Shown: piece by piece, positions 1-64,000 of the stretch
How positions within the stretch are numbered: the first letter of the stretch is position 1
Layout: each line of letters starts with the position of its first letter
Origin: Rhodoplanes tepidamans
Lineage (GTDB): Bacteria; Pseudomonadota; Alphaproteobacteria; Rhizobiales; Xanthobacteraceae
Length of the DNA: 64,000 nt
Assembly (NCBI RefSeq): GCF_030813915.1
Contig: NZ_JAUSUJ010000008.1
Coordinates: 62,001 to 126,000, forward strand
Reading direction: 5' to 3'
Program-made: the position numbers and the translations under genes
The notes under the pieces: model-generated
Databases searched by the model: none
The model's input: only the letters and a program-made list of their open reading frames with translations
What the model was told of the DNA's origin: nothing

Positions 1-869
1 ACGAGGTCGCCGATATAGACGATGTTGTCGTTCTTCAGGCAGTTGGCGGAGCGCACCGACAGCTCAAGCTCGTCGACCTTCTTGAGGAAGGCCGGCGGGA
101 TGCCGCCGAGGTCGTCGGCCAGCAGCATCGGCTGCTCGGCCCGCTTCGGCTCCTCGAAGTTGACGAAGACGTTGAGCTGATCCTGCAGGATGCGCGCCGC
201 GTAGGCGAGCGCGTCCTCCGGGCTCACGGCGCCGTTGGTCTCGATCGACATGGTGAGCTTGTCGTAGTCGAGGATCTGGCCCTCGCGGGTGTTCTCGACC
301 TTGTAGGAGACCTTCTTGACCGGCGAGTACAGGCTGTCGACCGGGATGAGGCCGATCGGCGCGTCCTCCGGCCGGTTGCGCTCGGCCGGCACGTAGCCCT
401 TGCCGGTGTTGACCGTGAACTCCATGCGGATCTCGGCGCCCTCGTCGAGGTGGCAGAGGATCAGCTCGGGGTTGAGGATCACCACGTCGCCGACGGTCTG
501 GATGTCGCCGGCGGTGACGACCGCCGGGCCCTGCTTCTTCACCACCATGCGCTTCGGGCCTTCGCCCTGCATCTTGATGGCGATGTCCTTGATGTTCAGC
601 ACGATGTCGGTGACGTCCTCGCGCACGCCGGCGATCGAGGAGAACTCGTGCAGCACGCCGTCGATGTGCACGGACTGCACGCTCGCCCCCTGCAGGGACG
701 ACAGCAGGATCCGGCGCAGCGCGTTGCCGAGCGTCAGTCCGAAGCCGCGCTCGAGCGGCTCGGCCACCACGGTCGCCAGGCGCTTGGGATCGGCGCCCGG
801 GGTGATCTGCAGCTTGTTCGGCCGGATCAGCTCTTGCCAGTTCTTCTGAATTGTCACGTCATCACCCAT
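1..869 (-). CDS. rpoA: RNA polymerase subunit alpha (3' end outside window)
   Basis: The alpha subunit nucleates RNA polymerase assembly through its N-terminal domain and contacts UP elements and activators through its C-terminal domain. 289 codons are visible, against a usual total of about 340, so roughly the last 50 residues lie left of the window. The visible end ([10 protein letters not shown]) is already inside the helix-hairpin-helix alpha-CTD. The conserved start [15 protein letters not shown] and the segment [17 protein letters not shown] are clear. I took the ATG at 869 ([11 protein letters not shown]). An in-frame GTG at 857 (VTIQKNW) is equally plausible, because neither has a strong ribosome binding site. 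It is the third visible gene of the rpsM-rpsK-rpoA operon; rplQ would be expected next. Confidence 0.96.
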
Positions 870-970
870 CGGTAGGTGGCGCGGGGGAATTTACGCCGCG
901 CGTCCCGCTCCGCCCGCGGGACGAAAATGGCGGCGACGGACCGCAACGGTCCGCCGGAGCGATGAATCCG

Positions 971-1360
971 TCAGACGCGCCGACGCTTGCGCGGCCGGCA
1001 GCCGTTGTGCGGGATCGGCGTCACGTCGCGGATCGACGTGATGGTGAACCCGGCCGACTGCAGCGCACGGAGCGCCGACTCGCGGCCCGAGCCGGGGCCG
1101 GCGACCTCGACCTCGAGGGTCCGCATGCCGTGCTCCTGGGCCTTGCGGGCGCAATCCTCGGCGGCGATCTGGGCCGCGTAGGGGGTCGACTTGCGCGAGC
1201 CCTTGAAGCCCATCGTGCCGGCCGACGACCACGCGATCGCGTTGCCCTGAGCGTCCGTGATGGTGATCATCGTGTTGTTGAACGACGCGTTCACGTGCGC
1301 GACGCCGGAGGCGATGTTCTTGCGCTCGCGGCGGCGGACGCGGGTGGCTTCTTTTCCCAT
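971..1360 (-). CDS. rpsK: 30S ribosomal protein S11
   Basis: This is a 129-residue protein of the 30S platform that contacts 16S rRNA near the E site. The length is usual for the family. Diagnostic segments are [18 protein letters not shown], the [14 protein letters not shown] block and the basic tail [14 protein letters not shown]. It lies between rpsM (70 bp upstream) and rpoA (101 bp downstream), the normal alpha-operon order, so co-transcription from the promoter before rpsM is expected. Confidence 0.98.
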
Positions 1361-1429
1361 TGTCGACCCTTCTGCGGCCAGGCTGGCGCGCCCGGCCCGT
1401 CAAGTATCCCTGAGGCCTGCGGCTCTCGC

Positions 1430-1798
<369 letters not shown>

Positions 1799-1937
1799 GG
1801 CCGCAGCTCCTTCTTCCCCCGGCTCAGGCCGGTTAAAACGAATCGGTCTCCGCGCCGCCGATAAGCGCGAAAACGACGCCATTCCCCGACCTCCGGGGCG
1901 CGGCGCCGTCCATGAGTTCTTCCGACTGGGAACGCAG

Positions 1938-1966
1938 TATGTACGGATTCCGAGGGAACCCGTCAA
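1938..1966 (-). promoter_or_regulatory. Promoter of the rpsM-rpsK-rpoA operon
   Basis: On the minus strand a TTGACG box (1961-1966) is followed, after exactly 17 bp, by TACATA (1938-1943). It lies in the 237-bp gap between adk and rpsM and points toward rpsM. The predicted transcript would have a leader of about 130 nt. The position agrees with the alpha operon being a separate transcription unit from S10/spc. Confidence 0.6.
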
Positions 1967-2035
1967 CCTCTGCGCGCCCTGCCGGCGCCTGCCCGGGCCT
2001 GCCCGGCCGGCCGATGCCGGTCCGGACCGTCCCGG

Positions 2036-2662
2036 TCAGCCTTGGCTTACCGCCGCCGGGGTGGATCGGCTGTCCCCGACTGCTGCCTTCAGCACCGCGT
2101 CGATCGCCCGGCTGACGTCCGCGATGGGCGCCATGCCGTCGATCGTCCGCAACTTTCCCTTGCCCTCGTAGTACGCCGCGAGCGGCGCCGTCTGGGACCG
2201 GTAGGCCTCCAGCCGGGTCTTGAGGGCCTCGGCATTGTCGTCGGCCCGCAGGGGCTCGCCCCGGGCCGTCATCTCGCGCACCCGCTTCTCGACCCGGTCG
2301 AGCAGCGCCTTCTCGTCGACCTTGAGCTCGACCACGGCGTCGAGCGACAGGCCCTTCTCGGCCAGCATCGTCTCCAGTGCCTCGGCCTGCGGAACCGTCC
2401 GCGGGAAGCCGTCGAGGATGAAGCCGTTGGCGGCGTCCGGCTCGCTGATCCGGTCGGCCACGATGGCGACCACCACGGCGTCCGGGACGAGCTCGCCGCG
2501 CGCCATGATGTCCTTGGCCTTCAGCCCGACCGGGGTGCCGGCCTTGACGGCGGCCCGCAGCATGTCCCCGGTCGAGAGCTGGACGATCGACCAGGCCTGG
2601 ACCAGGTGCTGGGCCTGGGTGCCCTTGCCGGCGCCCGGCGGTCCGAGAAGGATCAGTCTCAT
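2036..2662 (-). CDS. adk: Adenylate kinase
   Basis: Adenylate kinase interconverts ATP + AMP and 2 ADP in the cytosol. The 208-residue protein starts with the P-loop [12 protein letters not shown]. It has the AMP-binding block [10 protein letters not shown], the [15 protein letters not shown] segment and a short lid ([17 protein letters not shown]) with no zinc cysteines. It is therefore the short form lacking the long LID insert, common in alphaproteobacteria. The ATG at 2662 overlaps the secY stop by 4 nt (ATGA), which implies translational coupling. It is the last gene of the spc operon. Confidence 0.97.
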
Positions 2663-3990
2663 CGACGTCGACCTCTCAGCTTGGACTTCTTGATCAGGCC
2701 CTCGTACTGGTGGGCCAGCAGATAGCCCTGGATCTGCGCGACCGTGTCCATGGTGACGCTGACCACGATCAGGAGCGAGGTGCCGCCGAAGTAGAACGGC
2801 ACCGCGGCGTAGGAGATCAGGATCTCCGGGATCAGGCAGACCACCGCCAGATAGGCGGCGCCGACCACGGTGATGCGCGACAGCACGTGGTCGATGTACT
2901 CGGCGGTCCGCTCGCCCGGACGGATGCCCGGGATGAAGCCGCCGTGCTTCTTCAGGTTGTCGGCCGTCTCGGTCGGGTTGAACACGATGGCCGTGTAGAA
3001 GAAGGCGAAGAACACGATCAGGCCGATATAGAGCACCAGGAACAGCGGACGGCCGTGGCCGAGCTGCGTCGTGATGATGTTCAGCCACTCCGGCCCCTGC
3101 CCCGCGTTGAGGTTGGCGACCGTGGTCGGCAGCAGCAGCAGCGACGAGGCGAAGATCGGCGGAATGACGCCCGAGGTGTTGAGCTTCAGCGGCAGGTGCG
3201 AGGTCTGGCCCTCGAACATGCGGTTGCCGACCTGGCGCTTGGGATACTGGATCAGCAGCCGGCGCTGGGCCCGCTCCATGAACACGATGAAGCCGATGAC
3301 CACCACCGCCATGACCATGATCAGCAGGATCACGCCGGTCGACAGGGCGCCCTGGCGGCCGAGCTCGAACATGCCGACCAGCGCCCCGGGCAGCTCCGCC
3401 ACGATGCCGGCCAGGATGATCAGCGAGATGCCGTTGCCGATGCCGCGCGCCGTGATCTGCTCGCCGAGCCACATCAGGAACATGGTGCCGCCGGTCAGGG
3501 TGATGACCGTGGAGATGCGGAAGAACCAGCCCGGATCGGTGACCACCGAGCCCGCCCCCTCCAGCCCGACCGAGATGCCGTAGGCCTGGAAGACCGACAG
3601 CACGACGGTGAGATAGCGGGTGTACTGGTTGATGACCTTGCGGCCCTGCTCGCCTTCCTTCTTGAGGTTCTCCAGCGTCGGCGAGACCGTGGTCAGCAGC
3701 TGGATGATGATCGAGGCCGAGATGTACGGCATGATGTTGAGGGCGAAGATCGCCATCCGGTGGATGCCGCCGCCCGCGAACATGTTGAACATGCCGAGGA
3801 TTCCGCCCGCCTGCGTGCGGAAGATCTGCTCCCACTGGCCGGGGTCGATGCCCGGCAGCGGGATGTAGGTGCCGAGCCGGTAGACCAGCAGCGCCCCGAG
3901 CGTGAACCAGATACGCTTCTTGAGCTCCTCGGCCTTGGCGAGGGCCGAGAAGTTGAGATTGGCTGCCAGTTGCTCTGCTGCAGAAACCAT
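2659..3990 (-). CDS. secY: Protein translocase subunit SecY
   Basis: SecY is the channel-forming subunit of the SecYEG translocon in the inner membrane. It has 443 residues with ten predicted membrane segments. The plug region ([10 protein letters not shown]), [13 protein letters not shown], the [17 protein letters not shown] stretch and the cytosolic loop [12 protein letters not shown] are typical. The gene sits in the canonical spc position between rplO and adk, 62 bp after rplO. Its stop overlaps the adk start. Confidence 0.98.
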
Positions 3991-4052
3991 GTCGAGGCTC
4001 CGGTTGCCGCTCCCGGCGGCGTCGCCCGGCCGGCGTTCCCGCTATATAGGGA

Positions 4053-4541
4053 TCAGCCGACCTGTTCGCCCGCCTCTTTGCGAGGCGCCAGAACCTTCAC
4101 GCTGCCGCCGAGCTTCTCGACCGCCGCGACCGCCGAGGCCGACGCCCCGTAGACCTCGAACTGCAGCTTGCTGGTCAGCTCGCCGTTGCCGAGCAGGCGG
4201 ACGCCGTCGCGCGCGCGGCGCAGCACCCCGGCCTTGACCAGCGCGTCGACGTCGACCACGGCGGCCGGATCGAGCCGGCCCTTGTCGACCGCCTGCTGAA
4301 CCCGGCCGAGATTCACCTCGTTCAGGGTCAGGGCGAAGATGTTGTTAAAGCCGCGCTTCGGCAGGCGCCGATGCAGCGGCATCTGGCCGCCCTCGAACCC
4401 CTTGATGGCGACGCCGGTGCGGGCGGTCTGGCCCTTGCCGCCGCGGCCGCCGGTCTTGCCCTTGCCGGAGCCGATGCCGCGGCCGACGCGCATGCGCGAC
4501 TTGCGGGCGCCGGGCTTGTCGGCGATCTCGTTGAGCTTCAT
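4053..4541 (-). CDS. rplO: 50S ribosomal protein L15
   Basis: This 162-residue late-assembly protein of the large subunit has the Gly/Lys/Arg-rich N-terminus [20 protein letters not shown], which threads into 23S rRNA, and the typical [17 protein letters not shown] block. The frame is open 14 codons further upstream. The ATG at 4541 ([16 protein letters not shown]) is the family start and has a GAGGA ribosome binding site about 7 nt before it. It lies between rpmD and secY, as in most proteobacterial spc operons. Confidence 0.97.
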
Positions 4542-4638
4542 GACAGTTCCTCGGTCTCTTCGGGGGTCGCGCGGGTCGATCACGGCGCCCTCGCCGGGCA
4601 GCCCGACCGGCCGGGACGATGCCCGGCCGCGACCAGTC

Positions 4639-4830
4639 TCACTCTTCGACCACCCGGACCAGGTGGTGCACCTTGCTGATCATCCCGCGGACCGACGGCG
4701 TGTCCTCGAGCTCCGACACGCGGCCGATGCGGTTGAGGCCGAGGCCGATCAGGGTCTCGCGCTGGTCGTGCCGCCGGCGGATCGGGCTGCCGGTCTGCTG
4801 GACCTTGAGGGTCTTGGTATCGCTCGCCAT
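4639..4830 (-). CDS. rpmD: 50S ribosomal protein L30
   Basis: L30 is a small (63-residue) bacterial-type large-subunit protein. [20 protein letters not shown] and the [22 protein letters not shown] stretch (given here only in part of its length) match the family. It lies 17 bp after rpsE and 97 bp before rplO within the spc operon. Confidence 0.95.
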
Positions 4831-4847
4831 GCTCGCTCTCCCGGCCG

Positions 4848-5402
4848 TCAGTCGCTGACCGTCTCGTCGGCGCCTTCGCGACGACGGGACTGCAGGGCGG
4901 ACACCTTGATGTTGCGCCGGGCCGCGACCGAGCGCGGCGAATCCTGGTGCTTCAGGGCGTCGAAGGTCGCCCGCACCATGTTGTACGGGTTCGACGAGCC
5001 GAGCGACTTCGCCACCACGTCCTGCATGCCCAGCGTCTCGAAGACGGCGCGCATCGGGCCGCCCGCGATGATGCCGGTGCCGGCCGGCGCGGCGCGCAGA
5101 TAGACCTTGCCGGCGCCGTGGCGGCCCGCCACGTCGTGGTGCAGGGTCCGGCCCTCGCGCAGCGGCACCCGGATGAGGCCGCGCTTGGCCGCGTCGGTCG
5201 CCTTGCGGATCGCCTCCGGCACCTCGCGGGCCTTGCCGTGGCCGAAGCCGACCCGGCCCTTCTGGTCGCCGACCACCACCAGCGCCGCGAAGCCGAAGCG
5301 CCGGCCGCCCTTCACCACCTTGGCGACGCGGTTGATGTGGACCAGCTTGTCGGTGAACTCGCTGTCCCGCTCCTCGCGGTCGCGTCCGTGTTCACGTGCC
5401 AT
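4848..5402 (-). CDS. rpsE: 30S ribosomal protein S5
   Basis: S5 is a 30S body protein near the mRNA entry and decoding region. It has 184 residues. The S5 RNA-binding segment [20 protein letters not shown] and the second-domain motif [16 protein letters not shown] are intact. Nothing suggests a ram or spectinomycin-type change, because the KVVKGGRRF loop is wild-type. It lies 39 bp after rplR and 17 bp before rpmD. Confidence 0.97.
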
Positions 5403-5441
5403 GAGAAACCATCTCCCTCGGGCGATCGCCCGTCATCGCCC

Positions 5442-5804
5442 TTAGAAATTCAGCCCGCCCTCGCGGGCGCCGTCGGCCAGCGCCTTGACGCGGCCGTGAT
5501 AGATGTAGCCGCCGCGGTCGAAGACCACGTCCTTGACGCCCTTGGCGACCGCCCGCTCGGCGATCAGCTTGCCGACGACCTTGGCCGCGTCCTTGTCGGC
5601 CCCGGTCTTGAGGCTGGACCGGAGGTCCTTCTCGAGCGTCGAGGCGGCCGCCACCGTCACGCCCTTCAGGTCGTCGATGACCTGGGCGTAGATGTGCTGC
5701 GACGAACGGAACACCGAGAGCCGCAGCCGGTCGCCGGCTGCCGCCTTGATGGCCCGGCGGACCCGGCTGGTGCGCCGTGCCGTCTTGATATTGAGCCTGG
5801 TCAT
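5442..5804 (-). CDS. rplR: 50S ribosomal protein L18
   Basis: L18 binds 5S rRNA at the central protuberance with L5. The 120-residue reading from the ATG at 5804 ([20 protein letters not shown]) has family length. It contains [18 protein letters not shown] and ends in the diagnostic [20 protein letters not shown] segment. The frame extends far upstream through rplF in another frame, which is an artefact. The gap to rplF is 11 bp. Confidence 0.96.
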
Positions 5805-5815
5805 CGTGCGCTCCG

Positions 5816-6349
5816 CTATTTCTTCTTGCCTTCCTTGCGGAAGATGTACTCGCCGGCGTACTTGACGCCCTTGCCCTTGTAGGGCTCCGGCGGACGGAAC
5901 GCCCGGATCTCGGCGGCGACCTGACCGACCTTCTGCTTGTCGATCCCGGAGATCACCACCTCGGTGGGCTTCGGCGTCGCGATCGCGATCCCCTCGGGGA
6001 TCGGGTAGATCACGTCGTGGCTGAAGCCGAGCGCGACCTGCAGGTTCTTGCCCTGCACGGCGGCACGGTAGCCGACGCCGACGATCTCGAGCTTCTGCTC
6101 GAAACCCTTGCTGACGCCGGTGAACAGGTTCGACACCAGCGTGCGCGAGGTGCCCCACATGGAGCGCGCCCGCTTGGTCTCGTTGCGCGGATCGACCTTC
6201 ACGGCGCCCTGCTCCATCTTCACGACGATGTCGTCGGGAAGCACGAGCTGCAGCGCGCCCTTGGGCCCCTTGGCCTTGACGGTCTGCCCGTCGATGTTGG
6301 CGGTGACTCCGGACGGAACCGGCACCGCCTTCTTGCCGATGCGAGACAT
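5816..6349 (-). CDS. rplF: 50S ribosomal protein L6
   Basis: L6 lies near the factor-binding site of the large subunit. The 177-residue protein begins [15 protein letters not shown] and has the two duplicated L6 domains. The C-terminal signature is [20 protein letters not shown]. Spacing to its neighbours rpsH (10 bp) and rplR (11 bp) is tight, as expected for spc. Confidence 0.97.
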
Positions 6350-6359
6350 GCCGGCTCCC

Positions 6360-6752
6360 TTAGAACACGGTGCAGAGGATCTCGCCGCCCACGTTCGCGT
6401 CGCGCGCGGCGTGGTCGGCCATGACGCCCTTCGGGGTCGAGACGATGGCGACGCCGAGGCCGTTGTTGACCCGCGGCAGCGCCTTCACCGAGGCGTAGAC
6501 GCGCCGCCCGGGCTTCGACACGCGGGCGATCTCGCGGATCACCGGGGTGCCGTCGAAATACTTCAGCTCGATCTCGAACTCCGTGCGGCCGTCGGCGTGC
6601 TCGGTGGTCGAGAAGTCGCGGATGTAGCCCTCGCTCTTGAGGACCTCGAGCACGCTCGCCCGCAGCTTCGAGCCGGGGGTCGAGACCCGCGACTTGGCGC
6701 GCAGCTGCGCGTTGCGGATGCGTGTGATCATATCGCCGATCGGATCGTTCAT
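6360..6752 (-). CDS. rpsH: 30S ribosomal protein S8
   Basis: S8 binds helix 21 of 16S rRNA; in Escherichia coli it is also the translational repressor of the spc operon. The protein has 130 residues and starts [18 protein letters not shown]. The C-terminal signature region ([19 protein letters not shown], then GGEILCTVF) is complete. It lies 13 bp after rpsN. Confidence 0.97.
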
Positions 6753-6765
6753 GGCGACGCCCTCC

Positions 6766-7071
6766 TCACCAGCTCGACTTGAGGAGGCCCGGGATCAGGC
6801 CCTTGGAGCCGAGCTCGCGCAGCGCGATACGGCTCATCTTCAGCTTGCGGTAGTAGGCGCGCGGACGGCCCGTCACCTCGCAGCGGTTGCGGATGCGGGT
6901 CTTCGAGCCGTTGCGCGGCATCTCCGCGAGCTTGAGGGTCGCGGCGAAGCGCTCCTCCATCGGCTTGGACTTGTCGTTGGCGTCGGCCTTCAGGCGCGCG
7001 CGCTTCGCGGCCTGCTGGGCGACGAGCTTGCGCCGGTGCTCGTTCTTCTCGACAGAGCTCTTCTTCGCCAT
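6766..7071 (-). CDS. rpsN: 30S ribosomal protein S14
   Basis: This is a 101-residue S14 of the long, zinc-independent type. The C-terminal RNA-binding block [20 protein letters not shown] lacks the CxxC pairs of the short zinc form. It starts [17 protein letters not shown]. It is placed between rplE and rpsH. Confidence 0.97.
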
Positions 7072-7115
7072 TCGCTGCTCCTAACTCCGCGTCTGAGACG
7101 GACGCTCGGCCCTTC

Positions 7116-7820
7116 TCACTGCCGGAACGGGAAATTGAAAGCGGCCAGGAGGGCACGGCCCTCCGCGTCGCTGCGCGCCGTGGTGCAGACCGTGATGTCC
7201 ATGCCCCACACCTCGGCGACCTTGTCGTAGTCGATCTCGGGGAAGATGATGTGCTCCTTGACCCCGAGCGTGTAGTTGCCGCCGCCGTCGAAGCTCTTCG
7301 GATTGAGCCCGCGGAAGTCGCGGACGCGCGGCAGCGCGATGTTGATCAGCCGGTCGACGAACTCGTACATCCGGTCCTTGCGCAGCGTGACCTTGCAACC
7401 GATCGCCTGGCCCTCGCGGACCTTGAAGGTCGCGATCGACTTGCGCGCCTTGGTGATGACCGGCCGCTGGCCCGAGATCATCGCCAGGTCGGCGGCCGCC
7501 TGCTCGACCTTCTTGCGGTCGTTGACGCCCTCGCCGACGCCCATGTTGATCACGATCTTGGTGATCTTCGGCACCTGGAACTGGTTCTTGTAACCGAATT
7601 CCTCGGTCAGCTTCTTCTTGACCACCTGGTCGTACTGGACGCGCAGGCGCGACGGGCCCTTGAACGCCTCCACCGCGCCGACGGCGCCCTTCGGAGCCGT
7701 GGCCTTCGCGGCCTTGGCGGCGGCCTTCTCGGCCTTCGGGTTCGGGGCCGCGGACTTCGCGCCCTTCGCACCCGTGTCCGGCTTGGCGCCCTTCTTGGCG
7801 TCCTTCTTGTCCTCAGCCAT
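7116..7820 (-). CDS. rplE: 50S ribosomal protein L5 with a Lys/Ala-rich N-terminal extension
   Basis: L5 binds 5S rRNA and bridges to S13. The conserved body begins near residue 57 ([20 protein letters not shown]) and runs through [19 protein letters not shown] and [14 protein letters not shown] to the C-terminus [10 protein letters not shown]. Its length is about that of a normal L5 (roughly 180 residues). In front lie about 50 extra residues made almost only of K, A, P, G, D and E ([20 protein letters not shown], then more of the same), resembling a histone H1-like tail. The start ATG at 7820 overlaps the 3' end of rplX by 8 nt, which supports this start, but an unseen internal start cannot be excluded. 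Confidence 0.95.
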
Positions 7821-8130
7821 TGATCTCGGCTCCCGAACGCTTGGCGACGCGGACCTTCTTGCCGTCCGCCAGAATCTTGAACCCGATGCGGGTCGGCTTG
7901 CCGTCCTTCGGATCGGCGACCGCCAGGTTGGACAGATGCACCGGCGCCTCTTTCGAGATGATGCCGCCCTCCTGCTGGGCGGACTGGCGCTGGTGACGCT
8001 TGACCATGTTGACGCCGCGCACCAGGGCGCGGTTCTCGGTCGGGCGGACCTCGATCACCTCGCCGGTGCGGCCCTTGTCGCGTCCGGTGAGAACGACGAC
8101 CTTGTCGCCCTTGCGGATCTTCGCAGCCAT
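7813..8130 (-). CDS. rplX: 50S ribosomal protein L24
   Basis: L24 initiates 50S assembly. The 105-residue protein starts [20 protein letters not shown] with the KOW motif. The [20 protein letters not shown] block is typical. Its ATG overlaps the rplN stop (TGATG arrangement at 8130) and its own stop overlaps the rplE start, so the three genes are translationally coupled. Confidence 0.96.
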
Positions 8131-8498
8131 CACAGGACCTCCGGGGCGAGCGAAATGATCTTCATGTGGTTCTTGGCGCGCAGCTCGCGCGGCACCGGGC
8201 CGAAGATGCGCGTGCCGACCGGCTCCATCTGGGCGTTGATCAGCACGGCGGCGTTCCGGTCGAACCGGATCGCCGAACCGTCGGGACGGCGAATGTCCTT
8301 CGCCACACGGACGACGACCGCCTTCATGACGTCGCCCTTCTTCACGCGGCCGCGCGGGATCGCCTCCTTCACGGACACCACGATGACGTCCCCGATGGTC
8401 GCGTACTTGCGCTTGGAGCCGCCCAGCACCTTGATGCACATGACACGGCGCGCGCCGGAATTGTCCGCCACGTCGAGATTGGTCTGCATCTGGATCAT
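8130..8498 (-). CDS. rplN: 50S ribosomal protein L14
   Basis: This 122-residue protein at the subunit interface is of the exact family length. It starts [20 protein letters not shown], contains [20 protein letters not shown] and ends [16 protein letters not shown]-like ([16 protein letters not shown]). It is the usual first gene of spc after rpsQ. Confidence 0.98.
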
Positions 8499-8537
8499 GA
8501 TGAGCCGCCTCTTGTTCTTTCGTGTTGCAGCGCGAGC

Positions 8538-8783
8538 TTACTTCGCGCGCTTCTCGCCCTGGACGACAGCCCACCGCTTCAGCTTGGAGATCGGACGATG
8601 CTCCTCGATCCACACGGTGTCGCCCACGGCGTACTGGTTCGTCTCGTCGTGCGCGTGGTACTTCTTCGAGCGCCGGACGGTCTTCTTCATCACCGGGTGA
8701 GTGAAACGACGCTCGACCCGCACGATGACGGTCTTGTCCTGCTTGTCGCCCACCACGACACCCTGCAGCATGCGCTTCGGCAT
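8538..8783 (-). CDS. rpsQ: 30S ribosomal protein S17
   Basis: This is an 81-residue OB-fold protein of the 30S body. [20 protein letters not shown] and [20 protein letters not shown], followed by a conserved [17 protein letters not shown], identify it. It lies 11 bp after rpmC. Confidence 0.97.
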
Positions 8784-8794
8784 CGTCGTTCTCC

Positions 8795-9001
8795 TTACTT
8801 CGTACCGGCGGCTGCGCGCTTGGTCTGCGCCACCGTCTTGACCCGGGCGATGTCGCGGCGGACCTGCCGCACCCGCGAGGTGTTCTCGAGCTGACCCGTC
8901 GCCTTCTGGAAGCGCAGGTTGAACTGCTCCTTCTTCAGGCGCAGCAGCTCGTCGTCGAGCTGGTCGACCGTCATGGTGCGGAAGTCGTCGATCTTGGCCA
9001 T
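8795..9001 (-). CDS. rpmC: 50S ribosomal protein L29
   Basis: L29 is a 68-residue two-helix protein near the peptide exit tunnel and part of the docking site for nascent-chain factors. [20 protein letters not shown] and the [20 protein letters not shown] block are diagnostic. The ATG at 9001 was chosen over the longer open frame, which only runs on through rplP and rpsC in a non-coding frame. Confidence 0.95.
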
Positions 9002-9015
9002 GGCGTTTCCGCTCC

Positions 9016-9429
9016 CTACTCGGCGATGCGCTCGATGAAGCGCGTCTTGATCGGCAGCTTGGCGGCCGCCAGCGTCAGCGCCTCGCGGGCGACCTCGCTG
9101 GTGACGCCGTCGACCTCGAACAGGATGCGGCCCGGCTTCACGCGCGCCACCCAGTACTCGGGGGCGCCCTTGCCGGAGCCCATACGCACCTCGAGCGGCT
9201 TCTTCGAGATCGGAACGTCCGGGTAGATGCGGATCCACACCCGCCCGGCACGCTTCATGTGGCGCGTCATCGCGCGTCGGGCCGCCTCGATCTGGCGGGC
9301 CGTGATCCGCTCCGGCGCCATCGCCTTCAGGCCGAACTGGCCGAAGGCCAGGGTCGTGCCGCTGGTCGCAACACCTTTGATGCGTCCCTTGTGCGCCTTG
9401 CGGAACTTCGTGCGCGCTGGTTGCAGCAT
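9016..9429 (-). CDS. rplP: 50S ribosomal protein L16
   Basis: L16 lies at the A-site side of the peptidyl transferase region. The 137-residue protein starts [19 protein letters not shown]. The motif [20 protein letters not shown] is followed by [18 protein letters not shown]. It sits 36 bp after rpsC and 14 bp before rpmC. Confidence 0.97.
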
Positions 9430-9465
9430 GGATCGTCGCCTTTCTTGTCCTTATGCGACCGCGCG

Positions 9466-10170
9466 TCAGGCCGCGTCGCGCCGCGGACGGCCGCCGCCCG
9501 CATCGCTCTCGGCCGCGCGCTTGTCCTGCGCCATCGGATCGTGCTCGAGGATCTCGCCCTTGAAGATCCACACCTTCACGCCGCAGGTGCCGTAGGTCGT
9601 GAACGCGGTCGCGACGCCGTAGTCGACGTCGGCGCGCAGCGTGTGCAGCGGCACCCGGCCCTCGCGGTACCACTCCATGCGGGCGATCTCGGCGCCGCCG
9701 AGCCGGCCGGAGCAGTTGATGCGGATGCCCTCGGCGCCGAGGCGCATCGCCGACTGCACGGCGCGCTTCATGGCGCGGCGGAACGCGACGCGGCGCTCGA
9801 GCTGCTGGGCGATCGACTCGGCGACCAGCTGGGCGTCGAGCTCCGGCTTGCGGATCTCGACGATGTTGAGCACGACGTCCGAGTTGGTCAGCGCCGCCAC
9901 CTTGCGGCGGAGCTTCTCGATGTCGGCGCCCTTCTTGCCGATCACCACGCCCGGCCGGGCCGAGTGGATGGTGACGCGGCACTTCTTGTGCGGACGCTCG
10001 ATGACGATGCGCGAGACCGCCGCCTGCTTGAGCTGCTTGAGCAGCTCCGAGCGGATCGCCATGTCCTCGTGCATCAGCTTGCCGTACTCGTTCTTGCCGG
10101 CGAACCAGCGCGAGTCCCAGGTACGGTTGATCCCGAGGCGAAGCCCGATCGGATTGACCTTCTGACCCAT
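9466..10170 (-). CDS. rpsC: 30S ribosomal protein S3
   Basis: S3 is part of the mRNA entry tunnel. The 234-residue reading from the ATG at 10170 ([20 protein letters not shown]) contains the KH domain ([16 protein letters not shown]) and the C-terminal signature ([20 protein letters not shown]). The open frame upstream of 10170 is the rplV region read in a shadow frame. The C-terminal tail ([15 protein letters not shown]) is short and variable, as usual. Confidence 0.97.
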
Positions 10171-10181
10171 GGGGCCTCTCC

Positions 10182-10565
10182 TTACGATGCGGCGGCTTCG
10201 ACCTGACGAACGACGATCGTCAGGTGCGAGAACGGCTTCATGATCTTGCCCGACCGGCCGCGGCCGCGCGGAACGAAGCGCTTGATCACCAGCGCCTTGC
10301 CGACATGCGCCTGCGCCACCACGAGATCGTCGATGTCGAGATCGTGGTTGTTCTCGGCGTTGGCGATCGCCGACTGCAGGCACTTGCGGACGTCGCGCGC
10401 GATGCGCTTGCGGGAGAACTCGAGGTCCGCCAGCGCAGTCTGCACCTTCTTGCCGCGAATGAGCTGCGCGACCAGGTTGAGCTTCTGCGGCGAGACCCGG
10501 AGCATCCGGGCGACCGCCTTGGCCTCGTTGTCGGCGAGGCTCCGCGGACGTGCTGTCTTGCTCAT
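10182..10565 (-). CDS. rplV: 50S ribosomal protein L22
   Basis: L22 lines the nascent-peptide exit tunnel with its beta-hairpin. The 127-residue protein has [20 protein letters not shown] and the tunnel loop [20 protein letters not shown]. No obvious macrolide-resistance insertion or deletion is seen in that loop. It lies 16 bp after rpsS and 11 bp before rpsC. Confidence 0.97.
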
Positions 10566-10581
10566 CTCTCGTTTCCTCGGC

Positions 10582-10860
10582 TCACGCCCGCTTGGCTTTC
10601 TTGTCGCCGGAGTGGCCGTGGAAGGTGCGGGTCGGCGAGAACTCGCCGAACTTGTGCCCGACCATCTCCTCGGTCACCAGCACCGGGACGTGCTTGTGGC
10701 CGTTGTGGACCCCGAAGGTGAGCCCGACGAACTGCGGCAGAATCGTCGACCGCCGGGACCAGATCTTGATCACGTCGTGCCGGCCGGACGAGCGGGCGGC
10801 TTCCGCCTTCTTGAGCAGATAGCCGTCGACGAACGGGCCTTTCCAGACGGAGCGCGCCAT
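10582..10860 (-). CDS. rpsS: 30S ribosomal protein S19
   Basis: S19 is a 92-residue protein of the 30S head that forms a complex with S13. It starts [20 protein letters not shown]. The signature [20 protein letters not shown] precedes [17 protein letters not shown]. The ATG at 10860 gives the standard length; the longer frame upstream is a shadow of rplB. Confidence 0.97.
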
Positions 10861-10871
10861 CTCGTGCTTCC

Positions 10872-11708
10872 TTACTTCTTCTTCCGCGCGTGGCGGCTCG
10901 AAACGATGAACTTCGTGGTGCTCTTGTTCTTCCGGGTCTTCTTGCCCTTGGTCGGGAAACCCCACGGAGTCACCGGATGCCGCCCGCCCGAGGTGCGGCC
11001 TTCGCCGCCGCCGTGCGGATGATCGACCGGATTCATCGTCACGCCACGATTGTGCGGACGCTGACCGAGCCAGCGGGACCGTCCCGCCTTGCCGATCGAG
11101 GTGTTCATGTGGTCGGGGTTGGACACCGCCCCGACGGTCGCCATGCAGCGGCCGTGGACCAGGCGCTGCTCTCCCGAGTTCATGCGCAGGATGACGTAGT
11201 CGCGGTCGCGACCGACGATCTGCGTGTAGGTGCCGGCCGAGCGCGCGATCTGCCCGCCCTTGCCGATCTTGAGCTCGACGTTGTGCACGATCGTGCCGAT
11301 CGGCATCGAGGCCAGCGGCATCGCGTTGCCGGGCTTCACGTCGACCTTCTCGCCGGAGACGACCGTGTCGCCGGGGCCGAGACGCTGCGGCGCCAGGATG
11401 TAGGCGAGCTCGCCGTCCTGGTACTTGATCAGCGCGATGAAGGCCGAGCGGCCCGGATCGTACTCGATCCGCTCGACGGTCGCCGGCTGGTCGTGCTTCG
11501 CGCGCTTGAAGTCGACGAGGCGCAGCGACTGCTTGTGGCCGCCGCCGCGGAACCGCACCGTGGTGCGGCCGGTGTTGTTGCGCCCGCCCGAGGAGCTCTT
11601 GCCCACGGTGAGCGCCTTGACCGGCTTGCCCTTGTAGAGCGCCGAACGATCGACCAGGACGAGCTGGCGCTGGCCCGGGGTCGTCGGCTTGAAAGTCTTG
11701 AGTGCCAT
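10872..11708 (-). CDS. rplB: 50S ribosomal protein L2
   Basis: L2 is essential for subunit association and peptidyl transfer. It has 278 residues, the usual length. It starts [20 protein letters not shown]. The C-terminal signature [18 protein letters not shown] carries the functionally important histidine. It lies 10 bp after rplW and 11 bp before rpsS. Confidence 0.98.
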
Positions 11709-11718
11709 CGCCGTTTCC

Positions 11719-12018
11719 TCAGAGCCCGGTGGTCACGTCGATCCGGTGGCCCTCCTCGAGGGTCACGATCGCCTTCTTGACGTCCGAGGTCTCGCCCTTG
11801 ACGCCCCGGAAGCGGCGCAGCTTGCCCTTGCGGATCAGCGTGTTGACCGACTTCACCTTGACGTCGAACAGCTTCTCCACCGCGTCCTTGATCTGCGGCT
11901 TGGTCGCCGTCTTGCGCACGTTGAAGAGCACCTGGTTGTGCTCCGACGCGACGGTCGCCTTCTCGGTGATGATCGGGTTGACGATCACGTCGTAGTGGCG
12001 CGGGTCCCTGGTGCTCAT
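11719..12018 (-). CDS. rplW: 50S ribosomal protein L23
   Basis: L23 sits at the tunnel exit and is the main docking site for SRP and trigger factor. The 99-residue protein has the conserved N-terminus [20 protein letters not shown] and the loop [20 protein letters not shown]. Its start overlaps the rplD stop by 4 nt, giving translational coupling. Confidence 0.97.
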
Positions 12019-12635
12019 TTGAAGCGCGCCTCCAGCGCATCGACCGCGGCCCGCGTCAGCACGAGCGTGTTCCGACGCAGGATGTCGTAGACGTTGATGC
12101 CCTGCACCGGCAGCACGTCGATGTTCGGAATGTTCCGGGCCGCGAGCGTGAACTTGGTCTCCAGCTCGGCGCCGTCGATGATCAGCGCGTTCTGCACGCC
12201 GAGCTTCGCGAACCGGGCCTTCAGCGTCTTGGTCTTGCCGTCGTCGAGCGCCGCCCGGTCGAGCACCACGATGCCGCCGTCCTTGGCCTTGGCCGAGAGG
12301 GCGTGCCGCAGCGCGAGCGCCCGCACCTTCTTGGGCAGCTCGATCGCGTGGCTGCGGACCTGCGGACCGAAGGCGCGGCCGCCGCCCCGGAACTGCGGCA
12401 CGCGGGCCGAGCCGTGGCGGGCACTGCCGGTGCCCTTCTGCTTGTACATCTTCTTGCCGGTCCGCCAGATCTCCGCGCGGTTCTTGACCGCGTGGGTGCC
12501 GCGCTGACGACGCGACAGCTGCCAGACGATGCAGCGCTGGATGAGGTCGGCGCGCGGCTCCAGGCCGAAGATCTCGGCCGAGAGCTCGATCGAGCCCGAC
12601 GTCTCGCCGTCGAGGGTGGTGACCTTGAATTCCAT
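12015..12635 (-). CDS. rplD: 50S ribosomal protein L4
   Basis: L4 lines the exit tunnel; in E. coli it also autoregulates the S10 operon by attenuation. It has 206 residues. The tunnel loop [20 protein letters not shown] and the adjacent [20 protein letters not shown] are typical. Only one base separates it from rplC, and it overlaps rplW. Whether L4 autoregulation operates here cannot be judged. Confidence 0.97.
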
Positions 12636-12636
12636 C

Positions 12637-13380
12637 TTACGCTCCCTCGCCCGGCGTGGACGCCTCGGCCGCCGGGGCAGCGTCGCTCGCCGCGCCGTCG
12701 CCGGCCGGCAGGCGGAACTTGCCCGGACGCGGCGCGTCCTTCGGCAGCGACTTCTTCACGGCGTCGCGCACCGTGATCCAGCCGCCCTTGCCGCCCGGCA
12801 CCGCCCCCTCGACCAGGATGAGGCCGCGGGCGACGTCGGTCTGCACCACCTTGAGGTTCAGGGTGGTGACCCGCTCGACGCCGAGATGGCCGGCCATCTT
12901 CTTGTTCTTGAAGGTCTTGCCGGGATCCTGACGGCCGCCGGTCGAACCGTGCGAACGGTGCGAGATCGACACGCCGTGCGACGCGCGCAGGCCGCCGAAG
13001 TTCCACCGCTTCATCGGTCCGGCGAAGCCCTTGCCGATCGAGGTGCCGGTGACGTCGACGAACTGGCCGACCACGAAGTGGTCCGCCGTGATCTCGGCGC
13101 CGACCGGGATCAGCGCGTCGTCGTTCACGCGGAACTCGACCACCTCGCGCTTCGGCTCGACCTTCGCCACGGCGAAGTGGCCGCGCTCGGCCTTCGTCAC
13201 GTTCTTCGGCTTGCGGGTGCCCGAGCCGAGTTGCATGGCGACGTAGCCGTTCTTTTCCTTGGTGCGGTGAGCCACGACCTGACAGTTCGCGAGCCTGAGC
13301 ACCGTGACGGGCACGTGCTCCCCCGCATCCGTGTAGACGCGGGTCATCCCGACCTTTTGTGCGATCACACCGGAACGCAT
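12637..13380 (-). CDS. rplC: 50S ribosomal protein L3
   Basis: L3 is an early-assembly protein near the peptidyl transferase centre. It starts [20 protein letters not shown]. The signature region [20 protein letters not shown] and the [20 protein letters not shown] finger loop are complete. At 247 residues it exceeds the roughly 210 of E. coli, mainly through an Ala/Glu-rich C-terminal tail ([20 protein letters not shown]) of about 25 residues, a length variation often seen in this class. Confidence 0.97.
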
Positions 13381-13417
13381 CGTTCTCGTCCTTTTCTGCG
13401 CTCTGCCGTGCGGCGCC

Positions 13418-13726
13418 TTAGAGCTTGATCTCGACGTCCACGCCGGCGGCGAGGTCGAGCTTCATCAAGGCGTCGACGGTCTGCGGAGTCGGATCGACGA
13501 TGTCGAGCAACCGCTTGTGGGTGCGCATCTCGAACTGCTCGCGGCTCTTCTTGTCGACGTGTGGCGAGCGATTGACGGTGAACTTCTCGATCTTGGTCGG
13601 CAGCGGGATCGGCCCGCGCACCTGCGCGCCCGTCCGCTTGGCCGTCGCCACGATCTCGCGCGTCGAGGCGTCGAGAATACGGTGATCGAACGCCTTGAGG
13701 CGAATTCTGATGTTCTGGCCGTTCAT
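13418..13726 (-). CDS. rpsJ: 30S ribosomal protein S10 (NusE)
   Basis: S10 works in the 30S head and, as NusE, in antitermination complexes. The 102-residue protein has the family length, starts [20 protein letters not shown] and has the signature [20 protein letters not shown]. It heads the S10 cluster and is separated from tuf by 106 bp of short repeats. I see no strong promoter in that gap, so it may be co-transcribed with the str genes. Confidence 0.98.
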
Positions 13727-13832
13727 TGTCTCTCTGCCTCGATAGGCGCGAGTAGCGACTGCAAGTGGCGAATAGTGAGTAGCGAGTAGCGAGTAGCGAG
13801 CCAGTCGCTACTCCCCATTCGCTATTCGCCGC
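13727..13832 (-). repeat. tuf-rpsJ spacer made of GAGTAGCGA-type tandem and inverted repeats
   Basis: The gap holds a run of the heptamer family GCGAGTA/GTGAGTA at about 13766-13802. It is bounded by complementary copies (GAGTAGCGACT near 13750 and AGTCGCTACTC near 13803-13813; GGCGAATAGTGAG and the CTATTCGCC region). The transcript can therefore form a long imperfect hairpin. It could be a processing or pausing site between the str and S10 messages, or a mobile-type intergenic repeat. The structure is seen; the function is unknown. Confidence 0.6.
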
Positions 13833-15023
<1,191 letters not shown>

Positions 15024-15086
15024 CGGGACTCTCCGTTGCCTCTAGACGTCTCTTTCGTTGCGGTCGTGGCGGTCAGGCTGTCGCCG

Positions 15087-17159
<2,073 letters not shown>

Positions 17160-17196
17160 AGGGGTCTCCTTCAGTGTCTCTTACGGTTCGCCCGCA

Positions 17197-17667
17197 TCAC
17201 CAGCGGTAGTGCGAGAACGCGCGGTTCGCTTCCGCCATGCGGTGCGTGTCCTCGCGCTTCTTCACCGCGTTGCCGCGGTTGTTCGAGGCGTCGAGCAGCT
17301 CGGCCGAGAGCCGCTCGGTCATGGTCTTCTCGTTGCGATCGCGCGCCGCCGAGATCAGCCAGCGGATGCCGAGCGCCTGACGGCGGTCGGTGCGGACCTC
17401 GACCGGCACCTGGTAGGTGGCGCCGCCGACGCGCCGCGAGCGGACCTCGATGGCCGGCATTACGTTGTCGAGCGCCGACTGGAAGACCGACAGCGGGTTG
17501 GTCTTGGTCTTGCCCTCGATGATGTCGAAGGCGCCGTACACGATCGCCTCGGCGGCCGACTTCTTGCCGGCGTACATGATCGAGTTCATGAACTTGGTGA
17601 CGACCACGTTCCCGAACTTGGGATCCGGGAGGATTTCGCGCTTGTCGGCACGGTGACGACGGGACAT
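17197..17667 (-). CDS. rpsG: 30S ribosomal protein S7
   Basis: S7 nucleates assembly of the 30S head; in E. coli it represses part of the str operon. The 156-residue reading from the ATG at 17667 ([20 protein letters not shown]) has the signature [20 protein letters not shown]. It ends [20 protein letters not shown]. It follows rpsL by 17 bp. Confidence 0.98.
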
Positions 17668-17684
17668 GTCGTGTTCTCCCGATC

Positions 17685-18056
17685 TTACTTCGGACGCTTC
17701 GCGCCGTACTTCGAACGACGCTGCTTGCGGTTCTTGACGCCCTGGGTGTCGAGCACGCCGCGCAGGATGTGGTAGCGCACGCCCGGAAGGTCCTTGACGC
17801 GGCCGCCGCGGATCATGACGACCGAGTGCTCCTGCAGGTTGTGGCCCTCGCCCGGAATGTAGCCGATCACCTCGAAGCCGTTGGTGAGACGAACCTTCGC
17901 CACCTTGCGGAGGGCCGAGTTCGGCTTCTTCGGCGTCGTCGTGTAGACGCGCGTGCACACGCCCCGCTTCTGCGGGCTCTGCTGCAGGGCCGGGACCTTC
18001 TTGCGCGCCCGCTGCGGGACGCGCGGATTTCGGATCAGCTGATTGATCGTCGGCAT
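17685..18056 (-). CDS. rpsL: 30S ribosomal protein S12
   Basis: S12 is a decoding-centre protein and the classical streptomycin target. It has 123 residues. The loop [20 protein letters not shown] and the [15 protein letters not shown] segment keep the wild-type lysines, so the sequence predicts streptomycin sensitivity at this gene. It is the first gene of the str operon, with a strong promoter about 370 bp upstream. Confidence 0.98.
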
Positions 18057-18425
18057 CGCTCGCCTTCAGTCTCCCTGCGGGTTTCCCCGACTTCGCGGGT
18101 CACCCCGCCCTGCGGGTTGCCCCGATTAACGGGGCGCGCCCGCCCGCGCCGAATTGTCGTGCGGCTCCACGCTCACGCGCGAAAACGCCCGGCGCGCCGA
18201 TCCCTCGCGAGGATGGCGCCCCATCGACAGAGGACCGCGCGGCGTCACCGCCCCGCGTTCGTGTACACCAAGCCTGACATTCGTGTGTCAGAGGCAGCGT
18301 TTGAGCATCAATCGTCGAGGCTGGAGTGTCCCGCGGGCGACCGGGTGCCGAAGGCACCGCATGTCGATTGCGAGGGACGAGCCGTTCCGATCAGCGAAGC
18401 TCACCGCCTGCCGAAAAGTGGGCGG
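18057..18425 (-). promoter_or_regulatory. Long leader of the rpsL operon
   Basis: If transcription starts at the promoter at 18426-18454, the rpsL message has a leader of roughly 360 nt with no convincing ORF. It contains a small inverted repeat CTGACA/TGTCAG (18274-18291). Just before rpsL it has a G/C-rich stretch with repeated CCCTGCGGGT-like units and a perfect CCCCG-ATTAA-CGGGG hairpin (near 18121-18136). No known riboswitch was recognised. A regulatory role is inferred only from length and structure. Confidence 0.4.
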
Positions 18426-18454
18426 GTTTTAACGGCCGGGCCCAGTGAAGTCAA
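18426..18454 (-). promoter_or_regulatory. Promoter of the rpsL-rpsG-fusA-tuf operon
   Basis: On the minus strand TTGACT (18449-18454) and TAAAAC (18426-18431) are separated by exactly 17 bp. It lies just beyond the 3' end of the glucosidase gene (stop at 18502) and points toward rpsL, giving the str operon its own start. Confidence 0.6.
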
Positions 18455-18501
18455 GCGTTAACGGCCGCGCCCGCACGCGGTTTTTCGGTCCGGTCGCGGG
18501 A

Positions 18502-20169
18502 TCAGGCCGCAGCGTCCAGTCCGATCACGGCGCCCTCGTGGCTGCGCAAGTATATTTCGCCCGTGACCTCCTCGCCGTCGCGGTCGCCCAGCGCGGAGAC
18601 GAGGATTCGCCCGTTCGACACCGCCCCGCGCACCGTGAGACTCACCGGCTCGGCGCCCAGGTTGAGCGCCACCATGACGCGGTCGCGCCCCAGGCTGCGC
18701 ACGTAGACGATGAGATCGCCGCTCGCCGCGATCGGCTCGTAGCTGCCCCGGCCGAGCACCGGCCGGGTCCGCCGCAGGGCGATCAGACGGCGGTAGAGGT
18801 TGAGCAGCGAGCCGACGTCACCTCTCTGATTCAGTACGTTTTCCTGCCCCGCATCGGGGGCCGTCGGCAGCCACGGCTCGGCCGTCGAGAAGCCGGCCGA
18901 CTCGCCCCGGTCCCACTGCATCGGGGTGCGGCAGCCGTCGCGGCCGACGCCGATTCCCGGCACGTTCTTCTCGAACGGATCGCGGATCCGGTCGGGCGGA
19001 ATGGCGACGTCGACCATTCCGATCTCCTCGCCGTAATAGATGGTGGGGGTGCCGCGCAGGGTGAGCAGCAGCATGGCGGCGACGCGCAGCTGCTCGCGGC
19101 CGATTCGGCTGCCGACGCGCGGGCGGTCGTGATTCCCCAGCACCCAGTTCGGCCAGCCGCCGGGCGGCAGCGCCGATTCGTACTCGTCGATCAGCCGCGC
19201 GATTCGCCGCGCCTCCCACGGGGCATTGAGTAGCGCAAAATTGAACGGCAGATGGGCCCCGGAGAGGTCGGTTCCGTAATAGGTGACCAGCCGCTCGATC
19301 GGCAGGTAGATCTCGCCGATCAGCACCCGGCTGTCGAACTCCTCGACGACGCGCCGCATCTCGGCGATCACCTCGTGCACCTCGGGGCGGTCGGCCGTGT
19401 AGACCGGCACCACCGATTCGACCGGCGGACGGCCGGGGTGCCAGTCCGGGTTCGGCGGGTTGTCGCGGAACTGGTCGTCCTTGATCAGGTGCCAGATGAC
19501 GTCGACCCGGAAGCCGTCGACGCCGCGGCCCAGCCAGAACCGCATGACGTCGTACATGGCGCTGCGCACGGCGGGGTTGCGCCAGTTGAGGTCCGGCTGC
19601 TTGTCCAGGAAGGCGTGGTAGTAGTACTGGCCGGTGCCCGGGTCGAGCTCCCAGGCGCTGCCGCCGAACTCGGACAGCCAGTTGGTCGGCGGCCCGCCGT
19701 CGGGCGCCGGGTCATGCCAGATGTACCAGTCGCGCTTCGGGTTGTCGCGCGACGACCGGCTCTCCTCGAACCACGGGTGGCGGTCGGAGGTGTGGTTCGG
19801 CACCAGGTCGAGCAGCACCTTGAGGCCGTGCGCGTGCGCCGCCGCGAGCAGGGCATCGAGGTCGTCCAGGGTGCCGAACACCGGATCGATGCCGGTGTAG
19901 TCGGAGATGTCGTAGCCGAAGTCGGCCATCGGCGACGGATAGATCGGCGACAGCCACAGGGCGTCGACCCCGAGCTCGACCAGGTGCGGCAGCCGCGCCA
20001 GGATGCCGGCGAGATCGCCGACCCCGTCGCCGTTCGAGTCCTGAAACGAGCGGGGATAGATCTGATAGAGAATCCCGGTCTGCCACCAGGTCGCCGCCGG
20101 CTCCCCGGCGGGGCCTGCGGCCTCCGCGGGCGTCGTCCTCGGTGTCGTCGCCGCGGCCACAGCGTCCAT
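18502..20169 (-). CDS. GH13 alpha-glucosidase (oligo-1,6-glucosidase/maltase type)
   Basis: This enzyme is predicted to hydrolyse short alpha-glucosides in the cytosol; there is no signal peptide. The 555-residue protein starts its (beta/alpha)8 barrel near residue 27 (WWQTGILYQIYPRSFQDSNG). It has the GH13 conserved regions DLVPNHTSD, GFRVDVIW, LIGEIYLP and VLGNHDRPR. By counting codons, the nucleophile is Asp223, the acid/base Glu286 and the third carboxylate Asp348. The first 25 residues are Ala/Pro/Thr-rich and variable. It is an odd neighbour between rpoC and rpsL. The rpoC terminator is about 270 bp upstream, so it is probably transcribed separately. Its exact substrate (maltose, isomaltose, trehalose-like) cannot be read from sequence. 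Confidence 0.9.
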   Translation of the reverse strand: MDAVAAATTPRTTPAEAAGPAGEPAATWWQTGILYQIYPRSFQDSNGDGVGDLAGILARLPHLVELGVDALWLSPIYPSPMADFGYDISDYTGIDPVFGTLDDLDALLAAAHAHGLKVLLDLVPNHTSDRHPWFEESRSSRDNPKRDWYIWHDPAPDGGPPTNWLSEFGGSAWELDPGTGQYYYHAFLDKQPDLNWRNPAVRSAMYDVMRFWLGRGVDGFRVDVIWHLIKDDQFRDNPPNPDWHPGRPPVESVVPVYTADRPEVHEVIAEMRRVVEEFDSRVLIGEIYLPIERLVTYYGTDLSGAHLPFNFALLNAPWEARRIARLIDEYESALPPGGWPNWVLGNHDRPRVGSRIGREQLRVAAMLLLTLRGTPTIYYGEEIGMVDVAIPPDRIRDPFEKNVPGIGVGRDGCRTPMQWDRGESAGFSTAEPWLPTAPDAGQENVLNQRGDVGSLLNLYRRLIALRRTRPVLGRGSYEPIAASGDLIVYVRSLGRDRVMVALNLGAEPVSLTVRGAVSNGRILVSALGDRDGEEVTGEIYLRSHEGAVIGLDAAA

Positions 20170-20435
20170 GGCGGGCCCCCTCTTCGTCCGTCGGCATTAC
20201 CGGTAGACGAACGCCTGCGGCGCGAAGGGGTTCGCCGATTTTTTGCAGGGCAGCGCAGCGGCGGACGCCGGCCGCCCGCCGCCGGCGCGCCGGGCTCCGC
20301 CACAGGGCCGCGCCTACGGGAGGGCCGCGTCTACGGGCCTCGTCCCGTGGCGACGCCTCGTACCCGGCGGCCCCGGGCCTCGCCCGGCTCCCCGGCCCGC
20401 CCGCGACCGGCTCCCGGCCCACACGGCACACAGGG
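20170..20435. other. Intergenic region upstream of the glucosidase
   Basis: This is GC-rich non-coding sequence between the glucosidase start and the rpoC terminator. A short T6 run (near 20240) is the only AT-rich spot. I see no convincing promoter boxes and no small gene. Confidence 0.4.
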
Positions 20436-20470
20436 ATAGAGAAAGGCCGCCCGTCGCCGGGCGGCCTTGG
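20436..20470 (-). terminator. Intrinsic terminator after rpoC
   Basis: A perfect 11-bp stem (AAGGCCGCCCG at 20443-20453 with CGGGCGGCCTT at 20458-20468) closes a 4-nt loop. Read on the minus strand it is followed by a pyrimidine/T-rich tail (TTTCTCTATCCC). It starts about 55 bp after the rpoC stop and is the clearest intrinsic terminator in the window. Confidence 0.85.
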
Positions 20471-20525
20471 TTGTCGTGCGGGGCACTCGGTTCCCCTGGA
20501 GGGGCCCTGTGCCCCTGCCCGGCCG

Positions 20526-24728
<4,203 letters not shown>

Positions 24729-24900
24729 CGCTGTCTCCACACTTGGTGGGTTCGACCGCCGACCGTTCCCGCAGCCGTGTCGTTCCGTGAAATCCGCCGA
24801 TGGCCTCGGGCTCGCGAGTGAGGCCACACGGGCGCGACCCGGCCGCGGCGTCTCCGCCGCGGCGTCGGGTGGGCCGGGACGTGCCCGGCCCGGTCGTCGT

Positions 24901-29022
<4,122 letters not shown>

Positions 29023-29217
29023 CGTGGCCTCTCGCTTCCTCCGCCGGCCGAAATGACCGCGGGGGGCTTCCGGGGGCTCTCGCGAGCGCTGCCGGAAGCG
29101 GCATGCCGGTGGGCTCTTCGCGACGCGTCTCGCAGCGCGGTCGCGCGCCCGCCGTCCAGGTCAGGCGATCCGGGCGTGCCCGGACCGCGCAATCACTTCC
29201 GCCCCGGAGGACGGCGT

Positions 29218-29244
29218 CGATTCCGCAATATAGGAACGGAATCG
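29218..29244 (-). terminator. Hairpin in the rplL-rpoB gap (possible attenuator or processing site)
   Basis: A perfect 8-bp inverted repeat (CGATTCCG at 29218-29225 and CGGAATCG at 29237-29244) with an 11-nt AT-rich loop lies 17 bp after the rplL stop. There is no T-run, so full termination is unlikely. In E. coli an attenuator and an RNase III site occupy the same gap, and a similar role is plausible here by position only. Confidence 0.4.
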
Positions 29245-29261
29245 ATTGACAAAGCTCACGA

Positions 29262-29636
29262 TTACTTGAGTTCGACCTTGGCGCCCACCTTCTCGAGGGT
29301 CGCCTTGATCTTCTCGGCCTCGTCCTTGTTGACGCCTTCCTTGACCGGCTTCGGGGCGCCCTCGACCAGATCCTTGGCCTCCTTGAGGCCGAGCCCGGTG
29401 AGCGCGCGCACCTCCTTGATGACCTCGATCTTCTTGTCGCCGGCGGCGGCCAGGATCACGTTGAACTCGGTCTTCTCCTCGACCGGAGCGGCGGCGGCGG
29501 CGGCCGGCCCGGCCGCGACGGCCACGGCGGCGGCGGCGGACACGCCCCACTTCTCCTCGAGCAGCTTGGCGAGCTCGGCCGCCTCGAGCACGGTGAGGCT
29601 CGACAGGTCGTCAACGATCTTCTGCAGATCAGCCAT
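29262..29636 (-). CDS. rplL: 50S ribosomal protein L7/L12
   Basis: This is the multicopy stalk protein that recruits translational GTPases. It has 124 residues: an N-terminal dimerisation domain ([20 protein letters not shown]), a flexible Ala-rich hinge near residues 33-52, and a C-terminal domain with [20 protein letters not shown] and ending [14 protein letters not shown]. It lies 46 bp after rplJ. Confidence 0.98.
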
Positions 29637-29682
29637 TGCAGTCAGTCCTTTTTCGATTTCGACACGTTCGGGTTAGCGAGCC

Positions 29683-30198
29683 TCACGCCTCGCTCTTGTC
29701 GGCATAGGCCTGAACCACCCGTGCGAGCTTGCCCGCGGGGGCGTTGACCAGCTGGGCCACCTTGGTCGCCGGGGCCTGGATGAGGCCGACGATCTTCGCG
29801 CGCAACTCGTCGAGGGACGGCAGCGAGGCGAGCGCCTTCACGCTGTCCGGGTTCAGGGCGGTCTTCCCCATCGCCCCGCCGAGGATCACGAACTTGTCGT
29901 TGGCCTTGGCGAAGTCGGAGACGACCTTGGGCGCGGCGATCGGATCACCCGAATAGGTGAGCACGGTCGGCCCCTTGAGCAGGGGCGCGACGACCGCCGC
30001 GTCGGTGCCGTCAAGAGCGATCTTGGCGAGACGGTTCTTGGCGACCTTCACGGACGCGCCAGCCTGCTTGGCCTGCTTGCGCAGGTTCTGCATCTGGGCG
30101 ACGCTCAGGCCGGCATAGTGAGCCACGACCACGACGTTGGAGGCCTTGAAGACCTCGTTCAGCGTCGTGACGAGCTCTTTCTTTGCCGCTCGATCCAC
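29683..30198 (-). CDS. rplJ: 50S ribosomal protein L10, GTG start
   Basis: L10 anchors the L7/L12 stalk on 23S rRNA; in many bacteria it represses its own operon. The frame is open for another 137 codons upstream, but the family start is (V/M)[21 protein letters not shown] at 30198 gives 171 residues, the normal length. [20 protein letters not shown] and [16 protein letters not shown] are typical. The ribosome binding site is only a purine-rich AGAGAGAG run, which may reflect regulation. Confidence 0.95.
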
Positions 30199-30640
30199 GT
30201 CTTGCTCTCTCTGGTTGGCGGCTCCGAAGCGAGCTGGAGCCACCGGTTGCGTCGACCGCCCCGCTCCCGCGTCTCGCGACACCGGAACCGGACGGCGCTT
30301 CTTGCCCTGTCCCCCGAGAGCGCGCGGACGCGCCGCCGGGACAAACCCGAGTCGGAACCGTACGGGGTCTCCCCCGAAACCGATCTTCCCCGTCTGTGCA
30401 GGCCCTTGGCAGAAGGAATTAAGCTTTTGCCTTTGCGACGACGCTCGGGCAGAAGCACCTGCAGTCTCGGACAGGACCGACCGTTCCACCGGAACGGCCG
30501 CGTGCCGCGGAGAGTTGGCAGACCGAGCCCCTGGTCCCTTCAGATCGATCCCGCCGGATGCCCAAAAGGAACAGAGTCCTGAACCGCCAGATTTTCCGAG
30601 AACACGCAAGGGCGCGCCGACAAAGGGCCGGCACGCCCGT
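30199..30640 (-). promoter_or_regulatory. rplJ leader (probable L10 autoregulatory region)
   Basis: The transcript from the promoter at 30647-30675 would carry about 440 nt before the rplJ GTG. The stretch is rich in self-complementary segments, for example CCGTTCC/GGAACGG around 30480-30500, and GCTCC..GGAGC close to the start. A structured rplJ leader that binds L10 is known in E. coli. Its existence here is inferred from position and length; I did not recognise a specific binding motif. Confidence 0.45.
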
Positions 30641-30646
30641 GGGGGC

Positions 30647-30675
30647 TATTTAACGAGTCGGATGCGGTTTGCCAA
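30647..30675 (-). promoter_or_regulatory. Promoter of the rplJ-rplL-rpoB-rpoC operon
   Basis: On the minus strand TTGGCA (30670-30675) is followed after exactly 17 bp by TAAATA (30647-30652). It is the first strong promoter upstream of rplJ. It shows that in this genome the operon starts at rplJ, without rplK-rplA. Confidence 0.65.
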
Positions 30676-31147
30676 GCCCCCTCGCCCGCTTCCGTCGGAA
30701 TCGGGACGTTCCGGTGGACAAAGGCTGGCTTCACGCGGGCACCACCCGGCGCCCCGCACGCGGGCGACCCCGATCGGACAGGGTCGGCGACCGTCCCTGC
30801 ATAGCATGCCTTTATGTATAAAGCATGAGGGCCAGTACGGGGGTGCTCTCCGCCCCCGTCCGGACGCCGCCGCCGCGGCCCGGGGCGGCACGCGGGCCGG
30901 CTTCCGGGCGCCGCTATCGCCGGTCTCGTGCACGGGCATCGACGGATCGACGTGAAGCACCATCGTCACCCGGACGAGCGGGCGCGGACGCGTCCGGCCG
31001 GAACGCGACGAGCCGGCCCCCGCCGGAGCAGGCGGCGGAGGCCGGACTCGCAGCACCCGCGCGTGGCCACGGGAAGCTCGGAGAACGTCTGTCCAGCGGA
31101 TTAGCACGCCCGCTCTTGTGGGGGTCTTTCCGAAGTCGGTCGAATTG
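30676..31147. other. 472-bp intergenic region with an AT-rich palindrome
   Basis: This is non-coding sequence between the histidine kinase stop and the rplJ promoter. The only clear signal is an interrupted palindrome at about 30804-30826 (GCATGC..TTTAT-GT-ATAAA-GCATG). It is strikingly AT-rich for this genome. It may be an operator, a promoter -10 region or a terminator remnant. The rest is GC-rich without a gene I can support. Confidence 0.4.
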
Positions 31148-32635
31148 TTACGTCCGTGTTTCGGCCTGCTCGCCCGCTGTCGCGGTGGCGGCTTCCCCGG
31201 GCCGGTCCGCGGCCTCGCCGGCCCGAACCTCCACGTCCTGGAGCTCCCCGTCCGCGGCGTCTCCATCCAGGGCCTCGCCGTCAGGACCGCCGGCGGGCCG
31301 GACCGGCACGACCGCGGTGCCCGGCAGGACGATCCGGGCCAGGAGGCCGTGCGGCACGACGTCGAGCAGCTCGAGCGTCCCGCCATGGGCGCCCGCCACC
31401 ACCTGGGCGATCGACAGGCCGAGCCCGAAACCGGTCGTCCCGTCCATGCTGCGGGCGGACTCGCCACGGGCGAAGGGCCGCAGCATCGCCGCCTTGTCGG
31501 AGTCCGGGATGCCGGGGCCGTCGTCGGCGACGTCGATCACCACCCGGTCCGCCTCGACCCCGAGCCGCACCCGCGCGCCGCCCGCATAGCGCACGGCATT
31601 GTCGACCAGGTTGGTGACGGCCCGCTGCAGCTCGTCCGGATGGCCCATGACCACGGCGTGCTCGGGCCCCGCATAGGAGACGTCGTGACCGAGGTCGGCG
31701 AACTGGTCGCACACCGTGGTCAGGCTGGCGGTGAGGTCGACCCGCACCGCGGCGCGGGCCGACTGCCCCTCCCGCATGAACACCAGGAGCGACTCGACCA
31801 TGGCGCGCATCTGGTCGAGATCGGCGAGCGCCTGGACCCGCAGGGTGTCGTCGTCGATGAACTCGCTGCGCAGGCGCAGCCGGGTGATCGGCGTGCGCAG
31901 GTCGTGGCCGACCGCCGCCAGCATCCGCGAGCGCTCTTCGACCATCGCTTTAACGCGCGCCCGCATCTGATTGAGGGCCCTGGCCGCGATGCGGATCTCA
32001 TGCGGCCCCCTTTCGGGCAGCAGCATGATCTCCCCGTCGGGCCGGAAGGCCTCGGCCGCGGTCGCGAAGGCGCGCAGCGGCCGGGTCAGCGCGAGCGCCG
32101 CCCACCAGCCCAGCACCGTGGTGAGGCTGGCCAGGATCAGGATCGAGACGATCAGCGGGCCGCCGAGCAGCGGCCGCGGCCGCGGCGCGACGTCGGCCTC
32201 CAGCACCGCCCCGTCGCGCAGCCGGACGGCGACCCGGTCGGGCCGGTCCGGTCCGGCCGGGGCGACGACGCTCACGGCCGTGCCGGGCGGCAGGACGCGG
32301 GCGAGATCATGATCGGCGGGCGGCGGCGGTGCCCCGGCGACCGGCGTGACGGCCGGCGTGGCGGTGCCGGGCGGATGCAGCACCGGCTTCAGGCGCGGAA
32401 ACGCCGCGGCGGCGTCGGCGACGAGATCGGCCCGCCGCGCCGGGTCGACCTCGGCGAGCCGCACCACCGCGGCGAGCTGGGCCGGCAGATCCTCCCGCTC
32501 GCGGCGGTCGTAGCGGTCCGCCAGGAAGAACGAGACGGTCAGCACCGCGTGGATCGCCAGGAGCGAGGCGATCACCAGCACGGCGATCTGGGCGCTGATC
32601 CGCAGCGGGAACAGCCGGCCGAGGCGCGACCTCAT
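31148..32635 (-). CDS. Sensor histidine kinase (EnvZ-like)
   Basis: This is a membrane-bound sensor that autophosphorylates and phosphorylates the adjacent OmpR-type regulator. It has 495 residues. One membrane helix is near residues 13-36. A periplasmic domain of about 120 residues with Pro-rich stretches follows, then a second helix (PLIVSILILASLTTVLGWWA) and a HAMP segment. The H-box is AAVGHDLRTPITRLRLRSEF with His244. N-box NLVDNAVRYA, G1 DDGPGIP and G2 GFGLGLSIAQVV are intact. After the ATPase domain there is an unusual acidic Ala/Asp/Glu-rich tail of about 50 residues. The ATG at 32635 overlaps the regulator stop (ATGA). The signal is unknown. Confidence 0.93.
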   Translation of the reverse strand: MRSRLGRLFPLRISAQIAVLVIASLLAIHAVLTVSFFLADRYDRREREDLPAQLAAVVRLAEVDPARRADLVADAAAAFPRLKPVLHPPGTATPAVTPVAGAPPPPADHDLARVLPPGTAVSVVAPAGPDRPDRVAVRLRDGAVLEADVAPRPRPLLGGPLIVSILILASLTTVLGWWAALALTRPLRAFATAAEAFRPDGEIMLLPERGPHEIRIAARALNQMRARVKAMVEERSRMLAAVGHDLRTPITRLRLRSEFIDDDTLRVQALADLDQMRAMVESLLVFMREGQSARAAVRVDLTASLTTVCDQFADLGHDVSYAGPEHAVVMGHPDELQRAVTNLVDNAVRYAGGARVRLGVEADRVVIDVADDGPGIPDSDKAAMLRPFARGESARSMDGTTGFGLGLSIAQVVAGAHGGTLELLDVVPHGLLARIVLPGTAVVPVRPAGGPDGEALDGDAADGELQDVEVRAGEAADRPGEAATATAGEQAETRT

Positions 32636-33354
32636 GAGGCGACGGCGACCTCGGGCGTGAACACGTAGCCGCCGGACCGGACGGTGCGGATGATCTCGGG
32701 GTGGTGCGGATCGCTCTCGATCTTGCGCCGCAGCCGGCTGATCAGCACGTCGATCGAGCGCTCGAAGGCGCCGGCGCTGCGTCCCTGGGTGAGGTCGAGG
32801 AGCTGGTCGCGCGACAGCACCCGACCGGGATGCTCGCACAGCGCCTGCAGGAGATCGAACTCGCCGCCCGTGATGGCGACGGCGCCACCGTCCGGGTTGG
32901 TCAGCTTGGCGAGGCCGCAGTCGAGCCGCCAGCCCAGGAAGGTAAGCACCCGCGGCCGCCGGCCGGCGGGACCGCGCAGCGTCGAGGCGCTGCGCCGCAG
33001 GACGGCCCGCACCCGCGCCAGCAGCTCGCGCGGGTTGAACGGCTTGGCCAGATAGTCGTCGGCCCCCATCTCGAGCCCGACGATGCGGTCGACCTCCTCG
33101 CCGCGGGCGCTGAGGATGATCACCGGGACGTTGGAGCCGGAACGCAGGCGGCGGCACAGGCTGAGCCCGTCCTCGCCGGGCAGCATCAGGTCGAGCACGA
33201 CGAGATCGATCCGGCTCGCTCCCATCACCCGGTCCATCTCGCGGCCGTCGCCGGCGAGCGACACCCGGCACTCGTTGGCACGGAGATAGCGGGCCACGAG
33301 CCGGCTGATCTCCTGGTCGTCCTCGACCACCAGAATGTGCGGAGATTCGGTCAT
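32632..33354 (-). CDS. OmpR/PhoB-family response regulator
   Basis: This is a DNA-binding regulator of 240 residues. It has a receiver domain (ILVVEDDQEISRLVARYLRA) with phospho-acceptor Asp55 in LVVLDLMLPGEDG and the conserved Lys in DDYLAKPFNPRELL. A winged-helix domain follows (GGEFDLLQALCEHPGRVLSR, then the recognition region SIDVLISRLRRKIE, ending YVFTPEVAVAS). The ATG at 33354 (MTESPHILVVEDD) was chosen over an open frame 31 codons longer because it has AAGGA 7 nt upstream and fits the family start. The long inverted repeat at 33411-33457 lies directly upstream and is a likely binding site. Confidence 0.94.
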   Translation of the reverse strand: MTESPHILVVEDDQEISRLVARYLRANECRVSLAGDGREMDRVMGASRIDLVVLDLMLPGEDGLSLCRRLRSGSNVPVIILSARGEEVDRIVGLEMGADDYLAKPFNPRELLARVRAVLRRSASTLRGPAGRRPRVLTFLGWRLDCGLAKLTNPDGGAVAITGGEFDLLQALCEHPGRVLSRDQLLDLTQGRSAGAFERSIDVLISRLRRKIESDPHHPEIIRTVRSGGYVFTPEVAVAS

Positions 33355-33410
33355 TTCGGGTCCTTGCTGACCGGCCGGCGTGAGCACGCGGCCGGGTTCG
33401 GGCGGTGTTT

Positions 33411-33457
33411 TTGTTTCCGTGTGTTTCTTGAACCCGCCTCGAAACACATGGAAACAA
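33411..33457. promoter_or_regulatory. Inverted repeat of GTTTC half-sites (candidate response-regulator operator)
   Basis: A 17-bp arm TTGTTTCCGTGTGTTTC (33411-33427) and its reverse complement with one mismatch, GAAACACATGGAAACAA (33441-33457), flank a 13-bp spacer. Each arm contains two GTTTC units spaced 10 bp apart, the one-helical-turn direct-repeat pattern bound by OmpR-family proteins. It lies about 57 bp upstream of the regulator start, so autoregulation is the simplest reading (inference). Confidence 0.55.
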
Positions 33458-33459
33458 GC

Positions 33460-33475
33460 TTGAGCGCTTGCTCAA
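33460..33475. repeat. Perfect short palindrome next to the GTTTC repeat
   Basis: TTGAGC-GCTT-GCTCAA forms a perfect 6-bp inverted repeat three bases from the larger element. It could be a second operator or part of the divergent promoter region. Confidence 0.4.
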
Positions 33476-33809
33476 CACTTCGTTGAACGTACGGAGGGAC
33501 CATTTCCGCCGCACCGATACACCGGCTCGACTTGCATTTCTACCGGCGCATTTCCCACGATGCGGTAGCAGGCCTGCGTCTGCCGCGCCCGCCCGCGCCG
33601 GCTCCGGTCTCGCCGGAGCGGCGTCGCCGACCGGCATCGCCGGTCGCCGTGCTGTTCGCGACGCGGGGCGTCTGTTAAGACCCGGCGCCACCCTTCGCAC
33701 AGAGCAGAGTCATGGTCGCCGCCCCGGTCCGATCCGCCGTCCGAGCCGACCCCGCCGCCGGTCCGGCGGCGCGGGTCCGGTCGCCTGTCCGCCGGACGGA
33801 GCGCGGCGC
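33476..33809. other. Region upstream of the gmd-type gene
   Basis: This is GC-rich sequence before the dehydratase start at 33810. The coding frame stays open through it, but the sequence (Arg/Pro/Ala-rich) resembles nothing and the dehydratase fold starts at 33810. No clear promoter or terminator was found. Confidence 0.3.
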
Positions 33810-34787
33810 ATGAGCCGCACCGCGCTGATCGTCGGCGTCTCCGGCCAGGACGGCAGCCTGCTCGCCGAGCGCCTGCTCGCCGAGGGCACCGTGGTGCACG
33901 GCACCTCGCGCGATCCCGCGGCGAACCCGTTCGAGAATCTGGGCCGGCTCGGCATCCGCGACCGGGTCCGGGTGCACGGCTGCCGGCCCGAGGACTCGGC
34001 CGCGGTGCGGCGCCTCCTCGACGCCGTGCGGCCGGACGAGGTCTACAATCTCTCGGCCCAGAGCTCGGTCGGCCAGTCCTTCGCGGCGCCGCGCGAGACC
34101 ATCGACAGCATCCTGGGCGCCACCGTCGGCCTGCTCGATGCCATTCGCGAGACCGGGGCGCCGATCCGCTTCTGCAACGCCGGCTCGGGCGAGTGCTTCG
34201 GCGAGACCGGGCCGGAGGGCGCCGACGAGACGACGCCGGTCCGCCCGCACAGCCCCTACGCGGTCGCCAAGGCGGCGGCCCAGTGGACCGTCGCCACCTA
34301 TCGCGAGAGCTACGGCCTGTTCGCGGTGACGGCCATCCTGTTCAACCACGAATCGCCGCTGCGCCCGGAGCGCTTCGTCACCCAGAAGATCGTCCGCGGC
34401 GCCGCCCGCATCGCCGCCGGCGAGACGGCGGGGCCGCTGCGGCTCGGCAACCTGGACGTCACCCGCGACTGGGGCTGGGCGGCCGAGCATGTCGACGCCA
34501 TGCGGCTGATGCTGCGCGCCGAGCGGCCCGAGGATCTGGTGGTCGCCACCGGCCGGGCGGCGACGCTGCGCGAGTTCGCGGCCGCCGCCTTCGCGGCCTT
34601 CGGGCTCGACTGGGAGAGGCACGTCGTGTCGACCCCCGAGCATATGCGTCCGTCCGACATCGCCGTGTCGGTCGGCCGGCCCGCCCGGGCGCGCGAAACG
34701 CTCGGCTGGGTCGCCGCGACCCGCATGCCGGAGCTGGTCGGCCGGCTCGCCGAGGCGCTGCGCCCGCCCGCCCCGGCCGGCGCCTGA
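33810..34787 (+). CDS. GDP-mannose 4,6-dehydratase family protein
   Basis: This extended-SDR enzyme is predicted to convert GDP-mannose to GDP-4-keto-6-deoxymannose, the precursor of GDP-fucose, rhamnose or perosamine used in surface polysaccharides. The 325-residue protein starts MSRTALIVGVSGQDGSLLAE with the NAD(P)-binding GxxGxxG. It has DEVYNLSAQSSVGQSF and the catalytic SPYAVAK with Tyr150/Lys154. The substrate segment NHESPLRPERFVTQKI is typical of Gmd. It is slightly shorter than most Gmd proteins (about 345-370). The partner genes (fcl, per) are not adjacent, so the end product is unknown. Confidence 0.85.
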   Translation: MSRTALIVGVSGQDGSLLAERLLAEGTVVHGTSRDPAANPFENLGRLGIRDRVRVHGCRPEDSAAVRRLLDAVRPDEVYNLSAQSSVGQSFAAPRETIDSILGATVGLLDAIRETGAPIRFCNAGSGECFGETGPEGADETTPVRPHSPYAVAKAAAQWTVATYRESYGLFAVTAILFNHESPLRPERFVTQKIVRGAARIAAGETAGPLRLGNLDVTRDWGWAAEHVDAMRLMLRAERPEDLVVATGRAATLREFAAAAFAAFGLDWERHVVSTPEHMRPSDIAVSVGRPARARETLGWVAATRMPELVGRLAEALRPPAPAGA

Positions 34788-34916
34788 CGGCGACCCGCGG
34801 CAGCCGCCGCACCGATTCCCCGCCCGCGAAAGAGTCACCACCTCTAAAGCGGTGTCGGCCTATGCTGGCGCGCCGGCCGCGTCGGCCGCGCCCGCCAATC
34901 TCCGGAGTGTCCTGGC

Positions 34917-35813
34917 ATGCCCATGAAGGCCGCCGAGCTGATCGCCCCCTACCGCATCACCAAGGGCCGCAAGTTCAAGCTGTCGAGCATCGCGCCCGAC
35001 GACACCAGCGGGCTCGACATCGAGAAGGAGGAGGCCAAGCTCCACATCGCGGCCGGGGTCACCCGCCTCTCCGAGATGCAGGAGAAGCTCTACGCCCAGG
35101 ACCGCTGGTCGGTGCTGCTGATCTTCCAGGCCATGGACGCCGCCGGCAAGGACGGCGCCATCAAGCACGTCATGTCGGGCGTCAACCCGCAGGGCTGCCA
35201 GGTGACGTCGTTCAAGCAGCCCTCGGCGCTGGAGCTCGACCACGACTATCTGTGGCGCTGCGCCCTCCACCTGCCCGAGCGCGGCCGCATCGGCATCTTC
35301 AACCGCTCCTACTACGAGGAGGTGCTGGTCGCCCGCGTCCACGAGTCGGTGCTGGCCCGCCAGAAGCTGCCGCCGTCGCTCGTCACCAAGTCGATCTTCG
35401 AGGAGCGCTACGAGGACATCGCCGCGCACGAGCGCTATCTCGCCCGCAACGGCACCCTGATCCTCAAGTTCTTCCTGCACGTCTCCAAGAGGGAGCAGAA
35501 GCGCCGCTTCCTCGAGCGCCTCGACGAGGCGGAGAAGAACTGGAAGTTCTCCGGCGCCGACCTCGCCGAGCGGGCGCACTGGAAGGAGTACATGCGGGCC
35601 TACGAGGACATGATCCGGGCCACCGCGGCCGAGCACGCCCCCTGGTTCGTCGTGCCCTCGGACAACAAGTGGTTCGCCCGGCTGGTCATCGTCGCCGCCG
35701 TCGTCGAGGCGATGGACAGCCTCGACCTCGCCTTCCCGACCCTGTCGAAGTCCGAGCGCGCCGCCCTCCTCAAGGCCAGGGCCGCGCTGGCCCGGGAGAA
35801 CCACGACGGCTGA
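34917..35813 (+). CDS. PPK2-family polyphosphate:nucleotide phosphotransferase
   Basis: This enzyme is predicted to transfer phosphate between inorganic polyphosphate and nucleoside phosphates in the cytosol. It has 298 residues. The Walker-A-like loop is FQAMDAAGKDGAIKHVMSG, followed by VNPQGCQVTSFKQPSALELD. The Walker-B-like segment GRIGIFNRSYYEEVLVARVH and the lid region FLHVSKREQKRRFLERLDEA are present. The motif pattern resembles the branch acting on AMP and ADP, but class cannot be fixed from sequence alone. A second Met two codons downstream (MPM) makes the exact start uncertain by 6 nt. It lies 129 bp after the dehydratase. Confidence 0.9.
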   Translation: MPMKAAELIAPYRITKGRKFKLSSIAPDDTSGLDIEKEEAKLHIAAGVTRLSEMQEKLYAQDRWSVLLIFQAMDAAGKDGAIKHVMSGVNPQGCQVTSFKQPSALELDHDYLWRCALHLPERGRIGIFNRSYYEEVLVARVHESVLARQKLPPSLVTKSIFEERYEDIAAHERYLARNGTLILKFFLHVSKREQKRRFLERLDEAEKNWKFSGADLAERAHWKEYMRAYEDMIRATAAEHAPWFVVPSDNKWFARLVIVAAVVEAMDSLDLAFPTLSKSERAALLKARAALARENHDG

Positions 35814-35988
35814 ACCACGGCGGCCGAGCCGCGGCCGGCGCCGAAACCGGAAAAACAATCGAACCGGAGTGGATCGTCGCGACACCAAAGGCCGCCGGGA
35901 CTTGAAACCGCCCGGCCGGTTGCGGGAACATGCCCGGGCGGGCGGTCGAAAGGCCCGCGGCGACAGCACGATCTCCCCGGAGCGTCCG

Positions 35989-38220
35989 ATGCGTCGGCTT
36001 CTCGCGATTCTCTCCGTCCTCGGTGCCGCGGCGCTCGCCGTCCCGGCCGCCGGGCTCGTCGGCTCCTCGCCCGCGCAGGCGCAGAGCCAGAAGGAATGGA
36101 ACGCCTGCCGCAGCGGCGATCTCGACAACCGGATCACCGGCTGCACCCGCATCATCGAGCGCCACGGCAAGCGGATGTCGGCCCGCGACCGGTCGTCCGC
36201 CTACAACAACCGTGCCTATGTCTACAACGAGAAGGGTCAGCACAGCCTCGCCATCAAGGATCTCGACGAGGCGCTGCGGGCCGACCCGACCAACTCGACC
36301 GCGTTCAACAATCGCGGCTTCGCCTTCAACGCCACCGGCAATCCGGACCGGGCGATCCGCGACTACGACGAGGCGCTGCGTCTCGATCCGAAGAACGCCA
36401 TCGCCTATGGCAACCGGGCCAACGCCTGGCGCAAGAAGGGCGAGCACGACAAGGCGCTGCGCGACTACGACGAGGCGATCCGCCTCAAGCCCGGCGGCGG
36501 CGACTACTTCAACGCCCGCGGCAACGTGTTCTTCGACCAGCGCAACTGGGACCGCGCCATCGCCGACTACGACGAGGCGATCCGGCTGTCGCCGAAGAAC
36601 GCCGTCTACTTCAACAATCGCGGCAACGCGTACCGCAACAAGAACGACTACGACAGGGCGCTGCGCGACCTCGGCGAGGCGCTGCGGCTGCAGCCGAACT
36701 ACGTCACGGCGCTGATCAACCGCGGCCACACCTACTACAACAAGTCGGACTGGGACCGCGCCATCGCCGACTACGACGAGGCGATCCGCCACGAGCCGCG
36801 CGCCAGCACCTTCAGCTATCGCGGCAACGCCTACCGCAGCCGCAACGATCCGGACCGCGCGCTGCGCGACTACGACGAGGCGATCCGCCTCGATCCGCGC
36901 TACACGGCGGCGTGGCAGAACCGCGCCCGCGTGCACGTCTCCCGCAGCGACTGGGACCGTGCCGTCGCCGACCTCGACGAGGCGATCCGGCTCGCGCCGC
37001 GCGACGCCGGAAGCTACAACTCGCGCGGCTACGCGCTGCGCCAGCGCGGCGACCTCGACCGCGCCATCGCGGATTTCGACGAGTCGATCCGGCTGGCGCC
37101 GCGCGACGCGGCCGTTCACGGCAATCGCGGCGAGGCGTGGCGGCTGAAGGGCGATCTCGACCGCGCGCTGGTCGATCTCGGCGAGGCGCTGCGCCTCGAT
37201 CCCGTGCTGATGCCGGCGCTGGTGAGCCGCGGCCTCGCCTTCGAGGCGCGCGGCGACGTCTCGCGCGCCCGCGACGACTTCAGGGCGGCGCTCGCGGCGC
37301 CGGCCCGCACCTATCTGAGCGGCCCGGCGGCCCTGCAGACCGCCCGACAGCACCTCGCCGCCATCGAGGCCGGGGGCCCGGCGACCCCTGCCCCGAGCCA
37401 GACCGCCCGGCCGGCTACGCCGCCGGCTGCGCTCCCTGCCGCGACCCCGTCGCCTCCGGCCGCCGCGGCCGTGGTGGCGCCACCCCCGCCGCCGCCCGCC
37501 GCCGCCGAGCCGCCCGCGGGCCGCGGCAGCCGCGTCGCCCTGGTGATCGGCAACGGCGCCTACCGCCACGCCACGCCGCTGCCCAATCCGGGCAACGACG
37601 CCCGCGACGTCGCCCGCTCGCTGCGCGGCCTCGGCTTCGACGTGGTCGAAGGCGTCGACCTCGACAAGTACGGCATGGAGGGGCGGATCCGCGAGTTCGG
37701 CAAGAAGCTCGACCGCGCCGACCTCGCCCTGTTCTTCTATGCGGGACACGGCCTGCAGGTCGCCGACAAGAACTACCTGGTGCCGGTCGACGCCAAGCTG
37801 GAGCGCCCCGGCGACCTCGCCCTCGACACCATCACGGTGGACGACGTGCTGGCCCAGATGGAGAGCGACCGCCGCGTCAACCTGGTGTTCCTCGACGCCT
37901 GCCGCGACAACCCGCTGGCCCGCTCGCTCGCCGCCTCGCTCGGCACCCGCTCGACCGCGGTCGGCTCGGGGCTCGCCGCGATCCAGAGCGCGGTCGGCAC
38001 CATGATCGTCTACGCCACCCAGCCGAAGAACGTCGCCCTGGACGGCGAGGGCCGCAACAGCCCGTTCACCACCGCCCTGCTCAAGCACATCGGCACGCCC
38101 GGACTGGAGATCGGTGCCGTGATGAAGCGGGTGCGGGCCGACGTGTGGTCCGCGACCCGCCAGCGCCAGCTCCCGTGGGACCATTCCTCCCTGATCGGCG
38201 ACGTGGTGCTGGCCCGTTGA
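35989..38220 (+). CDS. Exported TPR protein with a C-terminal caspase-like (C14) domain
   Basis: This 743-residue protein is predicted to be an exported cysteine peptidase on a TPR scaffold. The signal peptide (MRRLLAILSVLGAAALAVPA, cleavage after AQA near residue 32) sets the ATG at 35989; the frame is open 40 codons further up. Ten clear 34-residue TPR units plus a degenerate eleventh span about residues 65-445, each with a RAIxDYDEAIRLxP-like second helix. A Pro/Ala-rich linker (about 455-515) leads to the caspase domain starting SRVALVIGNGAYRHATPLPN. Catalytic His587 lies in FFYAGHGLQV and Cys638 in VFLDACRDNPL, the usual spacing of about 50 residues. It precedes the exoprotein gene by 238 bp. 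A protein-processing role is inferred. Confidence 0.88.
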   Translation: MRRLLAILSVLGAAALAVPAAGLVGSSPAQAQSQKEWNACRSGDLDNRITGCTRIIERHGKRMSARDRSSAYNNRAYVYNEKGQHSLAIKDLDEALRADPTNSTAFNNRGFAFNATGNPDRAIRDYDEALRLDPKNAIAYGNRANAWRKKGEHDKALRDYDEAIRLKPGGGDYFNARGNVFFDQRNWDRAIADYDEAIRLSPKNAVYFNNRGNAYRNKNDYDRALRDLGEALRLQPNYVTALINRGHTYYNKSDWDRAIADYDEAIRHEPRASTFSYRGNAYRSRNDPDRALRDYDEAIRLDPRYTAAWQNRARVHVSRSDWDRAVADLDEAIRLAPRDAGSYNSRGYALRQRGDLDRAIADFDESIRLAPRDAAVHGNRGEAWRLKGDLDRALVDLGEALRLDPVLMPALVSRGLAFEARGDVSRARDDFRAALAAPARTYLSGPAALQTARQHLAAIEAGGPATPAPSQTARPATPPAALPAATPSPPAAAAVVAPPPPPPAAAEPPAGRGSRVALVIGNGAYRHATPLPNPGNDARDVARSLRGLGFDVVEGVDLDKYGMEGRIREFGKKLDRADLALFFYAGHGLQVADKNYLVPVDAKLERPGDLALDTITVDDVLAQMESDRRVNLVFLDACRDNPLARSLAASLGTRSTAVGSGLAAIQSAVGTMIVYATQPKNVALDGEGRNSPFTTALLKHIGTPGLEIGAVMKRVRADVWSATRQRQLPWDHSSLIGDVVLAR

Positions 38221-38458
38221 GGGCGCTTTCCGGATCGTCCCAGCGGGTCGGCCGAGCGCTTGACCGACCCGCTGTTGCAATGCAGCAACGTTGCGGCAAT
38301 TCCGCCACGGCGCGGGCGAAATGTCGATGTTGCTCAATGTTTCCGCGCCACATTCCTTGTTCGGCCGAATTCCTGTCTGCTACTTTCCCGGCCCGGATGG
38401 CGTCCCGGAGCTGGGCGGGCGTCTCCGCCGCCGAACAGACCGCTGTCAGGATGACCGG

Positions 38459-41400
38459 ATGACCCGACGGACCGCCCGCTCTGCTCCGCTCCTCGCGCTG
38501 GCCGCGGCCGCGGCCGTAGCCGCGTGGCTGCCGGTGGCCGCCCTCGGCCAGTCGCTGCCGACCGGCGGCACGGTGACGAGCGGGACGATCGGCATCACCC
38601 AGCCGAACGGGTCCAGCCTGATCATCGACCAGTCGAGCCAGACCGGCATCATCAACTGGTCGACCTTCTCGATCGGCGCCGGCAATTCGGTGAGCTTCAA
38701 CAACGGCAGCGGCGCCACCCTCAACCGCGTCACCGGCAACGTGCCCTCGACCATCAACGGGCTCCTGTCGGCGACCGGCAGTGTCTTCCTGGTCAACCAG
38801 GCCGGCATCGCGGTCGGCGCGAGCGGGGTGATCCAGACCGGCGGCAGCTTCGTCGCCTCGACGCTCGACGTGAAGGACCAGGAGTTCCTGGCCCGCGGCA
38901 CGATGACGTTCGACGGCGCCTCGACGGCGGCGGTGGTCAATCTCGGCCGCATCGGCTCGTCGACCGGCGACGTCGTGCTGATCGCCCGCACGGTGCAGAA
39001 CGACGGCACCATCGAGGCGCCGCAGGGCACCGCCGCGATGGCCTCGGGCCGCGAGGTGGTGCTGAGCGACGGCGCGCTCGGCAACGGCAAGGTTCAGGTC
39101 AAGCTGCCGGGCGGCGACGGCAAGGTGGTCAACCGCGGCACCATCAAGGCGGCCGACGTCGAGCTGCGCGCCAACGGCGGCAGCGTCTACGCGCTCGCCG
39201 GCAACACCGACGGGGTGATCAAGGCGACCGGCATCGCCAGCAAGGGCGGCCGCATCTTCCTCACCGCCGAGGGCGGCTCGGTGACGGCGACGCAGCGCAT
39301 GGAGGCGCGTCGCACCACGACGAAGACCACCACGGTCCGCGGCAAGACGACGACCACCAGCACCACGTCGGGCGGCGACATCCTGATCGAGGCCGACGCC
39401 GTGACGATCGCGGCGGCGCTCGACGCCTCCGGCACCACCGGCGCCGGCGGCCGCATCGTGGTGACGGGCGGCACCGTGACGCTCGCCAGCGGCGCCCTGC
39501 TCGACGCCTCGGGCACGGCGGGCGGCACCGTGCTGGTCGGCGGCGACCGCGCCGGCGGCACCGGCACGACGAAATATTTCGACAAGCCGGTGCGCAACGC
39601 CGACCAGGTGACGGTCGAGGCCGGGGCGACGATCCGGGCCGACGGCAGCGCCGGCAAGGGCGGCAACATCGTCGTGTGGTCGGAGGGCACGACCACGGTC
39701 GCCGGCACGCTCTCGGCCACCGGCACGGCCGGCGGCGGCTTCGTCGAGACCTCGGGCAAGACCCTGCTGATCGAGGGCGCGTCGATCGATGCCGGCCAGG
39801 GCGGCACCTGGCTGCTGGATCCGGACCACCTCGACATCACCCAGAGCGTCGCCAACACGATCGTCGCGAGCCTGAACGCCGGCACCAACGTCGTCCAGGA
39901 GACCACGGCGGGCACCGGCGACGGCGACATCGTCGTCAAGGAAGGCGTGACCCTCGCCTGGAGCAGCAATGCGACGCTGACGCTCAGCGCCTATCGCCAC
40001 ATCGTGTTCGAGCCGAGCGTGGTGATCTCGAACTCGGGCGGCGGCAGCCTCGTGCTGCGCGCGGACAATACCGGCACGGGGACCGGGACGGTGACGTTCG
40101 TCCCGCCCGACACACAGACCCCGAACGCCATCCAGCTGCCCGCCGTGATCGACTTCTCCGGCAGCACCGGCCTCGTCTCGATCTATTACAGCACCACCGA
40201 CTACAGCAACCCGACCGACTTCTCGTCGAACGTTGTGACGAACCCGACGCTGCAGGTGCCGCAGCTGACCAGCTACATGCTGGTGAACAGCGCCGCCGAT
40301 CTGGCGCGGATCGACGACAGCGTGGACTCGCTCGCCGGCACCTACGCGCTCGGCCGCGACATCGACGCCACCGGCTTCGCCGGCATCGCGGGCAAGTTCG
40401 AGGGAACGCTCGACGGGTGGGGCGGACTCACGGCCGCGAACGGCAACCGGATCACCCACACGATCTCCAACCTGGGCGTCGGCACGACGAGCATGGGCCT
40501 GTTCTCGGAGATCGGCCTCCTCGGCCTGGTCCAGAACCTGAAGCTCGCCGGCGCGCAGATCACGACGGACGACTACGCGGCCGGCATCCTGGCAGCGACC
40601 AACAGCGGCACGGTCTACAACGTGCACGTCCAGGGAACGGTCACGGTCGGCGAATCCGCCTACTACGCCAGCGTCGGCGGCCTGGTCGGCGAGAATTACG
40701 GCTGGATCGTCCTGTCGAGCGCAGACACGGCGATCACGAGCAACGGCTGGAACACCAATGTCGGCGGCCTCGTCGGTCGCAACGAGGGCACGATCGCCTC
40801 GTCGGAGGCGCGCGGCACCATCACGGCAGGCCCGGACGCCTGGAGCGGCAATTACGGCGGCCTGGTCGGCTACAACTACGCCTCGATCTACGACTCCCGC
40901 GCCTATGGCGCAGTGACGGGCGCTGAATACTCGTCGACCGGCGGCCTCGCCGGCTACAACTCCTATGCCTACACGACCGGCCCCTACGAGGGTGGCGGCA
41001 CCATCGTGGGAAGCGGGGCGTTCGGCAACGTCACGGCAGGCCCGGACTCGCGCGTCGGCGGCCTGATCGGCAGAAACGACGGCCTCCTCGGCTATGCGAT
41101 CGCGACCGGCACCGTGGCGGGCGGCGCCGGCAGTGCCGTCGGCGGCGCGGTCGGCGAGAACGAAGGCTCGCTCTACCGGGTCTCGGCGACCGGCGCGGTC
41201 TCGACCACCGGCGAGTACGGCACCGCCGGCGGGCTCGTGGGCCTCAACGACTCCGGCAGCATCATTGAGTCCTACGCGACCGGCGCCGTCTTCGGCGACA
41301 GCGGCACCTCGATCGGCGGCCTCGTCGGCACCAACCTGCCGAGCTACTACGACGGCGGCGGCACGATTCTGCAGTCCTACGCGACCGGCGCCGTCACCGG

Positions 41401-43291
41401 CACCGGCACGGCGATCGCCGGCGGCCTGGTGGGGACCAATGCGGGGTACGTCGAGCAGACGTACTCGACCGGCCGGGTGACGACCGGGGCAGGCGGCATC
41501 GCCGGCGGCCTGATCGGCGTCAACAGCGCCGAGGTGACCGGCGACGGACCGAGCGAGCTCGTCACCGGTCAGGTCGAAAGCTCCTACTGGAACACCCAGA
41601 CCAGCGGGCAGAGCACCAGCGCGGCCGGCGTCGGGCTCACCACGGCGCAGCTCACCCAGGGGCTGCCGGCGGGCTTCGATCCCGACGTGTGGCAGACGGT
41701 CCCCGGGCAGAGCTATCCGTACCTGTTCGGGCCGCCGCCCTACGTTCCCTCCGATCCGGCGATCTACGATCCGGGCCAGCTGGTGAACCAGGTCTCGCTG
41801 ACGCCGGGCAACACCGGCTTCGGGCCGCCGAGCACCGACCAGAGCAACGTCACCCCGCCCCCGGCCGTGACCGAGAGCGGCGGCAACGGCGGCGGCCAAG
41901 GGGGTGGTCAGGGCGGTGGCGGACAGGGCGGCAATCCGGGCGCCGGCCCGCCGCCCGGCCCGGGGCTCGACCGGTCGCTGAGCGAGCAGCGCTTCAGCGG
42001 CGTGCCGCCGCTGAACGAGACCCGCTTCGTCCCCAACGAGATCGTGCTGCAGATCCCGGCCAGCGTGACGCGCGAGCAGGTGGACGCGATCGCCAAGGAG
42101 CTCGGCGTCGAGATCGTCGCGGCCGAGACCATCGGGCTGACCGGGCGCACCCTCTACCGGTTCCGGCTAAAGCCGGGCCAGGACATCCGTGCCCTGATCC
42201 GCCGGCTGGAGCAGAACCGCATCGTCTCCTCGGCGCAGCCGAACTACGTCTACGGCCTCGCCCAGGGGGCGCAGCCCGCCCCTGCGCCCGCTCCGGACGC
42301 GGGTGCCGCGTCCGGCGGCGATGCTCCTGCGGCGGGTGGACCTGAGCCGGCCGCCTCCGGCACCAGCGATCTCGCCAGCGACCTCGCCGCCCGCACCACG
42401 CTGCCGACCGGCGATCCGGCCCAGTACGTCATCCAGAAGCTCCATCTCGGCGACCTCCACAAGCGGGTGCGCGGCGCCAACGTCACGGTCGCGGTGATCG
42501 ATTCCGAGATCGACCTGCGCCATCCCGACCTGCAGGGGGTCGCAGCGGAGCGCTTCGACGCCACCGGCAGCCCGAGCCGCCCCCACACCCACGGCACCGG
42601 CATGGCCGGCGCCATCGCGTCGCGCTACCGCCTGCTCGGCGTCGCGCCAGGCGTGCGGCTGCTCGCCGTCCGGGCCTTCTCGGAGACCGACAAGAGCGCC
42701 GAGGCGACCACCACCCAGGTGCTCAAGGGCCTGGACTGGGCGATCGCCAGGAACCCGCGGATCATCAACATGAGCTTCGCCGGGCCGCGCGACCTGATGA
42801 CCGAGCGCCTGCTCGAGGCGGCGGCCAGGAAGGGCATCGTGCTGATCGCCGCCGCCGGCAATGCGGGGCCGAAGTCGCCGCCCCTCTACCCGGCGGCCGA
42901 CCCCAACGTGATCGCCGTCTCGGCCACCGACACCGACGACAAGCCGTTCGCCCAGGCGAACCGCGGCAAGCACATCGCCGTGGCGGCGCCCGGCGTCGAC
43001 GTGCTGGTGCCCTCGCCGGGCGGCGGCTACCAGCTGACCACCGGCACCTCGGTGGCGGCCGCCCATGTGAGCGGCATCGCCGCCCTGCTGATCGAGGCGC
43101 GGCCGAGCCTGACGCCGGCGGACGTGCGCAGCCTGCTGACCCGCACGGCCAAGCCGCTCGGGCCGGGCCGCGACGTGCAGGTCGGCGCCGGGCTGGTCGA
43201 TCCGGTCCGCTCGCTCGGCGGCATCATGCCGGCGACCGCGGCGCCGGCGCCGATCCGGCCGGGCGTGATGCCGGCCATGCCGCTGCGGTGA
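38459..43291 (+). CDS. Two-partner-secretion exoprotein fused to a subtilisin-like protease
   Basis: This is a 1610-residue secreted protein. The signal peptide is residues 1-31 ([20 protein letters not shown], then ...AALGQ). The TPS/haemagglutinin-activity domain (about 32-250) includes NQAGIAVGASGVIQTGGSF, equivalent to the NPNGI secretion region. A beta-helix follows, carrying a Thr/Lys-rich insert near residues 281-305. Ten GLUG-type repeats (GGLVGxN) occupy about 739-1022. After a Gly-rich linker comes a subtilase propeptide-like domain (about 1187-1265, RFVPNEIVLQIPASVTREQV). The S8 protease domain has catalytic Asp1348 (VAVIDSEID), His1378 (HTHGTGMAG), Asn1468 (AAAGNAGP) and Ser1531 (TTGTSVAAAHVSG). 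The ATG at 38459 has AGGA 8 nt upstream. Its transporter is the next gene. Confidence 0.9.
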   Translation: MTRRTARSAPLLALAAAAAVAAWLPVAALGQSLPTGGTVTSGTIGITQPNGSSLIIDQSSQTGIINWSTFSIGAGNSVSFNNGSGATLNRVTGNVPSTINGLLSATGSVFLVNQAGIAVGASGVIQTGGSFVASTLDVKDQEFLARGTMTFDGASTAAVVNLGRIGSSTGDVVLIARTVQNDGTIEAPQGTAAMASGREVVLSDGALGNGKVQVKLPGGDGKVVNRGTIKAADVELRANGGSVYALAGNTDGVIKATGIASKGGRIFLTAEGGSVTATQRMEARRTTTKTTTVRGKTTTTSTTSGGDILIEADAVTIAAALDASGTTGAGGRIVVTGGTVTLASGALLDASGTAGGTVLVGGDRAGGTGTTKYFDKPVRNADQVTVEAGATIRADGSAGKGGNIVVWSEGTTTVAGTLSATGTAGGGFVETSGKTLLIEGASIDAGQGGTWLLDPDHLDITQSVANTIVASLNAGTNVVQETTAGTGDGDIVVKEGVTLAWSSNATLTLSAYRHIVFEPSVVISNSGGGSLVLRADNTGTGTGTVTFVPPDTQTPNAIQLPAVIDFSGSTGLVSIYYSTTDYSNPTDFSSNVVTNPTLQVPQLTSYMLVNSAADLARIDDSVDSLAGTYALGRDIDATGFAGIAGKFEGTLDGWGGLTAANGNRITHTISNLGVGTTSMGLFSEIGLLGLVQNLKLAGAQITTDDYAAGILAATNSGTVYNVHVQGTVTVGESAYYASVGGLVGENYGWIVLSSADTAITSNGWNTNVGGLVGRNEGTIASSEARGTITAGPDAWSGNYGGLVGYNYASIYDSRAYGAVTGAEYSSTGGLAGYNSYAYTTGPYEGGGTIVGSGAFGNVTAGPDSRVGGLIGRNDGLLGYAIATGTVAGGAGSAVGGAVGENEGSLYRVSATGAVSTTGEYGTAGGLVGLNDSGSIIESYATGAVFGDSGTSIGGLVGTNLPSYYDGGGTILQSYATGAVTGTGTAIAGGLVGTNAGYVEQTYSTGRVTTGAGGIAGGLIGVNSAEVTGDGPSELVTGQVESSYWNTQTSGQSTSAAGVGLTTAQLTQGLPAGFDPDVWQTVPGQSYPYLFGPPPYVPSDPAIYDPGQLVNQVSLTPGNTGFGPPSTDQSNVTPPPAVTESGGNGGGQGGGQGGGGQGGNPGAGPPPGPGLDRSLSEQRFSGVPPLNETRFVPNEIVLQIPASVTREQVDAIAKELGVEIVAAETIGLTGRTLYRFRLKPGQDIRALIRRLEQNRIVSSAQPNYVYGLAQGAQPAPAPAPDAGAASGGDAPAAGGPEPAASGTSDLASDLAARTTLPTGDPAQYVIQKLHLGDLHKRVRGANVTVAVIDSEIDLRHPDLQGVAAERFDATGSPSRPHTHGTGMAGAIASRYRLLGVAPGVRLLAVRAFSETDKSAEATTTQVLKGLDWAIARNPRIINMSFAGPRDLMTERLLEAAARKGIVLIAAAGNAGPKSPPLYPAADPNVIAVSATDTDDKPFAQANRGKHIAVAAPGVDVLVPSPGGGYQLTTGTSVAAAHVSGIAALLIEARPSLTPADVRSLLTRTAKPLGPGRDVQVGAGLVDPVRSLGGIMPATAAPAPIRPGVMPAMPLR

Positions 43292-43394
43292 CGCAGCGGC
43301 CTGTGTCGAATCCGCTGCGGTGACGCAGCGGGGTGTTTGGGACCGCTGCGGTGACGCGGCGGGGCGTTTCGAGACCGCCGCGGCGACGCGGCGG
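43280..43394 (+). repeat. Four tandem 20-bp palindromes between exoprotein and transporter genes
   Basis: Units lie at 43280-43299, 43312-43331, 43343-43362 and 43375-43394, a period of 31-32 bp. Each is an 8-bp stem with a 4-base loop of the form CCGCTGCG-GTGA-CGCAGCGG; units 3 and 4 drift slightly but keep pairing. The exoprotein stop codon TGA (43289-43291) lies in the loop of unit 1. The spacers (for example CCTGTGTCGAAT, GGTGTTTGGGA) are also alike. There is no T-run after any stem. They could weaken read-through to the transporter gene, protect the mRNA end, or be a DNA site. Confidence 0.8.
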
Positions 43395-43488
43395 CAGGCT
43401 GCGAGAAGACTCGAAGAGCCGGGGGCAAGTCCCGGCCGCGACTGACAGAAGGCGTTTTACAGCGTTCGGGGTGCAGGGGCAGGCGTGA

Positions 43489-45330
43489 ATGTGTGAGGGG
43501 ACAGGAGCGCGAGCCGGCGGACCGCCGGCGCACGATCCGTCGCGGGCCGAGACCCGGCGGCGGACCTCGGTGCGCGTCCGGCCCGGCCATGCGCCGGCCA
43601 CGCTCGCTGCCCTGCTCGCCGGCCTCCTCGCCGCCGGGCCGGCCGCCGCCCAGTATGTCGAGCGCAACCTGCCCCCGGCCCCGCCGCAGCGGACCCCGTC
43701 GATCGGCTTCATCACGCCCGACCTCCTGAAGGGCGAGGACGACACCCCGCTCGGCGCCACCCTCTCGGGCATCGTGCTGCTCGGCGCCAAGGACACGCCG
43801 CTCGCGGCCCCGCGCCGCACCGGGGTCGACGTCGAGCGCATCCCGGCGGTCGACCCGGCCGCCCTGCGCACCCGCCTCGCGGCGTTCCTCGGCCGGCCGA
43901 TCAGCCGCAAGCTGATCGCCGAGGTGCAGGCCGCCATCTCGGGTGTCTACAAGGATGCCGGCCGCGCCTTCGTCTCGGTGACCATCCCGCCGCAGGAGAT
44001 CACCGGCGGCGCCCTGCAGGTGCGGGTGATCGAGTACAAGACCGGCCGCGTCTCGGTGACCGGGGCGGAGCGGGCCGGCACGGACCATGTGCGCACCCGG
44101 GTGCGGGTGACGCCGGGCGCCCCGATCGACAGCCGCCAGCTGGAGACCGACCTCGACTGGCTCAACCGCAACCCGTTCCGCCGCGTCGAGGCGGTGTTCG
44201 GCCCGGGCCGCGACCTCGCCGAGGCGGACCTGACGCTGCGCACCACCGAGCAGCCGCGGCCCTGGCAGGCCTATGTCGGCTACGCCAACACCGGCACGCT
44301 GCTGACCAGCCGCGACCGCTGGTTCGCCGGGGTGAGCGCCGCGCTGCCGGGCGAGGTCCTCGCCTCCTACCAGGCCACCGGCAGCCGCGACTGGTGGATC
44401 GACGACGGTCACCCGATCAACGACTCCGACCTCGCCAAGTACCAGAGCCACGCCGGCCGGGTGATCGTGCCGCTCTGGGCGCGGGCCAGCCTCGAGCTGA
44501 TCGGCAACTATATCCAGACCAACGAGCAGCCGAACCTCTATCTGCGCTACCGCACCCGGACGACCGAGTTCTCGGCGCTGCACCGCAGCGCCGTGCAGAA
44601 CGTGCTGCCCTGGGCGTTCGGCGACCTGCTGCTCGGCGTCGATACCAAGCACCAGACCCGCGAGCTGTTCTTCGTCGGCGTGCCGGTGGCCGATTTCGGC
44701 GTCGACGTGTTCCAGATGGTCGGCGGCTGGGCCGGCCGGTTCCGCGATCCGGTGGGCGTCAACGACCTCGACGTGCGGGTGAAGGTCAATCCGGGCCACA
44801 TGCTGCCCGACAACACCTCGCGGGCCTGGAGCCTCTATTCCAACGGCCGGGTGGACGACATCCACTACGCCTACGCGACCGTCGCCTACGTCCACACGAC
44901 GCCGCTGCCCAGGGACTTCGTCCTCACCAACGAGCTGTTCGGCCTGATCTCGGGCGAGCCGCTGCCCGACACCGAGCGCATCTCGCTCGGCGGCGCCTTC
45001 ACGGTGCGCGGCTACATGACCGAGGATCGCACCGTCGACCAGGCCGTGATCTCGCGCAACACGCTCTACCTGCCCGGCTACAGCTTCGGCGAGGCGCTGA
45101 AGCTGCCGTGGCTGAACGACAGGCTGGTGCCCTACCTGTTCTCCGACGTCGGCTGGGGCCGCGACATCTTCTACGGCATCGACACGACGCTCGCCTCGGT
45201 CGGCGCCGGCCTCGACGAGCAGATCGGCCCGTTCCGGGCCAATCTCGCCGCCGGATACGCCCTCACCGACGGCCCGCACACGCCGGCCGGCTCGTGGCGC
45301 ATCCATGCGCGCGTGACCGCCACCTACTGA
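43489..45330 (+). CDS. Outer-membrane transporter of the FhaC/ShlB (TpsB) family
   Basis: This protein is predicted to export the adjacent exoprotein across the outer membrane. The 613-residue reading has a signal-like hydrophobic stretch ATLAALLAGLLAAGPAAAQ. A POTRA region (about 120-195) includes RKLIAEVQAAISGVYKDAGR and FVSVTIPPQEITGGALQVRV. The ShlB barrel includes the conserved SLGGAFTVRGY loop (VRGY motif) and ends in an aromatic residue (HARVTATY). The start is uncertain: ATG 43489 leaves a long n-region, while an in-frame GTG at 43570 would give a standard signal peptide and 586 residues. A Pro-rich segment follows cleavage (NLPPAPPQRTP). Confidence 0.9.
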   Translation: MCEGTGARAGGPPAHDPSRAETRRRTSVRVRPGHAPATLAALLAGLLAAGPAAAQYVERNLPPAPPQRTPSIGFITPDLLKGEDDTPLGATLSGIVLLGAKDTPLAAPRRTGVDVERIPAVDPAALRTRLAAFLGRPISRKLIAEVQAAISGVYKDAGRAFVSVTIPPQEITGGALQVRVIEYKTGRVSVTGAERAGTDHVRTRVRVTPGAPIDSRQLETDLDWLNRNPFRRVEAVFGPGRDLAEADLTLRTTEQPRPWQAYVGYANTGTLLTSRDRWFAGVSAALPGEVLASYQATGSRDWWIDDGHPINDSDLAKYQSHAGRVIVPLWARASLELIGNYIQTNEQPNLYLRYRTRTTEFSALHRSAVQNVLPWAFGDLLLGVDTKHQTRELFFVGVPVADFGVDVFQMVGGWAGRFRDPVGVNDLDVRVKVNPGHMLPDNTSRAWSLYSNGRVDDIHYAYATVAYVHTTPLPRDFVLTNELFGLISGEPLPDTERISLGGAFTVRGYMTEDRTVDQAVISRNTLYLPGYSFGEALKLPWLNDRLVPYLFSDVGWGRDIFYGIDTTLASVGAGLDEQIGPFRANLAAGYALTDGPHTPAGSWRIHARVTATY

Positions 45331-45356
45331 CGTCCCGACCTCCGATCGGACCGCCC

Positions 45357-45890
45357 ATGCCCCCTGCCATGTCCCTTGCCCTGCCTGCCCTGTCCCGCCT
45401 CGCCGCCGTGCTGCTCGCTGCCGCCGCGGTCCCGGCGCTCGCCCAGACGCCGAGCCGCACCACCGCCACCTACGAGGACTGGACGGTCCGCTGCGAGACC
45501 CCGGCGGGATCGCAGCAGAAGACCTGCGAGGTGTTCCAGGCGCAGCAGCCGCAGGGCCAGCCCGGGCCGGTGTCGCAGGTGGCGATCGGCCGCGCCGCCA
45601 AGACCGCCCCGCTCAAGCTGGTCGTCCAGCTGCCGGTCAATGTCTGGCTCGCCGCCGCGCCGCGGCTGGTGCTCGACGACAAGCAGCCGCCGGTGACGCT
45701 CGGCTTCCGGCGCTGCCTGCCGGGCGGCTGCTTCGCCGACGCCGACCTCCCGGACGACGTGCTGCGCCGCCTGCGCGCGCGCGCCGAGCCGATCCGCCTC
45801 GAATACAAGGACGCGATCCAGCGCGACGTCGGAATCGCGATCTCGCTCAAGGGCTTCTCCCAGGCGCTCGAGGCCCTGGCGAAGCAGTAG
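45357..45890 (+). CDS. Invasion-associated locus B (IalB) family protein
   Basis: This 177-residue protein has a signal peptide (ALSRLAAVLLAAAAVPALAQ, cleavage near residue 30) and a compact domain starting TYEDWTVRCE. The family is common in Hyphomicrobiales and named after a Bartonella invasion factor, but the molecular role of most members is unknown. Two cysteine pairs (WTVRCE...KTCEVFQ and FRRCLPGGCFAD) are placed for disulfides in the periplasm. It lies 26 bp after the transporter gene and is probably co-transcribed. Confidence 0.85.
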   Translation: MPPAMSLALPALSRLAAVLLAAAAVPALAQTPSRTTATYEDWTVRCETPAGSQQKTCEVFQAQQPQGQPGPVSQVAIGRAAKTAPLKLVVQLPVNVWLAAAPRLVLDDKQPPVTLGFRRCLPGGCFADADLPDDVLRRLRARAEPIRLEYKDAIQRDVGIAISLKGFSQALEALAKQ

Positions 45891-45921
45891 GAGGGATCCC
45901 GGCACCGGCGGGCCGAGGGCA

Positions 45922-46099
45922 CGGCTCTTCGTCCCTCTCCCCTCGCGGGAGAGGGTGCCCTCGCAAAGCGAGGGCGGGTGAGGGGGCGCGCCACGAGCTC
46001 AGAGCTTGTGGAGGCCCCCCTCACCCGTCTCGCCGCTGCGCGGCGAGCCACCCTCTTGTCGCGCAAGCGCGCGACCCGCGAGGGGAGAGGGAAGAGCCG
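45922..46099. repeat. Composite intergenic palindrome (178 bp)
   Basis: Outer arms of about 25 bp (CGGCTCTTC plus TCCCTCTCCCCTCGCG at 45922-45947; complementary CGCGAGGGGAGAGGG and GAAGAGCCG at 46077-46099) enclose nested hairpins. These include GCCCTCGC-AAA-GCGAGGGC (45957-45975), a CGGGTGAGGGGG/CCCCCTCACCCG pair, and two smaller stems. CCCTCTCCCC...GGGTGAGGGG elements of this type are frequent intergenic repeats in rhizobial genomes. It fills the gap between the IalB-like gene and prfC and could act as a terminator. Confidence 0.75.
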
Positions 46100-46186
46100 A
46101 GCCGACCGATCATCGCACCCCGCGCGCGGAACACGGGACCGCCCCTCCCCCTTGCCCCTGCATCAATTCCCTGCCACATCCGCGGC

Positions 46187-47875
<1,689 letters not shown>

Positions 47876-47969
47876 CGGCGCCGTCACCGTCTCCGGGGCC
47901 ACGGTCCGACGACATCGTTGCGCCATGGCCGTGAAGGCGCGACACTACGCAGTGCCCGACGAGACCGTC

Positions 47970-48203
47970 ATGACGACACGCATCACGATCGATCCGGCCC
48001 AGATGGGCGGCGTTCCGTGCATTCGCGGGCTGCGCATCCCGGCTGCCACGGTGGTCGGAATGCTGGCCGACGGAATGACCTGGGCCGAAGTCCTCGACGC
48101 CCTCCCCGACCTCGAGCCGGATGACATCGCCGCAGCGCTCCGGTTCGCCGCCGAGGCGCTGCGGGAGCGGGAGCTGCCGCTCGTCCCCGCGTGCGATTCC
48201 TGA
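47970..48203 (+). CDS. DUF433-family protein (putative antitoxin)
   Basis: This small 77-residue protein starts [19 protein letters not shown] and has the DUF433 signature [20 protein letters not shown], then [23 protein letters not shown]433 proteins are usually paired with PIN-like DUF5615 proteins in toxin-antitoxin-like modules. The ATG at 47970 gives the usual family length; an in-frame ATG at 47925 would add 15 residues. The 3' end overlaps the next gene by 13 nt. Confidence 0.82.
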
Positions 48204-48577
48204 TCGACAATGCACCGTCTCCGGCGCTGGTCGCGCATCTTCGGGCGGCCGGGCACGACGCCGTCCATGTTCGCGATATCGGGCTGCAGGCGGCGAGCGA
48301 CGAGCGGGTCTTGGCGGAGGCTGCGAGGCAAGACCGCATCCTGATATCGGCCGACACGGATTTCGGAACGCTCCTGGCCTCGTATCCCCATGCGCTGCCG
48401 TCGGTGATCTTGTTCCGAAGGGGCACCGACCGTCGAGCCGAACGTCAGGCCGCTCTGCTGCCCGCAAATCTGTCGGGGCTCGACGCCGACCTCCGCCGGG
48501 GCTGTGTGGCTGTGATCGAGCAGTCCCGCGTTCGCGTCCGTCCTCTCCCGATCACTCGCATCGCGGACGACGGCTGA
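48191..48577 (+). CDS. DUF5615-family PIN-like protein (putative toxin), GTG start
   Basis: This 128-residue protein starts [20 protein letters not shown]. The acidic residue at position 6 and the second block [14 protein letters not shown] place conserved Asp residues as in PIN-like nucleases. [12 protein letters not shown] is typical of the family. The GTG start at 48191 overlaps the DUF433 gene, the normal two-gene arrangement. Ribonuclease activity is inferred from fold family, not shown. Confidence 0.8.
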
Positions 48578-48614
48578 CGGTGCGGACAAGCAGCCGGCCC
48601 GCCCCGCAGCCCTT

Positions 48615-48633
48615 TCGTGAAACCCTTTCACGA
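48615..48633. repeat. Perfect hairpin between convergent genes
   Basis: TCGTGAAA-CCC-TTTCACGA is an 8-bp perfect inverted repeat with a 3-base loop, placed between the 3' ends of the DUF5615 gene and the convergent small gene. It may end transcripts from both sides, but no T-run follows. Confidence 0.45.
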
Positions 48634-48657
48634 CACCTGTGCGCGCCGCGACGAGGT

Positions 48658-48981
48658 TTATGCGGCAATCGCCTGGACCTTACTCTCAGTTTTTGCGGGA
48701 TGTGCGAGATCGAACCAGGCGGCGGCCTCGGCGCGGTCGCGGCACAGGAAGACCCCGACGTCCTCCATGGCGCCCGGCACGTAGCGGTCGAAGCCTTCGA
48801 CCATCATCAGCCCATGGCCGCCCGGCTCGCCCGGATCGGGCCACAGGGCGTAAACAACGGAATAATTGAGCAAAACGTCTCCCGGCGGCTCGGTGTTGGC
48901 GATCGCCCGGGCGAGGAGCGGCCGCCGGTCGGTCAGCCTGCACAGCTCGATCAGAGCCTCGAGCGAGACATTGATGGTCAT
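48658..48981 (-). CDS. Hypothetical protein, 107 residues
   Basis: I do not recognise this protein. It is probably soluble, with no signal peptide or membrane segment: MTINVSLEALIELCRLTDRR, then alternating predicted helix and strand with VVYALWPDPGEPGGHGLMMV and FLCRDRAEAAAWFDLAHPA. Support for a real gene comes from a good promoter about 45 bp upstream and normal codon use. It converges with the DUF5615 gene. Confidence 0.6.
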   Translation of the reverse strand: MTINVSLEALIELCRLTDRRPLLARAIANTEPPGDVLLNYSVVYALWPDPGEPGGHGLMMVEGFDRYVPGAMEDVGVFLCRDRAEAAAWFDLAHPAKTESKVQAIAA

Positions 48982-49025
48982 CGCAATGTGCCTTCTGTCA
49001 CGGCATGCATGTCACGCCGCACGAA

Positions 49026-49053
49026 AATATAAGACCTATACCCCCTATTTCAA
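49026..49053 (-). promoter_or_regulatory. Promoter of the 107-residue hypothetical gene
   Basis: On the minus strand TTGAAA (49048-49053) and TATATT (49026-49031) are separated by 16 bp in one of the most AT-rich patches of the window. It points at the small gene starting at 48981. Confidence 0.6.
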
Positions 49054-49299
49054 CTCTTCGATGCTTTTTGAGGCAGATCGCCCGCGGTTATGGGCGATCC
49101 ACGCCTTTATACCCGATACCCCTCGCGTGCCGCCCCGCCGGGATCCCGCGGGCGACCGACGCGACCGCCGGCACCGCGCGGAAATCCGCGGCGCCGGCGG
49201 TGCGTGCCGCGGCCTCGCCCGGGAGCGGGCGGCGTGGCCTCCGCCGCACCGCCGTCCACCGGGTCACGGGCCGCGGCGACCGCGAATCAGGTCACCGGC
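49054..49299. other. Intergenic region after the enolase-superfamily gene
   Basis: This is GC-rich sequence between the promoter of the small gene and the dehydratase stop. I see no terminator with a T-run and no supported ORF. Confidence 0.3.
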
Positions 49300-50490
49300 T
49301 CACTTCACCGTCTCGACCACCGAGGCCTTGATGGTCTCCTCGGTCAGCTCCTGGCCGAGGCCGGGCAGCTCCGGCACCTCGTACATGCCGTTCTTCGGCT
49401 TGTAGTCGTACTTGCAGGTGCGGGTGTTCGGCTCCAGGAGCGCGTAGCGGTGCAGCTCGTGGATGACGAAGTTGGGGATCGCCGCCTCCATGTGCAGCGC
49501 CGCCGCCGTGGAGATCGGGCCGCCGCACACGTGGATCTGCACGGTGGCGTCGTAGACATGCGCCATGTCGCAGATCTTCTTGGTCTCCGAGATGCCGCCG
49601 GCGACGCAGATGTCGGGCTGGATGACGTCGATCGACCCGTCCTCCAGGAAGGGCCGGTAGCCCCAGCGGGTGTAGATGCGCTCGCCCGCCGCGATCGGCA
49701 CCGCCACGGCGTCCGCCACCTTCTTCATCTGCTTGGGATTGAGCGGCATCACCGGCTCCTCGTAGTAGAAGACGCCGAGCGGCTCGATCATCTTGCCGAA
49801 CTGGATCGCCGAGATGGTATCGGTGAAGGCGTGCATCTCGACGATGATGTCGACGTCGCGGCCGACCGCCTCGCGCATGGCGACGAGCCGGTCGTAGCCG
49901 AGCCGCAGCACCTTGTCGGGCAGCGGGCCGGTGAGATAGCGCTTGTTCCAGTTGCCCTTCTCGTCCATCGCGACGGTGTCGACCTTGAGCGCGTCGAAGC
50001 CCTCGGCGACCGCGATCCTGGCCGCCTCGGCGTAATGCTCGGGCTCGATCAGCATAGACTTGTCGCTGCCGGTCCCCCAGCCGAACTGCAGCTGGCTCGC
50101 ATAGGTGCGGATCTGGCTGCGCGACTTGCCGCCGAGCAGGACGTAGAGCGGAACGTTCAGCGCCTTGCCGCGGATGTCCCAGCAGGCGATGTCGAGGCCG
50201 CTCATGCCGGCGAACACCACGGTGCCGCCGCCCTGCCCCCAGAACGTCTTCTTGAACATCTTCTCCCAGATGGCCTCGGTGTCCATCGGGTTCATGCCGA
50301 TCAGCAGGCCGGCCAGATCCTTGGCCATGCCGAAGCCGGCCGAGGCGCCGACCCCGTAGGCGAGACCCACCTCGCCGAAGCCGGAGATGCCCTCGTCGGT
50401 GTTGACGCGCACGCAGACCGGCCGCCACTTGCTGGACGCCGACTGGAAGTCGTTGGCCACATCGATGATGTCGATGCTCGTGATCTTCAT
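49300..50490 (-). CDS. Enolase-superfamily (mandelate racemase/muconate lactonizing type) dehydratase
   Basis: This enzyme is predicted to dehydrate or epimerise an acid sugar by abstracting the proton next to the carboxylate. It has 396 residues. The N-terminal capping domain is MKITSIDIIDVANDF to about residue 130. The barrel carries FDALKVDTV (basic Lys), the metal-ligand strands IIVEMHAF, YYEEPVMPLN and AAGERIYTRWGYRP, and a late IHVCGGPISTAAALH with a catalytic-type His. The first metal position reads Glu (VEMH) where many family members have Asp. The substrate cannot be told; neighbours point to a hexarate, aldonate or uronate derivative. It lies 42 bp after the transporter gene and is likely the last gene of the operon. 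Confidence 0.85.
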   Translation of the reverse strand: MKITSIDIIDVANDFQSASSKWRPVCVRVNTDEGISGFGEVGLAYGVGASAGFGMAKDLAGLLIGMNPMDTEAIWEKMFKKTFWGQGGGTVVFAGMSGLDIACWDIRGKALNVPLYVLLGGKSRSQIRTYASQLQFGWGTGSDKSMLIEPEHYAEAARIAVAEGFDALKVDTVAMDEKGNWNKRYLTGPLPDKVLRLGYDRLVAMREAVGRDVDIIVEMHAFTDTISAIQFGKMIEPLGVFYYEEPVMPLNPKQMKKVADAVAVPIAAGERIYTRWGYRPFLEDGSIDVIQPDICVAGGISETKKICDMAHVYDATVQIHVCGGPISTAAALHMEAAIPNFVIHELHRYALLEPNTRTCKYDYKPKNGMYEVPELPGLGQELTEETIKASVVETVK

Positions 50491-50532
50491 GACAGTCTCC
50501 TTCCGAATGGTTCGCGACGCGGACGGTGCGCG

Positions 50533-51840
50533 TCAGTACCTCTGGGCGGCCAGGACGCCCGAGGACACGGTGGCGACGCCGGCGACGACGGCGAGGCAGA
50601 TCAGGCCGCCCGTGTAGCCGCCCGTCATCGCGACGAAGAGGCCGATCAGGGCCGGCGACAGGGCCGACAGGCCGTTGGCGATGCCGTTCATCGTGCCGCC
50701 CGCCGTGGACATCGACTTTCCGGGCACCAGGCTCTGCAGCAGCGTCCACGCGGCAGGCGTGCCCATCGAGCAGACACCGGTGGCGAGCGAGAGCAGTACG
50801 GCGGCGACGTACTTGTCCGGCGCCGTGGCGCCGACATACAGGCAGATGCCGGACACCAGCATCGATCCGCACAGGATCGGCGCGTTGCGGCCGATGCGGT
50901 CGATCAGCCAGCCGGTCACGGCCTTGAAGAGGATGCCGAAGACGAACGGCAGCGAGGCCAGCCATCCCATCTCGGTCCACGAGAAGCCGCGTGCGGTCTT
51001 CAGATACACGGGCAGCCAGGACACCAGGCCCCAGTACATGAACTGCAGGCAGATGTACCAGAGGGCGAGCAGCCAGAACCGGTAGCTGAACACGAACGGC
51101 TTAATGCGGTCGAACAGGCTGAGCTTGTCGCTGCCGGCGGCGGCGTCCTTCTGCCGCTCGGCCACCTGCCCGCTCTCGATGTGGTCGAGCTCGAGCTTGT
51201 TGATCCGCTTGTGATCACGCGGCGTGTCGGCGGTGTAGCGCCACAGGATGAACAGCGGGATGAGACCCAGCACGAAGCACAGGTGGAAGCTCTCCCGCCA
51301 GCCGAAGGCGCCGATCACGTAGGTGAACAGCGGCATCGCGATGGCCGGCGAGAGCGACTGACCGATGATCCACGTCGCGTTGGCGCGGCCGCGCTCCTGC
51401 GTCGGGAACCAGTTCTTCACGAACAGGCTCTGCAGCGGGTAGTACGTGCCCTCGCCGATGCCGAGAATGACGCGGCTGACGAGAAACGTCGTGAAGACCG
51501 TCGCCAGGCCGCCGATGAGCAGCGAGACGTTCCACAGCAGGATGCACAGCAGCATCGCCTTGCGCGGCCCGAGATAGTCGCCGATCGGGCTGAGCACGAC
51601 GTTGGAGACGCCGTAGGCCGCCAGGAAGACCGACATCATCATGCCGATCTGCACCGGCATGCCCTTGATTCCCATCTCGGTCAGGAACGTGTCGTTGGCG
51701 GCGAGAACCGACACGTTGACGCGATCGAGATAGGCGATGAAGATTCCGATGAACAGGCACGCGAGTAGAACGAACCGCGTCTTGGTCGGCCGTTCCGCCG
51801 CCTCGGCGACGCCGCTGGAAGACGTATCCAAATGCGACAT
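50533..51840 (-). CDS. MFS transporter, anion:cation symporter type
   Basis: This inner-membrane importer probably takes up the acid substrate of this cluster. The 435-residue protein has 12 predicted helices. The first is RFVLLACLFIGIFIAYLDRV with the family's YLDRVNVSV motif; the loop 2-3 signature is SPIGDYLGPRKAMLL. A cytosolic loop lies near residues 205-235. The ATG at 51840 has a GAGGTGA ribosome binding site about 8 nt upstream; a GTG three codons earlier overlaps that site and was rejected. It resembles the ExuT/GudP-like (hexuronate, glucarate) branch. A copy of the 45-bp element lies about 107 bp upstream. Confidence 0.88.
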   Translation of the reverse strand: MSHLDTSSSGVAEAAERPTKTRFVLLACLFIGIFIAYLDRVNVSVLAANDTFLTEMGIKGMPVQIGMMMSVFLAAYGVSNVVLSPIGDYLGPRKAMLLCILLWNVSLLIGGLATVFTTFLVSRVILGIGEGTYYPLQSLFVKNWFPTQERGRANATWIIGQSLSPAIAMPLFTYVIGAFGWRESFHLCFVLGLIPLFILWRYTADTPRDHKRINKLELDHIESGQVAERQKDAAAGSDKLSLFDRIKPFVFSYRFWLLALWYICLQFMYWGLVSWLPVYLKTARGFSWTEMGWLASLPFVFGILFKAVTGWLIDRIGRNAPILCGSMLVSGICLYVGATAPDKYVAAVLLSLATGVCSMGTPAAWTLLQSLVPGKSMSTAGGTMNGIANGLSALSPALIGLFVAMTGGYTGGLICLAVVAGVATVSSGVLAAQRY

Positions 51841-51946
51841 TGGGGTCACCTCGTTGACGACCGCACGTCGCAGGGCCGCACGGTCCCGGACGACGGTCGC
51901 GAAGATGAGGGGGTGCGTGAATGATGCGGCAGATCGATGCGACGTG

Positions 51947-51991
51947 AGAAACGAATAATCATGATCCGCCTAATAACGCGGCTATTGGATC
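51947..51991 (-). promoter_or_regulatory. 45-bp element, copy A, upstream of the MFS gene
   Basis: This element matches the copy at 55141-55185 without gaps, 34 of 45 bases. The best-kept blocks on the plus strand are AGAAACGAATA at the start, ATGATC in the middle, AATA, CGGC, and TGGATC at the end. It sits about 107 bp before the transporter start in an otherwise GC-rich gap. The same relation to a gene start in copy B makes it a likely operator/promoter, perhaps for the LysR regulator (inference). Confidence 0.6.
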
Positions 51992-52138
51992 GGCGGGCCG
52001 CGGCCGTCTCGTCGCGCGCGCACGCGCCGTCTCGCGCGCGGTGCGACGTGCGCCGCGCGCCGGATCGGAGCAGACACGGCGCGGCCGCGCGCCGGGCGTC
52101 ACGCCGGCGCGCGGCTCGTCGGTCCCGGCGTCCCGTTC
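51992..52138. other. GC-rich spacer after the LarA-like gene
   Basis: This is a spacer of very high GC content with many CGCGCG runs between the LarA-like stop and element A. I see no gene or clear terminator. Confidence 0.3.
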
Positions 52139-53395
52139 TCACGCGGGACGCAGGAGGTCGCCCTCCGGTCCGAAGGCCATGTCGAACGGATCCGACGTCA
52201 CGGCGAGGCCCGGACGGGCGGCGACCTCGTCGAGCAGCGCCGTCGACACGACCATGGTGTCCATCGTGGCGGTGTTGCGAATCCAGCAGAGCCGCACGTC
52301 CTCGGCCGTGACCGGACCGGCGGATGCGAAGGCGTAGTCGATGGCCGCCCGGTCGGTGTCGCCGACGATCGGCAGCCGCCCCTTCTCCGGCGTGACGGCC
52401 GTGATGCAGTTCACGCGCGTCGCGGCACGATCGAGCTTGTCGACGACCCGCCGGGTGATGAAATCGGCGAGCCCGATGCCGAGGCCGTTGCCGTGCGACG
52501 TCTCGGTGAGGTCGCGCAGCACGATCCGGGTGATGTGCGGATGCTCGAGCGGCGCCTCGTAGACGTTCATGATGCGGCCGACGACCTTGGTGTCCATGCC
52601 GGAGCCGCTGACCTCCTTGCCGCTCTCGTCGACCACGAGGATGTCGAGGCGGTCGAACGGCAGATGCGGACAGGTGCGCTTGGCGTGCTCCAGGAGCTCC
52701 ATCTCGTCCTCGACGAGTCGGTCCGGGGCGACCGCCCGGATGCAGGCGGCCCGGCCGAGACCGTTCTCGACGATGCCGATGCCGAGCGCGATCGGCGCCT
52801 TTTCGAGCATCACGCGGGCGACCGATACGAGGGTCCGCTCGTAGCCGTACCGCACGGCCCAGCGATGCGCCTCGATCGCGCCGCGATGCTTGCCGAGCCC
52901 GATCACCATCATCTTGACCAGGCCGCTCTCGATCCGCCCGTTGAACTCGGTGTGCGGCTTGATGCGGTTGACGACGATGACGTGATCACACGCCATGGCG
53001 TCGCGGCTGAACAGGACCGGGACTCCGTCCGCCGTCCTGCCGAGGTCGACCACCTCCATGGAGGAGACGATCGGCGCTCCGACCGTCGCCTCGGTCACCC
53101 CGAGTCCTCTCAGCATGTCGGCCTGGCCCTCGGCGGTCGCGCCGCCGTGGCTGCCCATCGCCGGCACGACGACCGGCACGGCGCCGACCGCCTTCACCTC
53201 GGCGACGCAGGCCCGCAGGACCTCCGTCATGTCCTTGATGCCGCGGCTTCCGGCCGTGATCGCCACCCGGGCGCCGGCCCGGATGCGGCCGGCGAGCCCG
53301 ATCCTCTGCATCTCGGCCGCCACGGTCGCGCCGATGTCGGCGACCCGCGTCTCGTCCAGACGCTGGGAGATGCGCACCAGTTTCGGATAATCCAC
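52139..53395 (-). CDS. LarA-like DUF2088 protein (nickel-pincer racemase/epimerase family)
   Basis: The family includes lactate racemase and other 2-hydroxyacid racemases or epimerases using a nickel-pincer nucleotide. This protein has 418 residues. It keeps the likely cofactor and catalytic residues: His in MGSHGGAT, His in NRIKPHTEFNGRI, and Lys/His in SGLVKMMVIGLGKHRGA. The start is GTG at 53395 (VDYPKLVRISQRLDETRVAD) with GAGGA 8 nt upstream, overlapping nothing. It lies 11 bp after the dehydratase large subunit, so the two are co-translated. Cofactor synthesis genes (larB, larC, larE) are not in the window. The substrate is probably the acid sugar of this pathway rather than lactate (inference). 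Confidence 0.82.
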   Translation of the reverse strand: MDYPKLVRISQRLDETRVADIGATVAAEMQRIGLAGRIRAGARVAITAGSRGIKDMTEVLRACVAEVKAVGAVPVVVPAMGSHGGATAEGQADMLRGLGVTEATVGAPIVSSMEVVDLGRTADGVPVLFSRDAMACDHVIVVNRIKPHTEFNGRIESGLVKMMVIGLGKHRGAIEAHRWAVRYGYERTLVSVARVMLEKAPIALGIGIVENGLGRAACIRAVAPDRLVEDEMELLEHAKRTCPHLPFDRLDILVVDESGKEVSGSGMDTKVVGRIMNVYEAPLEHPHITRIVLRDLTETSHGNGLGIGLADFITRRVVDKLDRAATRVNCITAVTPEKGRLPIVGDTDRAAIDYAFASAGPVTAEDVRLCWIRNTATMDTMVVSTALLDEVAARPGLAVTSDPFDMAFGPEGDLLRPA

Positions 53396-53406
53396 AGTCG
53401 TCGTCC

Positions 53407-54567
53407 TCAGATCACCGGGCCGGTGACGTAGATGTCCATGGCGCGCGAGTAGCCGGTGATCTCGGCGCGGGTGCGCTCGCCGGAGGCGACCGCCAGAATA
53501 CGCTCGACCAGCCGCTGTCCGGCCGCCGGCAGGCTTTCCGTCCCGTCGATGATCCCGGCGACCGACATGTCGATGTGATCGCGCAGATGCGTCCAGGTGC
53601 GCTCGTTGCCGGTGAGCTTGATCACCGGGACGAACGGAAATCCCTGCGGGGCGCCGCGACCGGTGGCGAACACGATGACGTTGCAGCCGGCCGCCGCGAG
53701 CCCGGTGAGGATCTCCGGCTCGCGGCCCGGCGAATCCATCACCACGAGTCCCTTCACGTCCGGCCGCTGCCCGTACTCGTAGACGGCCCGGATCGGCGCC
53801 GTGCCGCCCTTGGCGATGGCGCCCAGCGACTTCTCCTCGATGGTCGTCAGGCCGCCCTTGATGTTGCCGCCGGTCGGCTGGCCACCGCGCATGTCGCACC
53901 CGACCGCCTTGGCCCGCGTCTCCATCCGGTCGACCAGGGAGAGAATCTGCGCCGCCACCTCGGGCGTCGCCGCGTGCCGGGCGACGATGTGCTCGGCGCC
54001 GATGAACTCGGTGATCTCGCCGAGGATCGAGATGCCGCCGGCCGCCACGATCGTGTCCGACGCGACCCCGATGGTCGGCGTCGCCGACAGCCCTTGGGTC
54101 GTGTCCGAGCTGCCGCACTTCATGCCGAGCACGATGTGCTCGATCCCGCACGGCTCCGGCCTGAGCTTCGAGGCCTGCGCGACCATGTCCTGGACGATCA
54201 GCACGCCCTCGGCCCGGGTGCGCGCGGCGCCGCCGATGTCCTGAAGCCCGATCACCTCCACCGGCTTGCCGGTGCCGCGCAGACGCGCGACGACGGCGTC
54301 GACCGCCGTGCTCTCGCAGCCCAGGCTGACGAGCAGCACGGCGGCGAGGTTCGGGTTCGAGCCCAGCCCGACGAGCGTGTCGGTGACGCGCGCGATGTCG
54401 ATCGGCGTCTGGCAGCAGCCCTGATGATGGGTGAAGCTGACGGCGCCGTCGACCTGGCGGGCGATGTCGTCGGCCACCTCGTTGGCGCACACCACCGTCG
54501 ACAGCACGCCGACGTAGTTGCGTGTCCCGACGCGGCCGTCCGGCCGCCGGTACCCCATGAAGTCCAT
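53407..54567 (-). CDS. Altronate/galactarate dehydratase family, large subunit (UxaA C-terminal type)
   Basis: This is the iron-dependent catalytic part of the UxaA/GarD family, which dehydrates acid sugars to 2-keto-3-deoxy products. It has 386 residues, starting MDFMGYRRPDGRVGTRNYVG, the family start. Conserved Cys/His blocks include TVVCANEVADDI, FTHHQGCCQTPID, VSLGCES and LGMKCGSSDTTQGLSATPTI. The C-terminus has NVIVFATGRGAPQGFPFVPV, IKLTGNERTW. AAGGA stands 8 nt before the ATG. The SAF domain is a separate gene 35 bp upstream, so the enzyme is split. Confidence 0.88.
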   Translation of the reverse strand: MDFMGYRRPDGRVGTRNYVGVLSTVVCANEVADDIARQVDGAVSFTHHQGCCQTPIDIARVTDTLVGLGSNPNLAAVLLVSLGCESTAVDAVVARLRGTGKPVEVIGLQDIGGAARTRAEGVLIVQDMVAQASKLRPEPCGIEHIVLGMKCGSSDTTQGLSATPTIGVASDTIVAAGGISILGEITEFIGAEHIVARHAATPEVAAQILSLVDRMETRAKAVGCDMRGGQPTGGNIKGGLTTIEEKSLGAIAKGGTAPIRAVYEYGQRPDVKGLVVMDSPGREPEILTGLAAAGCNVIVFATGRGAPQGFPFVPVIKLTGNERTWTHLRDHIDMSVAGIIDGTESLPAAGQRLVERILAVASGERTRAEITGYSRAMDIYVTGPVI

Positions 54568-54602
54568 GTCGTGATCCTTTCCGAGCGCGGCGTGACCGGC
54601 CG

Positions 54603-54893
54603 TCAGTCCAGGTCGCCGCGGCCGCGCAGACTCTCGATGTTCTGCACATGCGCGTGCGCGCCCGCGGGAATGTCCGCGGTCGCCCGGCCGATGACCTCGC
54701 CGTACTTGACGATGTCGTCGCCCCGCGCGATGTCGCGCAGGGCGAACTTGTGTCCGAACTCCACCGCGTCGCGCAGCACGATCGACACGATCCGATCGCC
54801 GACTCCGACTTCCGCGGTCTCGCCCTTTTCGAGACGGCGCAGCGCCGTCGCGACGTTGTCCTGGATCTTGATCGCGATGGCGTGTCGTTGCAT
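54603..54893 (-). CDS. SAF-domain small subunit of the UxaA-family dehydratase
   Basis: This 96-residue protein corresponds to the N-terminal SAF domain of single-chain UxaA: MQRHAIAIKIQDNVATALRR, then FALRDIARGDDIVKYGEVIG and an AHVHN-like end (AHAHVQNIESLRG). The ATG at 54893 gives the usual length for split SAF subunits; the frame is open 43 codons upstream without similarity. It is the first enzyme gene of the cluster and lies directly before the large subunit. Confidence 0.87.
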   Translation of the reverse strand: MQRHAIAIKIQDNVATALRRLEKGETAEVGVGDRIVSIVLRDAVEFGHKFALRDIARGDDIVKYGEVIGRATADIPAGAHAHVQNIESLRGRGDLD

Positions 54894-55140
54894 CGCACGT
54901 CTCCATTCGGTCGGTCCGCGCGGCCGCCGACGCTCGGCATCGGCGAGGGCCGACGCGGTGCTGTGCCGTCGCATCGGGACCGGCGAGACGTGCACGGAGA
55001 AGACGTCGCCGCGACGCCGCACCGGCGACGCGGTCGAAACCGGCGTAAGACGGGCCTTCTCGCGCTGTCGAGCCTCGGCGTCCCGACACGACGATCATCG
55101 AAGGGGGTGGATCGATGATGCCCGAAGGCGATCAACGAAG
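54894..55140 (-). other. Leader between element B and the SAF gene
   Basis: About 250 bp of GC-rich sequence separate the 45-bp element from the SAF start. It has short ACGTCTCC/GGCGAGACGT-type complementarity (54897 and 54984 area). I see no gene; it may be an untranslated leader. Confidence 0.35.
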
Positions 55141-55185
55141 AGAAACGAATATTGATGATCGATCGAATAGGACGGCCAATGGATC
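55141..55185 (-). promoter_or_regulatory. 45-bp element, copy B, upstream of the dehydratase genes
   Basis: This is the second copy of the element at 51947-51991 (34/45 identical, no gaps). It lies between the LysR gene stop and the SAF gene. It is AT-rich with overlapping GATC/ATCGAT palindromes (GATGATCGATCGAATA). It could hold the promoter and the regulator's binding site for the enzyme genes. Confidence 0.6.
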
Positions 55186-55251
55186 ACGGGCGCGCCGATG
55201 CAGGCGCGGCGGTGCACGAGGCCCAGAGCGGCGAGGACGCGACGTGTGCGG

Positions 55252-56145
55252 TCAATGAACCGCATTCGGATCGTTCGCGCCGACGTAATCCTTGAGGAAC
55301 TGCTTGAAGGCGGCCGCCGCCGGCGACAGGTCGCGGCTCGCGTGCTCGTAGATCATCATCTTGCGATGCAGGACCGGCTCGACCAGCGGGCACACCACCA
55401 GCCCGTAGGCCGAGGCGAGCTGCGACACGTACGGCCCCGACAGCACGAGCCCGCGCCCGACCGCCGCGAGCCCGAGCGCGGTGGCGACGTGATTGACGAG
55501 CAGCGACACCGTGAAGCTGCTGCCGAACTCCATGGCGTGATAGTCCATGTGCTCCTGGCCGACGGTGATGACCGGGAGACGCTGCAGCTCCTTCCAGGTC
55601 GTCGTCCGTCCGTTGCACGGGTGATCCGGGCGGCAGACGACCGACACCGGCGTCGTGAACAGCGTGTCGGCCGTCAGCTCCGGATCGATCCCACGTTGCG
55701 GCCCGAGGCCGAAATCGGCATCGCCCCGTCGCACCCTCGCCTGCAGCTCGGCCATCGGCACGTCGATCGGGGTGACGGTCACGTTCGGATAGGACTGCGA
55801 GAAGGCGGAGATCATGCGCGGCAGCAGCGTGCACGCGATGAGCGGCGCGCCGGCGACCCGCACCTGGCCGGAGCGGTGCTCGCGCAGATCCTCGCAGAAG
55901 CGCTGGGCGGCCCGGAAGTGCTCGACGGCGCGCAGCGCGTAGGGAAGGAACTCCTCGCCCGCGCTGGACAGGCGCACCGAACGCGAGGTGCGATCGAAGA
56001 GCTTGAACCCCGACTGGTCCTCGAGCTCCTTGATCAGGGCGCTGACGGCGCCCTGCGTCAGGTGCAGCACCCCGGCCGCGGCCGTGAAGCTCTGCAGGTT
56101 GACGACGGTGAGGAATGCCACCAGCTGCCGATAGGAGATGTTCAT
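55252..56145 (-). CDS. LysR-family transcriptional regulator
   Basis: This is probably the regulator of the acid-sugar cluster downstream. The 297-residue protein has an N-terminal winged helix MNISYRQLVAFLTVVNLQSF and recognition region VLHLTQGAVSALIKELEDQS, followed by LFDRTSRSVRLSSAGEEFL. The substrate-binding domain begins near residue 93 (GQVRVAGAPLIACTLLPRMI). It is on the same strand as the genes it may control, not divergent, 66 bp before element B. Confidence 0.93.
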   Translation of the reverse strand: MNISYRQLVAFLTVVNLQSFTAAAGVLHLTQGAVSALIKELEDQSGFKLFDRTSRSVRLSSAGEEFLPYALRAVEHFRAAQRFCEDLREHRSGQVRVAGAPLIACTLLPRMISAFSQSYPNVTVTPIDVPMAELQARVRRGDADFGLGPQRGIDPELTADTLFTTPVSVVCRPDHPCNGRTTTWKELQRLPVITVGQEHMDYHAMEFGSSFTVSLLVNHVATALGLAAVGRGLVLSGPYVSQLASAYGLVVCPLVEPVLHRKMMIYEHASRDLSPAAAAFKQFLKDYVGANDPNAVH

Positions 56146-56384
56146 GCAGCACTCGCGACGCGGCGCAGCCCAGGGGAAGTTCTGATCGACGGCTGCGAGG
56201 GAGGGCGGCCAATCTAGGCGACTCTCCCTGGCGTGTTTATCCGTGGAGACACCTGCATGGGCGGCGATCCGGCGGCAGCCGGGAGCGGCCGGACACCCGC
56301 GCGCCGAGGGGACTTGCGTTCTCGCCCCGGCGGATCCAGTTTGTTGCGGTGCAGCAATACGGCTGACCCACCCCCGGACCCCAC

Positions 56385-58313
56385 ATGCTCGCGACCCTGA
56401 TGCGCTGGTCGGGACTCGACCGCGCCGCCCTCCTCCATGCCGCCGGGCTCGCCGGCTCGGCCTGGCTCGCCTTCGCGATCGCGGCGAGCCTCCACATCCA
56501 GAACGCCTACTGGGCCGCCATGCCGGTCTTCGTGGTGGCGCAGGCGTCGCGCGGCCTGCTGATCGAGCGCGCCTTCTATCGCCTGGTCGGCACCGCGCTC
56601 GGCGCCGCGCTCGGCTTCGCCGTCGTGCGGGCCGGGCATCCGGTGGTCGAGCTCGCGCTGCTCGCCTGCGTGGTCGCGGTCGGGGCCGGCCTCACCCACA
56701 TCCTGCGCGGGGTCCATTCCTACGGGGCCTTCATGGTCGGCATGACGGCGGCCGTCGTGGTGCTGCCCTCGGTGCTGGCGCCGCAGCACGCGACCGAGAT
56801 CGCCGTCGCCCGCGTCGAATGCACCTTCATCGGCGTCCTGGTGGTGACGCTGGTGATGGGGCTGATCACGCCCGGCTCGCGGCGCGACGCCTTCTACCGG
56901 CGCGCCCGCAAGCTCGCCGCCGATGCGGTGGGGTTCGCCGCCGCGGCGGCCGAGGGCACGGCCGGCGTGCCGTCTCAGGCCGACGAGCGCGCCGTGCTGG
57001 GCGAGATCGCCGACGTCGACGCGCTCGCCGTGATGGTGTCGGCCGGCTCGGTCGAGGGCTATCGGCGGCTGCGTCACGTGAACGCGCTGGTCGCCGGGGC
57101 GATCGAGATCATGGCGGCCGGCCGCGGCGCCGGCGCCCGCATCCGGCGCGGCGACCCGGTGCCGGCCGGGGTGGCGGCGCAGCTGCGGGCGGCGGCGGAG
57201 CGCCTGCGGGCGGCGCCCGGCGACGGCCCGCCGCCGGCGCCCGTGCAGGGCGACCTCCTCGCCGCTCCGCCCGAGATGCGCCGTCTCGCCGCCGCCCTGA
57301 ACCAGATCGTCGCCGCCGACCGGGCCCTGTTCGCCGAGCCGGGAACGGCGGACGCCACCTCGTTCGGCCGCAAGGCGCGCTATCTCGCCCCCTGGCGCGA
57401 CTGGGGGCTGGCCCGCGACACCGGGCTCGCCGCCGGCTCGGCGACCTTCGCGGCCGGCCTGCTCGGCTGGGCGACCGGCTTCCCGGCGGCCGAGCTGACC
57501 GCGCTCGGCATCTGCATCTTCTCCATGGTGCTCGGCTCGATGCCGGCCCCCCAGAAGATCGCGCCGCTCCTGTTCGGCGGGGTCGTCGCCGGCGTGCTCG
57601 CCGCGATCCTCTATCGGCTGGCGGTCCAGCCGGTCGTGCCGACCGTCCCGGCCGTGCTCGCCTCGGTGCTCCCGTTCATCCTCTTCGGGTCGCTCCTGCG
57701 CGCGAGCCCCAGGACCGCGATCCCGGCGCTCGACTTCAACATGTGCTTCCTGCTGGCGAGCCAGGCCGGCCTGCCGGCCGCCGGTGCGCCGGCCGTGCTG
57801 GTCGACTCCCTCGCCCTGGTGGTCGCCGCCGGCCTCGCCAGCGGCGGCCATCTGCTGATGCCGCGCCGCTCGGAGAAGCACGCCGCCGAGGCGGCGCGCG
57901 CCATCCGGTCCGACGTCGCGGCGCTGGTCGCGCGCGCCGCGCCGGGCGCCCGGGCCGGCTGGGATCCGCACGCCTCGCGCCGCATGCTGCGCCTCCTCCT
58001 GCATCTGCGCCGGGCCGGCGACCTCGGCGAGGCCGCCCCGCGCGGCCTGCTCGCCGCCCTCAATCTCGGCCACGCCGTCATCGACCTGCACGGCCTCGCC
58101 CGCGACGACAGCCGGACACCCGCCATGCGCGCGCGCGCCGAAAGCGCGCTGACCATGCTGGCCGGATTCTCGGAGGATCCGCTGGCGGTGGCCGAGCGGA
58201 TCGGCCCGCTCGCCGACACCCGCGACGACCTCGCCCTCGCCCGCGCCGCCGGCGCTGCCGCGGACGCCCTGCGGGCCGGAGCGACGCTGTTCCGGTTCGG
58301 GGCACCGGCCTGA
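56385..58313 (+). CDS. FUSC-family inner-membrane protein (aromatic-acid efflux type)
   Basis: FUSC-family proteins (such as AaeB) are thought to export aromatic carboxylic acids or fusaric acid. This one has 642 residues. Two clusters of hydrophobic helices (about 20-170, with IQNAYWAAMPVFVVAQASRG, and about 345-490, with GICIFSMVLGSMPAPQKIAP) are separated by a long Ala/Arg-rich cytosolic segment. A helical C-terminal domain follows. The usual periplasmic adaptor (AaeA) and porin partner are not adjacent, so direction and substrate are uncertain. It converges with the flavoprotein gene with a 6-bp gap. Confidence 0.8.
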   Translation: MLATLMRWSGLDRAALLHAAGLAGSAWLAFAIAASLHIQNAYWAAMPVFVVAQASRGLLIERAFYRLVGTALGAALGFAVVRAGHPVVELALLACVVAVGAGLTHILRGVHSYGAFMVGMTAAVVVLPSVLAPQHATEIAVARVECTFIGVLVVTLVMGLITPGSRRDAFYRRARKLAADAVGFAAAAAEGTAGVPSQADERAVLGEIADVDALAVMVSAGSVEGYRRLRHVNALVAGAIEIMAAGRGAGARIRRGDPVPAGVAAQLRAAAERLRAAPGDGPPPAPVQGDLLAAPPEMRRLAAALNQIVAADRALFAEPGTADATSFGRKARYLAPWRDWGLARDTGLAAGSATFAAGLLGWATGFPAAELTALGICIFSMVLGSMPAPQKIAPLLFGGVVAGVLAAILYRLAVQPVVPTVPAVLASVLPFILFGSLLRASPRTAIPALDFNMCFLLASQAGLPAAGAPAVLVDSLALVVAAGLASGGHLLMPRRSEKHAAEAARAIRSDVAALVARAAPGARAGWDPHASRRMLRLLLHLRRAGDLGEAAPRGLLAALNLGHAVIDLHGLARDDSRTPAMRARAESALTMLAGFSEDPLAVAERIGPLADTRDDLALARAAGAAADALRAGATLFRFGAPA

Positions 58314-58319
58314 GCCGCC

Positions 58320-59219
58320 TCAGCGGAAGTTCCGCGCCAGCGCGTTGTGGATCGCAGTCGCGGCGATCGCGGCATGGCCGGTGGCGACGCTGATCTGGTG
58401 CAGGTCGGTGGTCACGTCGCCGGCCGCGAACAGCATCGGCACCGAGGTCCGCTGCTTGCCGTCGGCGGTGAGGCAGCCGCCGTCGGTGGCGTCGGCCCCC
58501 AGCGCCAGCGCGAGATCCGAGCGCGCCTGCGCCCCCATCGCCGGATAGAGCACGTCGACGGCGCGGCGCGAGCCGTCCGCCGCGGTGGCGACGATCCCGT
58601 CGCCGGCCGGGACCAGGTCGCGGACCGGGCCGGGCGCGATCGCCAGGCCGGCGGCGGCCGCGTCCTCCGCCTCGGCCGCGGGGAGCCGGCCGGCATCGAG
58701 CGGCAGCACCGTGACGGCGCGGCTGAAGGTGCGCAGGAACAGCGCCTTGGCGACGGCGCGGCGGACCGGGCCGACGACGCCGATCGACCGGTCGGTCGCC
58801 TCGTAGGCGTCGCAGATCGGGCAGTAGCGCACCCGCGCCGCCTTCACCAGCGCCTGCAGGGCGGGCAGGTCCGGGCTGTCGTCGACGATGCCGGTGGCGA
58901 TCACGGCGGCGCGGGCCCGCACGGTCGTGCCGTCCACGGTCGCCTCGAACACCCCGTCGGGCCGCACCAGGCGCCCGACCTCGCCGTGGCGCAGGTCGGC
59001 GCCGTAGCGCTCGGCCTGCTCGCGCAGCCGCATCAGCAGGGCGGGCCCGGCGATGCCGGCGAAGCCCGGATAGTTGTGCGATTCCGGGATCAGCGCCGCC
59101 CGGCTGGCGCCGGCGTCGTAGAGCACGACGCTGCGGCGGAAGCGGGCCAGATAGATCGCCGCGGTGAGCCCGGCCGGCCCGCCGCCGACGATCACGCAAT
59201 CCGCCGTCTCGTCCGCCAT
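58320..59219 (-). CDS. Thioredoxin-reductase-like FAD flavoprotein with an atypical NAD(P) motif
   Basis: This 299-residue protein has an N-terminal FAD motif [20 protein letters not shown], a redox-type CPIC in [14 protein letters not shown] and a C-terminal FAD motif [20 protein letters not shown]. This resembles thioredoxin reductase. The second nucleotide-binding loop reads [20 protein letters not shown], without the GxGxxA/G expected for [25 protein letters not shown] is typical of the family. It may be a reductase with another electron donor, or a sulfide- or halide-type branch. No thioredoxin gene is next to it. Confidence 0.82.
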
Positions 59220-59298
59220 GATGCCTCGCCCGTCCGCCCGCGCTCCCGCAGGGCAACGCCGGGCGCCGCCAGTCGTTCGGGCGTCGGTCGTGCAGGCG

Positions 59299-59601
59299 TC
59301 AGTACGGCGGACGGGTCAGGCGGCGGACATTGTCCTCGACGCAGCGCCGCACCGGCACCAGCGCCTGCTCGGCCGCGTCGTCGAAGGTGCCGCCGCCGAG
59401 CAGCGCCCGCATGGCGGCCGCCTCGGCCTCCAGCCCGGCGACCACCTTCTCGGCGACCATCCGGTGCGCCTCGCGGATCGCCGCCGGCCCGCCGCCGGCG
59501 AGCAGCACGGTGCGCATCGCGATCACGGCCTGGGCCCGCAGCCCGAGGCCGGCGATGTCGAGAAAGCGCCTGAACGGGTCGGTGGTGAACTGAGGGGTCA
59601 T
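59299..59601 (-). CDS. Hypothetical helical protein, 100 residues
   Basis: I do not recognise a family with certainty. It starts [20 protein letters not shown]. The rest is almost all helix with Ala/Arg/Glu bias ([20 protein letters not shown]). It ends [14 protein letters not shown]. Short phasin-like or 'antifreeze'-annotated helical proteins of this kind are common in the order, but assignment is weak. It has no signal peptide. Confidence 0.6.
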
Positions 59602-59811
59602 GGCACGCCTCCGGCGCCGCAGGCCGGGGCGATGGCCGAGGTCGCGGCCATGGCGATGATCTCACGCAATTCGTAAGGGACGGTAAAAGCGGGCGGGAAG
59701 ACTGCAGGACCGAAGTTCGGCCTCTTCCGGCGCCGCCGGCTCACGACGGACGGGGAGGATGCCTCCCGGGCGCGGCCCTGGCGGGCCGCCCCCGGGGACG
59801 ACCGGCAAGGC

Positions 59812-60939
<1,128 letters not shown>

Positions 60940-61162
60940 CCGTGTCGCTCCTTCGAATCGTGCACCCGACCGGCGAGCTATACAGGGCCGCCCGGGGCCG
61001 GGCCAGCCGGCGGGGAGCGCCCGGCCACCCCGGACCGCCCACGATTCGGTAACCAAAAACCGTGTCGCTCCGCCTCGGCCTCAGAAAACCCTCTTTTCAC
61101 CGGAATGGGCTACCCTTCAGCCACGCCGCAGCGCCGCCGCGGCCCGTGTCCGGCAGATTTCC

Positions 61163-62464
61163 ATGCGTATCGACCTGCCGACCCTCTATGCCGTCGCCGC
61201 CTTCGCCACTGCGGTCAGTGGCCTGATGCTGCTCGCCTCCTGGCTGCAGAACCGCAACGCGACGACGCTCGCCTGGTGGGGCGGCGGCACGCTCGTCCAG
61301 GTCACCGGCGGCGTCCTGATCGCCCTGCACGGGAGCGTTCCGGACACGGCGGCGATCGTCGGCGGCAACGCGCTCTGGCTCGCCGCCTTGGGCATGATGT
61401 GGTGCGGCGCCCGCGCCTTCGAGGGCCGTCGCCCGCGTCTCGGGGCGGCCCTCCTCGGGGCCATCGTGTGGGTGGCGCTGTGCCAGAGCGAGGCGTTCTA
61501 CGGCACGCCGGTGCTGCGCATCCGGGTCTTCGCGACGATCGGCCTGGTCTACGCGCTGCTGATTCCGTGGGAGTACTGGCGGGGCCGCCCGCCGCGTCCG
61601 GTGTCGCGCTGGGCCGTGATCGCGCTGATGCTGGTCCAGGCGCTGCTCTACCTCCTGCGCCTCCCCCTGGCCGAGCGGCTGGTCTATCCGGTCGTCTCCG
61701 AGGACGCGGGCGTCCTGATCTCGCTCGGGGTCGGCGCCCTGCTCCTGCACGGCGTCTGCATGGCCTTCCTGGTCATCACGATGGTGAAGGAGCGGCTCGA
61801 GCTGCAGCTCCGGCACGACGCGCTCGTCGATCCGCTGACCGGCATCGCCAACCGCCGCGCCTTCGTCGAACACGGCGAGCGCCTTCTCACCCGGGCCGCA
61901 GGCGAAGGCTGTTCGACCGCGCTGCTGATGATCGACCTCGACCTGTTCAAGCGCATCAACGACACGCTCGGCCACGACGCCGGCGACGCCGTGCTGCGGT
62001 TCTTCTGTACCACCACGGACGGCCTGCTGCGCCCCACCGACCTGTTCGCCCGCACCGGCGGCGAGGAGTTCGCCTGCCTGCTGCCGGGCGCCTCCATCCT
62101 CGAGGCCGTGCAGGTGGCGGATCGGATCCGGGTGCGGTTCGCGGCGCAGAGCCGCCGCCACGGATTCAAGGACGGGCTGACGGTGAGCATCGGCGCGGCG
62201 ACCACCCTGACGTCCGGCCGCCGGCTCACCGCCCTGATGGGGAACGCCGACCGGGCCCTCTACGCGGCCAAGGCGAACGGCCGCAACCGGGTGGAGTGGA
62301 GCCCGGACGAGGAATCGGCGCTCGTCGCCCTCCGCCGCAGGAGCCGCATCGCGGCCGGCCCCGGCGACACGGCCGACGACCGGCCCGACGGGGCGACCGC
62401 GCACCGGACGCCCGCCCAGGCGGCCGAACGCAGGACCCGCGGCTCCGCCGCGCCGGCCTCGTGA
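61163..62464 (+). CDS. Membrane-bound diguanylate cyclase 1 (GGDEF)
   Basis: This enzyme is predicted to make cyclic di-GMP from two GTP. The 433-residue protein has about six hydrophobic helices (residues 5-215, starting MRIDLPTLYAVAAFATAVSG). The GGDEF domain follows, with LVDPLTGIANRRAF and LMIDLDLFKRINDTLGHDAG. The active-site loop is GGEEF (299-303), and the inhibitory-site RxxD is Arg290/Asp293, five residues before it. The last 60 residues are disordered and Ala/Arg-rich. The ATG at 61163 starts a frame that is open far upstream. It is paralogous to the next gene over its full length. Confidence 0.92.
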   Translation: MRIDLPTLYAVAAFATAVSGLMLLASWLQNRNATTLAWWGGGTLVQVTGGVLIALHGSVPDTAAIVGGNALWLAALGMMWCGARAFEGRRPRLGAALLGAIVWVALCQSEAFYGTPVLRIRVFATIGLVYALLIPWEYWRGRPPRPVSRWAVIALMLVQALLYLLRLPLAERLVYPVVSEDAGVLISLGVGALLLHGVCMAFLVITMVKERLELQLRHDALVDPLTGIANRRAFVEHGERLLTRAAGEGCSTALLMIDLDLFKRINDTLGHDAGDAVLRFFCTTTDGLLRPTDLFARTGGEEFACLLPGASILEAVQVADRIRVRFAAQSRRHGFKDGLTVSIGAATTLTSGRRLTALMGNADRALYAAKANGRNRVEWSPDEESALVALRRRSRIAAGPGDTADDRPDGATAHRTPAQAAERRTRGSAAPAS

Positions 62465-62626
62465 CCGGCCGGCGCCTCGCATGGCTGAGCCGGTCCGCCC
62501 GCATGGTTGACGAAACGTTGCACCCAGGCCGGCAAGTTTTAGTCAACCGAAAACGGGGCTCTCATCGGAATCGGCTAGAACGGATGCACCTCGCTGTGCA
62601 ACATGCGCGGCGCGACCGGATCGTTC

Positions 62627-63943
62627 ATGCACATTGATCAGCCCACTCTCTTTGCCGTGACTGCCTTCGCCGCGGCGATCAGCGGGCTGATGCTGCTGTT
62701 CGGCTGGCTGCAGGACCGGTCGTCGGCGACGCTCGCCTGGTGGGGCGGCGGGCTGCTGCTGGTCGTCGGCGGCACCGGGCTGGTGGTGCTGCGCGGCGTC
62801 ATCCCGGACGAGATCTCGATCGTGATCGGCAACGCCGTCCAGCTGTTCGGCTACGGCATGCTGTGGACCGGCGCCCGCACCTTCGAGGGGCGGCGGCCCC
62901 GGATCGCGGTGCTGCTCGTCGTCTCTCTCGCCTGGATGGTGGCGTGCCAGTTCGACTTCTACTGGACCGACATGCCGCTGCGCATCCGGGTGTCGGCGAC
63001 GCTGATCTCCTCCTACCTGCTGCTGACCGCCGCGGAATATGCGCGGCCGAAGAATCCGGAGCTGGTGTCGCGCTGGCCGACCATCTTCATCCTGCTGCTG
63101 CAGGCCGGCGGCGTGCTGATCCGCATCCCGCTCGCCGAGAAGCTGGTGTTCCCGGCGCCCGAGAACTCGTTCACGGCGACCCTGGTGCCGCTCGGCGCCG
63201 CCGGACTGGTGCTGTTCTCCTTCTCGCTCGCCTTCCTGGTGATGGCGATGTCGAAGGAGCGGCTGGTGCTCGAGCACAAGCGCACCGCACTGGTCGATCC
63301 GCTCACCGGGGTGGCCAACCGGCGGGCCTTCTTCGAGCGCGGCGAGCGCATCCTGCGCCGCGGGCTGGCCGACGGCGACACCGCCGCGCTGCTGATGATC
63401 GACATCGACAAGTTCAAGCACGTCAACGACACCTTCGGCCACCAGGCGGGCGACCGGGTGCTGTGCGCCTTCTGCGACACCGCGGCCCGCGTGCTGCGGC
63501 CGACCGACGTGCTCGGCCGCACCGGCGGCGAGGAGTTCGCCTGCCTGCTGCCCGGCGCGACGCCGGCCGAGGCGGCCGCGGTGGCGGACCGGATCCGCCT
63601 CGAGTTCGAGCAGTGCCGGCTCGATCTCGGCGCGGTGCGCCCGACATCGACGGTCAGCATCGGGGTGGCGACCACGGTGGATGTCGGCGGCAGCCTCGCG
63701 GCCCTGATGGGCGCCGCCGACCGGGCCCTCTACCGGGCCAAGGCGAACGGCCGCAACCGGGTCGAATCGGTGGGCGCCCTGAAGGCCGGGGCCCTGTCCG
63801 GCCCGGCCGCCGACCACCCGGCGGCGCAGCCCCCGTGGGGCGCGGGGATGCGGCGCGACGACGCCCGGGCGGCCCCCGGCGCCCGGCCGCACGGCGGCGA
63901 CGCCGCCGACCCGGGCCGCCGCGACGAATCCGCCGTCGCCTGA
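62627..63943 (+). CDS. Membrane-bound diguanylate cyclase 2 (GGDEF)
   Basis: This 438-residue paralogue of the preceding gene has the same layout. The N-terminus MHIDQPTLFAVTAFAAAISG lines up with its neighbour. Shared landmarks are TLAWWGGG, GARxFEGRRPR and RIRVxAT, then LVDPLTGVANRRAF and MIDIDKFKHVNDTFGHQAGD. The active loop is GGEEF (300-304) with I-site Arg291/Asp294, so both catalysis and product inhibition are expected. The ATG at 62627 was taken over one eight codons upstream because it aligns with the paralogue. The gap between the two genes is 162 bp. Confidence 0.92.
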   Translation: MHIDQPTLFAVTAFAAAISGLMLLFGWLQDRSSATLAWWGGGLLLVVGGTGLVVLRGVIPDEISIVIGNAVQLFGYGMLWTGARTFEGRRPRIAVLLVVSLAWMVACQFDFYWTDMPLRIRVSATLISSYLLLTAAEYARPKNPELVSRWPTIFILLLQAGGVLIRIPLAEKLVFPAPENSFTATLVPLGAAGLVLFSFSLAFLVMAMSKERLVLEHKRTALVDPLTGVANRRAFFERGERILRRGLADGDTAALLMIDIDKFKHVNDTFGHQAGDRVLCAFCDTAARVLRPTDVLGRTGGEEFACLLPGATPAEAAAVADRIRLEFEQCRLDLGAVRPTSTVSIGVATTVDVGGSLAALMGAADRALYRAKANGRNRVESVGALKAGALSGPAADHPAAQPPWGAGMRRDDARAAPGARPHGGDAADPGRRDESAVA

Positions 63944-64000
63944 CCGCTCGCACAGGCGGGTCGATTTTTCCCGCCGATCGTCTATAAGGGGCCGGTTCCC

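Follow-up and report, generated by a model that had tools for sequence, protein, structure and literature searches.

A two-partner-secretion exoprotein of Rhodoplanes tepidamans with a C-terminal pro-subtilase as putative exchangeable cargo

The tpsA-S8 locus and its relatives

The DNA analysed here (the window) is a stretch of 64,000 nt from a contig of Rhodoplanes tepidamans, an environmental purple bacterium of the Alphaproteobacteria. It contains a long gene, here called tpsA-S8, whose product starts as a two-partner-secretion (TPS) exoprotein and ends with a pro-subtilase (Table 1). Translation of the frame gave 1610 residues with 0 internal stops. All parts named in the preliminary description, from the signal peptide (recognised by eye) through the TPS domain, beta-stalk, ten GLUG repeats and linker to the prodomain and the S8 domain, were found in this one frame by translation, Pfam and motif scans, and a domain-database search with the full protein recovered TPS, Glug, prodomain and Peptidase_S8. 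The motif GG[LA][VIA]G.N occurred in exactly ten copies, all within the GLUG region. The TPS domain matched EtpA (phmmer E 1.8e-32); its solved relatives are EtpA and HMW1. The next gene encodes, as had been proposed, the TpsB transporter, and 197 bases separate the tpsA stop from the tpsB start. Four near-palindromic 20-base units (CCGCTGCGGTGACGCAGCGG and variants) at 43280-43394 span the tpsA stop codon and the intergenic gap that follows; the same array was absent from the tpsA-tpsB gaps of the relatives inspected. No sigma-70 promoters or terminators were found around the operon (shuffles expect 0.3 and 1.9).

Directly 5' of tpsA lies a gene for an exported-looking TPR protein with a C-terminal Peptidase_C14 domain (E 3e-42). 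This TPR-caspase gene was also present upstream in R. serenus and R. elegans and was doubled in a Rhodoplanes MAG; it was not found at the locus of strain PH10. Elsewhere in the source genome five further TPS-domain frames of 2511 to 4626 aa were seen (contigs C23, C1 and C3; L038, L040-L043).

Table 1. Features of the tpsA-S8 locus; positions refer to the window, residues to the tpsA-S8 product.
Feature	Position	Strand	Evidence
tpsA-S8 gene: TPS exoprotein with C-terminal pro-subtilase	38459..43291	+	1610 residues; translation, Pfam, motifs
Signal peptide, about residues 1-31	38459..38551	+	visual inspection only
TPS secretion domain, residues 31-271	38549..39271	+	PF05860, E 9.9e-27; NCBIfam TIGR01901
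Ten GLUG motifs, residues 740-1022	40676..41524	+	Pfam Glug 4.7e-13, motif count, stalk model
Gly/Pro-rich disordered linker and module start, residues 1090-1180	41726..41998	+	pLDDT, composition (16 fusions)
Subtilisin prodomain, residues 1185-1262	42011..42244	+	PF22148, model, structural matches
Ala/Pro-rich stretch linking the prodomain to the enzyme, residues 1271-1314; presumed self-cleavage region	42269..42400	+	low pLDDT; cleavage inferred
Peptidase_S8 domain, residues 1339-1578	42473..43192	+	PF00082, E 3.7e-44; D1348, H1378, N1468, S1531
tpsB, two-partner transporter	43489..45330	+	Pfam ShlB 1e-11, POTRA_2 1.9e-8
TPR and caspase-like (Peptidase_C14) neighbour gene	35869..38220	+	Pfam, synteny in Rhodoplanes

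Frames with a TPS domain, prodomain and S8 domain in one chain were counted in 16 genomes, the window included (16 frames; the TPS domain of L069 is cut by a contig end, and L074 and L078, which start at a contig end within the stalk, were left out of the count). R. serenus (L063, the cultured strain DSM 18633) and the Rhodoplanes MAG (L064) share this frame at full length (1715 and 1754 aa from stop to stop). Two further drafts, R. elegans (G001, L066) and PH10 (G002, L068; deposited as Rhodovulum), carry the stalk part and the protease part on different contigs; adding them gives 18 fusions. The Rhodoplanes loci are arranged as ppk2, TPR-caspase gene, tpsA, tpsB, prfC, and the position of tpsB beside tpsA is conserved in the four same-genus relatives.

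The two parts lying on separate contigs in two same-genus drafts could speak for an artefact, in which assembly or annotation has fused two genes. However, the fragments of both drafts are broken off within the repeat stalk by the end of their contig and have matching flanks, namely the caspase gene (R. elegans) or ppk2 (PH10) on the tpsA side and tpsB and prfC on the protease side. Third-position GC was 0.89-0.99 in all full 300-base blocks of tpsA-S8, the GLUG-protease junction included, and because it is even across the whole frame no sign of a frameshift was seen. The single-contig, one-frame homologues in 15 other genomes contradict the artefact, whose remaining chance is practically negligible. 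Both cases that might have undone the fusion, a frameshift or assembly join and homologues whose parts are always separate genes, were checked and neither was seen. A TPS frame beside a separate S8 frame was found at none of the 80 loci kept (of 475 relatives), within the DNA fetched. A search for an empty site covered 27 prfC loci, among them the five of Rhodoplanes, with up to 1.5 kb of flank each; ppk2 was absent from all of these flanks, and thus no empty site was seen.

The protease module

The catalytic residues of subtilisin had been described as complete in this frame, and this was confirmed. The motif scan found DSEID at 1348, HGTG at 1378, AAGN from 1465 (Asn1468) and GTS from 1529 (Ser1531), and in an alignment Asp1348, His1378, Asn1468 and Ser1531 line up with subtilisin BPN'. 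The catalytic triad was identical in 122/122 aligned S8 rows, in which some genes are counted twice via duplicate loci, and the triad together with the oxyanion Asn in 27/27 fused rows. The match to the Fervidolysin_NPro-like prodomain was just above the cut-off (E 1.5e-4, 22.5 bits; cut-off 21). A model of the pro-protease reached a pLDDT of 89 and a pTM of 0.87, and in a structural search it superposed on uncleaved pro-subtilisins across both the prodomain and the S8 domain. The S8 module carries an N-terminal prodomain with a predicted role as folding helper. The stretch between prodomain and enzyme was disordered in the model, with low pLDDT, which is compatible with self-cleavage and no proof thereof.

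The model of the stalk consisted almost wholly of strands up to residue 1089 (mean pLDDT 78.7); among solved stalks EtpA was its best match, at low TM-scores. From residue 1090 onward the pLDDT was below 50, and the linker was disordered in the model. The autotransporter barrel (PF03797) was absent from the tpsA-S8 product in the Pfam search and the trypsin family from its Pfam and NCBIfam match lists, and no C-terminal membrane anchor was seen by eye.

Between the window and two Rhodoplanes relatives the nonsynonymous distance was lowest in S8 (0.116 and 0.100). It was 0.139 and 0.152 in the TPS domain, 0.196 and 0.154 in the prodomain, and highest in the helix plus GLUG part (0.352-0.493). 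The dN/dS of S8 by a simple method (0.28-0.30) was not extreme, and the short Ala/Pro stretch was equally low (0.24-0.29); high GC squeezes the synonymous sites, and therefore only the comparison between parts counts. By these distances S8 is the most slowly changing part between species.

Two stalk lineages and the exchange of cargo

The S8 module was found in 130 of 397 genomes of the order (E <= 1e-60, four candidates scored per genome). Apart from the window frame, which was the only one above 1000 aa among the matches listed, the frames were up to 914 aa long. At class level, with 385 genomes and two candidates scored for each, no further frame among the matches listed hit the fusion profile at both of its ends. 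The window's family is sparsely represented in both samples, and both searches were directed at the window's S8 subfamily. The source genome itself has a free paralogue of 861 aa (L057) with a long Pro/Gly-rich N-terminus, and TIG-Big-S8-autotransporter chains in Bradyrhizobium and its kin carry the S8 module as well (checked in L080, L091 and L101). One subtilase subfamily thus occurs in three forms: free, as the passenger of a type Va system and as the cargo of a type Vb system. An ECF sigma factor was encoded upstream at 35 of 53 non-TPS loci, autotransporter forms included, versus 0 of 12 TPS-fused loci; this count covers loci with at least 3 kb of upstream DNA, the other 15 of the 80 having too little. 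Free S8 genes behind an ECF sigma factor were seen at L085, L098, L131 and others, and at L111 a weak anti-sigma zinc-finger match adjoined the S8 gene.

The fusions fall into two sets by gene order. In all five Rhodoplanes loci tpsB lies downstream of tpsA; in the other 13 fusions (lineage B) it lies upstream, as seen on the same contig in 12 and, for L069, on the contig with the other half of the TPS domain (G080, L183). B-type and Rhodoplanes-type TPS domains share about 37-43% identity. A tree of 46 TPS domains placed the Rhodoplanes set with five unfused TpsA frames (support 100/100), apart from the B clade (98/97). When the Rhodoplanes set and the whole B clade were constrained together, with L069 and its cut TPS domain dropped from the tree, the log-likelihood was 56.4 lower and the grouping was rejected (p-AU 0.0056), from which it follows that two TpsA lineages, of opposite tpsA/tpsB order, carry one and the same protease subfamily.

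The S8 tree comprised 85 domains, from the 80 genome loci, the window, L057, L173, L175 and L178, and in it fused and free forms interleave. The clade of the window (100/99) groups the five Rhodoplanes fusions with four free enzymes and with L071, a locus that is of type B by its TPS domain and by the position of its tpsB. Residues 1-360 of L071 were 53-75% identical to eight B forms and 35-44% to three Rhodoplanes forms. From residue 1641 it scored best with the Rhodoplanes forms (82-87% vs 60-71% in the block from 1981), and the repeat-rich middle had no clear affinity to either lineage. Because its two ends differ in affinity, L071 is a chimera of a lineage-B secretion domain and a Rhodoplanes-type protease, with the switch somewhere in the stalk.

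The clade tests on S8 used 20 fused rows, including the contig-edge loci L066, L068, L074 and L078, of which L074 and L078 have no visible TPS end. A single clade of all fused rows was rejected (p 0.0036), as was one of the lineage-B fused rows (p 0.0048); without L071 the latter was not rejected (p 0.079). A single origin of the fusion was accordingly rejected by the constraints on both the TPS and the S8 tree, which do not tell gain from loss. We concluded that the protease module has probably recombined between TpsA lineages.

Other cargo was found on the lineage-B stalks. B-type TPS domains with at least 59% identity to the query were present in 17 of 248 family genomes, at 18 places (G080 being cut in two), and the remaining listed TPS places had at most 50% identity. 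S8 was carried on the B-type frame in 13 of the 17 genomes, four of which (G081, G065, G208 and G082) were matched to loci by frame length alone. G090 (L174:5789-9916 (-)) has a C-terminal class-3 lipase domain, Lipase_3, with a GHSLG motif and a match barely above the cut-off, and G181 (L177:7150-10833 (-)) has a CHAP domain (E 5e-12) at the C-terminus of the stalk in place of the subtilase. The B-type tpsB adjoins the lipase and CHAP genes as well, a contig end cutting it beside the CHAP gene. In G015 the TPS-GLUG frame (L176) carries no protease, and a free S8 lies on a different contig (L178); the tpsB of the TPS-GLUG gene is split over two frames (L176:4295-5987), by decay or sequencing error, so that this cargo-less locus may be decaying. 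The B-type frame of G185 is cut by a contig end.

Proposed mechanism, alternatives and known systems

The preliminary description had suggested that the protease rides as C-terminal cargo on a TpsA filament. At the level of sequence and model this is supported by the architecture, the adjacent TpsB, the intact triad and the good model. We regard a two-partner-secreted stalk with exchangeable, self-releasing enzymatic cargo as the best explanation, with a probability of roughly 0.6. The chain would cross the inner membrane via Sec, its TPS domain would dock on the POTRA domains of TpsB, and the stalk would be threaded outward and fold as a beta-helix; the direction in which a TpsA chain emerges is called unclear in a section of one review (PMC8151025). 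At the end of the chain the pro-subtilase would fold outside, the prodomain acting as helper and inhibitor, and the enzyme would then free itself by a cut within the flexible stretch that follows the prodomain. Stalk and prodomain would stay as one piece, and a catalytic part of about 290-340 residues would be released, which may degrade extracellular protein or trim surface proteins. Export by TpsB and activity as a protease are very probable from what is known of these families. It is likely that the product serves general extracellular or surface proteolysis rather than being a dedicated antibacterial toxin, and self-release of the enzyme from the stalk is somewhat less assured, if still the favoured outcome.

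The main alternative to self-release is an enzyme that acts at the surface while tethered. The enzyme would remain on the stalk permanently, bound covalently or held by the prodomain, and would act on neighbouring proteins or on the stalk that bears it, in the manner of a SphB1 built into the chain. Subtilisin prodomains are normally cleaved off by the enzyme itself, and such a cut between stalk and enzyme would set the enzyme free; this and the lack of a visible C-terminal membrane anchor make permanent tethering unlikely, while leaving it a chance to be reckoned with. The long stalk and flexible linker would provide reach, and the autotransporter subtilases SphB1 and NalP are described as acting on surface proteins in parts of PMC5422565 and PMC9977779.

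We consider it improbable that the C-terminal part is delivered to neighbour cells as a toxin, in the manner of a contact-dependent-inhibition effector. No immunity gene was recognised, neither in the 197 bases between tpsA and tpsB nor in two minus-strand frames 3' of tpsB, which had no Pfam match, although immunity proteins are often unlike one another. The same enzyme subfamily, moreover, occurs free and in autotransporters, and the prodomain is present as in secreted digestive subtilisins. What fits a toxin is the exchange of the C-terminal part among these stalks (L071), since such exchange is known for TpsA and CdiA toxins from portions of PMC3848433 and PMC5422565. That S8 is an inactive remnant, serving solely as a folding or capping domain, is very improbable: no support for it was found, and it is opposed by the identical catalytic residues of the fused rows, by the lowest nonsynonymous distance of all parts and by the superposition of the model on active pro-subtilisins.

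The self-releasing, exchangeable cargo may belong to a wider pattern, which we put forward tentatively and with less than even confidence. The GLUG-stalk TpsA proteins of Xanthobacteraceae-type bacteria might serve generally as a platform for exporting C-terminal hydrolases that can be exchanged (subtilase, class-3 lipase and CHAP). Recombination within the repetitive stalk or shortly behind it would replace the cargo, both between TpsA lineages and with free enzymes; the subtilase version would bring its own folding helper and release itself at the surface. If enzymes are indeed interchangeable on such stalks, environmental two-partner secretion would amount to modular enzyme display and release, beyond adhesins, haemolysins and toxins. 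The free, autotransporter and TPS forms of this subfamily offer a natural comparison of type V export routes with one enzyme, and a TpsA chain that ends in a prodomain-dependent enzyme could serve as a model for the folding time of cargo and for its harmlessness inside the cell.

We recognised no description of a TPS-subtilase chain in the open-licence literature, nor did we find there a prodomain-bearing subtilisin that two TPS stalk lineages carry as exchangeable cargo at the C-terminus. Already known are TPS-exported proteases (LepA), the exchange of C-terminal toxins on TpsA, and subtilisins in autotransporters. LepA/LepB of Pseudomonas aeruginosa resembles tpsA-S8 in that a protease is exported by TPS, but LepA is trypsin-like, whereas the GLUG stalk described here ends in an S8 subtilisin that brings its own prodomain. 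LepA is the only protease in a section of the TPS table of PMC5422565, and a portion of PMC6555100 lists it as a type Vb protease. SphB1, NalP and Ssp (type Va) are likewise subtilisins on a type V route, and the S8 subfamily has relatives in autotransporter chains; in those proteins the barrel follows the protease within the chain, whereas here TpsB is separate and the chain ends with the protease. CdiA and the TpsA of Neisseria share the stalk with a C-terminal part exchanged by recombination, as described in part of PMC3848433, but here that part is a secreted-type hydrolase with a prodomain, and no immunity gene was recognised. The FHA/FhaB and SphB1 pair of Bordetella, according to a section of PMC5422565, also combines a TPS filament with a surface-acting subtilisin; there the subtilisin is a separate autotransporter, whereas here it lies within the TpsA chain. 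Pro-subtilisin E, pro-Tk-subtilisin and fervidolysin have the same prodomain and S8 catalytic domain, matched over both parts, but they are free secreted enzymes without a TPS stalk.
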